Positions 1 to 64,000 of a stretch of DNA of 64,000 nt are shown in pieces; position 1 is the stretch's first letter; every line of letters begins with the position of its first letter. The notes under the pieces were generated by a model. It was given only the letters and a program-made list of their open reading frames with translations. It was not told the origin of the DNA and did no database searches. The translations under genes were made by a program, and so were the position numbers. The stretch spans positions 124,001 through 188,000 of the forward strand of contig JAIOYI010000004.1 of the NCBI GenBank assembly GCA_021741205.1. Reading direction: 5' to 3'. The stretch is from Emcibacter sp. GTDB taxonomy: Bacteria; Pseudomonadota; Alphaproteobacteria; Sphingomonadales; Emcibacteraceae.

Positions 1-207
1 GGAGATGTGACCAAGGTTAATATTCGAAGTGGTGTTGAGTGGCAGGATGTGCGCGTGAGCGCATTTGTTGAAAACTTGTTTCAGAATGATACACCAGCCG
101 ATGTCACAAGATATTTTGATGCTTCTTCGCCCTTCATGCCGAGAGCCTTTCTGATCACCTTGCCAAAGGGGCGTGTGTTTGGCCTTGATATCAACTATTC
201 ATTCTAA
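1..207 (+). CDS. TonB-dependent receptor, C-terminal end (partial)
   Basis: This is the last 68 codons of a gene that begins before the window; the frame is open from base 1 to a TAA at 205-207. The segment reads as beta-barrel strands (VNIRSGVEWQDVRVSAFVENLF) and ends in the aromatic-terminated strand GLDINYSF, as outer-membrane barrels do for recognition by the BAM complex. The VENLFQND...P...G pattern is typical of the final strands of TonB-dependent receptors of sphingomonad and related alphaproteobacterial type. The substrate cannot be told from this fragment. The following 134 bases up to rpoH hold no gene; a short GCAACA/TGTTGC inverted repeat lies at 287-308. Confidence 0.72.
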   Translation, partial: GDVTKVNIRSGVEWQDVRVSAFVENLFQNDTPADVTRYFDASSPFMPRAFLITLPKGRVFGLDINYSF

Positions 208-341
208 GAATATATCAGAGACGTATCTTTAAAACTATTTACAGGCACTTAAAAGATACCATATGCAACAAATAGATAGGGCCTTTGCAACATTATGGGT
301 CGTGTTGCGTTCGTCTTTTGGTGCCTCGTCTTTTAAAGTGT

Positions 342-1211
342 TCAGCTATTGTCGGCGGAATGCATGGCCTTTTGCAACTTTTCAAAGGCACGTACTTCAA
401 TTTGACGAACCCGTTCACGGCTAATATTGTAAATTTTGCTTAAATCTTCAAGCGTTGCTGGATTGTCCTTTAGCCGTCTTTCCGTTAGGATATATTGCTC
501 ACGTTCGTTAAGGCTTTGCATGGCATTAGCCATCAGGGCGCGGCGATAGGTCATTTCCTCATCTTCGGCATAGGCTGTTTCTTGGTCAACGGCATCTTGA
601 TCCTCGAGCCAGTCCATCCACTCGCCTTCGGAATCGGCACGCATTGGGGTATTAAGAGAATGATCAGCACCCGTCATCCTACGGTTCATTTGCACAACAT
701 CATCTTCGCTCACGTCAAGACGTGTGGCAATTTCTGTTACATGTTCCGGATGCAGGTCGCCTTCTTCTATGGCCTGAATTTGACCTTTGACTCGGCGCAG
801 ATTGAAAAATAATTTTTTCTGGGCGGCTGTCGTGCCAATTTTAACCAATGACCAAGACCGCAGAATATATTCCTGTATAGAGGCCTTTATCCACCACATA
901 GCATAAGTGGCTAGCCTAAATCCTCGATCAGGATCGAAGCGTTTTACGGCCTGCATCATGCCAACATTTCCCTCAGCAATAAGTTCCCCGATGGGAAGGC
1001 CATAACCACGGTAACCCATGGCAATCTTTGCCACAAGACGCAGGTGGGATGTGACAAGTTTATGGGCGGATTCGGAATCACCATGCTCCGTCCATGCCTT
1101 CGCAAGCATAAATTCCTCTTCAGGTTTAAGCATAGGAAATTTGCGAATTTCCTGAAGATACCTTGTTAGGCTGCCTTCTGGGGTAATTGATGGGGCTAAT
1201 TCCTTGGCCAT
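342..1211 (-). CDS. rpoH: RNA polymerase heat-shock sigma factor RpoH (sigma-32)
   Basis: The 289-residue product directs core RNA polymerase to heat-shock promoters. The length is normal for alphaproteobacterial RpoH. Region 2 is clear (GYRGYGLPIGELIAEGNVGMMQAV, then FRLATYAMWWIKASIQEYILRSWSLVK), followed by the RpoH-box type segment QKKLFFNLRRVK near residue 130. Region 4 closes the protein with a helix-turn-helix (LEDLSKIYNISRERVRQIEVRAFEKL). The ATG at 1211 follows a GGTGGAGAGAT-like ribosome site. Only 70 bases separate it from the end of rluD upstream on the same strand, so the two may be co-transcribed. No thermosensor hairpin was recognised in that short leader. Identity is sure; the regulation is not visible. 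Confidence 0.97.
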   Translation of the reverse strand: MAKELAPSITPEGSLTRYLQEIRKFPMLKPEEEFMLAKAWTEHGDSESAHKLVTSHLRLVAKIAMGYRGYGLPIGELIAEGNVGMMQAVKRFDPDRGFRLATYAMWWIKASIQEYILRSWSLVKIGTTAAQKKLFFNLRRVKGQIQAIEEGDLHPEHVTEIATRLDVSEDDVVQMNRRMTGADHSLNTPMRADSEGEWMDWLEDQDAVDQETAYAEDEEMTYRRALMANAMQSLNEREQYILTERRLKDNPATLEDLSKIYNISRERVRQIEVRAFEKLQKAMHSADNS

Positions 1212-1281
1212 ATAATCTCTCCACCTTTCGGTTGAATTTATTTTTTCTTAATTTTCAGTCTTGGATAATTTATAAGTTATC

Positions 1282-2349
1282 TTAATCCCTTTCCAAGGCC
1301 GAAATAAGGCGTTTCATATCATTTGGTAATTCTATTTCAAATGTCAAGTCTTCGCCAGTTGTGGGATGAACAAATCCAATCACATAAGCATGGAGGGCTT
1401 GGCGTTTAAAGTCAAGAATGGCGCTTTGTGCCTTTTCAGAAAAATTCTTGGACTGAATGGGGCCAGACTTGCCATAAGAAGGATCGCCAACAAGGGGATG
1501 TTTGATATGGGACATATGAACCCGAACCTGATGGGTGCGTCCCGTTTCAAGCCGACATTCCACAAGACTTAGACTAGGCGGCAGCATTTTAAGAGCAGCT
1601 CCCTTCTCGAATGTTTTGCGTTTTGGTTCTAAGCGTTTGATGACCTGATAATGGGTGATCGCATCTCGTCCCCGTTTGCTTTCAACGGGAATAACGGACA
1701 TTTTAAGGCGGTTTTTTGGGTCGCGGCCAATTTTTTCGTGAATGGTGCCAACGGCGGGATTCGGGACGCCCCAAACAATCGCCATATAGGCCCGCTCTAA
1801 ACTATGTTTGGCAAATTGCTTGGCAAGTTTCTGATGGGCACGGTCCGTTTTTGCCGCAACCATTAATCCGCTGGTTTCCTTGTCGATGCGGTGAACGATC
1901 CCCGGACGTCTAACACCATTGATACCAGATAGGCTGTCGCCGCAATGATGGATGAGCGCATTGACCAAAGTACCATCAGGATTACCAGGGGCAGGGTGGA
2001 CGACCATGCCTGCTGGCTTATTGATCACAATAACCTGATCATCCTCATAAATGACATCAAGCGGGATATCCTCGCCTATGGGTTCGGGGTCTTCTGTTTG
2101 TGGCACCGTAAAAAATATATGATCTCTGTATTTGACCCGGTAAGATGGGTCGTTTATGGTTTCCTTTACTTGCGGTGTAGAGGGACGGACAAGCGTTATC
2201 TCTCCGTCTGTAATTAATTGTTTTAATCTGGAACGGCTAAGATCGCTTACGCAAAGAGCAAGATACTTATCAAGGCGTAAACCTTGAGAGTTTTCTTCCA
2301 CCGTTAAGTCGATGTGGACGTCATTTAAATTGGAATTTTGTATTGTCAT
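1282..2349 (-). CDS. rluD: 23S rRNA pseudouridine synthase RluD-like (RluA family)
   Basis: The product isomerises uridines to pseudouridine in large-subunit rRNA. An N-terminal S4-like RNA-binding domain (LRLDKYLALCVSDLSRSRLKQLI, about residues 20-75) precedes the catalytic domain with the motif GIVHRIDKETSGLMV, whose Asp is the family nucleophile, and the conserved GRTHQVRVHM. I chose the ATG at 2349 (355 aa); an open frame runs on to 2451 but encodes no family-like sequence. With this start, rluD and the next gene on the other strand begin head to head inside one CATG, leaving no untranslated leader for either. The paralogue (RluD versus RluC) is assigned from overall pattern only. rpoH follows 70 bases downstream. 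Confidence 0.9.
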   Translation of the reverse strand: MTIQNSNLNDVHIDLTVEENSQGLRLDKYLALCVSDLSRSRLKQLITDGEITLVRPSTPQVKETINDPSYRVKYRDHIFFTVPQTEDPEPIGEDIPLDVIYEDDQVIVINKPAGMVVHPAPGNPDGTLVNALIHHCGDSLSGINGVRRPGIVHRIDKETSGLMVAAKTDRAHQKLAKQFAKHSLERAYMAIVWGVPNPAVGTIHEKIGRDPKNRLKMSVIPVESKRGRDAITHYQVIKRLEPKRKTFEKGAALKMLPPSLSLVECRLETGRTHQVRVHMSHIKHPLVGDPSYGKSGPIQSKNFSEKAQSAILDFKRQALHAYVIGFVHPTTGEDLTFEIELPNDMKRLISALERD

Positions 2350-2740
2350 GAATGAAGAAGTGCCAAAAAACCATGGGTTTCTCAAGTTTATTGTGATTTT
2401 TATGGGAATATTAATTGTTTTAGGACTGGGCGTCGTCGTTTGGAAGGTCATAGATCTGGCTAAACAGAAGGCTGCACGTGAAAAACAGGCGGCGATGCAA
2501 ACAGAACAACCTTTTGTTTCTCAAGCATCAAATCCTGTATCTTTCGAATCGTTTTCGGTTGATTTGCATTTGGAGTCGGGGGAAAATATACAGGACACAT
2601 CGGCAACATCTGGTGGTCTTTGGCTCAGGATTGGCAAAAACGGCGAAACAAGCCGCCTAATTCTTGTGGATTTATCGGGCAAGATTATCGGAAATATTCA
2701 CATAAAGCAGGATCATGAAAAAGCTATTTCTGCCAACTGA
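2348..2740 (+). CDS. small membrane-anchored protein, DUF6476-like
   Basis: This 130-residue protein has one transmembrane helix near its N terminus (FLKFIVIFMGILIVLGLGVVV, about 10-32), a short basic, Gln-rich linker (LAKQKAAREKQAAMQ) and a soluble C-terminal part (about 55-130) predicted to lie outside the cytoplasm or at the membrane face. Size, topology and position beside an RluA-family gene resemble the alphaproteobacterial DUF6476 family; the function is unknown. The ATG at 2348 is chosen because the sequence upstream (from 2312) is the antisense of rluD and lacks family-like character. The last 26 bases overlap the JAMM gene, which is a sign of translational coupling. Confidence 0.6.
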   Translation: MNEEVPKNHGFLKFIVIFMGILIVLGLGVVVWKVIDLAKQKAAREKQAAMQTEQPFVSQASNPVSFESFSVDLHLESGENIQDTSATSGGLWLRIGKNGETSRLILVDLSGKIIGNIHIKQDHEKAISAN

Positions 2741-3152
2741 AATTATGGGGCAAATTCAGCAACATTGTGAGGCAAGCTATCCGTTGGAGGCTTGTGGACT
2801 TCTTATAGGGCGTCATGACGTCAATATTGTTACGGAGGTTATACCATCGGGAAATCTATCGCCAAGTCCTGAAAAATCTTTTGAAATTGATCCAGCCCTT
2901 ATCGTTGATTGTCATAAAAAATCCCGCAACGGGGGCAACAAAATTATTGGTCATTACCACAGCCACCCCGATGGTGATGCAGAACCCTCTGTCCATGATG
3001 AGGCGCAAAATTATGACAGGGATATGATTTGGCTGATTATTCAGGTGACAGATGGGAAAAGCCAAGCAATGAAGGCCTTTTGCACGGATAGAGCAAAAAA
3101 TGCGTTGACCGCTATTCCTCTGTTGTATCCTGAATGGGAAGGGAAAGTTTAA
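2715..3152 (+). CDS. JAMM/Mov34 (M67) zinc metalloprotease
   Basis: The 145-residue protein is a stand-alone JAB1/MPN/Mov34 domain. The JAMM zinc signature is complete: Glu25 in the PLEACGLLIG strand, the HYHSHPDG motif giving two His ligands and the conserved Ser/Pro, and an Asp a few residues later (EPSVHDE). Family members cleave isopeptide or peptide bonds next to a C-terminal Gly, for example from ubiquitin-like, MoaD/ThiS-like or sulfur-carrier proteins. No sulfur-carrier gene is nearby, so the substrate here is open. AGGA at 2708-2711 supports the ATG at 2715. The gene overlaps the preceding membrane-protein gene and ends just before a family A inverted repeat. Confidence 0.85.
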   Translation: MKKLFLPTEIMGQIQQHCEASYPLEACGLLIGRHDVNIVTEVIPSGNLSPSPEKSFEIDPALIVDCHKKSRNGGNKIIGHYHSHPDGDAEPSVHDEAQNYDRDMIWLIIQVTDGKSQAMKAFCTDRAKNALTAIPLLYPEWEGKV

Positions 3153-3156
3153 AATA

Positions 3157-3194
3157 AATCAATGAGGTCAGAGCCATCGCTGACCCTATTGATT
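3157..3194. repeat. dispersed inverted repeat, family A copy 1
   Basis: AATCAAT...GTCAG faces CTGAC...ATTGATT around a short loop, starting four bases after the JAMM stop codon. The arms match those of the copy at 5019-5054 and the half copy near 6250. It may fold as a transcript-end hairpin, but no T-tract follows. Confidence 0.7.
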
Positions 3195-3356
3195 TGGAGG
3201 TAGAATAAAGACAATTTTTCAATTTGTCTCATAAATTGTTCTTTTCGTCTCAACATAATTGAATGGTATGAGCCAAATCGACAAAATATTAAGGGATAGT
3301 TTTAATGCTCGTCTGTCATTTAAGTTGATGAAGATAGGCATATAAATTCATTTATA

Positions 3357-3977
3357 GTGAGGAAACTTAAATTGAAATCAATCAAAATATTAGCGATTGT
3401 TATCGCCTGTTCAGTTTTATCAGCCTTTTTAGCCTTCGGCCAAGATAATAGCACGCCTAAGGCGTTCGTTGCCAAACCTTATGGACCGATAGGACAGCGA
3501 AACCCAGAGGCACCTGCTGAGGTTTCTCAATATGATTTTGTCGTGGGAAATTGGAACGTCGATATTACCCTGTTTCCGAAGAACAGTGCTCCCGTTAAGC
3601 AAACGGGCGAATGGCATAATCACTGGATTAACAACGGTTATGATATTGCTCAAGAGTATTATGGTGATATTGCAATTGGCTCAGAGTTTCGTCACTATGA
3701 CACCGCATTAGGCTATTGGGTCGGAAAAAACCTGTACGTTGGATATGGCAGCTGGGCAGACGTCACCGCGCGTATGCAAGGTGCTAATATGGTGGTCACA
3801 GTCGATAATAGAACGCCAGAACAAGGTGGTTTCTTAAACCGTGAAACTTATTATGACATTACGGAAAATCAATGGAAGATGAAGTCCGAACAGTCTTTTG
3901 ATAATGGTGTAACTTGGGTCAAGGGCTTCTATGAATTGGTGGCCACACGCAAATCCGAAACCAGTGAGCTGAAATAG
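3357..3977 (+). CDS. exported protein of unknown function
   Basis: The 206-residue product starts with a signal peptide (basic MRKLKLKSIK, then ILAIVIACSVLSAFLAFGQ) with likely cleavage after about residue 29. The mature part has a beta-rich look: YDFVVGNWNVDITLFP, paired Trp and Tyr residues, and GFLNRETYYDITENQWKM, reminiscent of lipocalin-like or DUF1579-like barrels that begin with a D-F-x-V-G-x-W motif. I do not recognise the family with certainty. The start is a GTG at 3357 without a clear ribosome site; no better in-frame start precedes it. The 190-base gap after it carries a small perfect palindrome (GGCAATT-G-AATTGCC, 4089-4103) and no gene. Confidence 0.65.
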   Translation: MRKLKLKSIKILAIVIACSVLSAFLAFGQDNSTPKAFVAKPYGPIGQRNPEAPAEVSQYDFVVGNWNVDITLFPKNSAPVKQTGEWHNHWINNGYDIAQEYYGDIAIGSEFRHYDTALGYWVGKNLYVGYGSWADVTARMQGANMVVTVDNRTPEQGGFLNRETYYDITENQWKMKSEQSFDNGVTWVKGFYELVATRKSETSELK

Positions 3978-4168
3978 ACTGGTGGACGTGGAATTCACTC
4001 TATTGATTACTGACAAATATTCTGCCAGATCCCATTAACTTGCTTATATTCACATTCGGTTGCACCCAGTGGAGGTAAACTAACAGAAGGCAATTGAATT
4101 GCCCCTAGTTTATGAGACATTTTTGGGCGTCCCTCCCTTTGTATCCGACATTGGATCAATTTAATTTC

Positions 4169-4942
4169 TTAGTTATTGTTGTGATGGCAGCTATTTTTTC
4201 TGGCAATATAAAAGCCATAGCTATAATAAGCGCGATATTTTTCATACAGTGCTATTTCTTTTTGTGCCTCATCGATAATTTCCGCAGCTTTTTTATTATT
4301 GCCATTTCGTTTTAAAAAATCAGTAAAGCCTGCTTGTAGTGGCCCATAATAATTATCCAACCAACAATGTTCGGATAATTTAAAGTACCCAATTATAGTA
4401 TAGCCGCTTTGTTCAAGAGCCGCTATCTTTGCTGATGCGGTATCAATTTCAGGATATATGCTTTCCCAGTACTGTTGTAGTTCTGTTGGACGGGTTGCGT
4501 GCGTCCATGTAATTTCTGATACAGCTAGTAAACCACCGGGTTTTAAAAAGCGTTTCCAGTATGTGATACCTTTTTTAAAGCCAATATTGTAGATTGCACC
4601 TTCTGACCAGATGACATCAAATTCTTCGTCTTCAAAAGGCAGGTTGTCCATAGAACATATTAGCGGTGTAATTTTATGACTTAAATTCTCATCACGAACA
4701 ATGCTGTTAAGTACATCAATAAAGCCCGGCAAAAAATCAACAGCCGTGATTTGAGCATTGAGTGCATGGGCAAGATGTAGGGTGGATGCACCTGTGCCAC
4801 AACCAATATCTGCAATTCTTAAGGGGGCCGATGGATCGAGCATAGCCAAATTAAGCGCGTTAAGGGTTTCCGTATCACCCCCTGGTCCTTGCCGTTTTGT
4901 TCGTTTATGTAGGTCTTCTATTAATTGATATTCATTCAGCAT
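4169..4942 (-). CDS. class I SAM-dependent methyltransferase
   Basis: The 257-residue product is a Rossmann-fold methyltransferase. The AdoMet-binding motif I is RIADIGCGTGASTLHLA (about residues 58-75), the acidic end of strand 2 is AVDFLPGF, and motif II-III is FDVIWSEGAIYNIGF, followed by LKPGGLLAVSEITW, a typical post-motif III. The substrate is unknown; the overall pattern resembles UbiE/COQ5-like and other small-molecule methyltransferases. I start at the ATG at 4942, preceded by AAAGG; the open frame continues to 5050 but that part runs through a family A repeat and encodes no methyltransferase sequence. It is a single gene flanked by repeats. Confidence 0.88.
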   Translation of the reverse strand: MLNEYQLIEDLHKRTKRQGPGGDTETLNALNLAMLDPSAPLRIADIGCGTGASTLHLAHALNAQITAVDFLPGFIDVLNSIVRDENLSHKITPLICSMDNLPFEDEEFDVIWSEGAIYNIGFKKGITYWKRFLKPGGLLAVSEITWTHATRPTELQQYWESIYPEIDTASAKIAALEQSGYTIIGYFKLSEHCWLDNYYGPLQAGFTDFLKRNGNNKKAAEIIDEAQKEIALYEKYRAYYSYGFYIARKNSCHHNNN

Positions 4943-5018
4943 ATCTGCCTTTCTACTCAGGTTTATTCGTGCAATATATAGGCTGGGAAGGCAGGTGTCT
5001 AATCTAAAGCTAAAACTG

Positions 5019-5068
5019 ATCAATGGGGACAGCAGTGACTCTGACCCCATTGATTCGACCCCATTGAT
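5019..5068. repeat. dispersed inverted repeat, family A copy 2, with an extra right arm
   Basis: Perfect 10-base arms ATCAATGGGG (5019-5028) and CCCCATTGAT (5045-5054) enclose a spacer containing AGCAGTGACTCTGA. A second CCCCATTGAT follows at 5059-5068, so the right arm is tandemly doubled. This is the best-preserved copy in the window. Confidence 0.85.
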
Positions 5069-5134
5069 ACTGGGGCTAGTTTTGATTGATTGCTGGGCGA
5101 GGTTCCATGCCGCCTAATCTTCAGTGGAAATAAA

Positions 5135-6160
5135 TTATTTAGCGGCGTTACTATCCACATCAATTATAAATTTAATCAATCCTCTGAAAAATATGTCTTC
5201 ATCGTCCCACTGGGAAAGATGCCCACCATTTGGGCATAGTAGAAAATGTCCTTTTGGTAGGCTATGGGCCATATCTTCCATATGCTTGGGGTCCATTGTG
5301 TCATAAGATGCACCGATAACAAGGGTAGGTGTCATAATTTTCTTAATGGCTTCTGTGCGATCCCAATTAAGAAGCAGGCCACTGGCTCCAAGTTCACTCG
5401 GCCCTTGCATAGGGATATAAACATTGGAATTAAGATGCTCAAAAGATCGATTCACGGCCTCGGGCCATTGGTTAAGAGGCATACGCAGAACATGGTGAAT
5501 ATAATGATGTTCCATTAATAAAGCCATGTAATTTGGGTTTTGATAATCTTTCGAGGCCTCATAGGCTTCTAATTGAGCAAGTATTTTAGGATCAATTTGG
5601 GGCATGAGAACATCGGCTGCATATTTGTTATATTCTGGAATGCTGGACATCATATTTGAAATGATTAAACCCTTAAGGTTATTTTGATATTTTAGAGCAT
5701 ATTCCATGGCTAATATGCCGCCCCATGATTGTCCATAAAGATAAAAATTATCAGGTCCGAGCTCTAGAGCCGTACGAACTTGTTCTACCTCTTCGACAAA
5801 TCTTTCTATGTTCCAGAGGGTAGGGTCGTCGGGTTGATCAGAAAAATACGAGCCTAATTGGTCATAATAATAAAATTCAATGCCAGCTTGCGGGAAATGA
5901 CGCTCAAATACCTCGAAAGCCTCATGCGTCATGCCAGGGCCACCATGGAGGAGGAGCACTTTTATAGTATCATTAGAGCCTACTTTTTTAGTCCAGACAT
6001 TAAATTTTCCAATGGGTGTTGTTATGGGAATGAGGCGTCCCCCCATTGCCGCGGCCTTAGCGCTTATTACCTCTTGTGCTCTTGAGATGCTTATAAAGCT
6101 AAGGCATAGCGATAGAGAAAATACAACAAGAGAAAGAAAATAAGGTTTCAGTTTTGACAT
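5135..6160 (-). CDS. exported proline iminopeptidase-like alpha/beta hydrolase (S33)
   Basis: The 341-residue enzyme has a signal peptide (LSLVVFSLSLCLSFISISRAQ, cleavage near residue 29), so it should act in the periplasm. The alpha/beta-hydrolase core shows the oxyanion-hole motif LLLHGGPGMTHEAF and the nucleophile elbow YGQSWGGILAMEYAL with catalytic Ser. The acid (around TMDPKHME) and the His (CPNGGHLSQWDDE) follow at the expected distances. The HGGPG motif is characteristic of prolyl aminopeptidases, which release N-terminal proline from peptides; the exact substrate is an inference. It is a single gene with a 178-base upstream gap that holds a partial family A repeat. Confidence 0.87.
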   Translation of the reverse strand: MSKLKPYFLSLVVFSLSLCLSFISISRAQEVISAKAAAMGGRLIPITTPIGKFNVWTKKVGSNDTIKVLLLHGGPGMTHEAFEVFERHFPQAGIEFYYYDQLGSYFSDQPDDPTLWNIERFVEEVEQVRTALELGPDNFYLYGQSWGGILAMEYALKYQNNLKGLIISNMMSSIPEYNKYAADVLMPQIDPKILAQLEAYEASKDYQNPNYMALLMEHHYIHHVLRMPLNQWPEAVNRSFEHLNSNVYIPMQGPSELGASGLLLNWDRTEAIKKIMTPTLVIGASYDTMDPKHMEDMAHSLPKGHFLLCPNGGHLSQWDDEDIFFRGLIKFIIDVDSNAAK

Positions 6161-6249
6161 GATATGCTCCTTTGATATTTCACATAGGGTCGACCTTATC
6201 TTAGAAATTAATTTAAGTCCATATTGTGAAATATAGATTAATCAAAGGA

Positions 6250-6268
6250 ATCAATGGTGTCAGCAGTG
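6250..6268. repeat. family A repeat, half copy
   Basis: ATCAATGGTGTCAGCAGTG repeats the left arm and spacer start of the copy at 5019, with one base changed. No right arm follows, so this is a truncated copy. Confidence 0.6.
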
Positions 6269-6338
6269 GGTCAGGAATGATGGCGGGGCGGTTGCTCTAA
6301 GGTCTTTTGCACCGCCAAAAATACAAATATGTTAACTG

Positions 6339-6656
6339 CTATTCCTCTGTCGGTTCTTTAACAGGCAAGGATAACTTAACCAGCCCCTTCATTTTATTGG
6401 GATCAATAGGGGCGCCGTGGCGCAGGATGCTGATGCGACCCGCACGGGCAAGATGTTTTGCCTGTTGCTTTACGGCCAATAGATATTTACGCCAAGCATC
6501 CTTTGGGCTATTTTCCTTGGCACGATCATCGGCAATTTCAAGAGCAATATCACGTGGATTGACAGGAGTTCCCCGTTCAACGGCGCGCATGATATAGAGG
6601 ATAATGGGATCCTCTGGCTTTTCTGTGTTTTGTGTTTCTTGTGTCATGGATGCCAT
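6339..6656 (-). CDS. small DUF3253-like protein
   Basis: The 105-residue protein has the pattern of the DUF3253 family: an N-terminal helix LYIMRAVERGTPVNPRDIALEIAD that looks like the start of a winged helix, a Trp in DAWRKYLLAVKQQAKHLARAGRISILRHG and then the short PIDPNKMKG segment. The fold suggests a small helix-turn-helix-like domain, but no function is established. The start could be the ATG at 6656 or the one at 6647; neither has a strong ribosome site. It is a single gene and the divergent neighbour is a LysE-type exporter. Confidence 0.65.
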   Translation of the reverse strand: MASMTQETQNTEKPEDPIILYIMRAVERGTPVNPRDIALEIADDRAKENSPKDAWRKYLLAVKQQAKHLARAGRISILRHGAPIDPNKMKGLVKLSLPVKEPTEE

Positions 6657-6771
6657 CTATCATGAAAATGTCATAGTCGCTAGATAAAAACTTTAAATTA
6701 TCATAATTTTATCTATATAAAGGTTGGATAATGGATATTTTGGATAATAAAATTTAAAGACGGGATAATTT

Positions 6772-7389
6772 ATGCCATTAATTTATATATTGTGGGGACT
6801 CATGATTGGCCTTCTTATGGCGGCCCCGCTTGGACCTGTGAATCTCATTTGTATCCGCCGTACACTGGCCTATAGCAAAAGAAATGGCTTCACTGTTGGT
6901 ATGGGAGCGGCCGTGGCTGATACTATATTTGGGGCTATAGCCGTTTTTGGCTTATCTTCTGCACTGGGACTTGTGAACAAAATTAATGGTTGGGTTGAAA
7001 TTATTGGGGGCATCGTCTTGATTGGAGTTAGTATTAACCTTTGGGTTAAGCATCCCCATCTCGCCGACGTAAAAGACACCGTCAGAGACCGCATTAAAGG
7101 GGCTGCGGGGGCTTTTTCCTTAACTATAATGAATCCTATGACCATTTTGGGTTTTGTCTTTTTATTTGGGGCATTGGGACTTGGCGATATTGGCCAGAAT
7201 GTGGAACAATCTTTTGCCCTTGTGTTTGGAATTTTTCTGGGCTCAAGCCTGTGGTGGTTTACCATTACCCGCTGTGCGGGTTATATGAAAAATCGTCTTT
7301 CTGATGATCATTTGCTTATCATCAATCGGGTATCGGCAATTATTGTTGCTTTGTGTGGCCTGTGGGCTTTGGGGAAAAGTTTTCTTTAA
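6772..7389 (+). CDS. LysE/RhtB-family amino-acid exporter
   Basis: The 205-residue inner-membrane protein has about six hydrophobic helices and the family's N-terminal signature GLMIGLLMAAPLGPVNLICIRRTL, with the conserved P-x-GP-x-N motif. Members export basic or neutral amino acids and related metabolites using the proton gradient. The substrate cannot be inferred. The last four bases overlap the end of cysQ, which converges on it, so the two stop codons are interlocked and there is no room for a separate terminator. Confidence 0.88.
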   Translation: MPLIYILWGLMIGLLMAAPLGPVNLICIRRTLAYSKRNGFTVGMGAAVADTIFGAIAVFGLSSALGLVNKINGWVEIIGGIVLIGVSINLWVKHPHLADVKDTVRDRIKGAAGAFSLTIMNPMTILGFVFLFGALGLGDIGQNVEQSFALVFGIFLGSSLWWFTITRCAGYMKNRLSDDHLLIINRVSAIIVALCGLWALGKSFL

Positions 7390-8183
7390 TATTTAACGCG
7401 GCCATTTGCGATGAAAAAACCATTACGGAAATCTGGTTTTTTATAGTGAAAAACAGTTCCATCCGGATTTAGGACTTGACCACCGGCAGCATTTAGGACG
7501 GCATGTCCCGCCGCTGTATCCCATTCCATTGTGGGGCCAAATCTTGGATAAATATCGGCCTCTCCCGCAGCAATCAGACAAAATTTTAAAGAACTTCCCG
7601 TAGAGACAATATTTTTAATGCCAAGTTTTTCAAGAAAAGCATTGGTTTGTTCGTCACGGTGGGATTTGCTGGCCACGGCCGTTAATCCATTCTTGGGAAT
7701 GTCACGGATGGAAATCTTTTTTTCATTTCGGATAAAGCGACCTTCTTCAATATCCATTTGAACGGCGGTCTCTGGGTTTTTGGCTACAAACATGCGGCCT
7801 AATGCGGGGGCATAAACGATGCCGAATGTGGGTCTGCCATCTTCTATCAGGGCAATGTTAACGGTAAAATCGGTTCCCTTTTTAATGAATTCCTTTGTGC
7901 CGTCCAAGGGATCAACGAGCCAGAAAATATTAGCAACATTGGGCATATTGCCAGCATTGGCCTGCTCCTCGGCTATGATAGGGATTTGTGGGTTAAGGTC
8001 TTTTAAATCTCGGATGATTATTTTTTCGGCCGCTTCATCGGCCTCGGTTACGGGCGATTTATCATCTTTATAGACCACATCAAAATCATGGGCATAAATA
8101 TCCATTATTTTTCGCCCTGCTTCTAAGGCCGATGCATAGAGTTTCTCGTGCAAAAGGCTGTAGTCAATAAGTTGGTGATCCAT
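7386..8183 (-). CDS. cysQ: 3'(2'),5'-bisphosphate nucleotidase CysQ
   Basis: The 265-residue enzyme belongs to the inositol-monophosphatase superfamily and removes the 3'-phosphate from adenosine 3',5'-bisphosphate, a by-product of sulfate assimilation and carrier-protein phosphopantetheinylation. The metal-binding motifs are all present: the EE of IIAEEQA, DPLDGTKEFIKKGTDFT and the C-terminal WDTAAGHAVLNAAGG. The KKG after DGTKEF is typical of CysQ rather than inositol phosphatases. An AGGA before the ATG at 8183 fits as ribosome site. It diverges from chpT over a 117-base gap. Confidence 0.93.
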   Translation of the reverse strand: MDHQLIDYSLLHEKLYASALEAGRKIMDIYAHDFDVVYKDDKSPVTEADEAAEKIIIRDLKDLNPQIPIIAEEQANAGNMPNVANIFWLVDPLDGTKEFIKKGTDFTVNIALIEDGRPTFGIVYAPALGRMFVAKNPETAVQMDIEEGRFIRNEKKISIRDIPKNGLTAVASKSHRDEQTNAFLEKLGIKNIVSTGSSLKFCLIAAGEADIYPRFGPTMEWDTAAGHAVLNAAGGQVLNPDGTVFHYKKPDFRNGFFIANGRVKY

Positions 8184-8300
8184 AGGACATCCTGAAAAGT
8201 TATATGATGAACCGTAATTGCTATTGTTTTATTAGATTAGTATTATAGGATCAATCCAAATTTTGTCATACTTAATTGTTTAAAAGAAAGACCTTGTGTT

Positions 8301-8936
8301 ATGAATGATATTGAATTTTCTGCTCTGTTATGCTCTCGACTGTGTCATGATCTTATAAGTCCTGTGGGAGCGATTGCCAATGGACTTGAAATTTTGGGTG
8401 AAGAAGACGATAGAGAAATGCAGACAGAGGTTATGAAGCTTCTCAATCAAAGTGCAGAAATCACATCCGCCAAGCTTAAATTTTTTCGTCTGTCTTTTGG
8501 ATCTGCGGGAGGTTTTGGGGAAATGGTACCACTGAGCGAAGCCGAGAATGCGGTTAAGGGTTTATATGCTTCGGGAAATATTAACCTCCTTTGGCAATCA
8601 GATGTTGGCGTTATGGATAAGAATGCTTTGAAGATTATGTTAAATATGATTATGCTTGCGGGAGAAAGCCTTGTACGGGGTGGAAGCCTTCTCGTTGATA
8701 TTAAAGATCAATCTCCAAAAACTAAGATTGTTGTCACCGCCAAAGGTGATAAGGTTATTTTTCAAGATTCTATTCGTTTGGCCTTAACAGGGAAATTATC
8801 CGAAGACAAAATAGAACCAAAATCCGCACCAGCGTTCCTTGCTGAAAATATTGCTCGGAAATTTGCAACCAATATTGATTATATTTCTGATGGTGAGCAA
8901 AGTTTTTCTCTTTCAGTCACCTTCTCATGTAGATAA
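8301..8936 (+). CDS. chpT: histidine phosphotransferase ChpT
   Basis: ChpT carries phosphate from the hybrid kinase CckA to the response regulators CtrA and CpdR in the alphaproteobacterial cell-cycle relay. The 211-residue protein shows the dimerisation/phosphotransfer helix CSRLCHDLISPVGAIANGLEIL, with phospho-accepting His16, and a degenerate ATPase-like second domain. The N-terminal tail is shorter than in Caulobacter. It stands at the head of a motility block, 135 bases before cheA, while ctrA lies 6 kb downstream. cckA and cpdR are not in the window. The proximity of chpT to che genes suggests, but does not prove, shared regulation. Confidence 0.9.
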   Translation: MNDIEFSALLCSRLCHDLISPVGAIANGLEILGEEDDREMQTEVMKLLNQSAEITSAKLKFFRLSFGSAGGFGEMVPLSEAENAVKGLYASGNINLLWQSDVGVMDKNALKIMLNMIMLAGESLVRGGSLLVDIKDQSPKTKIVVTAKGDKVIFQDSIRLALTGKLSEDKIEPKSAPAFLAENIARKFATNIDYISDGEQSFSLSVTFSCR

Positions 8937-9071
8937 AAGGAGCCCAATTTAAGTTTTTTTTGTATTTTTGATAATTAATGCAAATCATTTTACAGCTTTT
9001 TAACCAATTTACCTGATCTTAACATTAATGAATGATAATTATTCCTCTGATTAAGTGGAAAAGGTAAGAAA

Positions 9072-12000
9072 ATGGATGATTTATTAAACGAATTTCTCAC
9101 AGAAACGTCTGAAAGTATTAATGAGGTGGATGTTCAGCTTGTTACACTTGAACAGGACCCGACAAATAAACCAATTTTGGATAATATATTCCGCCTTGTG
9201 CATACCATAAAAGGAACTTGCGGCTTTCTAGGGTTGCCAAGACTCGAGACGGTGGCCCATGCGGGTGAAAATGTGCTTGGGAAATATCGTGACGGCGAAT
9301 TGGTTGTCACATCCGAATCCGTTACCTTGATTCTTGCCGCTCTTGACCGCATTAAAGAGATTCTCGCAGGGCTAGAGGCCACGCAGGAGGAACCAGCAGG
9401 GGATGACAGTGAGATTATCAATCAATTAAATGTTGTGGCGTCTGGCGGTTCGGTTGAGGTTCCTCAGAAAAAAGAAGTCATCAAAGAAAAAGACTTTGTA
9501 TTGCCAGAAATCAAAAGATCTGAAAATGTTGTGCCAGGAGAAGTTTCTTTGGAAGAATTAGAGGCGGCATTTTTGGCGGCACCCGGTCCTGAGGATGACG
9601 ATGAGGATGATGCCGCATCAGAAAAAGAATCAGACGATAATCTTTTGGAGAAAATTGGCGGTCAAGATGCGGTAAAAGTGATTATTCATCTTTTCCATAA
9701 CCGTATTCTAGCGGATATGTCGGTTAAGGCTTTGATGGCGGGTGTCAATACAAAGGAAAGCAAGGAAAAAATGGGTGACTTCTTTAATGCCCATCTTGCC
9801 AATAATGCAAGCGGGGGACCATCTGTTGGCATTGCTTTTAAATCCTTTATTACAAATGGTATAACACAAACCCATAACGAGATAATTCGTGGTCTATTGA
9901 GGTCTGTATTGAATGAGGTTGATCTGCCGCCTTTGGATGTTGAGGCCGTCTTGGTCATATATGATGATTTTTCTAAAAATATTCTTTCCGAGGCCAGTAA
10001 TCATGCTAGTCAACAGACAAAACAGAATGATAAAGATGGTGCTACCGCTGCAAAGTCAGGGGAGTCGAGCATTGCTAATCAAAGTATTCGGGTAAATGTT
10101 CAGGTTTTAGAAGATCTAATGACGATGGTTAGTGAATTGGTTCTGACCAGAAATCAACTTATGCAAATTTTACGTAATAATCATGGCAGTGAATTTACCA
10201 TTCCTTTACAGCATTTAAGCCAATGTACGACAGAATTACAAGAAGGTGTCATGAAAACCAGAATGCAGCCTGTTGGAAATGCGTGGGCTAAGTTGCCACG
10301 AATTATTCGGGATTTGCAATTGGAACTGAATAAGAAAATTGATCTGCAAATGCTTGGTGCGGATACGGAGCTTGATCGTCAAGTTCTTGAAATGATTAAA
10401 GACCCTTTGACCCATATGGTGCGTAATTCTGCTGACCATGGCATTGAGATGCCAGCGGCTCGTCTTGCGGCGGGTAAAAAAGAAACTGGCGTTATTCGAT
10501 TAAATGCTTTCCATGAAGGTGGCCATATTATTATCGAGATTACGGACGATGGTGCGGGTTTACCTATTGAAAAATTAAAAGCCAAGGCGTTAAAAAATGG
10601 TTTGGCGACAAAAGAAGAATTGGATGAGATGTCTGATAATCAAATCCAAAGATTTATATTTCATGCCGGTTTTTCTACAGCAGAAAAGGTAACCTCCGTC
10701 TCTGGTCGGGGTGTTGGTATGGATGTTGTTCGCAGCAATATTGAGAAAATCGGTGGAACAGTTGACCTGAAATCCATAGAAGGAAAAGGTTCAAGCTTTA
10801 GTATTAAGATACCGCTCACACTTGCTATTGTTTCTGCTTTGATTGTTAAATGTAAAAATGATAAATTTGCTATTCCGCAAATCAGTGTTCTTGAATTGGT
10901 GCGGGCATCGAAGGATTCAGAACATAGCATAGAACATATTAATAATACGCCCGTATTACGACTAAGGGATCGTTTGTTGCCCTTGGTTCGTCTGGATGAA
11001 ATTCTTGGTATGGCCGATGCTGTCGGTTCGGATGCAGATGTTGACTCCCCTAAGAAGGGAGATGATTATATTGTCATCACCCAAGTGGGCACTTTCACAT
11101 TCGGAATTGTTGTTGATCAGGTATATGATACAGAGGAAATTGTTGTTAAGCCCGTTGCACCAATATTAAAGGATCTCCATACCTTTGCCGGTAATACCAT
11201 TCTGGGTGATGGTAAAGTGATTATGATTCTTGATCCAAATGGTATTGTAAGTCAAATTAGCGATAAAGTGGCCGATACGACCAAATTCGATATGGAAGAA
11301 GAGGACGCTAGTCAAAATAAAACGACGAGTGATAAAGAGGCCGTTCTTCTCTTTAGCGCTTGTGCCAATAATCGTCGTGCTGTTCCCTTATCCCTTGTGG
11401 CACGCTTAGAAGAAATTGATGTGAATTTGATTGAAAAATCAGATGGCCGACCCGTATTCCAATATCGTGGTAGATTGATGCCTTTACTGAATTTGGATAA
11501 TTCACAAACCTTTAAGACAGAAGGGCGTCAGCCAATTCTGGTTTTTGCTGATGGTGAAAAGACTATGGGGATTGCCGTGGATGAAATTATTGATATTCTT
11601 GAAGATGATCTTGATATCGAGCTTTCCTCTGCCATAGCAGGACAAGTAGGAACAGCCATTATTGATGGACATGCAACGGAAATTATTGATGTGGCTTATT
11701 ATATTGAAAAGGCCTTTGGAACATTGGGTACAAGCAGCACATCAGGCCATACAAGCATAGAAAATCAAAATCATATTTTGCTTGTGGATGATAGCAAGTT
11801 CTTCCTGAATATGATTAGACCATTACTGTCTGCAGCAGGTTATAAAATTACAGCAGTGGATAGCGCCTCTACGGCTTTGGATCTCCGTGACAAGGGGCGT
11901 GATTTTGATATTATTGTCAGTGATATTGAAATGCCAAACATGGATGGTTTTAGCTTTGCTACTGAGGTTCGTTCAGGCGGCATTTGGCAAAAAACACCAA

Positions 12001-12146
12001 TGATTGCTTTATCATCCCATCACACGCCCAAAGATATTGCCCGTGGTCGTGAGGTTGGGTTTGATGATTATGTTGTTAAATTGGAGCGAGATACATTGAT
12101 GACAACGATCAATGAGCAGATTAATAAAAAACAAAACGCAGCATAA
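9072..12146 (+). CDS. cheA: hybrid chemotaxis histidine kinase CheA with embedded truncated-globin domain
   Basis: This 1024-residue kinase is far longer than ordinary CheA. In order: HPt domain (about 1-105, phospho-accepting His44 in VHTIKGTCGFLG); an acidic linker; a segment at about 190-305 that aligns with group I truncated hemoglobins (LLEKIGGQDAV, HNRILAD, FFNAHLANN, GGP, NGITQTHNE); the dimerisation helices (about 335-400); the GHKL ATPase domain (N box DPLTHMVRNSADHG, G1 DDGAGLP); a CheW-like domain (about 585-715); a second, more divergent CheW-like domain (about 755-875); and a C-terminal receiver with Asp951 (SDIEMPNMDG). In the globin segment the proximal-His position is Phe259 and the B10 Tyr position is His209. 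It leads a cheA-cheW-cheY-cheB-cheR run. TTAACCA at 9000-9006 is a weak CtrA half-site candidate. No receptor gene is nearby. Confidence 0.93.
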   Translation: MDDLLNEFLTETSESINEVDVQLVTLEQDPTNKPILDNIFRLVHTIKGTCGFLGLPRLETVAHAGENVLGKYRDGELVVTSESVTLILAALDRIKEILAGLEATQEEPAGDDSEIINQLNVVASGGSVEVPQKKEVIKEKDFVLPEIKRSENVVPGEVSLEELEAAFLAAPGPEDDDEDDAASEKESDDNLLEKIGGQDAVKVIIHLFHNRILADMSVKALMAGVNTKESKEKMGDFFNAHLANNASGGPSVGIAFKSFITNGITQTHNEIIRGLLRSVLNEVDLPPLDVEAVLVIYDDFSKNILSEASNHASQQTKQNDKDGATAAKSGESSIANQSIRVNVQVLEDLMTMVSELVLTRNQLMQILRNNHGSEFTIPLQHLSQCTTELQEGVMKTRMQPVGNAWAKLPRIIRDLQLELNKKIDLQMLGADTELDRQVLEMIKDPLTHMVRNSADHGIEMPAARLAAGKKETGVIRLNAFHEGGHIIIEITDDGAGLPIEKLKAKALKNGLATKEELDEMSDNQIQRFIFHAGFSTAEKVTSVSGRGVGMDVVRSNIEKIGGTVDLKSIEGKGSSFSIKIPLTLAIVSALIVKCKNDKFAIPQISVLELVRASKDSEHSIEHINNTPVLRLRDRLLPLVRLDEILGMADAVGSDADVDSPKKGDDYIVITQVGTFTFGIVVDQVYDTEEIVVKPVAPILKDLHTFAGNTILGDGKVIMILDPNGIVSQISDKVADTTKFDMEEEDASQNKTTSDKEAVLLFSACANNRRAVPLSLVARLEEIDVNLIEKSDGRPVFQYRGRLMPLLNLDNSQTFKTEGRQPILVFADGEKTMGIAVDEIIDILEDDLDIELSSAIAGQVGTAIIDGHATEIIDVAYYIEKAFGTLGTSSTSGHTSIENQNHILLVDDSKFFLNMIRPLLSAAGYKITAVDSASTALDLRDKGRDFDIIVSDIEMPNMDGFSFATEVRSGGIWQKTPMIALSSHHTPKDIARGREVGFDDYVVKLERDTLMTTINEQINKKQNAA

Positions 12147-12171
12147 TCATAATCAAAAAAGGTATGATGGT

Positions 12172-12603
12172 ATGGAAAATGAAAATAGAGATTTTGTAAC
12201 ATTAAGATTGGCTGGTCAATTGTGCGGAATTCCCGTATTACAGGTTCATGATGTATTATCCGAACAGATTATTACATCAGTTCCCCTAGCTCCACCTGCT
12301 GTGGCTGGTGTTTTAAACTTGCGGGGAAGGATCGTAACGGCTATTAATCTAAGAAAACGACTTGGATTAAAGGATAAGACAGACAATATACCTAATATGA
12401 GTATCGTTGTGGAGTTTCAAGATGAACCCTACAGCCTTTTGATTGATTCAGTAGGGGACGTTATGTCATTTCCAGAGGATGCTTTCGAGCGTAATCCCAT
12501 AACGTTGGATAAAAGATGGCAAGAAGTGTCTGGTGGGATTTTTCGTCTAAAAGGAGAGCTTTTGGTTATCCTGGATGTTGAAAAATTGTTGAATTTTGAA
12601 TAG
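12172..12603 (+). CDS. cheW: chemotaxis coupling protein CheW
   Basis: CheW bridges chemoreceptors and the P5 domain of CheA in the receptor array. The 143-residue product is a single CheW/SH3-like domain: FVTLRLAGQLCGIPVLQVHDVLSE, the conserved VAGVLNLRGRIVTAINLRKRLGL and a closing EKLL helix. The open frame extends upstream to 12112 inside the cheA tail, but the ATG at 12172 fits the family length and follows AAAAAAGG. It begins 25 bases after the cheA stop and should be co-transcribed with it. Two neighbouring hairpins separate it from cheY. Confidence 0.95.
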   Translation: MENENRDFVTLRLAGQLCGIPVLQVHDVLSEQIITSVPLAPPAVAGVLNLRGRIVTAINLRKRLGLKDKTDNIPNMSIVVEFQDEPYSLLIDSVGDVMSFPEDAFERNPITLDKRWQEVSGGIFRLKGELLVILDVEKLLNFE

Positions 12604-12641
12604 AGACGTTACGTCTTTTTTGTAAATTGTCTTTTACAAAA
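12604..12641 (+). terminator. tandem hairpins between cheW and cheY (attenuator candidate)
   Basis: Directly after the cheW stop, AGACG-TTA-CGTCT (12604-12616) is followed by six T residues, a minimal intrinsic-terminator shape. Its T-run forms the start of a second hairpin, TTTTGTAAA (12618-12626) with TTTACAAAA (12633-12641). The two are mutually exclusive in their shared bases. They could lower or stabilise the downstream cheY-cheB-cheR message. Confidence 0.5.
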
Positions 12642-12670
12642 GATGGTTAAAATTTCGGAGAAAAAATAAA

Positions 12671-13036
12671 ATGAAATCCTGTCTGATTGTAGATGACTCT
12701 AAAGTAATAAGAAAAGTTGCAAGACGAATCCTAGAGGAACTTTCTTTTGATATCCGTGAGGCCGTTGACGGGAAGGAAGCCCTTGATTCATGTCATGAAA
12801 TGTTGCCGGATGTCGTGCTTTTGGACTGGAATATGCCCGTGATGAATGGCTTGGAGTTTCTAAAGGCACTTCGAGCCTCAGCAGGCGGGGATAAACCTGT
12901 TGTCGTATTTTGTACCACTGAAAATGATATGAGCCATATTAGTGCTGCAATATCTGCGGGTGCTGATGAATATATTATGAAACCGTTTGACCGTGAAATT
13001 ATCGAATCAAAATTTTCACAAGTGGGATTGCTATAG
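12671..13036 (+). CDS. cheY: chemotaxis response regulator CheY
   Basis: The 121-residue stand-alone receiver domain takes phosphate from CheA and acts on the flagellar switch or as a phosphate sink. The acidic pocket is Asp8/Asp9 (LIVDDSKV), the phospho-acceptor is Asp52 (VLLDWNMPVMNG), the Thr/Ser switch lies in FCTTEND and the conserved Lys in YIMKPFD. GGAG sits ahead of the ATG at 12671. The cheB GTG begins on the base after the cheY stop, which marks tight translational linkage. Confidence 0.94.
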   Translation: MKSCLIVDDSKVIRKVARRILEELSFDIREAVDGKEALDSCHEMLPDVVLLDWNMPVMNGLEFLKALRASAGGDKPVVVFCTTENDMSHISAAISAGADEYIMKPFDREIIESKFSQVGLL

Positions 13037-14188
13037 GTGAGTATAATTTCTTTAAAGGATAAAAACAGTACAGGCCAACAGGCAAGAACTGGTCAATATC
13101 GTGTGATGATTGTGGATGATTCTGTTGTTATTAGGGGACTTATGTCCAGATGGCTTCAGCAAGACCCCGCAATTACAGTGGTCGGTATGGCAAGTAATGG
13201 AGAGATGCTCCTGTCTTCTATGACGCGCTATGATCCAGAAGTCATTATTCTTGACATAGAAATGCCCGTCATGGATGGCTTAACGGCATTACCACAAATT
13301 TTCAAAATTAACCCAAAAGTTAAGGTTATTATGTCCTCAACATTGACCACCCGTAATGCTGAAATTAGCATGAAAGCCTTATCTATGGGAGCCTCGGATT
13401 ATGTGGCTAAGCCTGAAAGTAAAAATGAAGTTGGTTCTTCTATGAGTTTCCAAAAGGAAATGATTGGTAAGATAATAAATATTGCGGCCGCAAGTAGAAT
13501 GAGAAATGGTGGTGAGGTTTATAATGGTAAAATGAGCCTTATTGACGAGCAATTTAAGCCAGCGAACGTATCAATTAATAAGTCAGAAATTCGTAATTTT
13601 CCAAATGGAAAGTCTTCTGTTCTGGCTATTGGCAGCTCTACTGGTGGTCCACAAGCATTATTGGCGGTTTTGAAGGATTTGGGATCTGTGAATGTACCCG
13701 TTGTCATTACACAGCATATGCCCGCCGCATTCACGGGAATTTTGGCGAAACATTTGACGGCGAGCACCAACTTTGTCTGTAAAGAGGCCGAAGAGGGCGA
13801 CATTCTCGAAAATGGGAAAGTGTATATCGCCCCAGGTGATTATCATATGACGGTGGTTGAAAAATCAGGTCAGAAAGTAATCTCGCTCAATCAAGGGCCA
13901 CAAGAAAATTTTTGTCGCCCCTCTGTTGAACCAATGTTGAGAAGTCTTATGCAGGTTTATGGCTCGGAGATATTCGCTGTAATTCTTACGGGAATGGGGC
14001 GTGATGGTCTTAATGCTAGCCGAAAATTGATTGAAATTGGAGGAAGATTGATAGCCCAAGATGAGGAAACTAGCATTGTATGGGGGATGCCGGGTGCCGT
14101 TGCTCAAGCAGGTTTGTGTAGTGGCGTTTATCCACTTAATCAAATCGGGGCTAAAATTAAAGAGAAGTTGATGGGAATGGTACAATGA
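13037..14188 (+). CDS. cheB: protein-glutamate methylesterase CheB
   Basis: CheB removes methyl groups from, and can deamidate, chemoreceptor glutamates and so resets adaptation when phosphorylated by CheA. The 383-residue protein has an N-terminal receiver (about 20-140; MIVDDSVV and IILDIEMPVMDG) and a C-terminal methylesterase domain (about 190-380) with the serine motif IGSSTGGPQALL, the His of THMP-like QHMPAAFTG and the Asp of TGMGRDGLNA. Translation starts at a GTG at 13037, immediately after the cheY stop codon. Its last four bases overlap cheR. Confidence 0.95.
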   Translation: MSIISLKDKNSTGQQARTGQYRVMIVDDSVVIRGLMSRWLQQDPAITVVGMASNGEMLLSSMTRYDPEVIILDIEMPVMDGLTALPQIFKINPKVKVIMSSTLTTRNAEISMKALSMGASDYVAKPESKNEVGSSMSFQKEMIGKIINIAAASRMRNGGEVYNGKMSLIDEQFKPANVSINKSEIRNFPNGKSSVLAIGSSTGGPQALLAVLKDLGSVNVPVVITQHMPAAFTGILAKHLTASTNFVCKEAEEGDILENGKVYIAPGDYHMTVVEKSGQKVISLNQGPQENFCRPSVEPMLRSLMQVYGSEIFAVILTGMGRDGLNASRKLIEIGGRLIAQDEETSIVWGMPGAVAQAGLCSGVYPLNQIGAKIKEKLMGMVQ

Positions 14189-15024
14189 GAAAAGAAGACT
14201 TTGACCTAATCAGCAATATCTTAAAAGAAAGATCTGGATTGGTGCTTACGGAAGAAAAAATTTATCTTCTTGAAAGCCGCCTTACACCTATCGCTCGCAA
14301 GAAAGGCCTTGAAACTTTGGATGATCTCATTAATGAGATCAGGCTACGTCGAAAAGAAGATTTGTTGTGTGAAGTGACAGATGCTATGACGACCAATGAA
14401 TCTTTCTTTTTTCGGGACAACACACCATTTGATTTATTCCGAGAAGATGTTATGCCGAGTCTTATGGAGTCCGCAGTGGCAAGTAAGAAGATACGTATTT
14501 GGTGCGCCGCGGCCTCCACTGGACAAGAACCCTATTCATTGGCGATTATTTTAAGTGAAATGGAAGCTAAATTAAACGGTTGGACTATTGAGATTATAGG
14601 AACTGATTTATCGCAAAAAGTTCTTGATAAGGCAAAATCGGGCATTTATTCGCAATTTGAAGTGCAAAGAGGACTGCCAATTAAATTATTAATGAAATAT
14701 TTTACTCAAGCGGGGGAAATGTGGCAAATTTCTGAAAAAATAAGAAAAATGGTTACCTTTAGGCCTTATAATCTCTTGGATAATTTTACGCCGCTTGGTT
14801 CTTTTGATGTAATTTTTTGTCGCAACGTGTTAATTTATTTTCAACAAGACACAAAGGCTGATGTCTTAAACCGTATGCATCGTCAGATAAATACCAAGGG
14901 TACATTATTCCTTGGTGCTGCAGAAACAGTTCTTGGGTTAACAGAAAAATTCAAACCTGTACAAGGCAAAAGAGGGATGTATCATACTGCTGAATATAGC
15001 TCTCAGGTACGAAAAGTAGGATAA
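14185..15024 (+). CDS. cheR: chemoreceptor methyltransferase CheR
   Basis: CheR methylates receptor glutamates with AdoMet, opposing CheB. The 279-residue product has the N-terminal helical CheR_N part (FDLISNILKERSGL, with MTTNESFFFRDNTPF) and the AdoMet-binding domain (IRIWCAAASTGQEPYSLAIIL, then IIGTDLSQKVLDKAKSGIYS and FDVIFCRNVLIYF). Length and motifs are standard. The ATG overlaps the cheB stop as ATGA, so the two are translationally coupled. It is the last gene of the run; a hairpin lies 40 bases downstream. Confidence 0.96.
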   Translation: MRKEDFDLISNILKERSGLVLTEEKIYLLESRLTPIARKKGLETLDDLINEIRLRRKEDLLCEVTDAMTTNESFFFRDNTPFDLFREDVMPSLMESAVASKKIRIWCAAASTGQEPYSLAIILSEMEAKLNGWTIEIIGTDLSQKVLDKAKSGIYSQFEVQRGLPIKLLMKYFTQAGEMWQISEKIRKMVTFRPYNLLDNFTPLGSFDVIFCRNVLIYFQQDTKADVLNRMHRQINTKGTLFLGAAETVLGLTEKFKPVQGKRGMYHTAEYSSQVRKVG

Positions 15025-15055
15025 TATTTCTTTATAATTATGAATTTTAAATCAT

Positions 15056-15086
15056 AAGAAAAACCGCCTTAAAATAATTAGGGCGG
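15056..15086 (-). terminator. intrinsic terminator of ctrA
   Basis: CCGCCTTA (15064-15071) pairs with TAGGGCGG (15079-15086) around a seven-base loop. On the minus strand the stem is followed by a T-run (AAGAAAAA on the plus strand at 15056-15063), so it fits the end of the ctrA transcript. On the plus strand it may also stop cheR read-through less efficiently. Confidence 0.7.
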
Positions 15087-15125
15087 CCTCTTAAAAATAT
15101 TATTTTTATGATATTATAGCGTCAA

Positions 15126-15827
15126 TCAGCTTGCCACAGCAACATTATCCTTGGCTTCGGGATCGCGCAAGACATAGCCACGTCCCCAGACAGTTTCAAT
15201 ATAGTTCTCTCCACAAATTGCCATAAGTTTCTTACGTAATTTACAGATAAAAACATCAATTATCTTAAGTTCGGGTTCATCCATGCCGCCGTAAAGATGA
15301 TTAAGGAACATTTCTTTGGTTAAGGTTGTGCTTTTACGTAAAGAAAGAAGTTCTAGCATAGCATATTCTTTGCCCGTCAAATGAACACGCTGATTATTTA
15401 CATCAACGGTTTTTGTATCAAGATTTACAGAAAGCTTGCCCGTGCGAATAATGGATTCTGCATGGCCTTTCGAACGTCTAATGATCGCTTGAATGCGGGC
15501 AACAAGTTCTTCTTTGTAAAAAGGTTTTGTGAGATAATCATCTGCTCCAAAACCTAATCCTTTGACCTTGTTTTCCAATTCACCCATACCAGATAAAATA
15601 AGAATAGGCGTGGTTACCTTTGACAAGCGTAATTTCTTTAAGACATCATATCCATGCATATCCGGCAGATTAAGGTCAAGAAGAATAATGTCATAGTCAT
15701 AGAGTTTATCAAGATCTATTCCTTCTTCGCCAAGATTGGTGCAATAAATATTGAACCCTTCTGCTGTCAACATCAATTCAATGCTTTTGGATGTAGAAGG
15801 GTCGTCTTCGATGAGGAGAACACGCAT
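15126..15827 (-). CDS. ctrA: cell-cycle response regulator CtrA
   Basis: CtrA is the essential OmpR-type master regulator of many alphaproteobacteria; it controls cell division, DNA methylation, flagellar and chemotaxis genes. The 233-residue protein matches the family length. The receiver has Asp51 as phospho-acceptor ([13 protein letters not shown]), exactly the Caulobacter position, with conserved [12 protein letters not shown]. The winged-helix output domain ([51 protein letters not shown]) is typical. The C-terminal VAVAS resembles the short hydrophobic tail used for ClpXP turnover, an inference. It is transcribed toward cheR and away from fliI across a 343-base AT-rich promoter region. 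Confidence 0.97.
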
Positions 15828-16170
15828 TTTTTTAACCTTTAATTATTATTTGTTAATTGTATAATATTCATTATTAACCACTTGTTGTTAACAATAATTA
15901 ACGTAAATGGTTAAAAATTAGTAAATTACTTTTAAAAATATCGTTTATTTGCGGGTAAAGTTAATGATTTTATTAATTGGTGGTGTTTAAAAACTAGTAT
16001 AATGCCTTGTAATATAACAATATTAATTATAGTTACCAATAATTAAAGTTTATAATAAATAATGAAGAGATGATAATAATTGATCCGTTTTTTTCCATAA
16101 AATTTATGGGAAAATGCATGACTTTAGCGTAGTATGCATTTGTAATTAACTTTAACTGAATCGAAATGAT
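15828..16170. promoter_or_regulatory. ctrA-fliI divergent intergenic region with CtrA half-site candidates
   Basis: These 343 AT-rich bases hold no gene that I can support. TTAACCA at 15874-15880 and its reverse complement form ATGGTTAA at 15907-15914 match the CtrA half-site TTAACCAT; GTTAAC and further TTAA tracts lie between them. A standard TTAA-N7-TTAA full site was not found. The position upstream of ctrA and of a flagellar gene makes CtrA self-control plausible. Confidence 0.4.
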
Positions 16171-17487
16171 GTGTTTACACTCAATGCAGAAATAGAAAAA
16201 ATGCACTCTTGGCGTTATTACGGAAGAGTTGTGGGCATTCAGGGGCTTTTGGTTGAAGTGGCGGGTGCCCAGCATTCGTTAAGTATTGGATCTAGGGTTA
16301 ATCTCTTGTCGCGTCAGAAACAGAACATTGCCTGTGAAGTTGTAGGATTTAAAACAAATAGTGCCTTGCTCATGCCATTTTCTATGTTGGAGGGGGTTGG
16401 TGTTGGATGCCAAGCCTATGTGGAGGGAGAGACACCTGTTGCTCATCCATCCAATCAATGGTTGGGCCGCGTAATTAATGCCATGGGAGAACCCATAGAC
16501 GGCAAAGGCCCCATAAGATCAGGGCCAATTGCTTATCCCATTCGGGCGCAACCACCTGCAGCTCATTTGAGAAAACGTGTCGGCGATAAAATTGATCTTG
16601 GCGTTCGGTCACTTAATACCTTTGTCACCTGTTGTAAGGGACAGCGTATGGGTATCTTTTCAGGTTCTGGCGTTGGAAAATCTATTCTTCTTTCTATGTT
16701 TGCACGCTATTCCCAATCTGATGTTTCCGTTATTGGTCTTATTGGTGAGAGAGGGCGTGAGGTTCACGAATTTATTGAAGATGATTTGGGTGAAGAAGGA
16801 CTTGCTAGAAGCGTTGTGGTGGTGGCAACCTCTGATGAAACGGCTCTTATGCGCCGTCAGGCAGCTTACCTTACCTTAACGGTGAGCGAATATTTTCGAG
16901 ATCAGGGCAATGATGTTTTATGTCTGATGGACAGTGTGACACGATTTGCTATGGCGCAAAGGGAAATTGGTCTTGCGGGTGGAGAACCACCTGCAAGCAA
17001 GGGCTACACACCAACCGTATTTGCGGAATTACCGAGACTTTTGGAACGAGCAGGCCCTGGTGTGGATAGGGGGTCAATTACGGGTTTATTTGCGGTATTG
17101 GTAGAGGGTGATGATCATAATGAGCCCGTATCAGATGCGGTAAGGGGAATACTAGACGGTCACATCGTTCTTGATCGGGCTATTGCTGAGCGGGGACGCT
17201 ATCCCGCCATTAATATTTTACGTTCGATTTCCAGAACATTACCAGGATGTAATAATAATGAACAAAATGATCTTTTGGTTACCGCTCGTAAATATTTAGC
17301 TGACTATAATGATATGGAAGAGATGATTCGCCTTGGTGCTTACCGATCTGGTGCAAGCCAAGAAGTGGACGAGGCCATCCATTTTCATCCTGCGCTAGAA
17401 GAATTCATGGCGCAGAAAAAAACTGAAAGTAGTAGGCTTGAAGAGGGTTATGAGCAGTTGGCTAAAATATTGCAGAATCGCCCATAA
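16171..17487 (+). CDS. fliI: flagellum-specific ATPase FliI
   Basis: FliI is the F1-beta-like hexameric ATPase that energises export of flagellar subunits. The 438-residue protein has the N-terminal barrel (GRVVGIQGLLVEVAG), the Walker A loop GIFSGSGVGKSILL near residue 165, IGLIGERGREVHEFIED, and the Walker B/ASPPASKGYTP-type stretch GGEPPASKGYTPTVFAELPRL. The track start is a GTG at 16171; the in-frame ATG at 16201 is an alternative. fliJ follows 35 bases downstream. Upstream lies the ctrA divergent region. No other flagellar genes are in the window, so this is a small detached flagellar operon. Confidence 0.95.
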   Translation: MFTLNAEIEKMHSWRYYGRVVGIQGLLVEVAGAQHSLSIGSRVNLLSRQKQNIACEVVGFKTNSALLMPFSMLEGVGVGCQAYVEGETPVAHPSNQWLGRVINAMGEPIDGKGPIRSGPIAYPIRAQPPAAHLRKRVGDKIDLGVRSLNTFVTCCKGQRMGIFSGSGVGKSILLSMFARYSQSDVSVIGLIGERGREVHEFIEDDLGEEGLARSVVVVATSDETALMRRQAAYLTLTVSEYFRDQGNDVLCLMDSVTRFAMAQREIGLAGGEPPASKGYTPTVFAELPRLLERAGPGVDRGSITGLFAVLVEGDDHNEPVSDAVRGILDGHIVLDRAIAERGRYPAINILRSISRTLPGCNNNEQNDLLVTARKYLADYNDMEEMIRLGAYRSGASQEVDEAIHFHPALEEFMAQKKTESSRLEEGYEQLAKILQNRP

Positions 17488-17531
17488 TTAATGGGTTGGA
17501 ATAAATAATTAAAAGAATAGGAATGTTGGCT

Positions 17532-17960
17532 ATGAGTCGTAAAGGTATGGCAGGGATGATCCAGCTCAATAAGTTAAGACTGGATGAAAAGCGACGTGAT
17601 TTGGCTGAACTTGAAACTATGAGAGAAAATTTCACTCAAAGTCTAACAAAATTACAAGAGGAACTTGTCGCAGAACAAAAAAAAGTTACAGAATATCCTG
17701 TTGTTAGCATTGCTTATGCGGGCTATGCTCAAAAGGTTGCAGCGAGAAAATTGAATATTGTTAATTCTATATTAGAGATTGATGTCAATATCGAGGAAAT
17801 GAAGGATCAGGTGGCAGAGGCTTTTAAAGAATTAAAGAAATACGAAGTTGTTGAACAGCGAGAACAAGGCCGAAAAATTGTTGAACGTAACAAACGCCAA
17901 CAAAATGATTTGGACGAATTGGCCCTTAATATTCATCGTAGACGTCAAAATTTGGCGTAG
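17532..17960 (+). CDS. fliJ: flagellar export chaperone FliJ
   Basis: FliJ is the coiled-coil stalk that inserts into the FliI hexamer and the FlhA gate. The 142-residue product is almost entirely helical and charged, with heptad-like runs such as LDEKRRDLAELETMREN and VEQREQGRKIVERNKRQQND, as expected from this poorly conserved family. The call rests mainly on position directly after fliI, length and composition. I prefer the ATG at 17532, for which ATAGGA lies at a proper distance; the ATG at 17523 sits right on that site. The gene converges on a tiny minus-strand gene 15 bases away. Confidence 0.82.
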   Translation: MSRKGMAGMIQLNKLRLDEKRRDLAELETMRENFTQSLTKLQEELVAEQKKVTEYPVVSIAYAGYAQKVAARKLNIVNSILEIDVNIEEMKDQVAEAFKELKKYEVVEQREQGRKIVERNKRQQNDLDELALNIHRRRQNLA

Positions 17961-17975
17961 TCCGCCATGAAAAGA

Positions 17976-18092
17976 TCATGACATATAGATAAATAATATG
18001 ACCACAAGAATGAAAGCCAAACCCAAAAGCCAAATGGCCCGTTTATCTTGTCCCGATGTGGTCTTCTTTTTATTGCGGTGAAATTTGCTCAT
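17976..18092 (-). CDS. 38-residue single-span membrane protein
   Basis: A short frame from ATG at 18092 to TGA at 17976 encodes a basic head (MSKFHRNKKKTTSGQDKR) and then one clear hydrophobic helix (AIWLLGLAFILVVILFIYM) ending in Ser. The layout, basic residues followed by a single span, is what small inner-membrane proteins look like. It lies 39 bases after the bdhA stop on the same strand and could be read from the bdhA transcript. The ribosome site is weak (AGAGAGAAAG). Function unknown. Codon periodicity and conservation would be needed to raise confidence. Confidence 0.5.
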   Translation of the reverse strand: MSKFHRNKKKTTSGQDKRAIWLLGLAFILVVILFIYMS

Positions 18093-18131
18093 TTCTTTCT
18101 CTCTTTAAACGCCTATGTCTTAGTATATTTC

Positions 18132-18926
18132 TTATCTTGCCGTCCAACCACCTTCTACGGGCAAGCTGATGCCGTTAATTGAATTTGCCGAAGGTGAGCA
18201 TAAAAATACGGCAATCTGTCCTAATTCTTCAACCTCGACGAATCTTTTATTGGGTTGCGCCGCTAAAAATATATCATTAATAACTTGTTCGCGCGACATA
18301 TTATGGACTTTCATTTGGCTTTCTATTTGACCCTCAACAAGTGGGGTGCGGACATATCCAGGACATATGGCGTTGCATGTTATTTGTTGTTCGGCAATCT
18401 CAAGCGCTACCGTTTTTGTTAATCCCACAACCCCGTGTTTTGCGGCGGTATAGGCGCTTTTAAAGGGGGATGCCACTAAACCATGGGCAGAAACAAGATT
18501 GATAATTCGGCCCCAGTTTTGTTTTTTCATGGCGGGGAGGGCCGCTTTGATCGTGTGAAAGTTGGAGACTAAATTAATATTGATGATATCTTGCCATTTG
18601 TCGTTGGGAAAATCTTCAATAGCAGAAACATATTGAATGCCAGCATTATTAACCAGAATATCAACAGCGCCAAATTTATCAATGGCATGAGAAACCATGC
18701 TTGCGATTTCATCAGAATTAAGCATATTGGCATCACTATAGATAACATCAACCTTATAGCGATCGGCCATTGTCGAACGCAAAGTTTCAATTTCATCAGG
18801 GTTCCCAAAACCATTTAGAACAATATTTGCGCCAGAATTTGCCAGAGAATGGGCAATACCCAGTCCAATACCACTGGTGGAACCGGTAATTAATGCTGTG
18901 CGTTCTTTTAATATCTTATTTTCCAT
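18132..18926 (-). CDS. bdhA: D-3-hydroxybutyrate dehydrogenase
   Basis: The 264-residue short-chain dehydrogenase interconverts D-3-hydroxybutyrate and acetoacetate with NAD, the second step of PHB breakdown. It has the Rossmann motif TGSTSGIGLGIAHSLA, the NNAG motif (LVNNAGIQYVSAIEDFP), catalytic Ser (LVSAHGLVASPFKS), and YTAAKHGVVG giving Tyr and Lys. NAICPGYVRTPLVEGQI is characteristic of 3-hydroxybutyrate dehydrogenases. It diverges from the PHB depolymerase gene phaZ across 163 bases, so the two steps of PHB use are physically linked. A 38-residue membrane protein gene may follow in the same transcript. Confidence 0.94.
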   Translation of the reverse strand: MENKILKERTALITGSTSGIGLGIAHSLANSGANIVLNGFGNPDEIETLRSTMADRYKVDVIYSDANMLNSDEIASMVSHAIDKFGAVDILVNNAGIQYVSAIEDFPNDKWQDIININLVSNFHTIKAALPAMKKQNWGRIINLVSAHGLVASPFKSAYTAAKHGVVGLTKTVALEIAEQQITCNAICPGYVRTPLVEGQIESQMKVHNMSREQVINDIFLAAQPNKRFVEVEELGQIAVFLCSPSANSINGISLPVEGGWTAR

Positions 18927-18983
18927 ATTTCCCTCATTTGTTGGGATTTAAATATTAATAAAGTTAATTTCTCACATTTATTA

Positions 18984-18994
18984 TTGCACTGCAA
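18984..18994. promoter_or_regulatory. palindrome between bdhA and phaZ, possible PHB-responsive operator
   Basis: TTGCA-C-TGCAA is a perfect short palindrome in the middle of the bdhA-phaZ divergent region. PhaR-type regulators of PHB genes bind GC/TGC-containing inverted repeats, so it is a plausible operator. The match to any published PhaR box is only approximate. Confidence 0.35.
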
Positions 18995-19089
18995 CCAACT
19001 ATGTGACTAATATTATTTTTTTAGTAAATTATTCTTATATTAACCAAAATATAGGATGATTAAATAGTTTTAATAATAGGAAAAAATAT

Positions 19090-20319
19090 ATGCTGTACCA
19101 TATGTACGAGTTTCAGCACAGTTTATTCGCACCTGCAAGATATGCCAATGACATGATGCAGAAGGCTTTTTCTGATCCATTGAATCCTTTTTCCTATACG
19201 CCTGGTGCAAAACAAATATCTGCCGCATGTGATGTTATGGAGCTTGTGACCCGTCGCTACGGAAAACCGAGATTCGGACTAGAAGAAACCATTGTTAATG
19301 GAAAGGCTGTTGCCATTTCCCCAAAAAATGTTTGGGAGAAGCCTTTTTGTAAATTGAAATATTTTGAGCGAATTTTTCCCTCAAATGCTAAGGATAATGA
19401 TCCGAAATTGTTGATTGCAGCCCCAATGTCGGGTCATTATGCGACCCTGCTCCGGGGGACAGTAGAGGCTCTATTGCCTGATCATAAGGTTTACATAACA
19501 GACTGGATGGATGCCCGTGATGTACCGTTATTTCAGGGAAAATTTGATCTTGATGATTATATTGATTATCTCATTGAAATGATTGAATTTTTAGGGCCAA
19601 ATACCCATGTTTTGGCCGTGTGTCAACCGTCTGTTCCTGTACTTGCCGCCATATCAATCATGTCTGCGGAGAATAATCCTTTTGTGCCGTCTTCGATGAC
19701 CTTGATGGGCGGGCCAATTGATACGCGTGAATGCCCTACAGAGGTCAATTTATTGAGTGCTAAAAGAAGTATTCATTGGTTTAAACAGCATGTGATTCAT
19801 CATGTTCCTTGGCCTAACAAGGGTTGTATGAGAATGGTATATCCTGGCTTTCTCCAATTGTCGGCATTTTTGAATATGAATATGGAAGATCATGTCGAGG
19901 CACATCGAAAAATGTTTAATCATCTTATCGTAGGTGATGATGAAAGCGCTGATAAACATCGGATATTTTATGAGGAATATCTCGCTGTTATGGATCTTTC
20001 GGCGGAATATTATCTGCAAACTGTTGATGTTGTTTTTCAGAAACATTTGTTGCCAAAAGGTGAGATGATTTCCAATGGTCGCCCCGTGAATACCCATGCC
20101 ATTTCAAAATGTGCGCTGCTGACCATAGAGGGGGAATTGGATGATATTTCTGGCATTGGTCAAACCAAGGCGGCTCATGACATATGCTCTAACATACCAA
20201 AGGGCATGAAAGCTCATTATGAACAAAAGCAGGTTGGTCATTATGGTATATTTAACGGAAGCAAATGGCGTAACAAGATTGCACCCAAGGTAAAAGAGTT
20301 TATTCGTCAGCATAATTAA
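19090..20319 (+). CDS. phaZ: intracellular poly(3-hydroxybutyrate) depolymerase
   Basis: The 409-residue enzyme degrades native PHB granules. The N terminus MYEFQHSLFAPARYANDM and the segment YITDWMDARDVPLFQGKFDLDDY are hallmark sequences of PhaZa1/PhaZ-type depolymerases. In place of a lipase-box serine the family uses a cysteine, seen here as Cys178 in AVCQPSVPVLAA. The closing GHYGIFNGSKWR carries the His. No signal peptide is present, which fits a cytoplasmic granule enzyme. AGGA lies nine bases ahead of the ATG. bdhA is divergent and a phosphohexomutase gene follows 37 bases downstream. Confidence 0.95.
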   Translation: MLYHMYEFQHSLFAPARYANDMMQKAFSDPLNPFSYTPGAKQISAACDVMELVTRRYGKPRFGLEETIVNGKAVAISPKNVWEKPFCKLKYFERIFPSNAKDNDPKLLIAAPMSGHYATLLRGTVEALLPDHKVYITDWMDARDVPLFQGKFDLDDYIDYLIEMIEFLGPNTHVLAVCQPSVPVLAAISIMSAENNPFVPSSMTLMGGPIDTRECPTEVNLLSAKRSIHWFKQHVIHHVPWPNKGCMRMVYPGFLQLSAFLNMNMEDHVEAHRKMFNHLIVGDDESADKHRIFYEEYLAVMDLSAEYYLQTVDVVFQKHLLPKGEMISNGRPVNTHAISKCALLTIEGELDDISGIGQTKAAHDICSNIPKGMKAHYEQKQVGHYGIFNGSKWRNKIAPKVKEFIRQHN

Positions 20320-20356
20320 GCTATGAACATGATGTAAACACTATGATTGGGCGTAT

Positions 20357-21724
20357 ATGATGTCAAAACTTACCTGTTTTAAAGCCTATGATATTCGTGG
20401 AAAATTAGGTGAGGAGCTTAATGAAGATATCGCTTATCGCATTGGTCGTGCTTTTGGGTATTATCTAAAACCACGAAATGTGGTTGTGGGAGGGGATGTT
20501 CGGCTGACATCTGAATCTTTAAAAGCTGCCGTGTCACGAGGTTTAATGGATTCTGGTGTTAATGTGACGGATATTGGCATGACAGGAACCGAGGAAATCT
20601 ATTTTGCCACATCTTATCTGAATATGGACGGTGGAATAGAGGTTACGGCAAGCCATAATCCCTTGGATTATAATGGTATGAAACTTGTGCGGGAGCAGTC
20701 AAAACCCATCAGTGGTGATACGGGACTTCATGATATTCAAAAACTTGCCGAAGATAATATTTTCCCCCCGATTGCGGCACAAGGGCGTTTGACCAAAACT
20801 TCAATACTCGAACCTTATGCTGACCATTTACTGGGTTATATTGATTTAAAATCCCTATCTCCCCTAAGATTGGTGGTCAATTCAGGGAATGGTGCGGCAG
20901 GTCATGTGATTGATGCCTTAGAGCAGAAATTTAAAAAACAGGCTGTTCCCATAGAATTTATTAAAATTCATCATGAACCAGACGGAAATTTCCCCAATGG
21001 TATTCCAAATCCCCTGCTTATAGAAAATAGACAGGCAACAAAGGATGCGGTTTTAAAACATAAGGCTCATATGGGTATCGCATGGGACGGCGATTTTGAT
21101 CGTTGTTTCCTTTTTGATGAATGCGGCGAATTTATAGAAGGCTATTATATTGTAGGCCTCTTAGCCGAAGCTTTTCTGAAGAAACATCAGGGTGCAAGTA
21201 TCATTCATGATCCCCGTCTGACGTGGAATACAATTGATTTGGTGGAGACTGGCGGGGGACAGGCCATACAATCAAAAACGGGTCATGCCTTTATCAAGGA
21301 AAGAATGCGCCTTGAAGATGCGGCCTACGGCGGTGAAATGAGTGCCCATCATTATTTTCGTGATTTTGCCTATTGTGATAGTGGTATGATTCCATGGTTA
21401 TTGGTGGCTGAAATGATTTGTGTAAAACAAATGCCCCTGTCTCAGATGGTGGTATCAAGAATTAAAAAATTTCCGTCATCAGGTGAAATTAACAGCACCT
21501 TAGCGGCCCCAAAGGATGCTATAAAAAGAGTGTTGGAGGCCTATGAGAACGAGGCGGACAATATTGATCATACGGACGGCATTAGTGTTGAATTTAAAAA
21601 TTGGCGGTTTAATTTGCGTTCGTCAAATACAGAGCCTGTTGTACGGCTTAATGTTGAATCACGGGGAAATATTGAATTAATGACAAAAAAAACCGATGAA
21701 ATTCTAGCCTTGCTTAGGGCATAA
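20357..21724 (+). CDS. phosphomannomutase/phosphoglucomutase
   Basis: The 455-residue enzyme of the alpha-D-phosphohexomutase family interconverts hexose 1- and 6-phosphates and supplies precursors for LPS and exopolysaccharide. Four family signatures are visible: the N-terminal [15 protein letters not shown], the phosphoserine loop [13 protein letters not shown], the metal loop [11 protein letters not shown], the sugar-binding [20 protein letters not shown] and the C-terminal phosphate loop [15 protein letters not shown]. The GEMSAHHYF form points to the AlgC/ManB-like bifunctional group. Two ATG codons stand in tandem at 20357 and 20360. It probably shares a transcript with phaZ. Confidence 0.93.
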
Positions 21725-21729
21725 AATAG

Positions 21730-22626
21730 TCATGGGTTTTCTGCCACTTGAACAAGAAGCCAGTCCCGAAAGGCAATGATTGGTGCATAGGCGAGACGAT
21801 GAGTTGGAATAATCAAATAATAACCTTCGGTTGTTTTCAAGGGAATATCCAATAGAATGATAAGCTCACCTCTTTCTAGTTCACCCTCAATTAAAAAACG
21901 GGGTAATAGAGCTGCCCCAAGTCCTGCTATGGCCGCCTGAGTGACAAGGGCAAATTGCTCGAATATCATGCCTTTGTTCGAAGGCGTTTCTACATTATTT
22001 TGTTTAAACCAGTTTGCCCATGCCTGCGGTCTTGTTTCGAGGCTGAGTAGAGGGAGGGATGCAATATCCTTTGGATTTTTGGGAAATGCTTTATGAACAA
22101 GAGAGGGGGATGACACAGGGATCATTTCTTCACTCATCAGAAAAATGCTATCTGTATCGGGCCAGTTAGGAAGTCCAAAATGGATCGCACCATGAATATT
22201 TTCATTTTTAAAATCAAAAGGGATTAATTTGCTGGTAAAATTAACGACAATCTGGGGATTAATTTTTAAAAAATTGGCAAAGCGTGGCATAAGCCAACGC
22301 ATTCCGAAGGTCGGCAAAATGGCAAGATTAAGAATACCGCCTTGTTGGTCTCGGATAGCATGCAAAGAGGCATTTCTAATTATCTTCAAGGCGGTGGCCA
22401 CTTCCTCTGCATAAACCTTGCCTGCTTCGGTCAAACGAATAGAGCGGCGCACCCGTTCGAACAAGATCACATCAAGTTGTTCTTCAAGGGCGCTTACTTG
22501 TCGGCTGATGGCGCCTTGGGTGAGGTTAAGTTCTTCTGCTGCCGTCGTGAAGCTTCCACTGCGAGCGGCCGCATCAAATGCCATGAGCATACTTGTGCTT
22601 GGGATAAGACGTCGTTGATTTTGCAT
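21730..22626 (-). CDS. LysR-family transcriptional regulator (GcvA-like)
   Basis: The 298-residue regulator has the N-terminal winged helix-turn-helix (STSMLMAFDAAARSGSFTTAAEELNLTQGAISRQVSALEEQL, about 8-48) and a periplasmic-binding-like effector domain (about 90-295). The opening pattern LMAFDAAARSGSFTTAA resembles the GcvA subgroup. It diverges from the kamA-like gene over 194 bases that contain a repeated 11-mer and a palindrome, so regulation of that gene and of itself is likely. Its stop lies five bases from the convergent phosphohexomutase stop. The effector is unknown. Confidence 0.9.
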   Translation of the reverse strand: MQNQRRLIPSTSMLMAFDAAARSGSFTTAAEELNLTQGAISRQVSALEEQLDVILFERVRRSIRLTEAGKVYAEEVATALKIIRNASLHAIRDQQGGILNLAILPTFGMRWLMPRFANFLKINPQIVVNFTSKLIPFDFKNENIHGAIHFGLPNWPDTDSIFLMSEEMIPVSSPSLVHKAFPKNPKDIASLPLLSLETRPQAWANWFKQNNVETPSNKGMIFEQFALVTQAAIAGLGAALLPRFLIEGELERGELIILLDIPLKTTEGYYLIIPTHRLAYAPIIAFRDWLLVQVAENP

Positions 22627-22641
22627 ACAGTATTACCAAAG

Positions 22642-22698
22642 ATCATATTATAATGAGTAAATGTGGTTTGTCTAAAGTGGTTATATAATCATATTATA
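22642..22698. promoter_or_regulatory. LysR operator candidate between the regulator and the kamA-like gene
   Basis: The 11-mer ATCATATTATA occurs twice, at 22642-22652 and 22688-22698. The second copy is part of a perfect palindrome, TATAAT-CAT-ATTATA (22684-22698). Two sites 46 bases apart in a LysR divergent promoter fit the usual recognition/activation pair. Confidence 0.45.
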
Positions 22699-22820
22699 GC
22701 ATATGTTTCCTTGATACAATATGGAAAGCTTGCCAAATATTATAATCAAGCCCTTTCGTTAAAGTATGAGGTAAATGCATAACTGAATTGATATTGTAAC
22801 CAAAAAAGAAGGGTTTTCCC

Positions 22821-24242
22821 ATGAATATTCAACAGCCCCTAGCCACCAAAAATACCTATGGGCCCACGGAACGGGAAGCGGAATTTCTAAAATCCGTTGA
22901 AAATGGTAAATATGACCGACAAATCATTGCGGGTCTTAAAAAATTTGTCGAGGGCAAGGTTCCCGATGACATGAAAAATTTTTATTCACAGGAAGAACTC
23001 GCCGCATTAGAAGCCTTAAAAGGCACTGGTCACGATGTTGAGGCGCGTATGCCTGTTAAAATTACCCATCATTATTTTGAGCAGGCCAAAAACAGCAAGC
23101 CTTTGCAGGTATTGGTGAAGGCAAGTCCAAAAGAAACCTACGACTTAGAAGGCTCTCCTGACCCTGGGAAGCAAATGAGCTATAGTCCCGTTGAAGGATT
23201 GATCCATAAATATGAGCTTGGACTTATTTATGTTGTGGGAACTTGTTCGGCACATTGTCGCTTTTGTTACCGAGAAGAATTGATCGCCAAAAAGGAAGTT
23301 GAACGTCCTGATGGAACGGTAGCGCCAAAAGGTATGGCACAGATTCCAGAGATTGTGGCCTATATTAAGGATCATAACCGCATTGTTGCCGAAAATGGCG
23401 GACGTCATCCAAAAACAGGCCGTGAGAAGTTACGTGAAATATTGATGTCTGGTGGTGATCCCTTGGTGCTTGCCAATAAAAATATTGCCGCATGGCTTGC
23501 CGCTTTATCAGAGGCTGGTATAGAAAATATCCGCATGGGAACAAAGGAACTAGCCTTTTTCCCAGATCGCTTTGATGCGACGTTTTTTGATATGTTGGAT
23601 AAATTCCATGCGAGCTATCCCGAGACAAATTTGCGTATTATGATCCATTTTAACCATCCTGATGAATTTTTGAAAAAGGATGAAAAGGGAAATTATATTG
23701 ATGTTGCAGGGGGCGGCTTGGAATGGGTAGAGAGCACCAAACGGGCAGTTCGGGAACTTGGTAAAAGAGAATGGCTCACGGTGGATAATCAGGCGCCAAT
23801 TTTGAAAGATATCAATAATGATCCAGATGCACTTCGTATTATGCAGCGGGAATTACGCCGTAATAAGGTTGAAAACCATTATTTCTTCTGTGGTCGTGAT
23901 ATTATCGGTCATAAGGCCTTTAACGTGCCGATCGAAGAGGCATGGAATGTGCTTAATGAATCTCAAAAGGGACTTTCTGGTGTTGAAACCCATGCCCGCC
24001 TTTCCATTACCCATTATAAGGGTAAAACAGAAGTTGCTGCTGTGAGTACAAAGCCTGCTCCTGGTGTTCCTGGTGGTGAAAATGGCTTTGTTATTTTGAA
24101 ACTTCTTCGGGGGGCCGCAGATGCGCCTGACCGTGGAAAAATTGCGATCCTTGGTCGTAATCCAGAAGCCATATGGTTTAGTGGATATAATGATCGTGTG
24201 ATTTATGACGAGGCAGGTCTTTTTGACAGCCCTCATGTATAA
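22821..24242 (+). CDS. lysine 2,3-aminomutase-like radical SAM enzyme
   Basis: The 473-residue product has the radical-SAM [4Fe-4S] motif C-x3-C-x2-C as Cys142, Cys146 and Cys149 in GTCSAHCRFCYRE, followed by EILMSGGDPLVLANK, a typical AdoMet/PLP-contact region of the KamA family. KamA enzymes exchange the alpha amino group of lysine (or glutamate) with a beta hydrogen using PLP. The N-terminal region (about 1-110) is longer than a minimal KamA. I cannot tell whether lysine is the substrate; no acetyltransferase for beta-lysine is next to it. AGAAGGG supports the ATG at 22821. It is divergent from a LysR regulator and ends at a good terminator. Confidence 0.85.
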   Translation: MNIQQPLATKNTYGPTEREAEFLKSVENGKYDRQIIAGLKKFVEGKVPDDMKNFYSQEELAALEALKGTGHDVEARMPVKITHHYFEQAKNSKPLQVLVKASPKETYDLEGSPDPGKQMSYSPVEGLIHKYELGLIYVVGTCSAHCRFCYREELIAKKEVERPDGTVAPKGMAQIPEIVAYIKDHNRIVAENGGRHPKTGREKLREILMSGGDPLVLANKNIAAWLAALSEAGIENIRMGTKELAFFPDRFDATFFDMLDKFHASYPETNLRIMIHFNHPDEFLKKDEKGNYIDVAGGGLEWVESTKRAVRELGKREWLTVDNQAPILKDINNDPDALRIMQRELRRNKVENHYFFCGRDIIGHKAFNVPIEEAWNVLNESQKGLSGVETHARLSITHYKGKTEVAAVSTKPAPGVPGGENGFVILKLLRGAADAPDRGKIAILGRNPEAIWFSGYNDRVIYDEAGLFDSPHV

Positions 24243-24273
24243 CTTATTTCCTCATAGGTTATACTGAACTCTG

Positions 24274-24306
24274 AGGTGGCATTATTGGATTGATGCCATC
24301 TTTTTT
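24274..24306 (+). terminator. intrinsic terminator after the kamA-like gene
   Basis: AGGTGGCAT (24274-24282) pairs with ATGCCATCT (24293-24301) over nine positions with one G-T pair. The stem runs directly into TTTTTT. Shape and position are those of a Rho-independent terminator. Confidence 0.85.
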
Positions 24307-24393
24307 ATTTTTATATATATTAGCGTTTTATTAACTAAGTATATTCATAATTATTTAACATATTAATAAAAATAACAATCGGGGTCACATTCA

Positions 24394-24852
24394 TTGATAG
24401 ACGGTAAAATTACTGATTTCACGCCAAAGGATTTCAGTTCAGAAGAGCAGCGTGAACTCTATGCCTATTGGCTTAAAATAAAAGGGAATAAATCAATGCC
24501 GTCTCGCAGTGATTTAGATCCTATTGATATTCCGAAACTGCTTTCTGGCATATGGATGGCAGACGTTATATACGAAGATCCTATCCGTTTTGGCATACGT
24601 CTATTTGGTACAAATCTTGTTAAGGCATTTCAAAGAGATGGTACAAAATTTCGGCTGGATGATTTTTTCTTTACTGGTGATATGGAAAACCGGATGAGGG
24701 ATTTGGTTGAGACAAAGAAAGCCTATTATTATCGAGGGAAATTTCCCATAATATCAGAGGATTATAAAGAATTTTCTACCCTGACTTTGCCATTGTCAAG
24801 TGATGGCAATCGAGTGGATATTACTATATCCTATGTGCATCTTATGCCTTAA
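24394..24852 (+). CDS. PAS-domain protein of the PAS_5 type
   Basis: The 152-residue cytoplasmic protein matches the compact PAS_5 family common in alphaproteobacteria: LYAYWLKIKGNKSMPSRSDLDPIDIPKLLSGIWMADV at the N terminus, then IRFGIRLFGTNLVKAFQRDGTKFRLDDFF and a final beta strand FSTLTLPLSSDGNRVD. Family members have no output domain and their ligand and partner are unknown. Translation appears to start at a TTG at 24394 because no in-frame ATG gives the full domain; this is uncertain. The stop lies two bases from the convergent uppP stop. Confidence 0.78.
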   Translation: MIDGKITDFTPKDFSSEEQRELYAYWLKIKGNKSMPSRSDLDPIDIPKLLSGIWMADVIYEDPIRFGIRLFGTNLVKAFQRDGTKFRLDDFFFTGDMENRMRDLVETKKAYYYRGKFPIISEDYKEFSTLTLPLSSDGNRVDITISYVHLMP

Positions 24853-24854
24853 AA

Positions 24855-25670
24855 TTAATTCAGGCCATATGTTATTCCAAGCAATGCAACCCCTAAAATA
24901 ACACGATATATGACAAAGGGGGTCATGCTGGATTTTTCAAGCCATTTCATAAGTCCCACAATGGCAAGGAGCGCCGTTAAAAAGGATAATCCAGCCCCAA
25001 GAAGTATATCAGCTCCCAAAACCAAATCCCCGCTTTTGATAAGTTCGAGGCTTTCAATGGCCCCTGCCGCCATGATGGTGGGTATAGACATGAGCATGGA
25101 AAATCGGGCGGCTTCTGTCCTGCTAAAACCAAGCGCTCGTGCAGCTGTCATGGTAATGCCAGATCGGCTTGTACCTGGAATAATGGCGAGTATTTGAGCA
25201 AAGCCGATGATCATAGCCTGCCCATAACGTAATTCCATAATGGTTTTTGTGACGGCACATTTTTCATCAAAAATATAAAGGAAAAGTCCAAAAATAATGC
25301 TGGTCCAACCAATAATTTCCAAAGTGCGCCATGCATCATTCCAGCCCATTTTTGAGACAATACCACCAACAATTACAATGGGAATGGTTGATAGAACAAC
25401 GGCAATCATAAGCCGTTTATCGGTTTCTATGATATTTTTATTGCGGCTAATCAGGTGAAAGCATGCCTTAATCATGTTCATGACATCAGATCGAAAATAG
25501 AGCATGACGGCGGCAAGGGTTCCTATATGAACGCCCACATCCATTAATAATCCCTGATCAGGCCAATTTACCAGAAGCGGGACCAGAATAAGATGCCCAG
25601 ATGAGCTAATGGGGAGGAACTCGGTAATGCCCTGAACAATGGCAAGCACAATAATCTGCAATAATGTCAC
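24855..25670 (-). CDS. uppP: undecaprenyl-diphosphatase UppP (BacA)
   Basis: This 271-residue inner-membrane enzyme dephosphorylates undecaprenyl diphosphate to recycle the lipid carrier for peptidoglycan and O-antigen. Both catalytic signatures are intact: VQGITEFLPISSSGHLILV near the N terminus and IIPGTSRSGITMTAARALGFSR in the middle. About eight hydrophobic helices are visible. It is the last of four closely spaced minus-strand genes (porin, FMN-binding, PepSY-type, uppP), with a 27-base gap from the PepSY-type gene, so it may be read with that locus. Confidence 0.96.
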   Translation of the reverse strand: MTLLQIIVLAIVQGITEFLPISSSGHLILVPLLVNWPDQGLLMDVGVHIGTLAAVMLYFRSDVMNMIKACFHLISRNKNIIETDKRLMIAVVLSTIPIVIVGGIVSKMGWNDAWRTLEIIGWTSIIFGLFLYIFDEKCAVTKTIMELRYGQAMIIGFAQILAIIPGTSRSGITMTAARALGFSRTEAARFSMLMSIPTIMAAGAIESLELIKSGDLVLGADILLGAGLSFLTALLAIVGLMKWLEKSSMTPFVIYRVILGVALLGITYGLN

Positions 25671-25697
25671 ATTAGCCCCTTAAAAAAATTATTTACG

Positions 25698-26462
25698 CTA
25701 TCGTTGTTTTTTATCACGGGGTCTTTGTTTCATCAAGCCTGTAATGCCTAAGACTATAAGACTTATTGCGGCCAAGTCCATAATATAAGAACCAAATGAT
25801 CCAAAAATATGACCAGAATGGAGATCAAGAATAAGGCGGTAAAGGCTAATCCCTTTTCCCTGAAAATCGGACAATATTTTTTCTGTAATTTCTTTTGGGG
25901 CGAATTGTGGAGGGGGGGAGGGTATCTCGAATTTTTTTGATGTTTTTTTCCATATCAGAAAATTGTCATCAGAAATAAAATTACCCTGTGCGGTATGAAT
26001 CCAGATCATGTTATCAGTTGTTTTTCCAATCGCTACTATGGAATCTGGAAGCGATGCTTTGTCTATTTTCTCGACCAACGACCCATCGTTTAAAAATAGT
26101 GAAAGACTGTCCTTTTCTCCTACGATGACCAGATCATTTAATATGGTGATGCCAACAGGGCGGCTGGTATTTTTATCTATCATTATGCCATTTAAATATA
26201 GGCGACCCTCAAGCCAGCTGACCCAAATATTGGCCTCTTTAAAATGATGGGGGTTTTCTTTGGGGGAGATGCCGTAAAGAGCCGATATAATACCATTCTT
26301 GATTGTGATTTGGTTAAGGTTAAACATTTCTGTACGGTTAAGAATAAGACCCGTTATGCTTAAGATGAAAATCAGTAAGAGAGAGCTATACCCAACCCAT
26401 CTATGCCATTGGCGAATTTTTCTTTGACGGATGTTTTTATTTTTTATTAGGCGTGGGGACAT
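25698..26462 (-). CDS. PepSY-type membrane protein, candidate electron-transfer subunit
   Basis: The 254-residue protein has an N-terminal basic segment with WHRWVGYSSLLLIFILSITGLILN (first helix, about 20-45), a periplasmic stretch of about 170 residues and a C-terminal helix (YIMDLAAISLIVLGITGLM). The WHRW-x-G start and the DLHSGHIFGSFGSYIMDL motif are those of PepSY-associated transmembrane proteins, in which His residues of the two helices can bind heme. The periplasmic part carries repeated short beta strands. Its first 26 bases overlap the FMN-binding gene, so the two are coupled. I infer a role in moving electrons across the membrane to the FMN protein. Confidence 0.72.
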   Translation of the reverse strand: MSPRLIKNKNIRQRKIRQWHRWVGYSSLLLIFILSITGLILNRTEMFNLNQITIKNGIISALYGISPKENPHHFKEANIWVSWLEGRLYLNGIMIDKNTSRPVGITILNDLVIVGEKDSLSLFLNDGSLVEKIDKASLPDSIVAIGKTTDNMIWIHTAQGNFISDDNFLIWKKTSKKFEIPSPPPQFAPKEITEKILSDFQGKGISLYRLILDLHSGHIFGSFGSYIMDLAAISLIVLGITGLMKQRPRDKKQR

Positions 26463-26991
26463 TTTTTTCCATCACTTTTTTATGAAGATATAGGGCGAGA
26501 CGGCTCACCCTTTTCATGGCATTGGTGGAGAGCGTTGCCCCCGAAATACCATTGATCGGTTGAGAAAGGTTCATATCTTCTGTTAAATAAACGGTGTTAT
26601 ATTGGTTGCTATAGGCGGGAAAGCGAATTTCTGAGCCATGACTTTCCCGATAGGCTAAAACCGTCAAATTTATAATAGCATTATTTTCAATGGTAATACC
26701 TGTAGTGATGGGCATGACTTTGCCGATTTCATCCAATATCCACACCGTGCGGTTGTTCTGCCTGTAAAAGCGGTAACGTAACGGAAAATTTGATCGCTGG
26801 AGTATTTTTGTTATCTCGGGTTTAATATCTCTTGTTACCCAAAGGATCTCAGGCTGTATATCCGGTTTACCGAGGGCAGCCACAATATAATCATCTGTTT
26901 TCATATAATTTTCACTGGAAGAACTTTCATAGGCAAAAGAGGGTAAAATGATCATCAATAAGAAATATAGAAACAACAAAAACCGTATCAT
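26437..26991 (-). CDS. exported FMN-binding domain protein
   Basis: The 184-residue protein carries a signal peptide (FLLFLYFLLMIILPSFAYES) and a C-terminal FMN-binding domain like those of NqrC/RnfG. The flavinylation motif is present as NGISGATLSTNAM, where the second Thr (S-G-A-T-x-S-T) is the residue to which FMN is esterified. ApbE, the enzyme that attaches the FMN, is encoded 1.5 kb away across the shared promoter. This arrangement is strong functional support. Part 45-110 (ITKILQRSNFPLRYRFYRQ) is a less conserved region. The gene overlaps the PepSY-type gene downstream. Confidence 0.8.
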   Translation of the reverse strand: MIRFLLFLYFLLMIILPSFAYESSSSENYMKTDDYIVAALGKPDIQPEILWVTRDIKPEITKILQRSNFPLRYRFYRQNNRTVWILDEIGKVMPITTGITIENNAIINLTVLAYRESHGSEIRFPAYSNQYNTVYLTEDMNLSQPINGISGATLSTNAMKRVSRLALYLHKKVMEKNVPTPNKK

Positions 26992-27002
26992 AAGATTATT
27001 TC

Positions 27003-28304
27003 CTAAAATTGAAGGCCAACACCAAGATTAATGCGTCTGTCTTCTTTATTATTATTAGTGAAATCATCAATCTGGTAATCCATTTTTAAAACAACCCGTT
27101 CATGAGGCCAATAGTTTATGCCGATCATTGTCTGTTTATAGGCGCTATCTGTATGGTCGCCAGCCTCATTATCCCATAGGCTGTAACGGGCAAAAAATCC
27201 AACGGCGTGATTATGCCTTAAGGCAATTTTATAAGAGGGTTCCACATACCATCCCCTTTGGATATTACGTCCCAGAGATTTTGCAGTATCAGAATTTACA
27301 TTCCACTGTGCATAAAGGGCGCGTAAACCAAGGGTGCTGTTTTCACTGACACCCTGTTTTATATCGGTATGGATTTCAAACAACGTGGCCGATGCCTTTT
27401 CATCATCAAGGCTGCTTTGGGTGATGTCTGTTTGATATTGAAAAGATGCCGCAATATCAATACCGTTTGTAACATGCCATTTTGCCCGTGCGGTGAGGGC
27501 AGAATTTTTCCAAGGTGCCTCGCCGACTTTTTTGCGACCATTACGAATTTTATAGCCATAACCTGTGGTATCTAGGCCGGAATGAATCATGATATCATAC
27601 CCTATATTATCCGATAAATTACCGCTTAATTTAGCGCCAGCCTCCCACCATGTGGCGGGGATAATATTGGTTTCAACATTGTTGCGTTCCACACCATAAA
27701 AACTTGGCGGTTCATGGGTTTCATTGATAATGCCTACGGGAATAAGCTGGACACCAAGGCTTGCCTTGTGATTTTCATTAATATCCATTTCTATATAGGC
27801 CTGTTCGATTTCAACTTCGCCGACCTGTCCTTCTCCTGAAATGGAATGTTCAATTTCAAATTCACTGAAGAAACGAATTTTTTCATTAAATTCATGACTG
27901 AGAAACACAACAAAACGGTGCAGATCAATTTGATCCTTTTTACCCGCATTATAATGAAGTTCCGTATAACCACCAACTGATGTCGCACTTTGACTTACCA
28001 TGTTATTTGGCGATGATATTTGGTCTATGGCGTCTCCTGTGGCTTCTATTTTCTTTTCTGCTTCGGCAACTTTTATAGTGGTTTCATCAATCTTTTTGTT
28101 GGTTATACCTACAATTCTTTCAAGCCGTTTAATTTGTTCTTGCTGTTCCAAAATCATTTGCCACATTATTTCCTTGCTTGGCATTTCGGAAAGTTGGGAT
28201 TTTTCTTGTGCTGCGGCGCTGGATAGGCATAAAGACAGCGATATCACCATTATAGATGTGCTAAGTTTTAGGGAACTTCTCAATTTTTTAGTATTTTTAC
28301 GCAT
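27003..28304 (-). CDS. outer-membrane porin with N-terminal coiled coil
   Basis: The 433-residue protein has a signal peptide (LSTSIMVISLSLCLSSAAAQ), a coiled-coil stretch (IMWQMILEQQEQIKRLERI through EAEKKIEATGDAID, about 45-95) and a beta-barrel portion starting at SVGGYTELHYNAG. The barrel closes with INLGVGLQF, ending in Phe as outer-membrane proteins do. The sequence QAYIEMDINENHKASLGVQLIPVGIINETHEPPSFYGVERN resembles phosphate-selective porin O/P-like proteins. The pore's solute is unknown. It heads the porin-FMN-PepSY(-uppP) run and faces a Fur-like box, so I infer iron-dependent expression. Confidence 0.83.
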   Translation of the reverse strand: MRKNTKKLRSSLKLSTSIMVISLSLCLSSAAAQEKSQLSEMPSKEIMWQMILEQQEQIKRLERIVGITNKKIDETTIKVAEAEKKIEATGDAIDQISSPNNMVSQSATSVGGYTELHYNAGKKDQIDLHRFVVFLSHEFNEKIRFFSEFEIEHSISGEGQVGEVEIEQAYIEMDINENHKASLGVQLIPVGIINETHEPPSFYGVERNNVETNIIPATWWEAGAKLSGNLSDNIGYDIMIHSGLDTTGYGYKIRNGRKKVGEAPWKNSALTARAKWHVTNGIDIAASFQYQTDITQSSLDDEKASATLFEIHTDIKQGVSENSTLGLRALYAQWNVNSDTAKSLGRNIQRGWYVEPSYKIALRHNHAVGFFARYSLWDNEAGDHTDSAYKQTMIGINYWPHERVVLKMDYQIDDFTNNNKEDRRINLGVGLQF

Positions 28305-28356
28305 TTACAATCTCATTTTAATATTAATAATCGTTATTAATATCAACTGTTATCAG

Positions 28357-28376
28357 AAATGATTTGCATTATCAAT
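28357..28376. promoter_or_regulatory. Fur-like box in the porin-apbE divergent promoter
   Basis: AAATGATTTGCATTATCAAT reads on the other strand as ATTGATAATGCAAATCATTT, close to the classical Fur consensus GATAATGATAATCATTATC (7-1-7 halves). It lies 53 bases from the porin start and 68 bases from apbE, fitting control of both directions. An additional AT-rich palindrome, TTAATAATCGTTATTAA, lies at about 28324-28340. Confidence 0.55.
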
Positions 28377-28443
28377 CGCAAAAACATAATAATTACATAA
28401 TTGTTGTTTTACTTATTAATTCAGATGGAATGATATCTATCAA

Positions 28444-29439
28444 ATGGTACAACGTCGACGCGTGATTAAACTTTTAGCCGCTTCTTTGGCGGTTTATATG
28501 GTTCCTAAAAGGGGCCTTTCAGAGGTTATTGCTCATAAATCACAGGTAGAATTATATTCGTGGAATGGATTTGCCTTGGGGGCAGATGTATCCCTGCAGC
28601 TTTATCATGATGATGGTCTTAAGGCAAAAACCATCATCCAAAATGCGGTTAACATCATTAAATCTATGGAAAGTCTTTTTAGCCTTTATCAGGAAAATTC
28701 TATAATTTGCCAATTAAATCAGAACGGAATTATTTATAATCCACCAACAGAATTTATGGATTTAATCTCTATCAGCCAAAAAATAAGCAAAATGACCTAT
28801 GGTGCATTTGACATTACGGTTCAACCCTTATGGCAATATTACCGGTCAAAATTTTCACAAGAGACCAATCATGACGCAATGACATTTCATGAATTCAAAG
28901 AGGTGTATGATCTTGTGGGGTATGAGGGTCTGCATATTCATGAAGATAAGATTTTCTTTGATAAAAAGGATATGGCGATAACCTTAAACGGCATTGCCCA
29001 AGGCTATGTGACAGATCGTGTGGCCGAATATTTAAAAAGTGAGGGGCTGACATCGGTATTGGTTGATATGGGCGAATATCGTGCCCTTGGTCCACGTTTT
29101 GATCATGCTCCTTGGCATATTGGTCTTGCGGATCCTTTACGGCAAGGCGGGCTTTCTGATGTGGTTGAACTCACCAAGGGCGCCATTGCCACATCGTCCT
29201 ATTCTGGGGATATTTTTGATGAGAAGGGGGCGTTCCATCATTTATTTGATCCCCGCACGGGCAAGAGTGCAAATCTTAATATGTCGGTTACGGTGAGGAC
29301 CGCTTTGGCGACGACAGCGGATGCCTTATCCACCGCATTTTTTGTGCTTTCTAAAAAAGATATCGAGAAATGCCTAAAAAACATATCCGATACAGAAGTC
29401 AGGTTGACCGACGGGTCTGGTGCTGTGATAATGCTCTGA
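28444..29439 (+). CDS. apbE: FAD:protein FMN transferase ApbE
   Basis: ApbE transfers FMN from FAD to a Thr in the S-G-A-T-x-S-T motif of exported flavoproteins. The 331-residue protein begins with a Tat/Sec-like region (MVQRRRVIKLLAASLAVYM) and contains the family core: ALGADVSLQLYHDD, the TYGAFDITVQPLWQYY stretch, LNGIAQGYVTDRVAEYLK, VDMGEYRALGPR and HHLFDPRTGKSANLNMSVTV. FDITVQPLW corresponds to the FD-x-T-v-x-PL motif. It is divergent from the porin/FMN-binding/PepSY run, its likely target locus. pabB-pabC follows 26 bases downstream. Confidence 0.95.
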   Translation: MVQRRRVIKLLAASLAVYMVPKRGLSEVIAHKSQVELYSWNGFALGADVSLQLYHDDGLKAKTIIQNAVNIIKSMESLFSLYQENSIICQLNQNGIIYNPPTEFMDLISISQKISKMTYGAFDITVQPLWQYYRSKFSQETNHDAMTFHEFKEVYDLVGYEGLHIHEDKIFFDKKDMAITLNGIAQGYVTDRVAEYLKSEGLTSVLVDMGEYRALGPRFDHAPWHIGLADPLRQGGLSDVVELTKGAIATSSYSGDIFDEKGAFHHLFDPRTGKSANLNMSVTVRTALATTADALSTAFFVLSKKDIEKCLKNISDTEVRLTDGSGAVIML

Positions 29440-29465
29440 ATTCAAAATTACTATTTCGAGTATAG

Positions 29466-31295
29466 ATGTCTATGTCTGTGACGCAAAAACCGTGCGATAA
29501 TTTTTCTGTTTACCTTGATAACAGTCGAACAAAGGATGCCCGTATTGGGGCCTATGTGTTTGAGAATCCTGTGGCGGTGGTTGTGGCAGAGAAGGCCACA
29601 GATATTGAGCAAGCCTTTGAAGAAATCAGACGTTATCTGGCCGATGGATATTATGTGGCAGGTTGGATTAGCTATGAAACGGGACTTTTCTTTGAGCATA
29701 AATTAAATATTCTTGGGCATTCTGAATATGATACTCCCTTTTTATCTTTTGGTGTTTATCAGAACCGCAAAATTTTAAATCATGAAGACAATGAAGCCCA
29801 TTGGGCGGAGAAATTCCGCCAAAATAGCTATGCCATTGAAAATGCAAGACTTAGCCTAACGCACGAGCAATATGAACAGGCCGTAAAAAAAATTCATGAT
29901 TATTTGACGGCAGGTGATCTTTATCAGGTGAATTTCACCCTAAAGGTAACTTTTGATTTTATGGGCAGTGAGGAAAGTTACTTTTCAGCCCTGCGAAAAT
30001 CACAAAGGGTGGATTACGGCGCCTTTATAAAATCAGAAGATTTGTCTGTTTTATCGCTTAGTCCAGAGCTATTTTTTAAGAAAACAGACCGTAAAATTAC
30101 AGTACGTCCCATGAAGGGTACATGCCCAAGAGGCAAAACCTCGTATGAGGATCAGAATAATGCTGATTTTATGAAAAATGATGACAAGAATAGGGCTGAA
30201 AATCTTATGATTGTAGATTTGTTGCGTAATGATCTGGCTAAAATATCGTCAAGAGGCACGGTTAAGCTTAAAAGCCTTTATGATATTGAAAAATACCAAA
30301 CATTATTTCAAATGACATCCACCATTGAATCCGAAGTGCAGGATAGGTTTGATCTTGTGGCGGTTGTTAAGGCCTTATTTCCGTGTGGTTCTGTGACAGG
30401 AGCACCAAAGATCAGGGCCATGGAGATTATTGCCGAATTGGAACAATCACCACGTGGTATTTATACGGGGGCAATTGGTTATATGGCACCTGATGGGGAT
30501 TGCTGTTTTAGCGTACCTATTCGCACCATGATCGTTCATAAGGATGGACGAGGGGAGATGGGCATTGGCAGCGCCATTATCGCTGATTCTGATGCCAATG
30601 ACGAATACAATGAGTGCATGCTTAAGGCTCAATTTGCCACAAGAAAATTTGCGAATTTTGACCTTATCGAAACTTTGCGTTGGTCGTCCTCTCATGGTTA
30701 CTCTCTGCTTGATCTTCATCTGAAAAGATTGAAATCTTCGGCGGATTATTTTGATTTTGTCTATGATGAAGATATCATAATAAATGATTTAAACAGCCAT
30801 GCGAATTATCTTGAACGGGGGTCGGATTGGAAGGTGAGGCTGCTTCTGTCGATAAAAGGAAATATTTCCATAACGTCTACACCGTTAAGCGATGTTGCAC
30901 AGACCGAGAATTTGATGATTACCCTGTCCAATAAAAGGGTGAATAGCCAGAATGTCATGCTTTTTCATAAGACAACGGATCGTAAATTTTATGATCAGGA
31001 ATTAAAAGATCACAAAAAAAAGTATGACAGTTATGATGTTATCTTTATGAATGAGGATGGATTTTTAACCGAAGGTGCCTTTAATAGTATTTTTCTGAAA
31101 CAAGGCGATATTTTATACACGCCCTCGCTGAACTCTGGGCTATTGAATGGCACGCTTCGTCAATCATTGATGGAGGGTGGATCTATGAAGGTAAGAGAAA
31201 AAAACCTTACATTGTCTGATCTCTATCATGCGGAAAAAATATATATGGGCAACAGCGTTCGTGGGCTTATGGCGGTGACTTTCAGGGTGCCTTAA
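29466..31295 (+). CDS. pabBC: bifunctional aminodeoxychorismate synthase I / aminodeoxychorismate lyase fusion
   Basis: The 609-residue product joins PabB and PabC, two steps of 4-aminobenzoate synthesis for folate. The PabB half (about 1-385) has the chorismate-binding signatures VRPMKGTCPRGKT, AENLMIVDLLRNDLAKIS and FPCGSVTGAPKIRAMEII, ending with MGIGSAIIADSDANDEYNEC. The PabC half (about 390-609) is a class IV PLP aminotransferase-fold lyase with DVIFMNEDGFLTEGAFNSIFL and TPSLNSGLLNGTLRQSLM. Such fusions are common in alphaproteobacteria. The glutaminase component PabA is not here. Its last 14 bases overlap the convergent Sel1/SPOR gene. Confidence 0.93.
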   Translation: MSMSVTQKPCDNFSVYLDNSRTKDARIGAYVFENPVAVVVAEKATDIEQAFEEIRRYLADGYYVAGWISYETGLFFEHKLNILGHSEYDTPFLSFGVYQNRKILNHEDNEAHWAEKFRQNSYAIENARLSLTHEQYEQAVKKIHDYLTAGDLYQVNFTLKVTFDFMGSEESYFSALRKSQRVDYGAFIKSEDLSVLSLSPELFFKKTDRKITVRPMKGTCPRGKTSYEDQNNADFMKNDDKNRAENLMIVDLLRNDLAKISSRGTVKLKSLYDIEKYQTLFQMTSTIESEVQDRFDLVAVVKALFPCGSVTGAPKIRAMEIIAELEQSPRGIYTGAIGYMAPDGDCCFSVPIRTMIVHKDGRGEMGIGSAIIADSDANDEYNECMLKAQFATRKFANFDLIETLRWSSSHGYSLLDLHLKRLKSSADYFDFVYDEDIIINDLNSHANYLERGSDWKVRLLLSIKGNISITSTPLSDVAQTENLMITLSNKRVNSQNVMLFHKTTDRKFYDQELKDHKKKYDSYDVIFMNEDGFLTEGAFNSIFLKQGDILYTPSLNSGLLNGTLRQSLMEGGSMKVREKNLTLSDLYHAEKIYMGNSVRGLMAVTFRVP

Positions 31296-32301
31296 CCACA
31301 TAGCAATCTTGACCATTTTCTTTTAACTCTCCACAAAACGCCTCTGCCTGATTTTTGGTATCAAAAGATTTTAATTGCAGCCGCCAGAAAATGCCCTTCT
31401 CTCCAAGATCAGCATATTCAATAGCGGATTCTTTACCCTTTAAAAGGTTGGAAAGCTTATTCATTAATTTTTGAAAGGCTTGTGCTGCAGATTTTTCTGT
31501 ACGAAAAGAGGCCAGTTGGATTCTGAAATTATCGGGAATTTCGGTGACGGAGTGATCGGATGGCTCTGTTTTGGGAGCCTCCTGAATAGATGGAACAGGA
31601 TCGCTGACGGCGTTTTTTTCATCATCTTCGGCGATATCTTGATTTAAAGGAGGTATATCTGTGGTTATGCTTTCTTGCTGATTGACCATTAAACCCACAT
31701 CATCTGGAGATATTTGCCGCATCATTAAATTCGGCGCAAGGATCCGAGCTTGTTCTAATTGTTTCTTTGTCATGTTGTTGTTGAGTTTTGTAAGCGCATC
31801 ATCAGCATTGCGGAGGCCGGCCTGTGCCGCAAGTGTTATCCATGCATAGGCCTTGACGGCATCAATTTCGCCAGCTTCACCGTTAAAATACATGGTACCT
31901 GCCATAAGTTGTGATCTTGCGTCTCCATTAACGGCGGCTTTTGTTAACCATTTTAATGCTTTCTCATGATCGACTTTGCCTGTGCGACCAAAATAATATA
32001 GCGTTCCAAGATTGCGTTGTGCTCCTATATGACCCTGTTCGGCGGCACGTTGGTAATATTCTTCTGCTTTGATATAATTTTCCTCTACCCCTCGACCCAT
32101 CCGGTATAGTTGTCCCAAATTATAAAGGGCATTGGCATTCCCAAGTGCCGCATAGGGTAGCCATTCTTCTCTGGCTTTTTGATAATCCCCTTGTTCATAA
32201 GCAAAAACACCATCCGCGACCGTTGCATGGGCTGGTGAATATAACCATATTCCAAGAATTGCTATGGATAAAAAAAGGCGTCCTATCATGATATTATTCA
32301 T
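31282..32301 (-). CDS. exported Sel1-repeat protein with C-terminal SPOR domain
   Basis: The 339-residue protein has a signal peptide (FLSIAILGIWLYSPAHA) and four Sel1-like repeats (about 35-175; NALYNLGQLYRMGRGVEENYIKAEEYY, AQRNLGTLYYFGRTGKVDHEKALKWL, SQLMAGTMYFNGEAGEIDAVKAYAW). A low-complexity acidic linker follows, and a SPOR domain closes the protein (about 262-339; IQLASFRTEKSAAQAF, RLQLKSFDTKNQAEAFC). SPOR domains bind denuded peptidoglycan at the division septum. A second SPOR protein lies 1.5 kb away, on the far side of a ParA gene. I infer a cell-envelope role in division; the partner of the Sel1 repeats is unknown. Confidence 0.88.
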   Translation of the reverse strand: MNNIMIGRLFLSIAILGIWLYSPAHATVADGVFAYEQGDYQKAREEWLPYAALGNANALYNLGQLYRMGRGVEENYIKAEEYYQRAAEQGHIGAQRNLGTLYYFGRTGKVDHEKALKWLTKAAVNGDARSQLMAGTMYFNGEAGEIDAVKAYAWITLAAQAGLRNADDALTKLNNNMTKKQLEQARILAPNLMMRQISPDDVGLMVNQQESITTDIPPLNQDIAEDDEKNAVSDPVPSIQEAPKTEPSDHSVTEIPDNFRIQLASFRTEKSAAQAFQKLMNKLSNLLKGKESAIEYADLGEKGIFWRLQLKSFDTKNQAEAFCGELKENGQDCYVVKAP

Positions 32302-32557
32302 CTTTTTTATTCCTAAACTAACTATTTGCGCTATATGGTTAAATTCTAATTTTTATAGTGTTAACGATTTATATTATTACCCATTATAGAGAAATTTTTA
32401 TTAATAATCTATTATTTATCAAAGTGTTAGAAAATTAATAAATAGATTTATTTTACGATTTCTTAAGACCTGTCCGTCATAATCCTATTTTAATGATGAT
32501 ATTCATATGATTAATGGCGGAAATGATGATTATTCATAAACAAATAGGGTTAATAAT

Positions 32558-33268
32558 ATGCGTGTGTTAGCATTTACCTCACAAAAAGGTGGATCGGGAA
32601 AGACAACTCTTAGCGGTCATATAGCTGTGCAGGCCGAACTTGCAGGCGCAGGCCCCGTAGTATTGGTTGATACGGATCCACAAGGAAGCTTAACAGAATG
32701 GTGGAACGAGCGTGAGGCTCCGACACCCGCTTTTGCCCAAACAAATGTGTCACGTTTGTTAACAGACCTGGACGAATTACGGGAACAGGGATTTAAGCTG
32801 GCTGTCATTGATACGCCGCCTGCGATTACTTTGGCCATACAAAGCGTGATTGCGGTATCGGATTTGATCGTCATTCCAACGAGACCTAGTCCCCATGATC
32901 TTCGGGCGGCGGGTGGAACGGTGGAATTGGCCGACAGAACAGATAAACCATTTATATTTGTGGTGAATGGGGCAACCCCACGGGCAAGAATTACGTCTGA
33001 TGCTGCCATCGCATTGTCACAGCATGGGACCGTGGCACCCATTACGCTTTATCACCGAACAGAATATGCCTCATCCATGATTGACGGCAGAACGGTCATG
33101 GAGGTTAGTCCAAATGGAAAATCCGCAAAGGAAATAGAAGAACTTTGGGACTATATCAATGATCGTTTAGAAAAGAATTTCAGAAGAACAGTATTCCAAA
33201 ACCAGTCAGTTCAAACCAAGCCGCATCAAGCAAGGGGTGGTTTTGGTCGTAGACAAATACAGGCTTAG
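32558..33268 (+). CDS. ParA/MinD-family ATPase
   Basis: The 236-residue ATPase has a deviant Walker A motif, SQKGGSGKTTLSGH, Walker A' VDTDPQGSLTEWW and the conserved VIDTPPAIT. It is shorter than chromosome-segregation ParA and lacks an N-terminal DNA-binding region, so it resembles orphan or plasmid type Ib ParA and MipZ-like positioning proteins. The gene is followed after four bases by a ribbon-helix-helix protein and then a TPR/SPOR lipoprotein gene. This suggests positioning of a membrane or envelope component rather than the chromosome, an inference. Upstream are 256 AT-rich bases without a gene. Confidence 0.87.
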   Translation: MRVLAFTSQKGGSGKTTLSGHIAVQAELAGAGPVVLVDTDPQGSLTEWWNEREAPTPAFAQTNVSRLLTDLDELREQGFKLAVIDTPPAITLAIQSVIAVSDLIVIPTRPSPHDLRAAGGTVELADRTDKPFIFVVNGATPRARITSDAAIALSQHGTVAPITLYHRTEYASSMIDGRTVMEVSPNGKSAKEIEELWDYINDRLEKNFRRTVFQNQSVQTKPHQARGGFGRRQIQA

Positions 33269-33272
33269 AAAA

Positions 33273-33725
33273 ATGGCAAATGAAAAAAACATTAAACAGG
33301 TCTCGCGTTTAACAGGAGCCCTACTCGCAAGGAAGGGTGCTGCTGCACCTTCATCTCCTGCTGCTATTATGAACCAGCAGGCGATAAATCGTTTTGCACC
33401 TCTTCAGCAAGAAGTCGTGGAAAAGGTGGATAGTTCCTTGGATCTCGTTCCTGAGAAACCCTATAAACAAAAAAATAGATCATTGGAAAAGGGAATTGTT
33501 TCGACCAAAAAAATAAACCAGAATAAATCGTCTCATAAGGCTTCTGCGAATCCTCGCATTGCGATGACATTACGTATGGAAGAGGATATCCATTTAAGAT
33601 TACGGATATTTTCCGCTCATACACGCAAAAGCTGTCAAGTGATTCTGAGTGAAGCTTTGGAGCTTTATCTTGCTGAAAACAACGATGAAGTTTATTCACA
33701 AAGAATGGCGTCTCAAAATGGATGA
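33273..33725 (+). CDS. ribbon-helix-helix protein, putative ParA partner
   Basis: The 150-residue protein has a flexible, Lys/Ala/Ser-rich N-terminal part (about 1-95) and a C-terminal ribbon-helix-helix domain (about 96-142; RIAMTLRMEEDIHLRLRIFSAHTRKSCQVILSEALELYL). That layout, disordered tail plus RHH fold, is the same as in ParG and omega, small DNA-binding partners of ParA whose tails stimulate the ATPase. The ATG at 33273 is used, since the upstream frame overlaps the parA tail. I infer that it partners the ParA encoded four bases before it and binds sites near this locus. Confidence 0.68.
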   Translation: MANEKNIKQVSRLTGALLARKGAAAPSSPAAIMNQQAINRFAPLQQEVVEKVDSSLDLVPEKPYKQKNRSLEKGIVSTKKINQNKSSHKASANPRIAMTLRMEEDIHLRLRIFSAHTRKSCQVILSEALELYLAENNDEVYSQRMASQNG

Positions 33726-33755
33726 GGTATATATACCTTATGAATGGAGTATAGG

Positions 33756-35174
33756 ATGATAAAGATCGATTCAAATATAATGATGAGAAGAAACAGTAAG
33801 AAATATAGAGCGAATATAGGCAGGATTTTAGTAACTGTTGCCGTACCTCTTTTTCTTGTGGCCTGTTCTAGCAGTGCAAATCAAACCGTAAGTTATGAAA
33901 ATACCAGCAGTCGTAGTGTTGCGGATGTGGCGCCAGCAAATTCGGCCGCATCCGAAAGCAGCTTTCTGGCTTTGGCTAATGAGATGGCCTCTGAAGGCGA
34001 TCATAATGCGGCCATTCCTCTCTATAGACGTGCTATGAAATGGCATCCCTTTGCCTCAGCACCCCTCATCGGATTAGGCGATAGCTTGCGTGCTGTGGGT
34101 CAATATCAAAATGCGGAGACAGCCTATCAGTCTGCATTATCCCATGATGAAAAGAATGTTGCTGCTTTGAGAGGACTTGGTAAAACATATATTGCTCTTA
34201 ACCGTCCGACTATGGCGGTTCCTATGCTCAATGATGCGGTTTCTTTAAATCCACGGGATGTGGATTCCATCAGCAGCCTCGCCATGGCTCTTGAATTACA
34301 AGGAAATGCCTCTGCTGCTCTTGAAGTTTACAAGGATGGCCTAGGCATTGATCCCGATAACTTAAAGCTTTTGAATAATTTCGGTTTGTCTCTGGCGTTA
34401 CAATCTCGCCATGATCAGGCTATTGACGTTTTAAAACAAGCGGCACAACATAAAGATGCAGGAGCCTCTCATCGGCAAAATCTTGCCATGGCCTATGCCC
34501 TTGCGGGAGATGAAGTTATGTCATCTCGCCTGCTTTCCATTGATAACGGCCCTGATATGACCGATGAAAATCTGAGCTATTTTCGTGTGTTGGCCAGTCT
34601 TTCTTCAGATGACCGGTTTGATTCTGTCATAAGACAATCAACAAGTCCTAAGACCGATGATGCAAAGCCTGCTAATGAAATTTATGATGATCATAGTCGT
34701 GTGAAAAATATTACAGTCGCACGTCTTGTGGAAACACCGCCCGAGCCAATGGCAATGGTTGAAGAAGAAGAGAATGTTCCCCCGTTGCTTGGGCCACAGG
34801 GTTGGGCATTACAGATTGCGGCTTACCGCAAAAAATCGGAACTTATGCCAGGATGGGAAAAACTCAAAAAGAAATACTTTGACATTATTGGCGACTTAGA
34901 GCCACGCCGTTCTGAAATTGATTTAGGGGAACCTCCCAAGAGATCAGGTGGCCCACATGGGTTTTATTACCGCCTTAATGCGGGACCTTTAACCAGTCTG
35001 GAAGAGGCGCAGGATGCCTGTAAGAAAATAAGACAGCAGGGTACAGATTGTTGGGTACGTGTTCCAGAGGTTGCAGAAGGCAGCGTAGCAGAAGAAGACA
35101 GTAAAAAAGCCGAAAAATTCCGCAATAAAGTTTATTCTGATCAGAAAACAGAAAAAGTGGATGGTGGTGCCTAA
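33756..35174 (+). CDS. TPR lipoprotein with C-terminal SPOR domain
   Basis: The 472-residue protein has a lipoprotein signal (VAVPLFLVACSSS; lipid-modified Cys in the LVAC box), a TPR block (about 75-230: SFLALANEMASEGDHNAAIPLYRRAMKWHPF and further 34-residue units), an acidic linker with PPEPMAMVEEEENVPP and a SPOR domain (about 353-440; WALQIAAYRKKSEL, YYRLNAGPLTSLEEAQDACKK). The GGAG ahead of the ATG at 33756 supports this start. It is the third gene of the ParA-RHH group and shares SPOR type with the Sel1 protein. A role in septal peptidoglycan or outer-membrane constriction is inferred. Confidence 0.86.
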   Translation: MIKIDSNIMMRRNSKKYRANIGRILVTVAVPLFLVACSSSANQTVSYENTSSRSVADVAPANSAASESSFLALANEMASEGDHNAAIPLYRRAMKWHPFASAPLIGLGDSLRAVGQYQNAETAYQSALSHDEKNVAALRGLGKTYIALNRPTMAVPMLNDAVSLNPRDVDSISSLAMALELQGNASAALEVYKDGLGIDPDNLKLLNNFGLSLALQSRHDQAIDVLKQAAQHKDAGASHRQNLAMAYALAGDEVMSSRLLSIDNGPDMTDENLSYFRVLASLSSDDRFDSVIRQSTSPKTDDAKPANEIYDDHSRVKNITVARLVETPPEPMAMVEEEENVPPLLGPQGWALQIAAYRKKSELMPGWEKLKKKYFDIIGDLEPRRSEIDLGEPPKRSGGPHGFYYRLNAGPLTSLEEAQDACKKIRQQGTDCWVRVPEVAEGSVAEEDSKKAEKFRNKVYSDQKTEKVDGGA

Positions 35175-35206
35175 GGTTAAACCCTAAGACGTGTTATAGT
35201 CTCATA

Positions 35207-35240
35207 AATAAAGCCACCCGAAATATCAGGTGGCTTTATT
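35207..35240. terminator. bidirectional intrinsic terminator
   Basis: AATAAAGCCACC (35207-35218) and GGTGGCTTTATT (35229-35240) form a perfect 12-base stem with a 10-base loop between the convergent TPR/SPOR and ptsN genes. A/T ends on both sides supply T-runs in each direction. Confidence 0.93.
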
Positions 35241-35263
35241 TAATTTAAGTGTTCTCAATTTAC

Positions 35264-35731
35264 TTAAGCCGCGTGACTAGATTGAGAGACAGAAGAAAGT
35301 ATGGCATAAATTGCGTCGCCCCCCTCAGAACCTCTTAATTTCTCACAGGTAGACTTATCCCGCAGAATTCTTGATACCTTCGCCAGAGCCTTCAGATGGT
35401 CGGCGCCAGCGGTCTCAGGAACAAGAAGCAAAAAAATCAAATCTACCGGTTGATCGTCCAATGACTCGAAATCAACAGGGTGGGAAAGACGCGCGAAGAT
35501 CCCATAGGGACGATCAAGGTTTGGAAACTTGCCGTGCGGTATGGCGACGCCATGACCAACACCCGTTGTTCCTAGTCTTTCCCTTTCCAACAACACATCC
35601 AAAATATTATGATGTGTTTGAGGAACTATTTTTTCCGCATAATTTGCCAATTCTTGCAAGGTTTGTTTCTTGCTAGAAGTTTTCAGGTCTGGAAGTATAG
35701 AGTCCAGATTTATGAGGTCAGTAATTTCCAT
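35264..35731 (-). CDS. ptsN: nitrogen-regulatory phosphotransferase EIIA-Ntr (PtsN)
   Basis: PtsN ends the PTS-Ntr phosphorelay and adjusts nitrogen, potassium and metabolic regulation according to its phosphorylation. The 155-residue protein is a single EIIA/mannitol-type domain. The active-site His is in TGVGHGVAIPHGKFP, followed by PVDFESLDDQPVDLIFLLLVP and HLKALAKVSRILRD, all family hallmarks. Its gene follows hpf by 18 bases and belongs to the lptC-lptA-lptB-rpoN-hpf-ptsN run, the classic arrangement with sigma-54. A strong bidirectional terminator ends the run. Confidence 0.95.
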   Translation of the reverse strand: MEITDLINLDSILPDLKTSSKKQTLQELANYAEKIVPQTHHNILDVLLERERLGTTGVGHGVAIPHGKFPNLDRPYGIFARLSHPVDFESLDDQPVDLIFLLLVPETAGADHLKALAKVSRILRDKSTCEKLRGSEGGDAIYAILSSVSQSSHAA

Positions 35732-35749
35732 ACGGACACTTTTCTGTTG

Positions 35750-36322
35750 TTAATCCACTTTTGGGTCTATCCAACCAACATTTCCATCGGTTCGACGGTA
35801 CACCACATTCAATCCGCCATGTGCTTTATTACGAAACATTAGGGTTTGCAATTCACCTAAATCTAGTCTCATAACAGCATCGCTAACGGATACTTCAGGT
35901 ATATCAAGCTGCATTTCAGCAATGATTGCCGCTTGTAAATCTTCGTGAGGTTCTTCCATTGTTTCGTCTTCTGCGGCAAGCACATTATATTGTGCCGAAA
36001 AGATCATTGTATTATCTGAACGTTCCTTATGGTGGTTCGTAATGCGTCTTTTATAGCGACGCAATCTTTTTTCCATTTTGTCTGCTGCACTATCGAAGGC
36101 CGCATAAACATCTTTTTCCTCTGCATGAGTTTGAAGGTAAATGCCATGGCCTAAATGTACACTGCAATCAGCTCTGTGTAAATGAGCAGTTTTGGATATC
36201 GTTACAGTTCCTTCAATAGTTTGATCAAAATATTTATCGACTATGCCGTCGATATGACCCTCTACATATGATTTGAGGCTTTCGCCAATATCCATTTGTT
36301 TGCCAGTAACGATTATATTCAT
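35750..36322 (-). CDS. hpf: ribosome hibernation promoting factor, long form
   Basis: Long HPF dimerises 70S ribosomes into inactive 100S particles in starvation. The 190-residue protein has the N-terminal S30AE fold (IIVTGKQMDIGESLKSYVEGHI, VSVHLGHGIYLQTHAEEKDVYAAFD, and the basic KMEKRLRRYKRRI) and the C-terminal dimerisation domain (about 130-190; DLGELQTLMFRNKAHGGLNVVYRRTDG). I start at the ATG at 36322, since homologues begin with MxI-x-VTGK; a start at 36337 would add five residues. It lies after rpoN, separated by 214 bases without a recognisable gene, and leads into ptsN. Confidence 0.94.
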   Translation of the reverse strand: MNIIVTGKQMDIGESLKSYVEGHIDGIVDKYFDQTIEGTVTISKTAHLHRADCSVHLGHGIYLQTHAEEKDVYAAFDSAADKMEKRLRRYKRRITNHHKERSDNTMIFSAQYNVLAAEDETMEEPHEDLQAAIIAEMQLDIPEVSVSDAVMRLDLGELQTLMFRNKAHGGLNVVYRRTDGNVGWIDPKVD

Positions 36323-36551
36323 TTTATTCTGAACCATTCTCAGATAGCTTATTATTGATAGAACCCGTACAAAATTTTATAAAACTAGATAAATTCTTGT
36401 ACAAAGGCGGGGAAGTTAGTGTTTGTAAGAACATTTGTCAAGCTCACACAAACTTCCGCTATAATTGAGGCTATAAATGACGTTTTTTATAACTTCAATT
36501 TTGCTGTTCTCCTTAGGAAACGCTACCTGTTTTTTTTCCTTTGGAATTATG

Positions 36552-38105
36552 TTAAAAAGCAGCATTTTTTATTCTCCTCCGTTGTATAGAGGACGGTATG
36601 TTTAAGGACTCTCTGTATTTTGCAACAGTTCGTCGAGCAATATCAACGCCTTGCGATTTCAAAATATCCACGAGTTTATCATCGGAGAGTATTTTCTTTG
36701 GTAATTCCGCATCAATCAATGACTGAATGGTATGTTTAACAGACTCGGAAGAATGACTTTCTCCACCCTCTACCGCAGAGATCCCAGTAGTGAAGAAATA
36801 TTTCATTTCAAAAAGGCCACGATTGGTAGAGATATATTTGTTAGATGTCACACGACTCACGGTGCTTTCGTGCATTTCAATGGCATCGGCAATGGTTTTT
36901 AAATTTAAAGGTCTGAGATGTTGCACGCCTTTTTCAAAGAAATTTTCTTGATGTTTAACAAGCTCTGTTGAAACCTTGAGTATGGTTCTTGCCCGCTGGT
37001 CAAGAGCCTTAACGAGCCAATTTGCCGAAGCGGCACATTCGGCAAGATAGTTTTTGTCATCTTTATTTTTGGTTTTATCCTTAATTTCCATAAAATAATG
37101 GTTATTAAACAAAACTCTTGGAAGGGTTTCACTGTTTAATTCTACAATCCAGTTGCCTTGATTGTTTTTTCTGATAAAGACATCTGGGATTACAGTTTGG
37201 GAAATATTATTGCTAAAGGCATGTCCTGGTCTTGGATTAAGAGCCTGTATTTCTTCGATCATATCTTTCAGGTCTTCTGTATCAACCATACAAAGCCGAA
37301 GCAGGCTATTATAATCCCGATTAGCAAGATAATTCAGATTATCAAGAAGTATTTCCATGGCAGGATCAAGTCTGTCATTATTGCGTTGTTGAATTTTAAG
37401 ACATTCCTTGAGATCACGGGCAAATACCCCTACAGGTTCCATGGTTTGGGCAATTTCCAATATCCGTTCGATTTCATGAGGTTCGCTTCCGAACCTTTCT
37501 GCAATAAGGTCAATGCTTTCCGATAGATAACCAGCCTCATCCAACATTCCGATAAGAAAACGAATAATATTTTTATCATCAACGCTACAGGAAATGAGAT
37601 TAAGTTGTTCCAATAAATGGTCGCTTAAAGAAATATGTTCCGACAATTTATAATCAATATCTGTATCGGATGCGTCAAAATTCCCGCCGCTGCCAATCAT
37701 AGATTTCGACATAAGGCCTGAATCCTCATCAGAGGATGTGTTTTGAATATTGTCTATGGCACAGTCATTGTTAAAATCATTATCATAATTTGTATCAAGG
37801 GCAGATTCGGAATTAAGATTTTCTGATCCGGGGTTATTAAGATAATCGTCGGCAGTGGCTATAGGGGTTGCTTCTCCAAATTCATTTCCAGATTCATTTC
37901 CAGATTCGGTTGATAACTCGTATGGCTTATCATCTGTCTTTTCACTCTCCCCTATTTCCAAAAGGGGATTCTTTTCAATCTCTTCAGCGATGAAATCCAT
38001 AAGGTCCATGTTGGAATATTGCAAAAGTTTAATAGCTTGCTGCAACTGCGGCGTCATAACCAGAGATTGGGAAAGTTTTAATTCAATACGAGGTGAAACT
38101 GCCAT
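36552..38105 (-). CDS. rpoN: RNA polymerase sigma-54 factor RpoN
   Basis: The 517-residue sigma factor serves enhancer-dependent promoters (nitrogen, flagella and others). Region I is intact (LKLSQSLVMTPQLQQAIKLLQYSNMDL). Region II is long and acidic, with many Asn/Asp/Ser residues between 50 and 165. Region III starts with the core-binding part (ISLSDHLLEQLNLI) and includes the cross-linking segment and the RpoN box ARRTVAKYRESLNIPSS close to the C terminus. lptB starts 14 bases upstream, so the two are co-transcribed. The acidic region II is somewhat longer than average. Confidence 0.97.
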   Translation of the reverse strand: MAVSPRIELKLSQSLVMTPQLQQAIKLLQYSNMDLMDFIAEEIEKNPLLEIGESEKTDDKPYELSTESGNESGNEFGEATPIATADDYLNNPGSENLNSESALDTNYDNDFNNDCAIDNIQNTSSDEDSGLMSKSMIGSGGNFDASDTDIDYKLSEHISLSDHLLEQLNLISCSVDDKNIIRFLIGMLDEAGYLSESIDLIAERFGSEPHEIERILEIAQTMEPVGVFARDLKECLKIQQRNNDRLDPAMEILLDNLNYLANRDYNSLLRLCMVDTEDLKDMIEEIQALNPRPGHAFSNNISQTVIPDVFIRKNNQGNWIVELNSETLPRVLFNNHYFMEIKDKTKNKDDKNYLAECAASANWLVKALDQRARTILKVSTELVKHQENFFEKGVQHLRPLNLKTIADAIEMHESTVSRVTSNKYISTNRGLFEMKYFFTTGISAVEGGESHSSESVKHTIQSLIDAELPKKILSDDKLVDILKSQGVDIARRTVAKYRESLNIPSSIQRRRIKNAAF

Positions 38106-38119
38106 ATTTTTTATCCGCT

Positions 38120-38902
38120 TTATAAGCTAAAGCTGTTTCCTAAATATACCCGCCGTACGTCCTCATTGGCGACGATTTCTTTTGGTGTTCCAGACATCAA
38201 TACCTGTCCATCATATATTATGTATGCCCTGTCAATAATATCAAGTGTTTCACGAACATTGTGATCGGTGATTAAGACACCAATCCCACGGTCTTTGAGT
38301 TGTGAAACCAGATTACGAATGTCAGAAATTGCAATAGGATCAATACCGGCAAAGGGCTCATCCAATAAAATAAAGCTCGGTCTGGTGGCGAGTGCACGGG
38401 CTATTTCTACTCGCCTGCGTTCCCCACCCGATAATGCCAGTGCCGAGGCATGCCTGATATGGGTAATGGAAAATTCATTGAGGAGACTTTCTAGCATTTC
38501 CTCTCTTGCTTTTTTGTTTGGCTCGCACAGTTCCAATATGGCCCAGATATTTTCTTCTACAGTCAGACCCCTAAAAATCGAGGCTTCCTGAGGCAAATAA
38601 CCAATACCAAGTCTTGCCCTTCTATACATGGGAAGGCGGGTGATATCATGACCATCCAACAATATACGTCCCGTATCTGGCTCAATTAGCCCAATCATGG
38701 AATAAAAGGTCGTTGTTTTACCAGCACCATTAGGGCCGAGCAAGCCAACGACTTCACCTTTTTCCACTTTAAGGCTGACACCTTTCAGTACAGGGCGCTT
38801 GCGAAATGTTTTTTCCACGGCGTCAATCACAAGGCCAGAGCCTAATTGCGGCGCTGTCTCGGTTGCAATATCTTGGAGTAGTGATGCTTGTTTTTGGTTC
38901 AT
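38120..38902 (-). CDS. lptB: LPS export ABC ATPase LptB
   Basis: LptB powers LptB2FG, which extracts LPS from the inner membrane and pushes it along the LptC-LptA bridge. The 260-residue protein has Walker [18 protein letters not shown], the Q-loop [20 protein letters not shown], the ABC signature [15 protein letters not shown] and Walker [16 protein letters not shown] with the switch His in [11 protein letters not shown]. The N-terminal extension of about 25 residues is slightly longer than in E. coli. lptA ends 94 bases upstream; rpoN begins 14 bases downstream. lptF and lptG are not in this window. Confidence 0.97.
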
Positions 38903-38996
38903 ATCTTATTTTACTGTATAAATGTTAATAGACTACTGCCAAATTTCATTTAAGAGACTTTTTTTTAAATAAATAGAGCCCTGAAGATTGTCTTAT

Positions 38997-39566
38997 TTAT
39001 TTTTTCTCTGGTAGCGTGAACTGTCCTTTTACGCGGTTGTTGTTTTTTGCACTTCCTTCAATAGTAATGAGGCCTGAATCCAAATTATAAATCAGTTTTT
39101 TACCAGTCACTTCTCCGTCACTTCTTTTTAAAATGACTTTTCCGCCAAGGGTAATAATCTTATCGGTGAAATCATAAATACCCCACGTGGAGTCGATGGC
39201 TTCAGTTTTTGTCGTTAAATGAACACTGCCCGAGGCATCAATACGATTGATGGAAGATTTTGTATTTTCCTCAGTTTGATAGAAAACGGTTACCCGATCT
39301 GCGGTGAGCAAAAGATCCTTTTGACTAATGGCAACGTTTCCCACAAATACAACAATATCTTTACGTAAATTGGCCTCTAGTTCATCGGCGCTTATCTCCA
39401 CATCTTTGCTGAGATCGACAGATTCCTTTGTCTCAAGTTTTATTGGTGTTGTATTTTCTGTTTGAGCGTTTGTGGCTATAGGAAGCATAAGGATTGCGAT
39501 AATTAAACCCGCTCCGAGCTTAGATAAGACCATAGTTTTTTTCATTTGTTTATATATGACCAACAT
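38997..39566 (-). CDS. lptA: LPS transport periplasmic protein LptA
   Basis: LptA monomers form the beta-jellyroll bridge that carries LPS across the periplasm. The 189-residue protein starts with a signal sequence (LGAGLIIAILMLPIATNAQT) and contains the OstA-like fold: VEISADELEANLRKDIVVFVGNVAISQKDLLLTADRVTVFY, then repeated beta-hairpins. I use the ATG at 39566, preceded by CGGA; other ATG codons at 39545 and a TTG at 39581 are alternatives. It sits between lptC (27 bases upstream) and lptB, as in most proteobacteria. Confidence 0.92.
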   Translation of the reverse strand: MLVIYKQMKKTMVLSKLGAGLIIAILMLPIATNAQTENTTPIKLETKESVDLSKDVEISADELEANLRKDIVVFVGNVAISQKDLLLTADRVTVFYQTEENTKSSINRIDASGSVHLTTKTEAIDSTWGIYDFTDKIITLGGKVILKRSDGEVTGKKLIYNLDSGLITIEGSAKNNNRVKGQFTLPEKK

Positions 39567-39593
39567 TAATATTCCGTTCAAGGGTTAAATGAC

Positions 39594-40295
39594 TTACTCA
39601 GTCTCAGGCTTAGATAAATTAATTTGTTTTTCGGGGTCAAAGTGTAATTTGACATGTTTTTTAAGACGGATAATTTCTTGATCTACATCCACATGAAACT
39701 TGTCAGCCTTGAATGTGCCAAACGGGACCTTTCCCGCAACACCATTTTCACCCGTGGCAATTTTCTCATTGATGAGAAATACAGCCTGTTCCGTTGTCAG
39801 GCTAAAGTCGTTATCGGTTACAATATTAATCTTGCCATCAAGTGTTATTTCCTGTGCCTTCGCATCAAGCATTCCGCTAGAGGCTTCGACTTTGATGGCC
39901 GTGCCATCCCGCATGGACATAAGGGCAAGAAGATTCTTCAAATAATAGTCCTTGTCATCATTATTTTTACGAAAAGCAGTTTCCGCAGAAATATTGACAG
40001 GATTATTATATTTATCAATACCCACATAGCGTGGTTTGGTTAATTTGGCGTTTTCATCCCGTTCGTCCAGCCGATCAATGGCAAGGGTAAAGCTACCCTC
40101 TTTGCTGTTGATAACAGGCCATAAAACGAGAGCGGAAAAGATTATGACGGTAAAGACGGGCATGAATTTTTTATATAGACTGATGCGACTTACCTCACGT
40201 TGCATCTGCCGATAGGTGACGGTGGTTGCCGGTAACAGATTGCTGAGATGACCAGTAGCATTATCGTGCGATTTAAATTTTTTGTCCTTTGTCAC
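39594..40295 (-). CDS. lptC: LPS export protein LptC
   Basis: LptC is the bitopic inner-membrane protein that hands LPS from LptB2FG to LptA. The 233-residue product has a cytoplasmic head of about 45 residues, one membrane helix (FMPVFTVIIFSALVLWPVI) and a periplasmic jellyroll with PRYVGIDKYNNPVNISAETA, typical of the alphaproteobacterial form, which is longer at the N terminus than E. coli LptC. It is the first gene of the lpt run; rnd lies 104 bases upstream on the same strand, so the promoter may be in that gap. Confidence 0.9.
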   Translation of the reverse strand: MTKDKKFKSHDNATGHLSNLLPATTVTYRQMQREVSRISLYKKFMPVFTVIIFSALVLWPVINSKEGSFTLAIDRLDERDENAKLTKPRYVGIDKYNNPVNISAETAFRKNNDDKDYYLKNLLALMSMRDGTAIKVEASSGMLDAKAQEITLDGKINIVTDNDFSLTTEQAVFLINEKIATGENGVAGKVPFGTFKADKFHVDVDQEIIRLKKHVKLHFDPEKQINLSKPETE

Positions 40296-40399
40296 AGAAT
40301 AATCCAGTTATGTTACATTAATCTCTGATTTTTACGTCATAAAGATTACGATAAGCCTATTATAGATGTAATAATTTATAGTAATCATTCAAGGGCATT

Positions 40400-41014
40400 T
40401 TAACTATGCGAGAAAATATCCTGATCATCCCATCCTAATAAATCAAGTTCGGCACGGCTTGGTATGAAATCAAAACAGGATTTTGCAAGTTCCATTCGGC
40501 CGGATCGTTCCAGCATAACATTCAATCGGTTTACGAGTTTATGCAGATATAAGACGTCCGATGCGGCATAGTCCAATTGTTCCTGAGATAGTTCATCAGC
40601 GCCCCAATCAGAGCTTTGTTGTTTTTTGGAAAGGTCAACGCCAATCAATTCTGCACATAAATCTTTTAAGCCATGTCGGTCGGTATAGGTGCGCACAAGA
40701 CGGGATGCAATTTTGGTGCAATAAATGGAACGAACCCTAGTGTTGAGATGCTTATTCAGTGTAGCCACATCAAATCTTGCATAATGAAAAATTTTAATCA
40801 GATGATGATCTTCCAACAGTGCCTTTAGATTGGGGGCTTTGATAGGGCCTTGTTTAATTTGGACAAGATGAGCGCTGCCATTTCCGCTAGATAATTGAAC
40901 CAGACATAATCTATCCCTATGGGGATTAAGTCCCATGGTTTCTGTATCAATAGCAACGGATCCTGTAAATTTTACATTATCAGGTAAATCGCCACGGTGA
41001 AATTCAATGGACAT
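40400..41014 (-). CDS. rnd: ribonuclease D, short form
   Basis: The 204-residue enzyme is a DEDD-family 3'-5' exoribonuclease. Exo motifs are visible: IDTETMGLNPHRDRL (Exo I Asp, Glu), FHYARFDVATLN (Exo II Asp) and QLDYAASDVLYLHKL (Exo III, Tyr and Asp). It lacks the HRDC domains of E. coli RNase D, as is common in alphaproteobacteria, where the short form is usual. It is upstream of lptC on the same strand. Roles in stable-RNA 3' trimming are inferred from the family. Confidence 0.92.
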   Translation of the reverse strand: MSIEFHRGDLPDNVKFTGSVAIDTETMGLNPHRDRLCLVQLSSGNGSAHLVQIKQGPIKAPNLKALLEDHHLIKIFHYARFDVATLNKHLNTRVRSIYCTKIASRLVRTYTDRHGLKDLCAELIGVDLSKKQQSSDWGADELSQEQLDYAASDVLYLHKLVNRLNVMLERSGRMELAKSCFDFIPSRAELDLLGWDDQDIFSHS

Positions 41015-41120
41015 AGGCTTCCCTTTTTTAAATGACTTATGTTGTGTGTTAGATGAATTATATCGTTAAGTAACCATAACAGGCAACCACTATCCCAGTA
41101 TGATGTAAAATAAACGAATT

Positions 41121-41345
41121 TTACTTATATTTTTTTTCCAAATATTCAGCAAAATTGTCAAATTCAGGATTTCTAAGGGATAAAGCCATATAGCGTAATT
41201 TTGGGATAAAGCAGCGATCGACACAGTTCTTAATATTTTCACAGTTGTCTGCTTCTTCACATGTAATGAACTTTTTGACGGCCTCATCTAAATGACCATT
41301 TTGTAATGATAATAGTATGTCCTTGCTGATTATTGATTTTCTCAT
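41121..41345 (-). CDS. small hypothetical protein
   Basis: The 74-residue frame encodes a charged, helical-looking protein with four Cys (TCEEADNCENIKNCVDRCF, spacing C-x6-C-x5-C-x3-C) in the centre and a C-terminal EYLEKKYK. The Cys cluster might bind metal or form disulfides, but I do not recognise the family. GGAAG lies ahead of the ATG at 41345 at a somewhat long distance. A second minus-strand frame overlaps it and looks less protein-like. It is a lone gene in a 470-base gap between rnd and aroC. Confidence 0.45.
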   Translation of the reverse strand: MRKSIISKDILLSLQNGHLDEAVKKFITCEEADNCENIKNCVDRCFIPKLRYMALSLRNPEFDNFAEYLEKKYK

Positions 41346-41485
41346 TAACTGGCCACTTCCAGCAGATAATATTGAAATAATAGTCCCCCTATTTTAAGAT
41401 ATATAGCTATTGAGTTTCAATGATTTTGATCAAGATGTGGGTGATTGTGGGATAGATAATTTAATCCCCTTGAAAATAAGGGGTT

Positions 41486-42559
41486 TTAGCCCTGCTGGCC
41501 ACGGTGGAGCAGGATATGATCAGCAAGAACACAGGCCATCATGGCTTCACCCACGGGAACCGCACGAATACCAACGCAGGGGTCATGTCGTCCCTTTGTA
41601 ATGATTTCGGTATCCTCGCCAAATTTATCCACGGTTCTTCTAGGGTTAAGAATTGATGATGTGGGCTTGACCGCAAAACGGCAAATAATGTCTTCGCCTG
41701 TGCTGATGCCGCCCAGAATGCCGCCTGCATGGTTGCTATAAAAGGCGGGGTTGTTATTATCATCTCGATACATTTCATCGGCATTTTCTTCACCGCTGAG
41801 GCGGGCTGCATTAAAACCCTCACCGATTTCAACGCCCTTGACCGCATTAATGCTCATCATTGCCGCCGCAAGATCGCTATCGAGTTTGCCGTAAATAGGG
41901 GCGCCAATTCCAGCGGGTAAACCCATAGCATGCACCTCGATAATAGCCCCAATGGAGCTGCCCTTTTTACGGATGTCATCAAGATAACGCTCCCACACTG
42001 GAACCATAGCCTTATCAGGACACCAAAAGGGGTTGTTGTTCACCTCTGCCCAGTCCCAATTATCCCGATTTATGGCATGCTCACCCACCTGAATCAAGGC
42101 TCCCTTGATTTGAATATCGCCCCCTAAAATTTTTCGGGCAATGGCGCCTGCGGCAACACGGCTTGCGGTTTCTCTTGCTGATGAGCGACCGCCGCCCCGA
42201 TAATCACGGATACCATATTTTTCCATATAGGTATAATCCGCATGCCCTGGGCGGTATTTATCTTTAATATCGCCGTAATCCTTTGATCTTTGATCGGTAT
42301 TTTCAATCATAAGGCTAATGGGTGTGCCGGTGGTAAGTCCTTCGAATGTGCCAGACAAGATTTTTACCTGATCGGCTTCTTGTCTTTGGGTCATAAAACG
42401 ATTTTGCCCAGGTTTCCTCTTGTCCAGATAGGTTTGAATATCGGCCTCACAAATGGGGAGCAGAGAAGGCGTGCCATCAATGACGCAGCCGATGGCAGGT
42501 CCATGGCTTTCTCCCCAAGTGGTAACGCGGAAGATATGGCCAAAGCTGTTATGAGACAT
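41486..42559 (-). CDS. aroC: chorismate synthase
   Basis: The 357-residue enzyme converts 5-enolpyruvylshikimate 3-phosphate to chorismate with reduced FMN, the last common step to aromatic amino acids and folate. Signature sequences are complete: [26 protein letters not shown] at the N terminus, [37 protein letters not shown] in the middle and [16 protein letters not shown] plus [14 protein letters not shown] toward the end. It is next to fabI (27 bases upstream), which is the same strand and likely the same transcript. Confidence 0.98.
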
Positions 42560-42586
42560 ATAAAATTATTCCTGCTTTTTTATCTT

Positions 42587-43399
42587 TTAAACAAGACTGA
42601 TATCGGGAGAATCTTCCCGTTTCATGCCCATAATATTATAGCCGCTGTCTACATGGTGATTTTCACCCGTAACGCCACTGGAAAGATCACTAATAAGATA
42701 AACGCCACTATTGCCCACCTCATCAATCGTCACATTGCGACCGAGCGGAGAATTCAGTTCATTCCATTTTAAAATATAACGAAAATCCCCAATGCCAGAT
42801 GCTGCAAGGGTTTTAATAGGCCCTGCTGAGATGCTGTTAACACGGATATTTTTGGGACCCAAGTCACGGGCAAGATATTTGACGCTCATTTCAAGGGCAG
42901 CCTTGGCAACCCCCATGATATTATAATGAGGAATAACCTTTTCAGCCCCATAATAACTGAGTGTTATCATGCTGCCGCCGTCGGTCATAAGCCGTTCGGC
43001 ACGCCGTGCAATGGCTGTAAAGCTGTAACAGGAAATATTCAGGCTTATGGCAAAATTTTCTGGTGTTGTGTCGATATAACGACCGGTAAGCTCCGTTTTC
43101 TCGGAATAGGCAATGGCATGAATGAGAAAATCTATTTTTCCCCAACGCTTTTCCAATTCATTAAATACCGCGTCAATAGAGGCGCCGTCCGTCACATCAC
43201 AGGGTAAAATAATGTCAGAACCAATTGATTCCGCAAGGGGACGCACCCTTTTTCCCAAGGCATCTCCTTGATAGGTAAAAGCAATTTCAGCTCCTTGCTC
43301 GGCAGCCTTGCGGGCAATTCCCCAAGCAATGGAACGATTATTTGCAACACCCATGACAATGCCACGTTTTCCGGCAAGAAGACCATTTTTTTTTGTCAT
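42587..43399 (-). CDS. fabI: enoyl-[acyl-carrier-protein] reductase FabI
   Basis: FabI performs the final reduction in each fatty-acid elongation cycle. The 270-residue SDR-family enzyme shows the atypical nucleotide motif GVANNRSIAWGIARKAAEQGA and the catalytic Tyr/Lys pair in SYYGAEKVIPHYNIMGVAKAALE (Tyr-x6-Lys). RVNSISAGPIKTLAASGI contains the substrate-loop. It is the target class of triclosan and isoniazid analogues. The ATG at 43399 lacks a strong ribosome site. It precedes aroC in the same orientation. Confidence 0.97.
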   Translation of the reverse strand: MTKKNGLLAGKRGIVMGVANNRSIAWGIARKAAEQGAEIAFTYQGDALGKRVRPLAESIGSDIILPCDVTDGASIDAVFNELEKRWGKIDFLIHAIAYSEKTELTGRYIDTTPENFAISLNISCYSFTAIARRAERLMTDGGSMITLSYYGAEKVIPHYNIMGVAKAALEMSVKYLARDLGPKNIRVNSISAGPIKTLAASGIGDFRYILKWNELNSPLGRNVTIDEVGNSGVYLISDLSSGVTGENHHVDSGYNIMGMKREDSPDISLV

Positions 43400-43484
43400 T
43401 ATATTTCCTCAAAGACGTTATTTAGGATGGCAGTTGTACTGATCCTATAATTTTTAATATATCCTACACATTTTTGCATTTAAT

Positions 43485-44348
43485 TCAATCACTTGCATTG
43501 CCTTTTACCATATTTCTTAGTCTTTGATGATAAAGTGCCGCATTCACCTCGGCTCCTAAAATATAGGAAGCCCCAATAAAATAAAAGAACATGAGGGCTA
43601 TGATAGCTCCTGCAAGACTGCCGTATGTTACATCATAATTACCAAAATATTTCAAATACATAGAAAAACCGCCACCCACAATAAGCCATAGGATAAGTGT
43701 CGTAAGGGCCCCCGCAATAATGGGAGTTGGTATTTCGAGTTTTCGGGGTTTTAAGATATAATAGGACAGACTTAATGCTCCGAAAATTAGGCTGATACTA
43801 ATGGAAAGACGAACCAAATTCCAGATAAGTTTCCAGTTTGTTTCTAGAGGGATATAGCTGATGAGTATTTTCCATGCCAAAGGTCCAAGAACCAATATGG
43901 TCATGCCAATGATTATACTGCTTGCGGATAATATGACCAGAAGCAACCCTTCGGCACGTCTCCTGAGGAATGGGCGGCGGCTTACGGTGCCAAAGGATCG
44001 AACAATGGCAAGTCTTGCCGCATCAATGGCAGAGGAGGACACCCATATGGCGCCCAAAATACTAAAGGTCATAATACCCTTGCCTGTGGTCGTGATCATT
44101 TTTTCTATGGGACCCTTTAGAACATTACCCACGTCGGTTGGCATATGGTCAAACATTTGCTCAAGTGCATGGGTTCCAGCCTCGGACTGGCCAAAAAATC
44201 CCGCAAGTGAAACCAGAAAAATTATAAAAGGAAAAAGGGCAAGCATCGTAAGAAAGGCCAAATATCCTGCCATAACCATGCCATCATGCTTGATGAAATT
44301 GGTTATCGCTTCCAAAAAATATTTGAATTTATGTAATCTCTGCTTCAT
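43485..44348 (-). CDS. YihY/virulence factor BrkB family membrane protein
   Basis: The 287-residue protein has six hydrophobic helices, starting with MVMAGYLAFLTMLALFPFIIFLVSL, and the conserved pattern of the YihY/BrkB family (YSILKP-like SYYILKPRKLEIPTPIIAGAL and FFYFIGASYILGAEVNAAL). It was once called RNase BN, which is wrong for the family. Its actual function is unsettled; envelope stability or transport is proposed. It lies upstream of fabI and downstream of the dnaJ-like gene, all minus strand, with 85 and 14 bases between. Confidence 0.9.
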   Translation of the reverse strand: MKQRLHKFKYFLEAITNFIKHDGMVMAGYLAFLTMLALFPFIIFLVSLAGFFGQSEAGTHALEQMFDHMPTDVGNVLKGPIEKMITTTGKGIMTFSILGAIWVSSSAIDAARLAIVRSFGTVSRRPFLRRRAEGLLLVILSASSIIIGMTILVLGPLAWKILISYIPLETNWKLIWNLVRLSISISLIFGALSLSYYILKPRKLEIPTPIIAGALTTLILWLIVGGGFSMYLKYFGNYDVTYGSLAGAIIALMFFYFIGASYILGAEVNAALYHQRLRNMVKGNASD

Positions 44349-44362
44349 AAAATCAATAGCCC

Positions 44363-45265
44363 TTATGCCATATGGGTTCGGACATTTTGTGTTTTATGCT
44401 TTGCCCATTTCTTGATGGCAGTTTCAAGTTCTTCGTCTGGGTCTTGGGGTAACATGATCTGAAGCTTAACGTATTGATCACCCTTCTCCTTGCTTTTTGG
44501 ATCCAAGGCGCCCTTAGCCTTTAGACGTAATATGCGCCCCGAGCTTGATCCCTTTGGTATGGTCATGGTTACCTTGCCGTCAATGGTTGGGATATTGACT
44601 TTTTCGCCCAATACCGCCTCTTCGAGGGTGATGGGTAAATCCATATGAATGTCATTACCTTCACAGCGAAAATAGGCATGAGGTCTTATGGATATTTCTA
44701 TTAGCGCATCACCAGCAGGTCCACCTGCCATGCCACCTCCACCTTGTCCTTTGAGTCGGATTTTCTGACCTTCTTTGACATTTTCAGGAATTGTGACGTT
44801 GAGATTTTTGTTATTTTCTAGGGTAAGTGATTTCTTGCCTCCCTTGACGGCATCAAGAAAATCAACCTTAAGCCGGTAAGTGATATCCTGCCCTTTTTGT
44901 TGGCGAGGTTGCCGTTGTCGCCGACTGCCCCCAAAAATTGAGGCAAAAATTTCTTCTGGATCAAAACCATCACCAAATTGCCCTGCGCCAGGGTGGGAGC
45001 CACCTGATCGTGGATGAAACCCACCGCCTGCGAATCCTTTCTCCGATCCATCGGGGTTAATTTCACCCCTGTCATAACGGGCGCGCAATTCTGGATCACG
45101 CAACAAACCATAGGCTGCTGAAACTTCTTTGAATTTTTCCGCAATTTCTTCATTTCCCGCATTGCTATCGGGATGAAGCTCTTTGGCGAGCTTACGATAG
45201 GTTTTTTTCAGTTCCGCATCAGTTGCCGATTTGGGAACGCCTAATACACTATAGGGATCTCTCAT
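44363..45265 (-). CDS. DnaJ-like co-chaperone (CbpA type, no zinc finger)
   Basis: The 300-residue protein has an N-terminal J domain (about 3-68) with HPD motif in RKLAKELHPDSNAG, a Gly/Phe-rich linker (GFAGGGFHPRSGGSHPGAGQFGDGF, about 75-105) and a C-terminal substrate-binding domain (about 125-285) of two barrel parts. The cysteine-rich zinc domain of DnaJ is missing, so it resembles CbpA/DjlB-type J-proteins that stimulate DnaK's ATPase. It sits in the pdxH neighbourhood, as in many alphaproteobacteria. yihY follows 14 bases downstream. Confidence 0.93.
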   Translation of the reverse strand: MRDPYSVLGVPKSATDAELKKTYRKLAKELHPDSNAGNEEIAEKFKEVSAAYGLLRDPELRARYDRGEINPDGSEKGFAGGGFHPRSGGSHPGAGQFGDGFDPEEIFASIFGGSRRQRQPRQQKGQDITYRLKVDFLDAVKGGKKSLTLENNKNLNVTIPENVKEGQKIRLKGQGGGGMAGGPAGDALIEISIRPHAYFRCEGNDIHMDLPITLEEAVLGEKVNIPTIDGKVTMTIPKGSSSGRILRLKAKGALDPKSKEKGDQYVKLQIMLPQDPDEELETAIKKWAKHKTQNVRTHMA

Positions 45266-45328
45266 AATGTTAAATCAATCTAATTTATTATTTCTGTTAT
45301 TATATTGTTATTGACTGTTATTATATTG

Positions 45329-45826
45329 TTATTGAGTGGCAATTTTCCAAGTCCCATCTGGTTGACGACAGGCTGTGCCATAAGCGGTTTCTGTTTTGCC
45401 TCCGACCGTTACGGTTTGTTGATATTCCCTGCAATATTCGTCTTTGGCGCTTGTATAGGCAGGTTGCGGGGTAATGGTGCCCGAATTTCCACTGTCGGGG
45501 TTATGCCAAGTCGACAGCTGACCAGATTGACTTTTTTCTAGTGAATATTGGGTTTGCTGTTGCATGGCTTGTCTATCGGCCTTATCCAATGATTTTCCGA
45601 TTTCACTACCAATATAGGCACCAGCTAATGTTCCTGCGGCAACGGCGATGACTTTGCCTGTACCGCCGCCCTTTCCACCAATAGCCGATCCAACAACAGC
45701 GCCGCCAATAGCGCCAAGCAATGTTCCTGATTCTTGCTTAGTACAGGAAGCAAGCGGCATTGAAAGGCTAATGATCAAAGATGTTGCAACCAATGTTCTT
45801 GGTATCGCTATATTAAATACTGACAT
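45329..45826 (-). CDS. glycine-zipper lipoprotein, 17-kDa surface antigen-like
   Basis: The 165-residue protein has a lipoprotein signal with an ASC box (LIISLSMPLASCTKQES) and a glycine-zipper segment (GTLLGAIGGAVVGSAIGG, then AGTLAGAYIGSEIGKSLD), which is the core of the rickettsial 17-kDa surface antigen family. The C-terminal part (about 110-165) has a small beta region with CREYQQTVTVGGKTETAYGTACRQPDGTW, also typical. I start at the ATG at 45826 because AAGGA precedes it properly; an open frame runs on to 45883. It is divergent from pdxH, as in Rhodospirillales and related orders. Confidence 0.9.
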   Translation of the reverse strand: MSVFNIAIPRTLVATSLIISLSMPLASCTKQESGTLLGAIGGAVVGSAIGGKGGGTGKVIAVAAGTLAGAYIGSEIGKSLDKADRQAMQQQTQYSLEKSQSGQLSTWHNPDSGNSGTITPQPAYTSAKDEYCREYQQTVTVGGKTETAYGTACRQPDGTWKIATQ

Positions 45827-45949
45827 ATCAATTCCTTTTAATTCTATAGATTGTATTCTAACCATATTTTGATTATATAACATTCTTACATTAATACCAT
45901 ATTCTAATCATAAATTTAGATGATTATACAACATGATAAAGGTAAAAAA

Positions 45950-46525
45950 ATGTCAGAACCAATAGAACTGTTTAAAGATTGGTATGATAAAGCACAAAAA
46001 TCAGAAGATTTAGGTGATGCGGTAGCACTTGCAACGGCCGATTCAAGGGGGCGCCCATCTGTGCGAATGGTTTTGTTAAAAGGTGCCGATGAAAGAGGAT
46101 TTACTTTTTATACAAATTTAGAAAGCAGAAAAGGTCACGAGCTTGCTGAAAATCCCTATGCGGCCCTTGGGTTTCACTGGAAATCCCAAAAACGCCAAAT
46201 TAGAATAGAGGGAAAAGTCATTGCCGTCAGCGATGATGAGGCGGATCAATATTTTGCCACAAGACCAAAAGATAGTCAAATCGGCGCATGGGCATCACAA
46301 CAAAGCAGACCCATGAAAAGTCGATTTGAATTTGAGAAAGAAATTGCGAAATATACCCTCAAATACGCTTTGAAAGAGGTTCCTCGCCCGCCTTATTGGT
46401 CTGGTTTTTATATTGACCCAAGCCGTATTGAGTTTTGGGAGGACCGTCAATTTCGTCTACACATGCGCCATGTCTATGAAAAAGATGAAAAGGGAACATG
46501 GGTGATGAAGGAATTGTATCCATGA
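45950..46525 (+). CDS. pdxH: pyridoxamine 5'-phosphate oxidase
   Basis: The 191-residue FMN enzyme oxidises pyridoxine or pyridoxamine 5'-phosphate to PLP. Key parts are LFKDWYDKAQKSEDLG, RMVLLKGADERGFTFYTNLESRKG (FMN phosphate contacts), FHWKSQKRQIRIEGKV and the closing WEDRQFRLHMRHVYEK...WVMKELYP, with the conserved final LYP. AAAGG lies seven bases ahead of the ATG at 45950. The stop overlaps the start of the CDF gene (ATGA at 46522), so both are probably translated from one message. Confidence 0.97.
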   Translation: MSEPIELFKDWYDKAQKSEDLGDAVALATADSRGRPSVRMVLLKGADERGFTFYTNLESRKGHELAENPYAALGFHWKSQKRQIRIEGKVIAVSDDEADQYFATRPKDSQIGAWASQQSRPMKSRFEFEKEIAKYTLKYALKEVPRPPYWSGFYIDPSRIEFWEDRQFRLHMRHVYEKDEKGTWVMKELYP

Positions 46526-47448
46526 CCATAGCCCATAAAAATAAGAAAAAGAAAAAAACGCCATCACTGCTTATGATGCGGGCCGCTAATGCGGCGGTGG
46601 CGGTCGCTTTTTTCTTAATTTTGATGAAGTCTTGGGCTTATAATGCGAGCAGTTCAGTATCTATGCTAGGGTCATTATTGGATTCTATCATGGATATGTT
46701 TGCCTCTTTGATTAATCTGGTGGCAGTACGCCTTTCCCTTGCGCCTGCGGATGACGATCATCGTTTTGGTCATGGTAAGGCGGAGGCCATTGCGGGATTG
46801 GTACAAGCAATGGTCATATTTTTATCCGCCCTGTTTCTGCTTCAGGCCTCAATAGAAAAATTTCTAAATCCAGAACCAATTATGAAGGCTAACTTAGGAA
46901 TTGCCGTCATTATTTTAACAATTATATTAACGTCTCTTCTGGTCTTTTATCAGAGATATGTGATCCGCAAGACAGAATCTGTGACCATATCAGCTGATAG
47001 TTTGCATTATGCTGGCGATCTCTATTTGAACTTGGGGGTTTTACTTGCTCTTTTCCTTAGTGGTTATATGGGTTTTTATTATGCGGATCCCATTATAGGA
47101 GCCTTAGTTGCTCTCTATTTGATGTATAATGTAAAATTGATAGGTCTGAGCTCCGTTGATATGCTTATGGATAAGGAGATGGATGATGCGGACAGAGAAA
47201 AAATAATTGAAGTTATTAATTCTCATCCTGAAGTATGCGGCATTCATGATATGAAAACGCGTAAATCCGGTCTTAAAATATTTATTCAATTTCATATGGA
47301 AATGAAGGGGGATATTTCCTTAAGCGAAGCCCATCATATTTCCGATGAGGTGGAGGCGGAAGTTATGGTGCTTTATCCTGAGGCCGAGGTATTGATCCAT
47401 GCGGACCCAGAAGACCATAAGGAAATTATTGCTTTCAAAGAAGAATGA
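46522..47448 (+). CDS. cation diffusion facilitator, FieF-like metal exporter
   Basis: The 308-residue protein has six transmembrane helices and a cytoplasmic C-terminal domain, as in YiiP/FieF, which export Zn2+, Fe2+ or Cd2+ against protons. Metal-site residues are visible in LLDSIMDMFASLINLVAVRLS and in DDDHRFGHGKAEAIAGLVQ; the second helix-pair site appears in SADSLHYAGDLYLNLGV. The C-terminal ferredoxin-like domain contains VCGIHDMKTRKSG and HIS-rich IFIQFHMEMKGD. It overlaps pdxH by four bases. The NAT gene follows seven bases later. Metal preference is not determined. Confidence 0.92.
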   Translation: MTIAHKNKKKKKTPSLLMMRAANAAVAVAFFLILMKSWAYNASSSVSMLGSLLDSIMDMFASLINLVAVRLSLAPADDDHRFGHGKAEAIAGLVQAMVIFLSALFLLQASIEKFLNPEPIMKANLGIAVIILTIILTSLLVFYQRYVIRKTESVTISADSLHYAGDLYLNLGVLLALFLSGYMGFYYADPIIGALVALYLMYNVKLIGLSSVDMLMDKEMDDADREKIIEVINSHPEVCGIHDMKTRKSGLKIFIQFHMEMKGDISLSEAHHISDEVEAEVMVLYPEAEVLIHADPEDHKEIIAFKEE

Positions 47449-47455
47449 CGTAAAA

Positions 47456-48280
47456 ATGATTATTATGGACAATAATTATGTTGATCTAGATGGGTATTTT
47501 GAACGGATAGGATACTATGGATCAAGAAATGCGACTTTAGAGACGTTAAAGTCAATTCAGCAGTTGCATATTGATGCTATTCCATTTGAAGCAATTGATG
47601 TGTTGCTTGGGCGAGGTATTGATATAACAGCAGAGGCTATTTATAATAAATTGATAGTGGCGAGGCGAGGGGGATATTGTTTTGAACATGGGGGACTTCT
47701 TAAACGTGTACTCAGCTCTATTGGTTTTGATGTTTCAGGTTTGATAGCACGTGTTAAGTGGATGTCAGAACCAAACTCAGCACCTCCTCCGCGTAGTCAT
47801 ATGGTGCTGTGTGTCCAAATAGAAGATAAATCGTGGTTGGTCGATGTAGGGTTTGGAGGATGTGTTCCTACAGCCCCGCTTTCGTTTGGTACCTCTGAAC
47901 CACAGGAGACAAATCATGAAACCTATCGGTTAACTCCAGCAAGGCAAGGGCATTTGCTCGAGGTTATGTTGGATGGGGTGTGGAAACCTGTTTACGAAGT
48001 GAGCCGAGAAGAACAATTGGAAGTTGATTTTGTTACGCCAAACTGGTTTACATCGACTCATCCACAGTCCATTTTTTGTAAAAACTTGATGGTTGCTAGA
48101 ACTACACCAGAGGCACGCTTTACATTATTGGCAAATCGGCTGACAATAAGACGCCAAGGACAAAAACTGGAGCAACATCTATTAAGTGTAGATCAAATAG
48201 AGCGTGCTTTATCAGATATTTTTAATCTTACCGTAGACCCCGAATGGAAAATCTTGATCGAAAAGGCCGCTCAGACCTAA
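47456..48280 (+). CDS. nat: arylamine N-acetyltransferase
   Basis: NAT enzymes transfer acetyl from acetyl-CoA to aromatic amines or hydrazines. The 274-residue protein has the catalytic Cys75 in ARRGGYCFEHGGLLKRVL, the His in PRSHMVLCV and the Asp in WLVDVGFGGCVP, in the usual order. The length and the N-terminal LDGYFERIGYYG also fit. Starts at 47456 or 47465 are both possible. It follows the CDF exporter by seven bases, so the three genes from pdxH may form an operon, although their functions are not clearly linked. The natural acceptor is unknown. Confidence 0.94.
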   Translation: MIIMDNNYVDLDGYFERIGYYGSRNATLETLKSIQQLHIDAIPFEAIDVLLGRGIDITAEAIYNKLIVARRGGYCFEHGGLLKRVLSSIGFDVSGLIARVKWMSEPNSAPPPRSHMVLCVQIEDKSWLVDVGFGGCVPTAPLSFGTSEPQETNHETYRLTPARQGHLLEVMLDGVWKPVYEVSREEQLEVDFVTPNWFTSTHPQSIFCKNLMVARTTPEARFTLLANRLTIRRQGQKLEQHLLSVDQIERALSDIFNLTVDPEWKILIEKAAQT

Positions 48281-48306
48281 ACAAAAAAATATCTAATATC
48301 TAAACT

Positions 48307-48807
48307 TTAGCCACCAATTTCTTTGAGCAGGTTTTTCAGAGCCACTGATTTTCTTGCTGTATTTTGTATGGGGCTTTGGGTTGTTGTTCTTGTGCTTTTT
48401 TTATTCACTGGGAAATGAAGTGTATCTGCTAGGAAATCATTAATAACACCGACCAACTCATCTTTTTGGATGGGTTTTTGAATAAGACCATTCATGCCCG
48501 CTTGCTTATATTCTTTGATATGTTTATCCATCACATCGGCTGTGCAGGCAATGATGGGTGTACCAGATTTTGATCCTGGAATTTTTCGGATCAGTAGGGA
48601 TGCGGTTGTGCCGTCCATTTCAGGCATCTGAATATCCATAAATATGAGATCAAATTTTTTTCCTCTCAGGGCTTCAATAGCCTCTAATCCTGTTTTTGCG
48701 GTGTTGATTTCATGCCCCATACTGTGAAGAAAGTTTTTTAATATAGCATGATTGATGACATTATCATCTGCAATTAATATTTTTAAACAGGGTTTGCTAT
48801 CGGGCAT
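48307..48807 (-). CDS. single-domain response regulator with C-terminal tail
   Basis: The 166-residue protein is one receiver domain (about 8-125) plus a 40-residue basic, Ser/Thr-rich tail (KKSTRTTTQSPIQNTARKSV). The pocket is Asp14/Asp15 (LIADDNVI), phospho-acceptor Asp58 (FMDIQMPEMDG) and Lys in GLIQKPIQKDE. The sequence type resembles receivers found at the ends of hybrid kinases, so it may work in a phosphorelay or as a competitor for phosphate. No kinase is next to it. It stands alone, convergent with nat. Confidence 0.88.
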   Translation of the reverse strand: MPDSKPCLKILIADDNVINHAILKNFLHSMGHEINTAKTGLEAIEALRGKKFDLIFMDIQMPEMDGTTASLLIRKIPGSKSGTPIIACTADVMDKHIKEYKQAGMNGLIQKPIQKDELVGVINDFLADTLHFPVNKKSTRTTTQSPIQNTARKSVALKNLLKEIGG

Positions 48808-48962
48808 ATATATTTTTTTCTCAGGAACAGGATTATCAGTATTATGTATAAATATTGTAATCTGAAAATTCTAACCAAATAGTTAAGAATAATCTAATAT
48901 AACAATAAAAGACTAAAAGCTAGGTGGTAGACTTTATATTTGGCCATTTATACAGAATGACT

Positions 48963-49613
48963 TTATTTACCGGGCATAGAGATTTGATAGGCGCATCTTC
49001 GGGCACCTTGGGTGATCATTTCGGATCGAAATATTTTGACTTCTTGGCCTAATATTTCTTGCAGCAGATCTAATTCCCGTGCGCATATTCCTGAACAGGC
49101 TTTTGCTGCCTCGCACACGGGGCAATTATTTTCTACAAATAAAAAATCATTCTCGCTGTTCCCCATCACAATATTAGCCATATATCCCTCGCGGGTGCGA
49201 ATAGTGGACAATGATTCTAATTTATCTTTCAAAGACATTTCAGGGTTAATGTATTGAGAATATTCAGCAACCTGTTTGTTTAAACGTGAGTCGAGTAATT
49301 TTTCCATACCCTCATGACCAAACACATCAACAATGGACGAAATAAGTCCAGTGGAGAATTCCGCATGGGTATTGGGGAAATGGGTGTATGCCTTATCAGT
49401 AAGCTGCCAAAGTTTAGCTGGACGACCTTTGGGACGGGGTGTCGTGCTGTTGCAAATATCTCCCGATTTTTCAAGTGCATAGAGGTGTTGACGAACAGCC
49501 ATGTCTGTTACATTTAGCTGTTGTGCCAACTGTATTGCATCCTGCGGGCCATCTTTTTTGAGTAACCTTAAGATGCTAGCATAGGTCTTTTCTGGTGCGG
49601 TTTTTTTTATCAT
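48963..49613 (-). CDS. SufR-like winged-helix regulator with Fe-S-type cysteines
   Basis: The 216-residue protein begins with a winged helix (DAIQLAQQLNVTDMAVRQHLYALEKSGDI, about 25-53, with GRPAKLWQLTDKA as wing) and ends with a cysteine-rich domain: Cys164, Cys167, Cys173 and Cys177 (CPVCEAAKACSGIC) plus Cys207. Such DeoR/ArsR-like proteins, as SufR, hold an iron-sulfur cluster and repress target genes. The ATG at 49613 is preferred; a GTG directly upstream (49616) would add one residue. It diverges from a Rieske protein gene over 229 bases that carry two identical 20-base repeats, likely its own operators. Confidence 0.83.
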   Translation of the reverse strand: MIKKTAPEKTYASILRLLKKDGPQDAIQLAQQLNVTDMAVRQHLYALEKSGDICNSTTPRPKGRPAKLWQLTDKAYTHFPNTHAEFSTGLISSIVDVFGHEGMEKLLDSRLNKQVAEYSQYINPEMSLKDKLESLSTIRTREGYMANIVMGNSENDFLFVENNCPVCEAAKACSGICARELDLLQEILGQEVKIFRSEMITQGARRCAYQISMPGK

Positions 49614-49618
49614 CACTA

Positions 49619-49685
49619 TTTTCTAAAGAAAAAACTTTGACAAGTAAAGATAATACTGTATATCTTTTTCTAAAGAAAAAACTTT
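49619..49685. promoter_or_regulatory. two identical 20-base repeats, operators of the SufR-like regulator
   Basis: TTTTCTAAAGAAAAAACTTT occurs without change at 49619-49638 and 49666-49685, 47 bases apart from start to start, the first only five bases from the regulator's ATG. The core TTTCTAAAGAAA is nearly palindromic. The layout suggests autorepression and joint control of the divergent Rieske gene. Confidence 0.65.
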
Positions 49686-49842
49686 ATAAAAGAATAATAA
49701 TGACAATTCTAATCTCAAAAAAAGTTATTATAGACCGTTTGCTTTACAAAAATAATTGAAAAATTTCATGGCTTTGGAATTTGCGGATTTATGAAATATC
49801 GGACCTTGGGTGCAGAAGTAAGCAAGAAAGAGTTGAAAAATT

Positions 49843-51426
49843 ATGGAAGAAAATTGGGTTAAGGTAAGCAATATTGCAAAATTAGTTGAAAATGGTCGAA
49901 TGATATTTCGCCATAAGGGAAAACAAATTTTACTTATTAAAAAGGATGAACAGATATTTGCCGTCAACAACCGTTGTCCCCACGAAGGCTACCCTCTTAG
50001 TGAGGGGACCCTTTCAGAAGATTGTAACTTGACCTGTAATTGGCATAATTGGAAATTTGACTTAACCTCTGGCGAGACCATTGTTGGTGGGGATGATTTG
50101 CGTCATTATCCTTTGCGTATGCAGGATGACTGTCTGTGGATAGATGTGCAGAACCCGCCGGATAAATTGATGCAGCAAAGAGCATTAGATAATATTCAGG
50201 ATAGTTTTCCACGTTATGAATATGACAGAATGGCACGTGAAATAAGTCGTTTTCGGCAGGCGGGAGGCCGTTATGAGGATGTTGTTATTGATTGTATTAA
50301 AAAAAATTATGATCACCTTCAATATGGTCTAGGTCATGCTTTTGGGGCGGCGACTGATTGGTTGTCTCTGGCCGAGGAAATGGACAGCGCAGGACGGAAG
50401 GATGAGGCCTTAGCAGCGGTTCTTGAAGTCATTAGTCATGTGGCGTGGGATGTCATGCGAGATAAACTAACGCCCTTCTCGGAGAATATTCTGCCTTATA
50501 AAGATACTGTTCTTCTGGCGGCCATTGAAGCAGAAGACGAGATTAGAGCCATTGCCTTGGTGCGTGGTGCCTTTGCCGAGGGATTGGGATATGATGATTT
50601 GGAACCCGTTTTAGCCGCGGCAGCCTTGGCGCATTATAATGATTTCGGCCATTCGGCTATTTATGTTTATAAGATAGGACAACTGATTGAACGTTTGGGA
50701 CATGATGTTTTAGAACCGCTGGTCTTGTCCTTAATTCGCCAAATGATTTATGCCAGAAGGGAAGACCTTATTCCAGAATTCAGTCATTACAAGGCTGCAC
50801 TGGCGACATGGGATGGCAAGAATAATCAGGCTATTACAGCGCAGGATTTAAAAGGGTTGACTGTGAACAGAACCTTGGACCGGATGGTGCAATCATCGGC
50901 ACGGCCTGAGGATTGCTTCAGAGCCGTTCATGAAACGCTCGGCTGGAATATGTTGCATTTTGATTTGGCTCGTGATTTGTCAACGGATCATCCTGTGGCC
51001 CATAATGTTAGTTGGTTGAATTTTACTCATGGTTTGACTTTTGCCAATGCTTTGCGGAATTTATGCGGGCGCTATCCTATCTTATGGCCACAGGCATTGT
51101 TGCAGCTTGCCTGTTTTTCTGGTCGGAATGTCAATTATTGTAAATTTGAGCAGAATATGTCTTTTTGGCATGTCAATGATCCACAAGATTTCTTTGCAAA
51201 AGAGTGTGTCAATTTGGTGGATACAGGATATCCAGAGCCTATTATATCTTGTCATCGGGTAAAGCTTCTTGCCGCCATCAGAGAAGATGTCCCGCTTATG
51301 CGAGCGGGGTCGGGATCAGATATTATTCTGGCCAGTGTCAATCGCTACCTCAATTCACCCATAAAACGCAAGCATAGCCTAAGGACGGCAAAACAGGCTC
51401 GTCAATTTGTTGCGCGTGAAGGTTGA
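49843..51426 (+). CDS. Rieske [2Fe-2S] protein with large C-terminal domain of unknown function
   Basis: The 527-residue protein starts with a Rieske domain (about 1-105): Cys45-x-His47 (RCPHEGYPLSEG) and Cys65-x2-His68 (CNWHNWKFDL), which ligate a [2Fe-2S] cluster. The remaining 420 residues are helical, with conserved-looking His motifs (DHLQYGLGHAFGAATDW, HYNDFGHSAIYVYK, HFDLARDLSTDHPVAHN, LNFTHGLTFANALRNL). That half reminds me of questin-oxidase-like proteins, but I cannot confirm it. I infer an oxygenase or redox enzyme with an electron-delivering Rieske head. The neighbouring SufR-like gene, divergent, would regulate it. The last 25 bases overlap the convergent EamA gene. Confidence 0.78.
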   Translation: MEENWVKVSNIAKLVENGRMIFRHKGKQILLIKKDEQIFAVNNRCPHEGYPLSEGTLSEDCNLTCNWHNWKFDLTSGETIVGGDDLRHYPLRMQDDCLWIDVQNPPDKLMQQRALDNIQDSFPRYEYDRMAREISRFRQAGGRYEDVVIDCIKKNYDHLQYGLGHAFGAATDWLSLAEEMDSAGRKDEALAAVLEVISHVAWDVMRDKLTPFSENILPYKDTVLLAAIEAEDEIRAIALVRGAFAEGLGYDDLEPVLAAAALAHYNDFGHSAIYVYKIGQLIERLGHDVLEPLVLSLIRQMIYARREDLIPEFSHYKAALATWDGKNNQAITAQDLKGLTVNRTLDRMVQSSARPEDCFRAVHETLGWNMLHFDLARDLSTDHPVAHNVSWLNFTHGLTFANALRNLCGRYPILWPQALLQLACFSGRNVNYCKFEQNMSFWHVNDPQDFFAKECVNLVDTGYPEPIISCHRVKLLAAIREDVPLMRAGSGSDIILASVNRYLNSPIKRKHSLRTAKQARQFVAREG

Positions 51427-52307
51427 TCGCCCTTTATTTGTATCGGAGGATACAATTGGGTCAGAAGGCAGCCAGTAAATATAAGGACACAGCCCATCAT
51501 TGCGCTAACACTTAGAATTTCATTATAATAAAAATATCCCGTTATGGCGGCGAAAACGGATTCTAAACTCATGATGATGGCGGCTTGTGCTGGTGGTGAG
51601 CTGGTTTGTGCCAAGACTTGTAGCGTGTATCCAATGCCCACGGCAAGGATGCCACTTGCTATGACCCATTTCCACTCATCAAAGGTAAAAAGCATGACCT
51701 TGTCCCCCACATAAAGGGCGGCAAGATAGCTGAAAATAGCACAGGCAAAAAACTGTAGGGCGGCAAATTTAATTTGGTCATGATTATCCGCCATATGATC
51801 GACGACAATCACATGAGAGGCCCAGAAAATAGCCCCAATGAGCACCAAAAGATCGCCGTACGCCATAGTAAAACCATTCATGCCTGATAATAAATATAGA
51901 CCCACACAGGCTATAAGAATGGCAAGCCATAATCCTTTTTTATAGCGATAGCCAAGAAATAGGCTCATGATGGGAACGAAAATAATATAAAGGCCAGTAA
52001 TGAAACCAGTGTTGCCAATGGTGGTATATTGAATGCCGGTTTGCTGAAAGCCTGATCCCAGAAAAATCAAGAATCCCGCTAAAAGTGATCCCCTTATGAG
52101 GGCAGGGGAATAGGGTTTATGTGTACGACCATGCCCGTTTATTTCCAACCTTGCCAAAGGAAGGAGAATAAGGCCACCAAGCAAGAAGCGAAAGGCGTTA
52201 AAGCTAAACGGGCCCATATAAGCCATCGCATCTTTTTGAAATATAAAGGATACGCCCCAGATGAAGGCGGCAAGTAAAAGAATGGAATTTGATCGGGTGA
52301 CGGACAT
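51402..52307 (-). CDS. EamA-family (DMT superfamily) transporter
   Basis: The 301-residue inner-membrane protein has ten hydrophobic helices in two EamA repeats (about 8-145 and 155-290). The first repeat begins AAFIWGVSFIFQKDAMAYMGPFSFNAFRFLLGGLILLPLA, and the second contains GAIFWASHVIVVDHMAD with ASGILAVGIGYTLQVLAQTSSPPAQAAIIMSLESVFAAI. These are the standard family patterns. Family members export amino acids, nucleosides or other metabolites; the substrate here is unknown. It converges on the Rieske gene with a 25-base overlap and is divergent from the PAP2 gene. Confidence 0.92.
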   Translation of the reverse strand: MSVTRSNSILLLAAFIWGVSFIFQKDAMAYMGPFSFNAFRFLLGGLILLPLARLEINGHGRTHKPYSPALIRGSLLAGFLIFLGSGFQQTGIQYTTIGNTGFITGLYIIFVPIMSLFLGYRYKKGLWLAILIACVGLYLLSGMNGFTMAYGDLLVLIGAIFWASHVIVVDHMADNHDQIKFAALQFFACAIFSYLAALYVGDKVMLFTFDEWKWVIASGILAVGIGYTLQVLAQTSSPPAQAAIIMSLESVFAAITGYFYYNEILSVSAMMGCVLIFTGCLLTQLYPPIQIKGDQPSRATN

Positions 52308-52427
52308 GATGTCTTTTCATAAATATGATAATAAAAATAAACTCATATCTTTAATGGTGATATTTGTAAAATATTAATTACTAAATATTATGTTTTAAGA
52401 GAGAACAATAAAATAATAGGATTATTT

Positions 52428-53555
52428 ATGGATTATGTTGCCGTCTTGCGGCGTAAAATAGAGGTGGATGGCGCCATATTAAGAGGTAATATTATTTTAA
52501 TGGCTCTATTTGCGACACAAGCGGCGGCGATTTATTTGGTCTTGTGGCATAATGATCTTCTTAACCATTATATACCATCCCTTTATGCCAGCATTTTGAT
52601 CACAAGTTTGATCATTGTGGTATTTGTGAAAAGCGTATCTTATAGCTTGCGTTACTTGGGCTATGATGACGGAGAAAGAAACCTAAAAAGAGTTAAGGAT
52701 GATTTTCTTAAGGGGTGGATTAATGTCAATTATATGGTGGCTTTTTTGCTGCCTATGGTGTTTTTGCCGACTTTTATTTCACTGTTTTCTTCTCTGAAAT
52801 CTGTCGTTCATTTGATACATCCTTTTTATCTGGATGAATTTCTGATGAAAGCGGATCGTTTCATTCATTTTGGCATTGATCCATGGCGCATTACCCATGC
52901 GGTCTTTAGCACGGCATTTTTATCGGTCGTGCTGAATTATTTTTATAATTTATGGTTTTTTATCATGTTTTCCTATGTGTTATGGATGGTTGTTAATGTG
53001 CATTTTAATCAAAAACGCATGCGATTTCTGTTAACATTCATTATGATATGGACATTGATCGGGTCATTTCTTGCGGTGCTTCTATCCTCTGCGGGCCCGT
53101 GTTTTTACGGCGATGTGGTGGGGGATAAAACCGTTTATGGGCCGTTGATGGATATTTTGAGATCCTATGACAAACAATATGAGAGCAGTTTTTTTGGTAT
53201 CTTTGCCTTAAATACGCAAAATATGTTGTGGATGGATTATCTGAAAAATGACACCAACATCGGCAGCGGTATTTCCGCCATGCCAAGCATGCATGTTTCG
53301 GTTGCGGCACTGTTGTATTTCTCTGGTCGTGATGTCAATAAATATATCGGTTATGGTATGGGTATATTTTTGGTTATGATACAGATAGGATCGGTTCATC
53401 TTGGCTGGCATTATGCCGTTGATGGTTATGTGTCCATTTTTCTCACATGGCTCGTTTGGCGGTTTGCAGGTTGGCTTGTGAAAAGGATTTATAAGGAGGA
53501 TGAGGCTAGTCTAAATAATCAAGTCCAATATCAACCGCAGGAGCAGATTGGGTGA
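52428..53555 (+). CDS. PAP2-family membrane phosphatase/transferase, Aur1-like
   Basis: The 375-residue protein has several hydrophobic helices and, near the C terminus, the PAP2 motifs of the Aur1/Ipt1-like subgroup: SAMPSMHVSVAALLYF (the S-x-H motif with catalytic His) and LGWHYAVDGYVSIF (second His). In fungi this subgroup makes inositol phosphorylceramide; bacterial members may transfer phospho-head groups to lipids. The substrate is therefore an inference. The C-terminal tail (DEASLNNQVQYQPQEQIG) overlaps 50 bases of nadC on the other strand, an unusually long convergent overlap. Confidence 0.86.
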   Translation: MDYVAVLRRKIEVDGAILRGNIILMALFATQAAAIYLVLWHNDLLNHYIPSLYASILITSLIIVVFVKSVSYSLRYLGYDDGERNLKRVKDDFLKGWINVNYMVAFLLPMVFLPTFISLFSSLKSVVHLIHPFYLDEFLMKADRFIHFGIDPWRITHAVFSTAFLSVVLNYFYNLWFFIMFSYVLWMVVNVHFNQKRMRFLLTFIMIWTLIGSFLAVLLSSAGPCFYGDVVGDKTVYGPLMDILRSYDKQYESSFFGIFALNTQNMLWMDYLKNDTNIGSGISAMPSMHVSVAALLYFSGRDVNKYIGYGMGIFLVMIQIGSVHLGWHYAVDGYVSIFLTWLVWRFAGWLVKRIYKEDEASLNNQVQYQPQEQIG

Positions 53556-54363
53556 TCCGCCCGACGGAGATATAATCGACCCCCGTTTCTGCAATGGCTT
53601 TTATGGTTTGTAAGGTGACACCGCCCGATGCCTCTAATTTTACCTGTCCCTTATATTTTTCCACGGCGGTGCGAAGCTCATCAAGGCTCATATTATCCAA
53701 AAGCAAACGATCGGCGCCACAGGATACGGCCTCACGGGCCTGATCCAAATTATCGCATTCGACGGTTATACCGATGCGGCTTGCGGTGGTGTCAAAGGCT
53801 TTGGCGGCTTCAACGGCGGCCTTCACGCTGCCAATTCTTGCAATATGATTGTCCTTGATCAAGACTCCATCATCAAGGCGCATACGGTGGTTCATCGCAC
53901 CGCCCATGCGAGTGGCATATTTGGCAAGCTTGCGAAAGAGCGGAATGGTTTTTCGGGTATCAAGAAGCCTGCATTCCGTATGGTCAATTTCACGCACATA
54001 AGTGCGGGTAAGGGTCGCAATACCCGATAAATGTTGCAAAATATTAAGGGCGCTCCGCTCAGCGGTCAGAATTTTCCGCGCATTGCCCGTGACTTTTAAA
54101 ATGCAACTTCCCGCCACAACCTCAAGACCGTCTTGGGCGATGACCTCGATCTGTGCGGATGGATCACAGGCTTTGATGATCTCAACCGCAACAAACATAC
54201 CGGCTACCACCATATTTTCACGGGCAACCATTTGCACGGATAATTTTTGATCCAGAGGAATGATGGCAAGGCTCGTCAGATCGCCCCGTCCCACATCTTC
54301 GTCCAAGGTCGCTTTCACCAAATGGCGCAATTCTTCCTTAAAAAGCGGGCTTTCCGTTGTCAT
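53506..54363 (-). CDS. nadC: nicotinate-nucleotide pyrophosphorylase (carboxylating)
   Basis: NadC converts quinolinate and PRPP to nicotinate mononucleotide in NAD synthesis. The 285-residue enzyme shows TLDEDVGRGDLTSLA, TAERSALNILQHLSGIATLTRTYV, RLLDTRKTIPLFRKLAKYATRMGGAMNHRMRLDDGVLIKDNHIA and the C-terminal EASGGVTLQTIKAIAETGVDYISVG, all diagnostic. The ATG at 54363 lies one base past the nadA stop, whereas an open frame to 54477 overlaps nadA. Upstream nadA plus nadC form a pair without nadB. The local GC content is higher than in the flanking genes. Confidence 0.97.
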   Translation of the reverse strand: MTTESPLFKEELRHLVKATLDEDVGRGDLTSLAIIPLDQKLSVQMVARENMVVAGMFVAVEIIKACDPSAQIEVIAQDGLEVVAGSCILKVTGNARKILTAERSALNILQHLSGIATLTRTYVREIDHTECRLLDTRKTIPLFRKLAKYATRMGGAMNHRMRLDDGVLIKDNHIARIGSVKAAVEAAKAFDTTASRIGITVECDNLDQAREAVSCGADRLLLDNMSLDELRTAVEKYKGQVKLEASGGVTLQTIKAIAETGVDYISVGRITQSAPAVDIGLDYLD

Positions 54364-54364
54364 A

Positions 54365-55369
54365 TCAATAGGCCCGTCCTGTTTTGTCGGGTCGGTTCTG
54401 GGCGGCGGGAGGTGACATCTCAAGCATACGGTCAAGGGGTTTCTTCGCGGCCAGTCTTTCTTCTTCCGAGATTTCAATGCGGGGGGTTAAATCCCGCAGG
54501 CAATCCCGAATTTTTTCCAGCGTATTAAGTGCCATATAGGGGCATTGGTTGCAGCTGCATTTGCCGTCAATACCAGGCGCCCCGATAAAGGTTTTTTCAG
54601 GCGAAGATTTCTCCATCTGATGAATGATGCCGGGTTCTGTTGCAATGATGAAGGTATCCGCATCACTTTCCAAAACAAATTTAAGAATAGAGGACGTCGA
54701 CCCCACATGATCCGCATGATTAAGAATATGAACGGGACATTCGGGATGGGCGGCAATGGGTGCATCGGGATACTCGGCCTTGAGCTTGATCAGTTCCTTT
54801 TCGGAAAAGCGCTCATGAACAATGCATGACCCCGGCCACAGCACCATGTCACGTCCCGTCTCACGGGCAAGATAGCCGCCCAAATGTTGATCGGGGGCAA
54901 GCAAAATGGGCTGATCCTTTGGAATTTGGTCAATGATATGACGGGCATTGCTCGAGGTTATGATAATATCCGAATGGGTCTTTACCGCAGCCGAACAATT
55001 GATATAGGTGAGACTTATGTGATCTGGATATTTGGCACGAAAGGCGGCAAATTCATCAGCAGGGCAGCTATCCTCGAGCGAACAGCCCGCCGCCATATCA
55101 GGCAGCACAACGATTTTTTCAGGGCTTAGGATTTTGGCAACCTCTGCCATAAAACGCACTCCGCAAAATACAATCACATCGGCGTCGGTGGAGGCTGCTT
55201 TACGGGATAGATCAAGGCTATCACCGACAAAGTCGGCCAAATCCTGTATTTTGCCGTCCTGATAATAATGGGCAAGGATCACGGCATTTTTTTCTTTGCG
55301 AAGCTGATTGATTTCAGTGATAAGTTCAGCATCACGAGGGCTTTTGTTGCCCATCAAGGGTATCGACAT
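54365..55369 (-). CDS. nadA: quinolinate synthase A
   Basis: NadA condenses iminoaspartate with dihydroxyacetone phosphate to quinolinate and needs a [4Fe-4S] cluster. The 334-residue protein has [50 protein letters not shown] and [13 protein letters not shown] near the N terminus, [22 protein letters not shown] in the middle and [18 protein letters not shown] toward the C terminus, covering the cluster cysteines. nadC follows after one base. nadB or another L-aspartate oxidase/dehydrogenase must be elsewhere. A count over one 60-base line in this gene gave 31 G+C, against 18 in one line of cheR. Confidence 0.97.
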
Positions 55370-55530
55370 AGTATCTTCCGGTTACGTTGCATAACAATTA
55401 CCCTAGATTTAGGTCTTTCCAAAGCCCTTGGCAAGAGCTTTGATCCGTTTATTTATGGATAATTTTGCGGCAGTAGGTAAACGCGCATCTTTCACACTTG
55501 CCCATTTTGTCATGCAACCGACTTTGAAAA

Positions 55531-56727
55531 TTAAGCCAAATGCCCTGCTTTATTTGTTTGGGGAAGATTTATTTTCCGCGCAAAAAATAAGACCATGACG
55601 CCGCTAAAGACGATTGCCGCCGTAACCAATAGGGCATAATCATAACTTTGAAAATAGTCCGTCAGGGCGACGCAATATAAGGGGGCCAAAACTTGTCCAA
55701 TGCCATAGGCTGTGGTTAACGATCCCATTAATATGACAGGGTTCTTTCCCGCTATCTTGCCGCCAAGGTTCATAAATAGGGCAACAAGTCCGACAAAGGT
55801 GCCGCCATAGAGCAAACTGCTCAGAATATTTAAATATATGTTTGACGTCAGCGCCGGAATAAGGATGGCGATGACTTGTAAGGACATGGCAAAAATAATG
55901 ACATTAATGCTTTCAAACCGATGAGCCAGCCGCATCCATATAATGCAAGATGGTATCCCTGCAATGCCGACGATGGTCCATGTTAATCCGCCATATCCAT
56001 TTAGCCCGTCTAATGAATTGATAATATCTGGCAGGAAAGTCGAATGTACGACCATGGCGACCCCTTCCGTAAAATAGGCAAGAATGAGGAGCAATACAAA
56101 GCCTGAAAAAATAGATTTATCAAATTTATATATGGGGACGTTCTGTTTTTCATGGGTGTCATTTGAAAGAATGTAAAGGCAATATGGGGCGCATATGGTG
56201 CCAACAAGGGCTAATATGATCCAGGAGGTTTCCCAATCCCCGCCGAGAGAGAAAACAACTCGGCAAATAATGTCCGCAATTAAGATGGATAAACCAAGCC
56301 CGCTAAAGTGAATGCCCATGGCCTTTGTCTTGTCGCTAAATTGTAATTTAGTCATGACAATGGCAGACCCGACAACCAATATCATCGCCGCGCCAAAACC
56401 CGCAACATAACGGGATATAAGCCATACAACGTCATTGGTCGATATGCCAAGAAAGAGGGTTGCGATGATGCAGAGGATGATCCCGATCCTGAAATATTTA
56501 ATTTTGGAATTTATATTCTTGATGAAAATAGAAAAAATAGATCCTGTTAAATATCCCGTATAATTGACAGAGGCTAAAATTCCCGCAAAAGTTAAGTTCA
56601 AAAAATCATCAAGCATAAAGGGCAGCAATGTTGTAAAGGAAAATCGCGCGATCCCAATTCCGATGATGAGAGAAATAATACCCGCAAGTAAAATGGCCGT
56701 GCTATTATTGCGGTCTAATAAGTTCAT
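55531..56727 (-). CDS. YbfB/YjiJ-family MFS transporter
   Basis: The 398-residue protein has twelve hydrophobic helices and the group's N-terminal pattern GIISLIIGIGIARFSFTTLLPFML, then NYTGYLTGSIFSIFI and RYVAGFGAAMILVVGSAI. The WTIVGIAGIPSCIIWMRLAHRF linker starts the second half. The family's substrates are poorly known. It is a lone gene at the border of a region of long non-coding stretches. Its GC content is low again after nadA. The 438 bases upstream contain a degraded family A repeat and no supported gene. Confidence 0.87.
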   Translation of the reverse strand: MNLLDRNNSTAILLAGIISLIIGIGIARFSFTTLLPFMLDDFLNLTFAGILASVNYTGYLTGSIFSIFIKNINSKIKYFRIGIILCIIATLFLGISTNDVVWLISRYVAGFGAAMILVVGSAIVMTKLQFSDKTKAMGIHFSGLGLSILIADIICRVVFSLGGDWETSWIILALVGTICAPYCLYILSNDTHEKQNVPIYKFDKSIFSGFVLLLILAYFTEGVAMVVHSTFLPDIINSLDGLNGYGGLTWTIVGIAGIPSCIIWMRLAHRFESINVIIFAMSLQVIAILIPALTSNIYLNILSSLLYGGTFVGLVALFMNLGGKIAGKNPVILMGSLTTAYGIGQVLAPLYCVALTDYFQSYDYALLVTAAIVFSGVMVLFFARKINLPQTNKAGHLA

Positions 56728-57165
56728 ATTTATTCCGATGTTTCATCAATCATTGGCGATGTATTGGGTCGGTTCACGAGATTGAACCTGTATCCTTTTC
56801 GTTCCGTCCTATATCTCATTTAAACAGCTTTGCTTTCCAAAGCCAAGGGACTTCTTAAACCCCGCACTAATATCTTATGCCTTGAGAGAATAATTGCGCA
56901 TTAGCCTTTTGTTTGTTACCGTTACTGCTCGGGATGAACAAAAGGGGACGATATTCATGGGGAGTGATCAAAAATCAAAGATAAGCAAAAATCAATCGAC
57001 ACCGACACCATTGATTATACCATTGATTATATGGACGCATCACATTGGAATATTTCTCATAAAAAATAAGCCTTATCAATGGGGATATGTCATTGCAAAA
57101 AAAATCAATTTCCGCTGATTTTTTTGATTATTCATTGATTGTTAACAAGTCAAAAGGAGAAAGCT
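56728..57165. other. 438-base gap with degraded family A repeat
   Basis: No protein-like frame is convincing here. ATCAAT-N-ATTGAT arms at 56991-57015, followed by a further CATTGATTATA, look like an eroded family A repeat. A perfect small hairpin, GGTTCA-CGAGAT-TGAACC, lies at 56772-56789. AAGGAGAAAG at the right end is the ribosome site of the next gene. Confidence 0.4.
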
Positions 57166-57768
57166 ATGTTCGCTCAAATAACTGAGTTCGCATCTAATAA
57201 TAAGGACTTCATCCAATTAGTTTTGGCTGTTGCAACAAGTATAGCGGCTATCCTAGCCTTGTTTATTTCATTTCTACAGGGAAGTTGGCAAAGGAAACAT
57301 GATCGCCTGTCTGTGAAGCCATATTTGCAATTAACGTTTGAAAATAATATTACTTCTGCAAACGTATATGAGTGTGTGATTACATTATCTAATGTTGGCT
57401 TGGGTCCTGCGATGCTGAATAAATTCACGCTTTTAAATGGCGTATCACCAATTTTGTTTGAAGATGTTTTTGAGATCTGTTTTTTCGATATCGAAGGATT
57501 CAATAGGAAGACCTATACCATTGATCCAAGCATACATGTTATCCCTGTAAATGACGAAAGAATATTATTTCATTTTGTATCAGTAGAGTTGGGAACACCT
57601 GAGCAAAAACAACACATCCAAAACTTTCTATTTGATGATCTGCCCAAAAGGTTTGCACAGTTATCAATTGAAGTTGGCTATACTTCTTTGCACGGAGGGG
57701 AGCAGTATACCTTATTTCATAAAGGGTCGGATATTCTTGATATCAAGCAAAAACAGTTAGCGTCATAA
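57166..57768 (+). CDS. hypothetical protein with N-terminal membrane helix
   Basis: The 200-residue protein has a short N-terminal region, one membrane helix (LVLAVATSIAAILALFISFLQ, about 18-38), a basic stop-transfer (SWQRKHDRL) and a soluble domain of about 150 residues with beta-strand pattern (LSVKPYLQLTFEN, ECVITLSNVGLGPAMLNKF). The latter type of sequence, one helix followed by VKP-x-L, recurs in orphan bacterial proteins of unknown role, often in mobile or defence-rich regions. AAGGAGAAAGCT makes an excellent ribosome site for the ATG at 57166. Its base composition is AT-rich. Confidence 0.72.
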   Translation: MFAQITEFASNNKDFIQLVLAVATSIAAILALFISFLQGSWQRKHDRLSVKPYLQLTFENNITSANVYECVITLSNVGLGPAMLNKFTLLNGVSPILFEDVFEICFFDIEGFNRKTYTIDPSIHVIPVNDERILFHFVSVELGTPEQKQHIQNFLFDDLPKRFAQLSIEVGYTSLHGGEQYTLFHKGSDILDIKQKQLAS

Positions 57769-57820
57769 TAAATGGTATCAGAGTGGTGAATTGCACTTTG
57801 AGGCACTTTAGGAAGGCTGG

Positions 57821-57860
57821 ATTTCTGCCTGTGCAGGAATGACTAAGAAGAGGGGGCAGG
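57821..57860. repeat. hairpin repeat, family B copy 1, with one tail unit
   Basis: ATTTCTGC-CTGT-GCAGGAAT (57821-57840) is the hairpin of the family ATTCCTGCCTGCGCAGGAAT with two changes. One 23-base tail unit, AATGACTAAGAAGAGG plus GGGCAGG, follows at 57838-57860. It lies directly before the dinB scrap and is part of the same duplicated block as 59897-60144. Confidence 0.75.
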
Positions 57861-57895
57861 AATGGTGACAACGGGTGGGGCTTAGGGCTGTGGCT

Positions 57896-58025
57896 TTATT
57901 CATGAAATTCGGCTTTTTCGGGGATGCGGGTGAAGGCGATTTTGCTGCCCGTATAGCGGGACAGAGGTTCGGGCAGCGACCCCATCACGATGGTATCTAG
58001 GCCGAATTTTTATTGATCATGTCCC
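57896..58025 (-). pseudogene. dinB 3'-end remnant
   Basis: These 130 bases match the last 131 bases of the intact dinB gene (60014-60144), including the stop codon, with three substitutions and one missing T in a T-run (five instead of six). The deletion shifts the frame, and homology ends abruptly at 58025. Everything 5' of the last 43 codons is absent. Sequence before it (from 57821) also matches the sequence in front of dinB, so a block of about 200 bases was copied. It cannot encode a functional protein. Confidence 0.9.
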
Positions 58026-58183
58026 AAACCCCAAATTTTGCATATTGCATTTTGCATTTTTGGCGCATGTGGTGTAAGAAGATGTCATGTCGTATGCTAA
58101 AATAGTTTGAGTCTAATAAAAATATATCAGGGTATTGTTCTTTAAACTTTAGAACAATCTTTAATTCAATATAAGGATTTAAA

Positions 58184-58723
58184 ATGATCAAATTAATAAT
58201 TACAGCTATAGCGTCTTTTCTTTGCCTGACACAGGCTGCCTCGGCAATGACTGACCAAGATACAAAAGAAATAAAAATTGCCCGTGCGGTATCTGCGGCA
58301 CCGACCTCTATTTCGGATAATGCAACCGTTATGGACGTGGACGGTAGCCTCTTGCGGCAAGGCTCCAATGGCTGGACCTGTTTTCCAGGCGTTGGGCTTA
58401 TCCCTGGCAATAAGAACCCCATGTGCAATGATGCGGTCTGGATGGCTTGGATGAAGGCGGCGGGAGAAGGCGCCCCCTTCTCAACTGATGTCATTGGCTA
58501 TTCTTACATGCTTCAGGGGGATGCTCTGGTCAATAACAATAACCCTGCGGCGACAGATCCTAATGATGGTGGTGTCTGGGTTCAAGAAGGCCCTCACCTT
58601 ATGATGTTAATGCCAAAAGAGATGACAAAGAATTTACCGCGAGACCCCTTCGCAGGCGGCCCTTACGTCATGTGGGATGGTACATCAATGGTTCATGTGA
58701 TGGTTCCTGTCACGGTTAAGTAA
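58184..58723 (+). CDS. exported protein of unknown function
   Basis: The 179-residue protein carries a signal peptide (IITAIASFLCLTQAASAM). The mature region starts with DQDTKEIKIARAVSAAPTSIS and contains NGWTCFPGVGLIPGNKNPMCNDAVWMAWM, with two Cys that could form a disulfide, and a C-terminal part GGVWVQEGPHLMMLMPKEM. I do not recognise a named domain, although a similar type of sequence occurs in hypothetical periplasmic proteins. Upstream (58037-58060) a run of TTGCAT-type heptamers is the left margin of new sequence beyond the dinB scrap. No operon partner. Confidence 0.72.
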   Translation: MIKLIITAIASFLCLTQAASAMTDQDTKEIKIARAVSAAPTSISDNATVMDVDGSLLRQGSNGWTCFPGVGLIPGNKNPMCNDAVWMAWMKAAGEGAPFSTDVIGYSYMLQGDALVNNNNPAATDPNDGGVWVQEGPHLMMLMPKEMTKNLPRDPFAGGPYVMWDGTSMVHVMVPVTVK

Positions 58724-59205
58724 AGTATAATATCTTTGGCGCGAAGACATAACCGCTATTTTTATAAAACAAGATTTTGCATTCTTTCAATTTCATGTAG
58801 TTTCAATAGATGAATTCAAGTCGCAAGTGCGACACCTGTGTTCTTTAGAAAGACCTCGTTTAGTTCTTTTATGTTGTGATCTATGTCTCCTCGATTTATG
58901 TGGGGAAGGGTTTGTGTGTGAGCTGGATTCCTGCCTGCGCAGGAATGAGGGTGTCGTATATTTAATAGGAATGAGGGTGGGGTATTTAAGTGATGGCGTT
59001 TTTAAACAATCTCAATGCTGCAATCACCGTCGCTTCCCTAACTTTATCTCTTTAGCCATCTTGAGAGGCCATCTTCCACGAGATTTTTTTATATATTTGA
59101 CTGAGTGGCATTTATGCTATACATAGATAGTACACTACGTCAATATAACAATATAACGCAATAATATCCATATAATAAATAGAAAAATATAGTGAGGAGC
59201 GGTTT
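58724..59205. other. 482-base gap with family B hairpin
   Basis: No gene is supported here. An open frame on the plus strand at 58827-59126 runs straight through the hairpin repeat and has no family-like sequence. The stretch is AT-rich before the DUF4386-like gene, whose ribosome site GAGGAG lies at its right end. Confidence 0.5.
58927..58979. repeat. hairpin repeat, family B copy 2, with repeated tail
   Basis: ATTCCTGC-CTGC-GCAGGAAT (58927-58946) is a perfect eight-base stem with a four-base loop. The tail AGGAATGAGGGTG occurs at 58941 and again at 58967, a 26-base period, so the tail is duplicated here too. Confidence 0.8.
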
Positions 59206-59856
59206 ATGAATTCATTACAGAGAATGGCAGGAATTTCTGCCATATCAGAAGCGATTATTTATATTTTAACATTCGTTTTTTGGGGTGTTTTTTGGGCTTA
59301 TCCAATGGATGGAAATGCAGTAGAGAAAATGTCTTACCTTGCCCAGAACGAAGCTATATTACTTGTTGCAGATCTGATTATGTATATATTATGGGCCGTT
59401 TTATTGTCCGTATTGGTGATTGCAATTCACGAACGACTAAAAGACAAAAGCCCTGCAATCACTCAAATAGCGACCTTATTTGGGGCAATTTGGGTTGGTT
59501 TAATTATCGCAAGCGGTATGATTTCACATATTGGACTTGCGGCTGTCGTTGATTTATCTGTCCTAGAACCTGAAAAAGCAATGGCTGTTCATTCTGTCAT
59601 CGTCTTAATAGTGAATGGTCTGGGAGGCGGCAATGAGGTCGTTGGCGGGCTGTGGGTTTTGTTGCTCAGCATTGCAGCCTTAAAAGCCAATGATCTTTCG
59701 AAAAAACTTAATTATTTGGGTTTATTTGTTGGCTCGGCCGGCATTTTAACAATGCTTCCTGTAGAAGGATTGACTGAGACATTTGGCATTAGTCAAATTT
59801 TTTGGTTTCTATGGCTTGGGTTGATATTGTTAAAGAATAAGAAGCCAGCCTTTTAA
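59206..59856 (+). CDS. DUF4386-like membrane protein
   Basis: The 216-residue protein has six predicted membrane helices (SEAIIYILTFVFWGVFWAYP, LIMYILWAVLLSVLVIAIH, ATLFGAIWVGLIIASGMI, SVIVLIVNGLGGGNEVVGG, WVLLLSIAALKA, YLGLFVGSAGILTML). The order and the mid-loop GGGNEVVGGLWVL are similar to DUF4386 proteins, whose function is unknown. GAGGAG before the ATG at 59206 is a strong ribosome site. It is alone between two copies of the family B repeat. Confidence 0.7.
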   Translation: MNSLQRMAGISAISEAIIYILTFVFWGVFWAYPMDGNAVEKMSYLAQNEAILLVADLIMYILWAVLLSVLVIAIHERLKDKSPAITQIATLFGAIWVGLIIASGMISHIGLAAVVDLSVLEPEKAMAVHSVIVLIVNGLGGGNEVVGGLWVLLLSIAALKANDLSKKLNYLGLFVGSAGILTMLPVEGLTETFGISQIFWFLWLGLILLKNKKPAF

Positions 59857-59896
59857 AATACAAGACACCTAAGGTGACGTTATATGTTCGGGCTAG

Positions 59897-59993
59897 ATTC
59901 CTGTCTTCGCAGGAATGACGAAGAAGAGGGGGCAGGAATGACGAAGAAGAGGGGGCAGGAATGACGAAGAAGAGGGGGCAGGAATGACGAGGG
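59897..59993. repeat. family B hairpin followed by 23-base tandem repeat
   Basis: ATTCCTG-TCTTC-GCAGGAAT (59897-59916) is followed by three perfect 23-base units (AATGACGAAGAAGAGG plus GGGCAGG; 59914-59982) and a partial fourth. It sits 21 bases from the dinB stop codon. The copy at 57821 has one such unit only. Confidence 0.92.
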
Positions 59994-60013
59994 GGTTGCT
60001 TAGGGCGGTGGCC

Positions 60014-61303
60014 TTATTCATGAAATTCGGCCTTGTCGGGAATGCGGGTGAAGGCGATTTTGCTGCCCGTATAGCGGGACAGAGGTTCGGGCAGCGACCC
60101 CATCACGATGGTATCTAGGCCGAATTTTTTATTGATCATGTCCAAGGCGCAGGACAGGCGGTTATGCTTTTTCTGTTCCCGTGCGAGGGGGTCTTGCAAG
60201 GCTTCAAACATATCGGGCATTTTGTTGTCCTGATGAGTGAGACCATAAAGCGCCACCGAAATTTGCCTGATGCGACCCGCATTTTGCTGCAGAGCCATCT
60301 CGTCCCATAACTGGTTCAATGCTTTCAGAAAGGTAAAATTATTCTGGGCAGAGGAGAGTTTTACATGTCCTTTCCAACGGCTCCGTTCCCGCAGGTCATG
60401 ACAATCAAAGCGCACATAAAGCTGATAAAAATCCGCATAAAAGCCAAGCCTGCGCAGGCGGGTGACGGCCTTAATGGTCAGACGGCGTGCCACCATACGT
60501 GCCCTATGCTTTGGCCGCATGGCGGGGGCTAAGACATGACTATGACCGATGGTGTGGCGTTCACTTTTCGGGGGATCAGATACCTCAATCCCGTGAAGCG
60601 CATACCAGAATTTCTCCCCCTCCACACTATGCCAGATATTTCGGGCATGTTTTGGGGCAAGATTCCAAAAATTTTGTATATTGGTGATCCCCGCATTGGC
60701 CAACCGCTGTTCCATTTTCTGACCAATGCCTGGCAGGTCTCGTAATTTAAGATGCAGCAGGCGGTCGGGAAGCTCATGCCCCTCAAGCACCGTAAGACCA
60801 TCGGGCTTTTGCAAATTGCTCGCAACTTTTGCCAGAAAACGATTGGGGGCAATACCAATGGAGCTTCGCAGGTAACGCCCCACATTGTCCGCAATACCCG
60901 CTTTAATACGCATGGCAAGGGCGACGGCATTTTCCCTGTTCTGTTCCGCCCCCATCAGACGGCAAGCCACCTCGTCAATGGAACAAACCTTGGTGAGGGG
61001 GATATGATGCTCAATCTCGGTCATGATTTGATGATGAAAATCCACATATTTATCATGGCGTGCTGGCACCACCAAAAGATCAGGGCAGATTTTCCGTGCC
61101 TCATAAATCATGGTACCCGTTTTGATGCCGAACGCCTTGGCCTCGTAACTTGCGGCAATGGCACAGGTGCTATCGGTGCCAGAAGTGGGCACAACCGCCA
61201 CAGGCCGACCCCGAAGACGGGGCTGAAGCTGTTGCTCGACACTGGCAAAATAGCTGTTCAGATCAAGATACAGCCACCGCAGAGTGGTGGGTATTTCCAA
61301 CAT
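60014..61303 (-). CDS. Y-family DNA polymerase, DinB/UmuC-like
   Basis: The 429-residue protein is a lesion-bypass polymerase. Catalytic acids lie in LYLDLNSYFASVEQQ and CSIDEVACRLMG; the palm-finger sequence ASYEAKAFGIKTGTM, the RSSIGIAPNRFLAKVASNLQKPDGLTVL region and the helix-hairpin-helix LPGIGQKMEQRLANAGI are all visible, then the little-finger part (RHTIGHSHVLAPAMRP). The SIDEVACRL motif deviates from the more usual SIDE-A-Y/F, so it is not a textbook DinB; Pol IV-like is a cautious name. Its last 43 codons were copied to 57896-58025. Codon/GC composition is richer than neighbours. Confidence 0.9.
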   Translation of the reverse strand: MLEIPTTLRWLYLDLNSYFASVEQQLQPRLRGRPVAVVPTSGTDSTCAIAASYEAKAFGIKTGTMIYEARKICPDLLVVPARHDKYVDFHHQIMTEIEHHIPLTKVCSIDEVACRLMGAEQNRENAVALAMRIKAGIADNVGRYLRSSIGIAPNRFLAKVASNLQKPDGLTVLEGHELPDRLLHLKLRDLPGIGQKMEQRLANAGITNIQNFWNLAPKHARNIWHSVEGEKFWYALHGIEVSDPPKSERHTIGHSHVLAPAMRPKHRARMVARRLTIKAVTRLRRLGFYADFYQLYVRFDCHDLRERSRWKGHVKLSSAQNNFTFLKALNQLWDEMALQQNAGRIRQISVALYGLTHQDNKMPDMFEALQDPLAREQKKHNRLSCALDMINKKFGLDTIVMGSLPEPLSRYTGSKIAFTRIPDKAEFHE

Positions 61304-61509
61304 ATTCCGTTAAATTCTCTTAAATGACGAGGGGAGCATAGTATAGACAGAAAAATAAGAACAAAACAAGAACAAAAAATTATAATATTTAACAAATAAT
61401 GATAGTAAGTAGGAAGGTATATATACTATAGTCTGTAATTGTTGAATTTTACCAACTTTTAGTATAGCTCAAGGTGCGATAGAATAATCACAAATTAAGG
61501 GGTCTGAAG

Positions 61510-62565
61510 ATGTCATTTAAAGAAAATATTGATATATTAACGAATAAGATTAAAACTCAAGGAATTTCGATAGAAACAGAAGAAGCTACCAAAAATGCCT
61601 TTGTTATGCCTTTTCTACAGACAGTTTTAGAGTATGATATTTTTAATCCAAATGAGGTAATTCCAGAATTTACGGCAGATCACGGCACCCGAAAAGGAGA
61701 AAAGGTCGATTATGCAATAATGCAAGGTGGCGAATTGCAAATCCTTGTGGAGTGTAAAAAATACGGAGAGGTTCTGTGTTCAAAACATGCGAGTCAATTG
61801 TTTAGATATTTTTCAGTTACAAATGCACGTATTGCAATATTGACAAATGGTGTTCTTTATCAATTTTATACTGACCTTGAAAAACCTAATCAGATGGATG
61901 AAAAACCCTTCTTGGAATTTAATCTTGAAGAACCAGATGAAAATATTCTTCCCGAACTGCGTAAACTAACGAAATCGTCTTTTGATTTGGGTTCAATTAT
62001 TTCTGCAGCAGGGGAATTAAAATATCTAAATCAAATAAAGAAATGTCTTTCAGGTCAATTTATTGATCCTAGCGACGATTTTGTGAAGCTTCTTACGGCG
62101 AAAGTATATGACGGCGTATTTACGCAAAAAGTTAAGGGACAATTTTCAACTCTTGTCAGAAAAGCTTTAAAACAATTTCTAAATGATAAAGTAAACGAAC
62201 GCTTGAAGAGTGCATTGCAAAACGACGGGGTAGACGAGGAAGAGGAAATAGAAACACCTGAGGTAAATGCAATAGTTACGACAACGGAAGAGTTGGAGGC
62301 TTATTTTATTATTAAAGCCATCATTCGTGAAGTCGTTGATATTAATCGTATTGCTCATCGGGATAAGCATAGTTATTTCGGTGTTTTGTTAGATGATAAT
62401 AACCGCAAACCAATTTGTAGATTACATTTTAATCGAAAACAAAAATATATAAGTATTTTTGATCAAGAAAAAAATGAGAGTAAATACCCAATTGAAAGTT
62501 TGAATGATATATTTGATTTTTCAGAACAATTGAAATCAACAGTTCAAAATTACAATGAAATTTAG
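61510..62565 (+). CDS. HsdR N-terminal-type restriction endonuclease domain protein
   Basis: The 351-residue protein has an N-terminal nuclease-like domain (about 20-140) similar to the type I restriction HsdR N terminus, with the PD-(D/E)xK pattern KVDYAIMQGGELQILVECKKY. TSNARIAILTNGVLYQFYTDLE-like sequence (VTNARIAILTNGVLYQFYTD) is another family hallmark. A helical middle and a C-terminal domain of about 90 residues (EELEAYFIIKAIIREVVD, RKPICRLHFNRKQKYISIFD) follow. No methylase or specificity subunit is nearby, and no helicase motor is present, so it is not a complete restriction enzyme. Such orphans occur in prophages and plasmids. A role in defence is possible but unproven. Low GC, lone gene. 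Confidence 0.82.
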   Translation: MSFKENIDILTNKIKTQGISIETEEATKNAFVMPFLQTVLEYDIFNPNEVIPEFTADHGTRKGEKVDYAIMQGGELQILVECKKYGEVLCSKHASQLFRYFSVTNARIAILTNGVLYQFYTDLEKPNQMDEKPFLEFNLEEPDENILPELRKLTKSSFDLGSIISAAGELKYLNQIKKCLSGQFIDPSDDFVKLLTAKVYDGVFTQKVKGQFSTLVRKALKQFLNDKVNERLKSALQNDGVDEEEEIETPEVNAIVTTTEELEAYFIIKAIIREVVDINRIAHRDKHSYFGVLLDDNNRKPICRLHFNRKQKYISIFDQEKNESKYPIESLNDIFDFSEQLKSTVQNYNEI

Positions 62566-63560
62566 GTCACTATAAAAATACCACTCTGATCCAGCTTGCC
62601 GTCACAGGTAATCTGACCTTTGCCCTGCATGTGGATGAGGTGGGACAGCACCGAGCTTGCCGCTGCGGGGTGGAGAAAGCTTGGGATATCGCAATAAATC
62701 ATATTGACCATTTGGGGGATCGTTGCAGCCCCCGCCTTGATCGCATCCAAAATTTGCCTTTCCCGTTCATGGCGGTGGGCAATCAAGGCCTTCACATAGG
62801 GTTTTGGATTTTCAATGGGGGCACCGTGGGTCGGGTAATAGATTTTATCCTTGCGGGTCAATAATTTTTCAAGGCTTGTGATATAGTCCTTCATATTCCC
62901 GTCTGGCTGCGAGACGACAGAGGTTGACCAGCCCATCACATGATCGCCAGTAAAAAGCGCACCTTCCTCTTTTAAGGCGAAACAGAGATGATTGGACAGA
63001 TGCCCAGGCGTATGGACGGCCTCCAATGTCCAGCCGTCACCCTTGATCACATCGCCGTCCTTTAAAATATGATCGGGGACGAAGTTCATGTCCCGTCCTT
63101 CTTCGGCGTGGTTGTCCATATCCGCCTGCGCCCCCACATCAAAGGCGTAAATTTCAGCACCCGTGATGACTTTCAAGGGATGGGCGGCGGGGGAATGATC
63201 CACATGATTATGGGTGATGAGAATATGGCTTATGGTCACATGATTGAGCATATTTTCCAAGGCATGGAGATGCGATGGTAGCAAAGGTCCCGGATCAATG
63301 ATTGCGACTTTTGGTCTGTGGGGGGAACTACCGCTCATAGCTTCGCTACTTGAGCTCCCCCCGATCTTGCGATCTCCCCCCTCGCTTGGTTTATGGGGGG
63401 AACTACCGCTCATGGCTTCGCTACTTGAGCTCCCCCCGATCTTGCGATCTCCCCCCTCATTTGGTTTAAGACCTATGATATAGGTTCCTGTGCCAAAAAA
63501 GGTAAAGGGCGACGGGTTATGAGCCACGAGTCGGTGGATGAGGGGGGTAATCTGTGTCAT
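62562..63560 (-). CDS. metallo-beta-lactamase-fold hydrolase with in-frame palindromic insertion
   Basis: The protein is a LACTB2/glyoxalase II-like hydrolase with zinc ligands in ILITHNHVDHSPAAHPL, GWTLEAVHTPGHLSNHLCF and LFTGDHVMGWSTSV. A C-terminal winged-helix-like part (about 250-332) matches the group. From the ATG at 63560 the length is 332; starts at 63602 and 63644 extend the frame. Between TYIIGLKPN and KVAIIDPGP the protein carries two 25-residue copies of a sequence beginning EGGDRKIGGSSSSEAMSG, encoded by a 75-base tandem DNA repeat. The rest of the hydrolase is intact, so the insertion appears tolerated. The stop overlaps the HsdR-N-type gene by four bases. Confidence 0.86.
   Translation of the reverse strand: MTQITPLIHRLVAHNPSPFTFFGTGTYIIGLKPNEGGDRKIGGSSSSEAMSGSSPHKPSEGGDRKIGGSSSSEAMSGSSPHRPKVAIIDPGPLLPSHLHALENMLNHVTISHILITHNHVDHSPAAHPLKVITGAEIYAFDVGAQADMDNHAEEGRDMNFVPDHILKDGDVIKGDGWTLEAVHTPGHLSNHLCFALKEEGALFTGDHVMGWSTSVVSQPDGNMKDYITSLEKLLTRKDKIYYPTHGAPIENPKPYVKALIAHRHERERQILDAIKAGAATIPQMVNMIYCDIPSFLHPAAASSVLSHLIHMQGKGQITCDGKLDQSGIFIVT
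63320..63458. repeat. 75-base palindromic element in tandem inside the hydrolase gene
   Basis: Two near-identical units (GGGGGGAACTACCGCTCAT at 63320 with one base changed and again at 63395) each hold an outer GGGGGG/CCCCCC pair, an inner GCTCA/TGAGC inverted repeat and a GATC-TTGC-GATC motif ending in CCCCCCTC. Both read through in frame on the minus strand. Confidence 0.9.
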
Positions 63561-63733
63561 CTCTCCATAAGCAGGAGAAAAATTTTTATTAAATTTAAGC
63601 ATATTTATCGAATTTATTTCTTCTTTTGAACAATTACCATTCATTTATTCTGCTATGTCTGTAATTGCGGCAATCATAGTGTCCATATTGTATAATGTCT
63701 TAGTGATAATAACAGCATTTTACGAGGTATGCC

Positions 63734-64000
63734 ATGTCATCAACGGACAAAAATAAAAAAGGTTTTTCAACAAGAGCCATTCATGCCTGCCATGATAAGA
63801 GCGATCCTTATAAATCCTTGACCTCGCCCATTTATATGACATCAACCTTTGAATTTGCCACCGCAGAGGAGGGGGGTGCCCGTTTTGCAGGTGAAGAGGG
63901 GGGCTATATCTATACCCGCCTTGGTAATCCAACCCTAAACGAGCTTGAGATGCGGCTTGCCAATCTTGAGGGGGCGGAGGCTTGTCTTACGGTGGCCTCA
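63734..64000 (+). CDS. methionine gamma-lyase-like PLP enzyme, N-terminal part (partial)
   Basis: The first 89 residues of a trans-sulfuration-family enzyme are in the window; the gene continues beyond base 64000. The start is FSTRAIHACHDKSDPYKSLTSPIYMTSTFEF, then YIYTRLGNPTLNELEMRLANLEGAEACLTVAS, the typical Cys/Met-metabolism PLP-enzyme N-terminus. The TSTFEFATAEEGGARFAGEEGGYIY pattern fits methionine gamma-lyases more than cystathionine beta- or gamma-synthases, but the distinguishing Cys and Lys lie downstream. GAGG before the ATG at 63734 supports the start. The base composition is richer in G+C than in most of the window. Confidence 0.85.
   Translation, partial: MSSTDKNKKGFSTRAIHACHDKSDPYKSLTSPIYMTSTFEFATAEEGGARFAGEEGGYIYTRLGNPTLNELEMRLANLEGAEACLTVAS

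Follow-up and report, generated by a model that had tools for sequence, protein, structure and literature searches.

We find that a chemotaxis histidine kinase, CheA, encoded in a 64,000-nucleotide stretch of Emcibacter DNA (the window), carries a globin inside its polypeptide: residues 190-305, between the phosphotransfer domain P1 (Hpt) and the dimerisation domain P3, are a homologue of the group I truncated hemoglobins (trHbs). An earlier note on this DNA had proposed a trHb-type globin in the place usually held by P2, and profile searches bear this out. We are highly confident of both the globin homology and the loss of the normal heme site in this domain. To the history that would join them, in which a heme-type globin entered the CheA of alphaproteobacteria long ago, was often lost and here persists heme-free in the P2 slot, we give about an even chance.

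Emcibacter belongs to the Emcibacterales, Alphaproteobacteria, by NCBI taxonomy, and the window's genome comprises 2.57 Mb in 18 contigs. The Hpt, dimerisation, ATPase and CheW domains by which a CheA is recognized are all present in the protein by Pfam, and open reading frames together with Pfam matches give the locus the order chpT-cheA-cheW-cheY-cheB-cheR (Table 1). Beyond cheR, the opposite strand encodes a Trans_reg_C response regulator, presumably CtrA, and after it comes a probable FliI-type ATPase. No P2 or CheY-binding domain appears in the list of Pfam matches of the window's CheA with E <= 10, of which the HMMER filters discard most above about 0.1, and none of the Pfam matches of this protein is to the sensor-globin (protoglobin) family PF11563. 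Across the genome, the Bac_globin profile PF01152 finds three matches, the CheA domain and two further trHb matches, and there are five MCP matches and one protoglobin match, the last in two pieces. Elsewhere in the window, a run of genes at 25698-29439 presumably encodes, as judged by eye, a membrane protein of PepSY type, an FMN-binding protein, a porin and a flavin transferase resembling ApbE.

Table 1. Chemotaxis locus of the window, with the domains and pocket codons of its CheA (positions in the window)
Feature	Position	Strand	Basis
chpT-like histidine phosphotransferase gene, upstream of cheA	8301..8936	+	PF10090 E 4.4e-24
cheA, 1024 aa, Hpt - globin - H-kinase_dim - HATPase_c - CheW - CheW - receiver	9072..12146	+	ORF + Pfam
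Hpt (P1), residues 3-96 of CheA	9078..9359	+	PF01627 E 4.3e-15
Group I truncated-hemoglobin-like domain, CheA residues 190-305	9639..9986	+	PF01152, PDB trHbN, family profile, hhalign
Codons His206-Leu-Phe-His209 (positions B7, B10)	9687..9698	+	alignments
Codon Phe256, proximal heme-ligand position F8 (His in trHbs)	9837..9839	+	alignments
H-kinase_dim (P3), residues 336-396 of CheA	10077..10259	+	PF02895
HATPase_c (P4), residues 444-583 of CheA	10401..10820	+	PF02518
First CheW domain (P5), residues 589-728, then second CheW stretch	10836..11255	+	PF01584, 2 stretches
Receiver domain, residues 902-1013 of CheA	11775..12110	+	PF00072
cheW (start codon picked by eye)	12172..12603	+	PF01584 E 6.5e-32
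cheY	12671..13036	+	PF00072 E 3.1e-29
cheB	13037..14188	+	PF01339 E 1.6e-56
cheR	14185..15024	+	PF01739 E 8.6e-63

The globin assignment is carried by several searches. The isolated segment, aligned to positions 1-108 of the 121 in PF01152, scores 30.1 bits (E 6.1e-7) and the whole CheA 24.2 bits, both exceeding the curated threshold of 21 bits. Its best relative in the PDB by phmmer is M. tuberculosis HbN (E 1.6e-9), with 18 distinct trHb sequences below E 0.003. A profile of 33 CheA-embedded domains reaches trHbs in the PDB at E down to 2e-14 and aligns by hhalign with nine other trHb domains over 118 columns at 99.3% probability, and one built from 13 CheA-embedded globins of other families, the window's excluded, detects the window domain at E 6.9e-13. 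Together, the Pfam, phmmer, profile and hhalign matches rule out a chance resemblance to globins, and a P2-like fold for residues 190-305 was dropped, as Pfam showed no P2 match. As a control, 29 CheAs from a class search were checked against globin profiles at i-E < 0.1; 25 have no match and four carry a globin (two of the 29, L154 and L162, miss much of the N-terminal part). The Gly-Gly of the A-B turn recurs throughout the window's order, Gly196 in all 35 domains and Gly197 in 34, the window's included. The GGP at residues 248-250, which the earlier note had counted as a trHb match, lies about five residues past the trHb GGP, does not align with it and is a coincidence. For the 2-on-2 globin fold, structure prediction, which the same note had suggested, gives only a low-confidence picture: the helices of two AlphaFold models follow trHb order and trHbs top both Foldseek lists, but AlphaFold worked with only two sequences, the models have mean pLDDT of 57 and 53, and the structure matches reach no better than E 0.009 and 0.011.

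The heme site of the domain has departed from that of the trHbs. To place the pocket positions, the domain was aligned with 36 trHb domains that lie outside CheA; the positions (F8, B10, CD1, E7 and E11) are named as in HbN. In the window these positions hold Phe256, His209, Met222, Ser230 and Met234, respectively; the alignment of AFKSFITNG with the trHb pattern AHAxLVxxG moves F8 from Phe259, where it had first been placed, and agrees with the earlier placement of B10. All 36 trHb domains not embedded in CheA, two of which belong to trHb-PAS proteins, have His F8, and none of the 35 domains of the window's order does. Of the 21 domains embedded in CheAs elsewhere in the class, 11 have it (9 of 19 in the linker and 2 of 2 in CheW); eight rows labelled single were left out of the pocket counts, being pieces of CheA. 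Tyr B10 is present in none of the 35 and 10 of the 21, Phe CD1 occurs in 13 of the 35, and Tyr B10, Phe CD1 and His F8 occur jointly in 9 of the 21 and none of the 35. With the proximal His absent from every domain counted, a heme sensor is improbable in the window's order, and normal heme binding by the domain is, as the earlier note had supposed, unlikely. The note's reading is supported in part, as to a trHb-type globin fused inside CheA where P2 usually sits; its idea of a sensor is hypothetical for the window domain and better supported by the CheAs of other class families with a full heme pocket. Phe occupies F8 in three lineages, the window's family (f1), f94 (L119, L196 and L197) and f111 (L198 and L199).

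Other residues of the domain are well kept, with His206, Glu282 and those of helix B nearly invariant. His206 replaces Asp or Glu at B7 in 34 of the 35 order domains, and His209 is present in 20, with Ala instead in 11. Within the window's family both histidines are found in 21 of 21 domains, and HLFHNR, in helix B, is the domain's longest conserved run. Among the alternative heme ligands once suggested, His209 is conserved in the family, but His241 (2 of 37) and His268 (4 of 37) are not.

The search for further CheAs with the insertion, also suggested at the outset, found them in 37 of 60 genomes sampled from the order, the window's own included, and in 18 more genomes of the class. All 37 match the profile from 13 CheA globins of other families (weakest E 0.0012). 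Eight genomes have a CheA without the globin (G016, G022, G033, G034, G040, G046, G049 and G051), the CheA of G021 is cut ahead of the domain, and 14 genomes are without a close orthologue. In all of the eight except G033 the linker is short and the protein whole apart from it. The linker of G033 (L046) was considered as a globin, being of globin-like length and aligning in place, but it has no Pfam match and, with filters off, none to three globin profiles; its globin was either replaced or has diverged past recognition, and G033 is excluded from the counts of 35 domains and 37 genomes. Four CheAs of f6 were examined, and none has the domain. L035 was rejected as a chance match (a Roseburia protease). 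Order rows L034 (a copy of L009), L048, L049 and L051-L055 were dropped before the distribution alignment, L014 later for its X letters, and L011, L029 and L046 ahead of alignment A1.

Where it is present, the domain is 16-64% identical to that of the window, the ATPase domain 73-95%. Its dN/dS is 0.04-0.19 in the 11 computable of 12 pairs, and in 8 of these the C-terminal linker has the higher value. The linkers flanking the domain mostly have dN/dS above the domain's, still under 1, and several dS values exceed 1; we regard this as a weak test of selection.

In the class sample of 385 genomes, searched with a class profile, the 18 genomes with a confirmed linker globin, besides the window's own, fall into ten family codes (f44, f66, f88, f94, f98, f102, f109, f111, f120 and f130). 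The gene order chpT-cheA-cheW-cheY-cheB is common to L115, L119, L120, L121 and L124 and absent from the loci of L117, L118 and L123. One genome, G304, has two CheAs of globin type, one whose globin has His F8 and one without it (L116 and L200). In L115:2354-5953 (G137) and L125:2-2620 (G159) a second globin lies inside the first CheW domain (P5), splitting the CheW match, and both second globins have His F8 and Tyr B10. PF11563 gives secondary matches, below cut-off, in L115 and L117. Outside CheA, a trHb domain stands at the N-terminus of a PAS-repeat protein in L127:1465-4329 (G363) and L128 (G271), and the C-terminal end of L127 is an MCP signalling domain. Class candidates in G716 and G301 proved not to be CheA. 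In G705 a broken frame of 319 aa, which is uncounted, begins like a CheA and contains a partial globin, and G110 has a globin piece at a contig edge that ends like a single-domain gene, its CheA being cut before the linker. In a phylum search, none of the long globin-matching frames among the matches listed (G549, G583, G564, G582, G499 and G365) is a CheA; a plasmid collection holds trHbs in 32 records, and among the best 30 of these 32 none is annotated as CheA.

To consider the origin of the insertion, we compared trees of the domain and of the CheA core. The globins of the order form one clade in the domain tree (33 rows, support 100/98), and the order group minus f6 forms one clade in the CheA-core tree (100/98). 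The absences in G016, G022, G049 and the f4 genomes fall inside the latter clade; as they are nested among globin-bearing CheAs, they are read as losses, and the globin was lost at least four times in the order. The CheA-core tree left out ten rows of the order and, from the class, three that were partial, besides four duplicates and two truncated rows; enlarged to 82 rows by three partial rows and six of seven later class CheAs, it requires at least 13 changes of globin state, and the number stays at 13 when L046 is recoded as globin-less. Rooted on the long-branched outgroup f6, its first branches bear globins with His F8 (L116, L117, L118 and L123), the exception being L200, which is without it. 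For a single clade of all class linker globins, p-AU is 0.244 after removal of 16 rows, and 0.354 without L046 (45 versus 32 rows), values that neither establish nor reject such a clade. An early single insertion of a trHb in alphaproteobacterial CheA, followed by many losses of the domain and several of the heme ligand, is the simplest history. Several separate insertions fit the tree as well as one early gain with many losses, and the two cannot be told apart.

We propose that CheA acquired a heme-binding trHb early in the history of the class, where it would have placed a gas input (O2, NO or CO) on P1-P4 phosphorylation, and that the window's lineage may then have lost the heme and retained the fold as a heme-free regulatory domain. 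In the window the domain would stand in for P2, tethering and spacing P1, with the conserved HLFHNR of helix B as a putative docking face whose partner, at a guess, could be CheY, the receiver domain or P4. Such docking and tethering would tune how frequently P1 meets the kinase or a response regulator. We advance this P2-like mechanism tentatively, at somewhat less than an even chance; counting against it, the kinase core evolves far more slowly than the domain, a contrast that a spacer would fit as well.

The main rival to docking and tethering is a non-heme ligand, metal or pH sensor, in which the emptied heme pocket, together with His206 and His209, would bind a metal, protons or some small ligand and alter the presentation of P1, giving CheA a cytoplasmic input of its own. 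The HLFHNR run and the two histidines kept throughout the window's family suit such a site, and the change from His to Phe at F8 in f1, f94 and f111 may indicate selection for a filled, hydrophobic one. There is precedent for non-heme globins in RsbR, a stressosome protein that carries the globin fold without heme. The HemAT globin domain, according to the available text of PMC7542364, binds ethanol without the heme. Set against these points, the replacement of His209 by Ala in about a third of the order's domains (11 of 35) and a ligand and two-His geometry that are purely putative make us consider such a sensor unlikely.

A neutral spacer, that is, a dead globin retained merely because it provides a folded linker of suitable length, would accommodate the recurrent loss of the domain (at least four times in the order), its fast evolution, the short linkers of globin-less orthologues that are otherwise whole, and the dN/dS below 1 in adjoining linkers also. 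Yet the domain has the lower dN/dS in most pairs compared with the C-terminal linker, and the near invariance of His206, Glu282 and helix B sits poorly with a mere spacer, which we judge distinctly improbable. Very improbable indeed is a heme sensor with an unusual ligand, the heme being held via His209, His206 or a non-His ligand: both histidines sit on helix B, whose position B10 belongs to the distal side of the pocket in trHbs, but the window has Phe at F8, no domain counted in the order has His there, Tyr B10 is missing throughout, CD1 is Met, and the other ligand candidates, His241 and His268, are unconserved. An assembly or annotation artefact is practically out of the question, with the domain in a single uninterrupted frame and full-length orthologues carrying it, about 54-80% identical, in many separate genomes.

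Docking and tethering concerns the heme-free domain of the window; a wider reading takes in the heme-type members, for which one would naturally propose that gas acts on P1-P4 chemistry. Alphaproteobacterial CheA may be, now or ancestrally, a gas-sensing kinase whose linker heme trHb gates autophosphorylation or phosphotransfer directly, bypassing chemoreceptors, with several lineages, including the window's, later becoming heme-free and re-using the globin for regulation. To this we give somewhat less than an even chance, and with the same caution we suggest that the second globin inside the CheW domain of two CheAs could join in. As some related CheAs keep the heme His, some bacteria may sense gas in the kinase rather than in a receptor. 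If this is true, a full-pocket globin in the CheA of several families would mean gas sensing inside the array's own kinase; CheA is described, in the available text of PMC10782961, as a histidine kinase without its own sensor domain. The related kinases, heme-type, heme-free and with the domain absent, form a natural series for testing its role.

Among known proteins, the group I trHbs (M. tuberculosis HbN, Chlamydomonas THB1 and cyanoglobin) resemble the window domain in sequence along its length, in the GG turn and, by the low-confidence models, in helix order, and are its best PDB matches; they differ in that the window domain is embedded in a kinase and is without His F8, Tyr B10 and Phe CD1. 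The non-heme globin of RsbR, likened here by description only, is also a heme-free globin in a signalling protein, with a different output. We found no report of a globin within CheA in the titles and abstract openings of the matches listed (for example, the best 25 of 189) from the open-access literature. The words "kinase," "fusion" and "chemotaxis" are absent, by word search, from the available text of a trHb survey (PMC4720485), as is "globin" from the main text, as available, of a 2023 survey of CheA architectures (PMC10782961), and the accessible parts of PMC3770913 and PMC8788690 contain both CheA and trHb and handle them separately.

Globins joined to chemotaxis or kinase output are described, in the parts of the papers available, for the globin-coupled sensors HemAT and AfGcHK (PMC13401364 and PMC8697598), in which a sensor globin forms the N-terminus of a receptor or an ordinary kinase, unlike the trHb inside CheA. 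Corallococcus Cc_4972, by the available account a Bac_globin-PAS-MCP chemoreceptor (PMC6194562), likewise places a Bac_globin domain in a chemotaxis protein, but a receptor rather than the kinase; the trHb-PAS-MCP combination of L127 is thus already published. The P2 domain of CheA lies between P1 and P3, is weakly conserved and is missing from many lineages, as the available text of PMC10782961 describes. The window globin shares this position, the weak conservation and the absence from many lineages, in a CheA with no Pfam match to P2. Similar in architecture, by the same partial source and by domains alone, is class F5, in which CheA has a receiver and two CheW domains (PMC10782961): its core domains and their order are those of the window's CheA, in which, by contrast, a globin fills the linker between P1 and P3.
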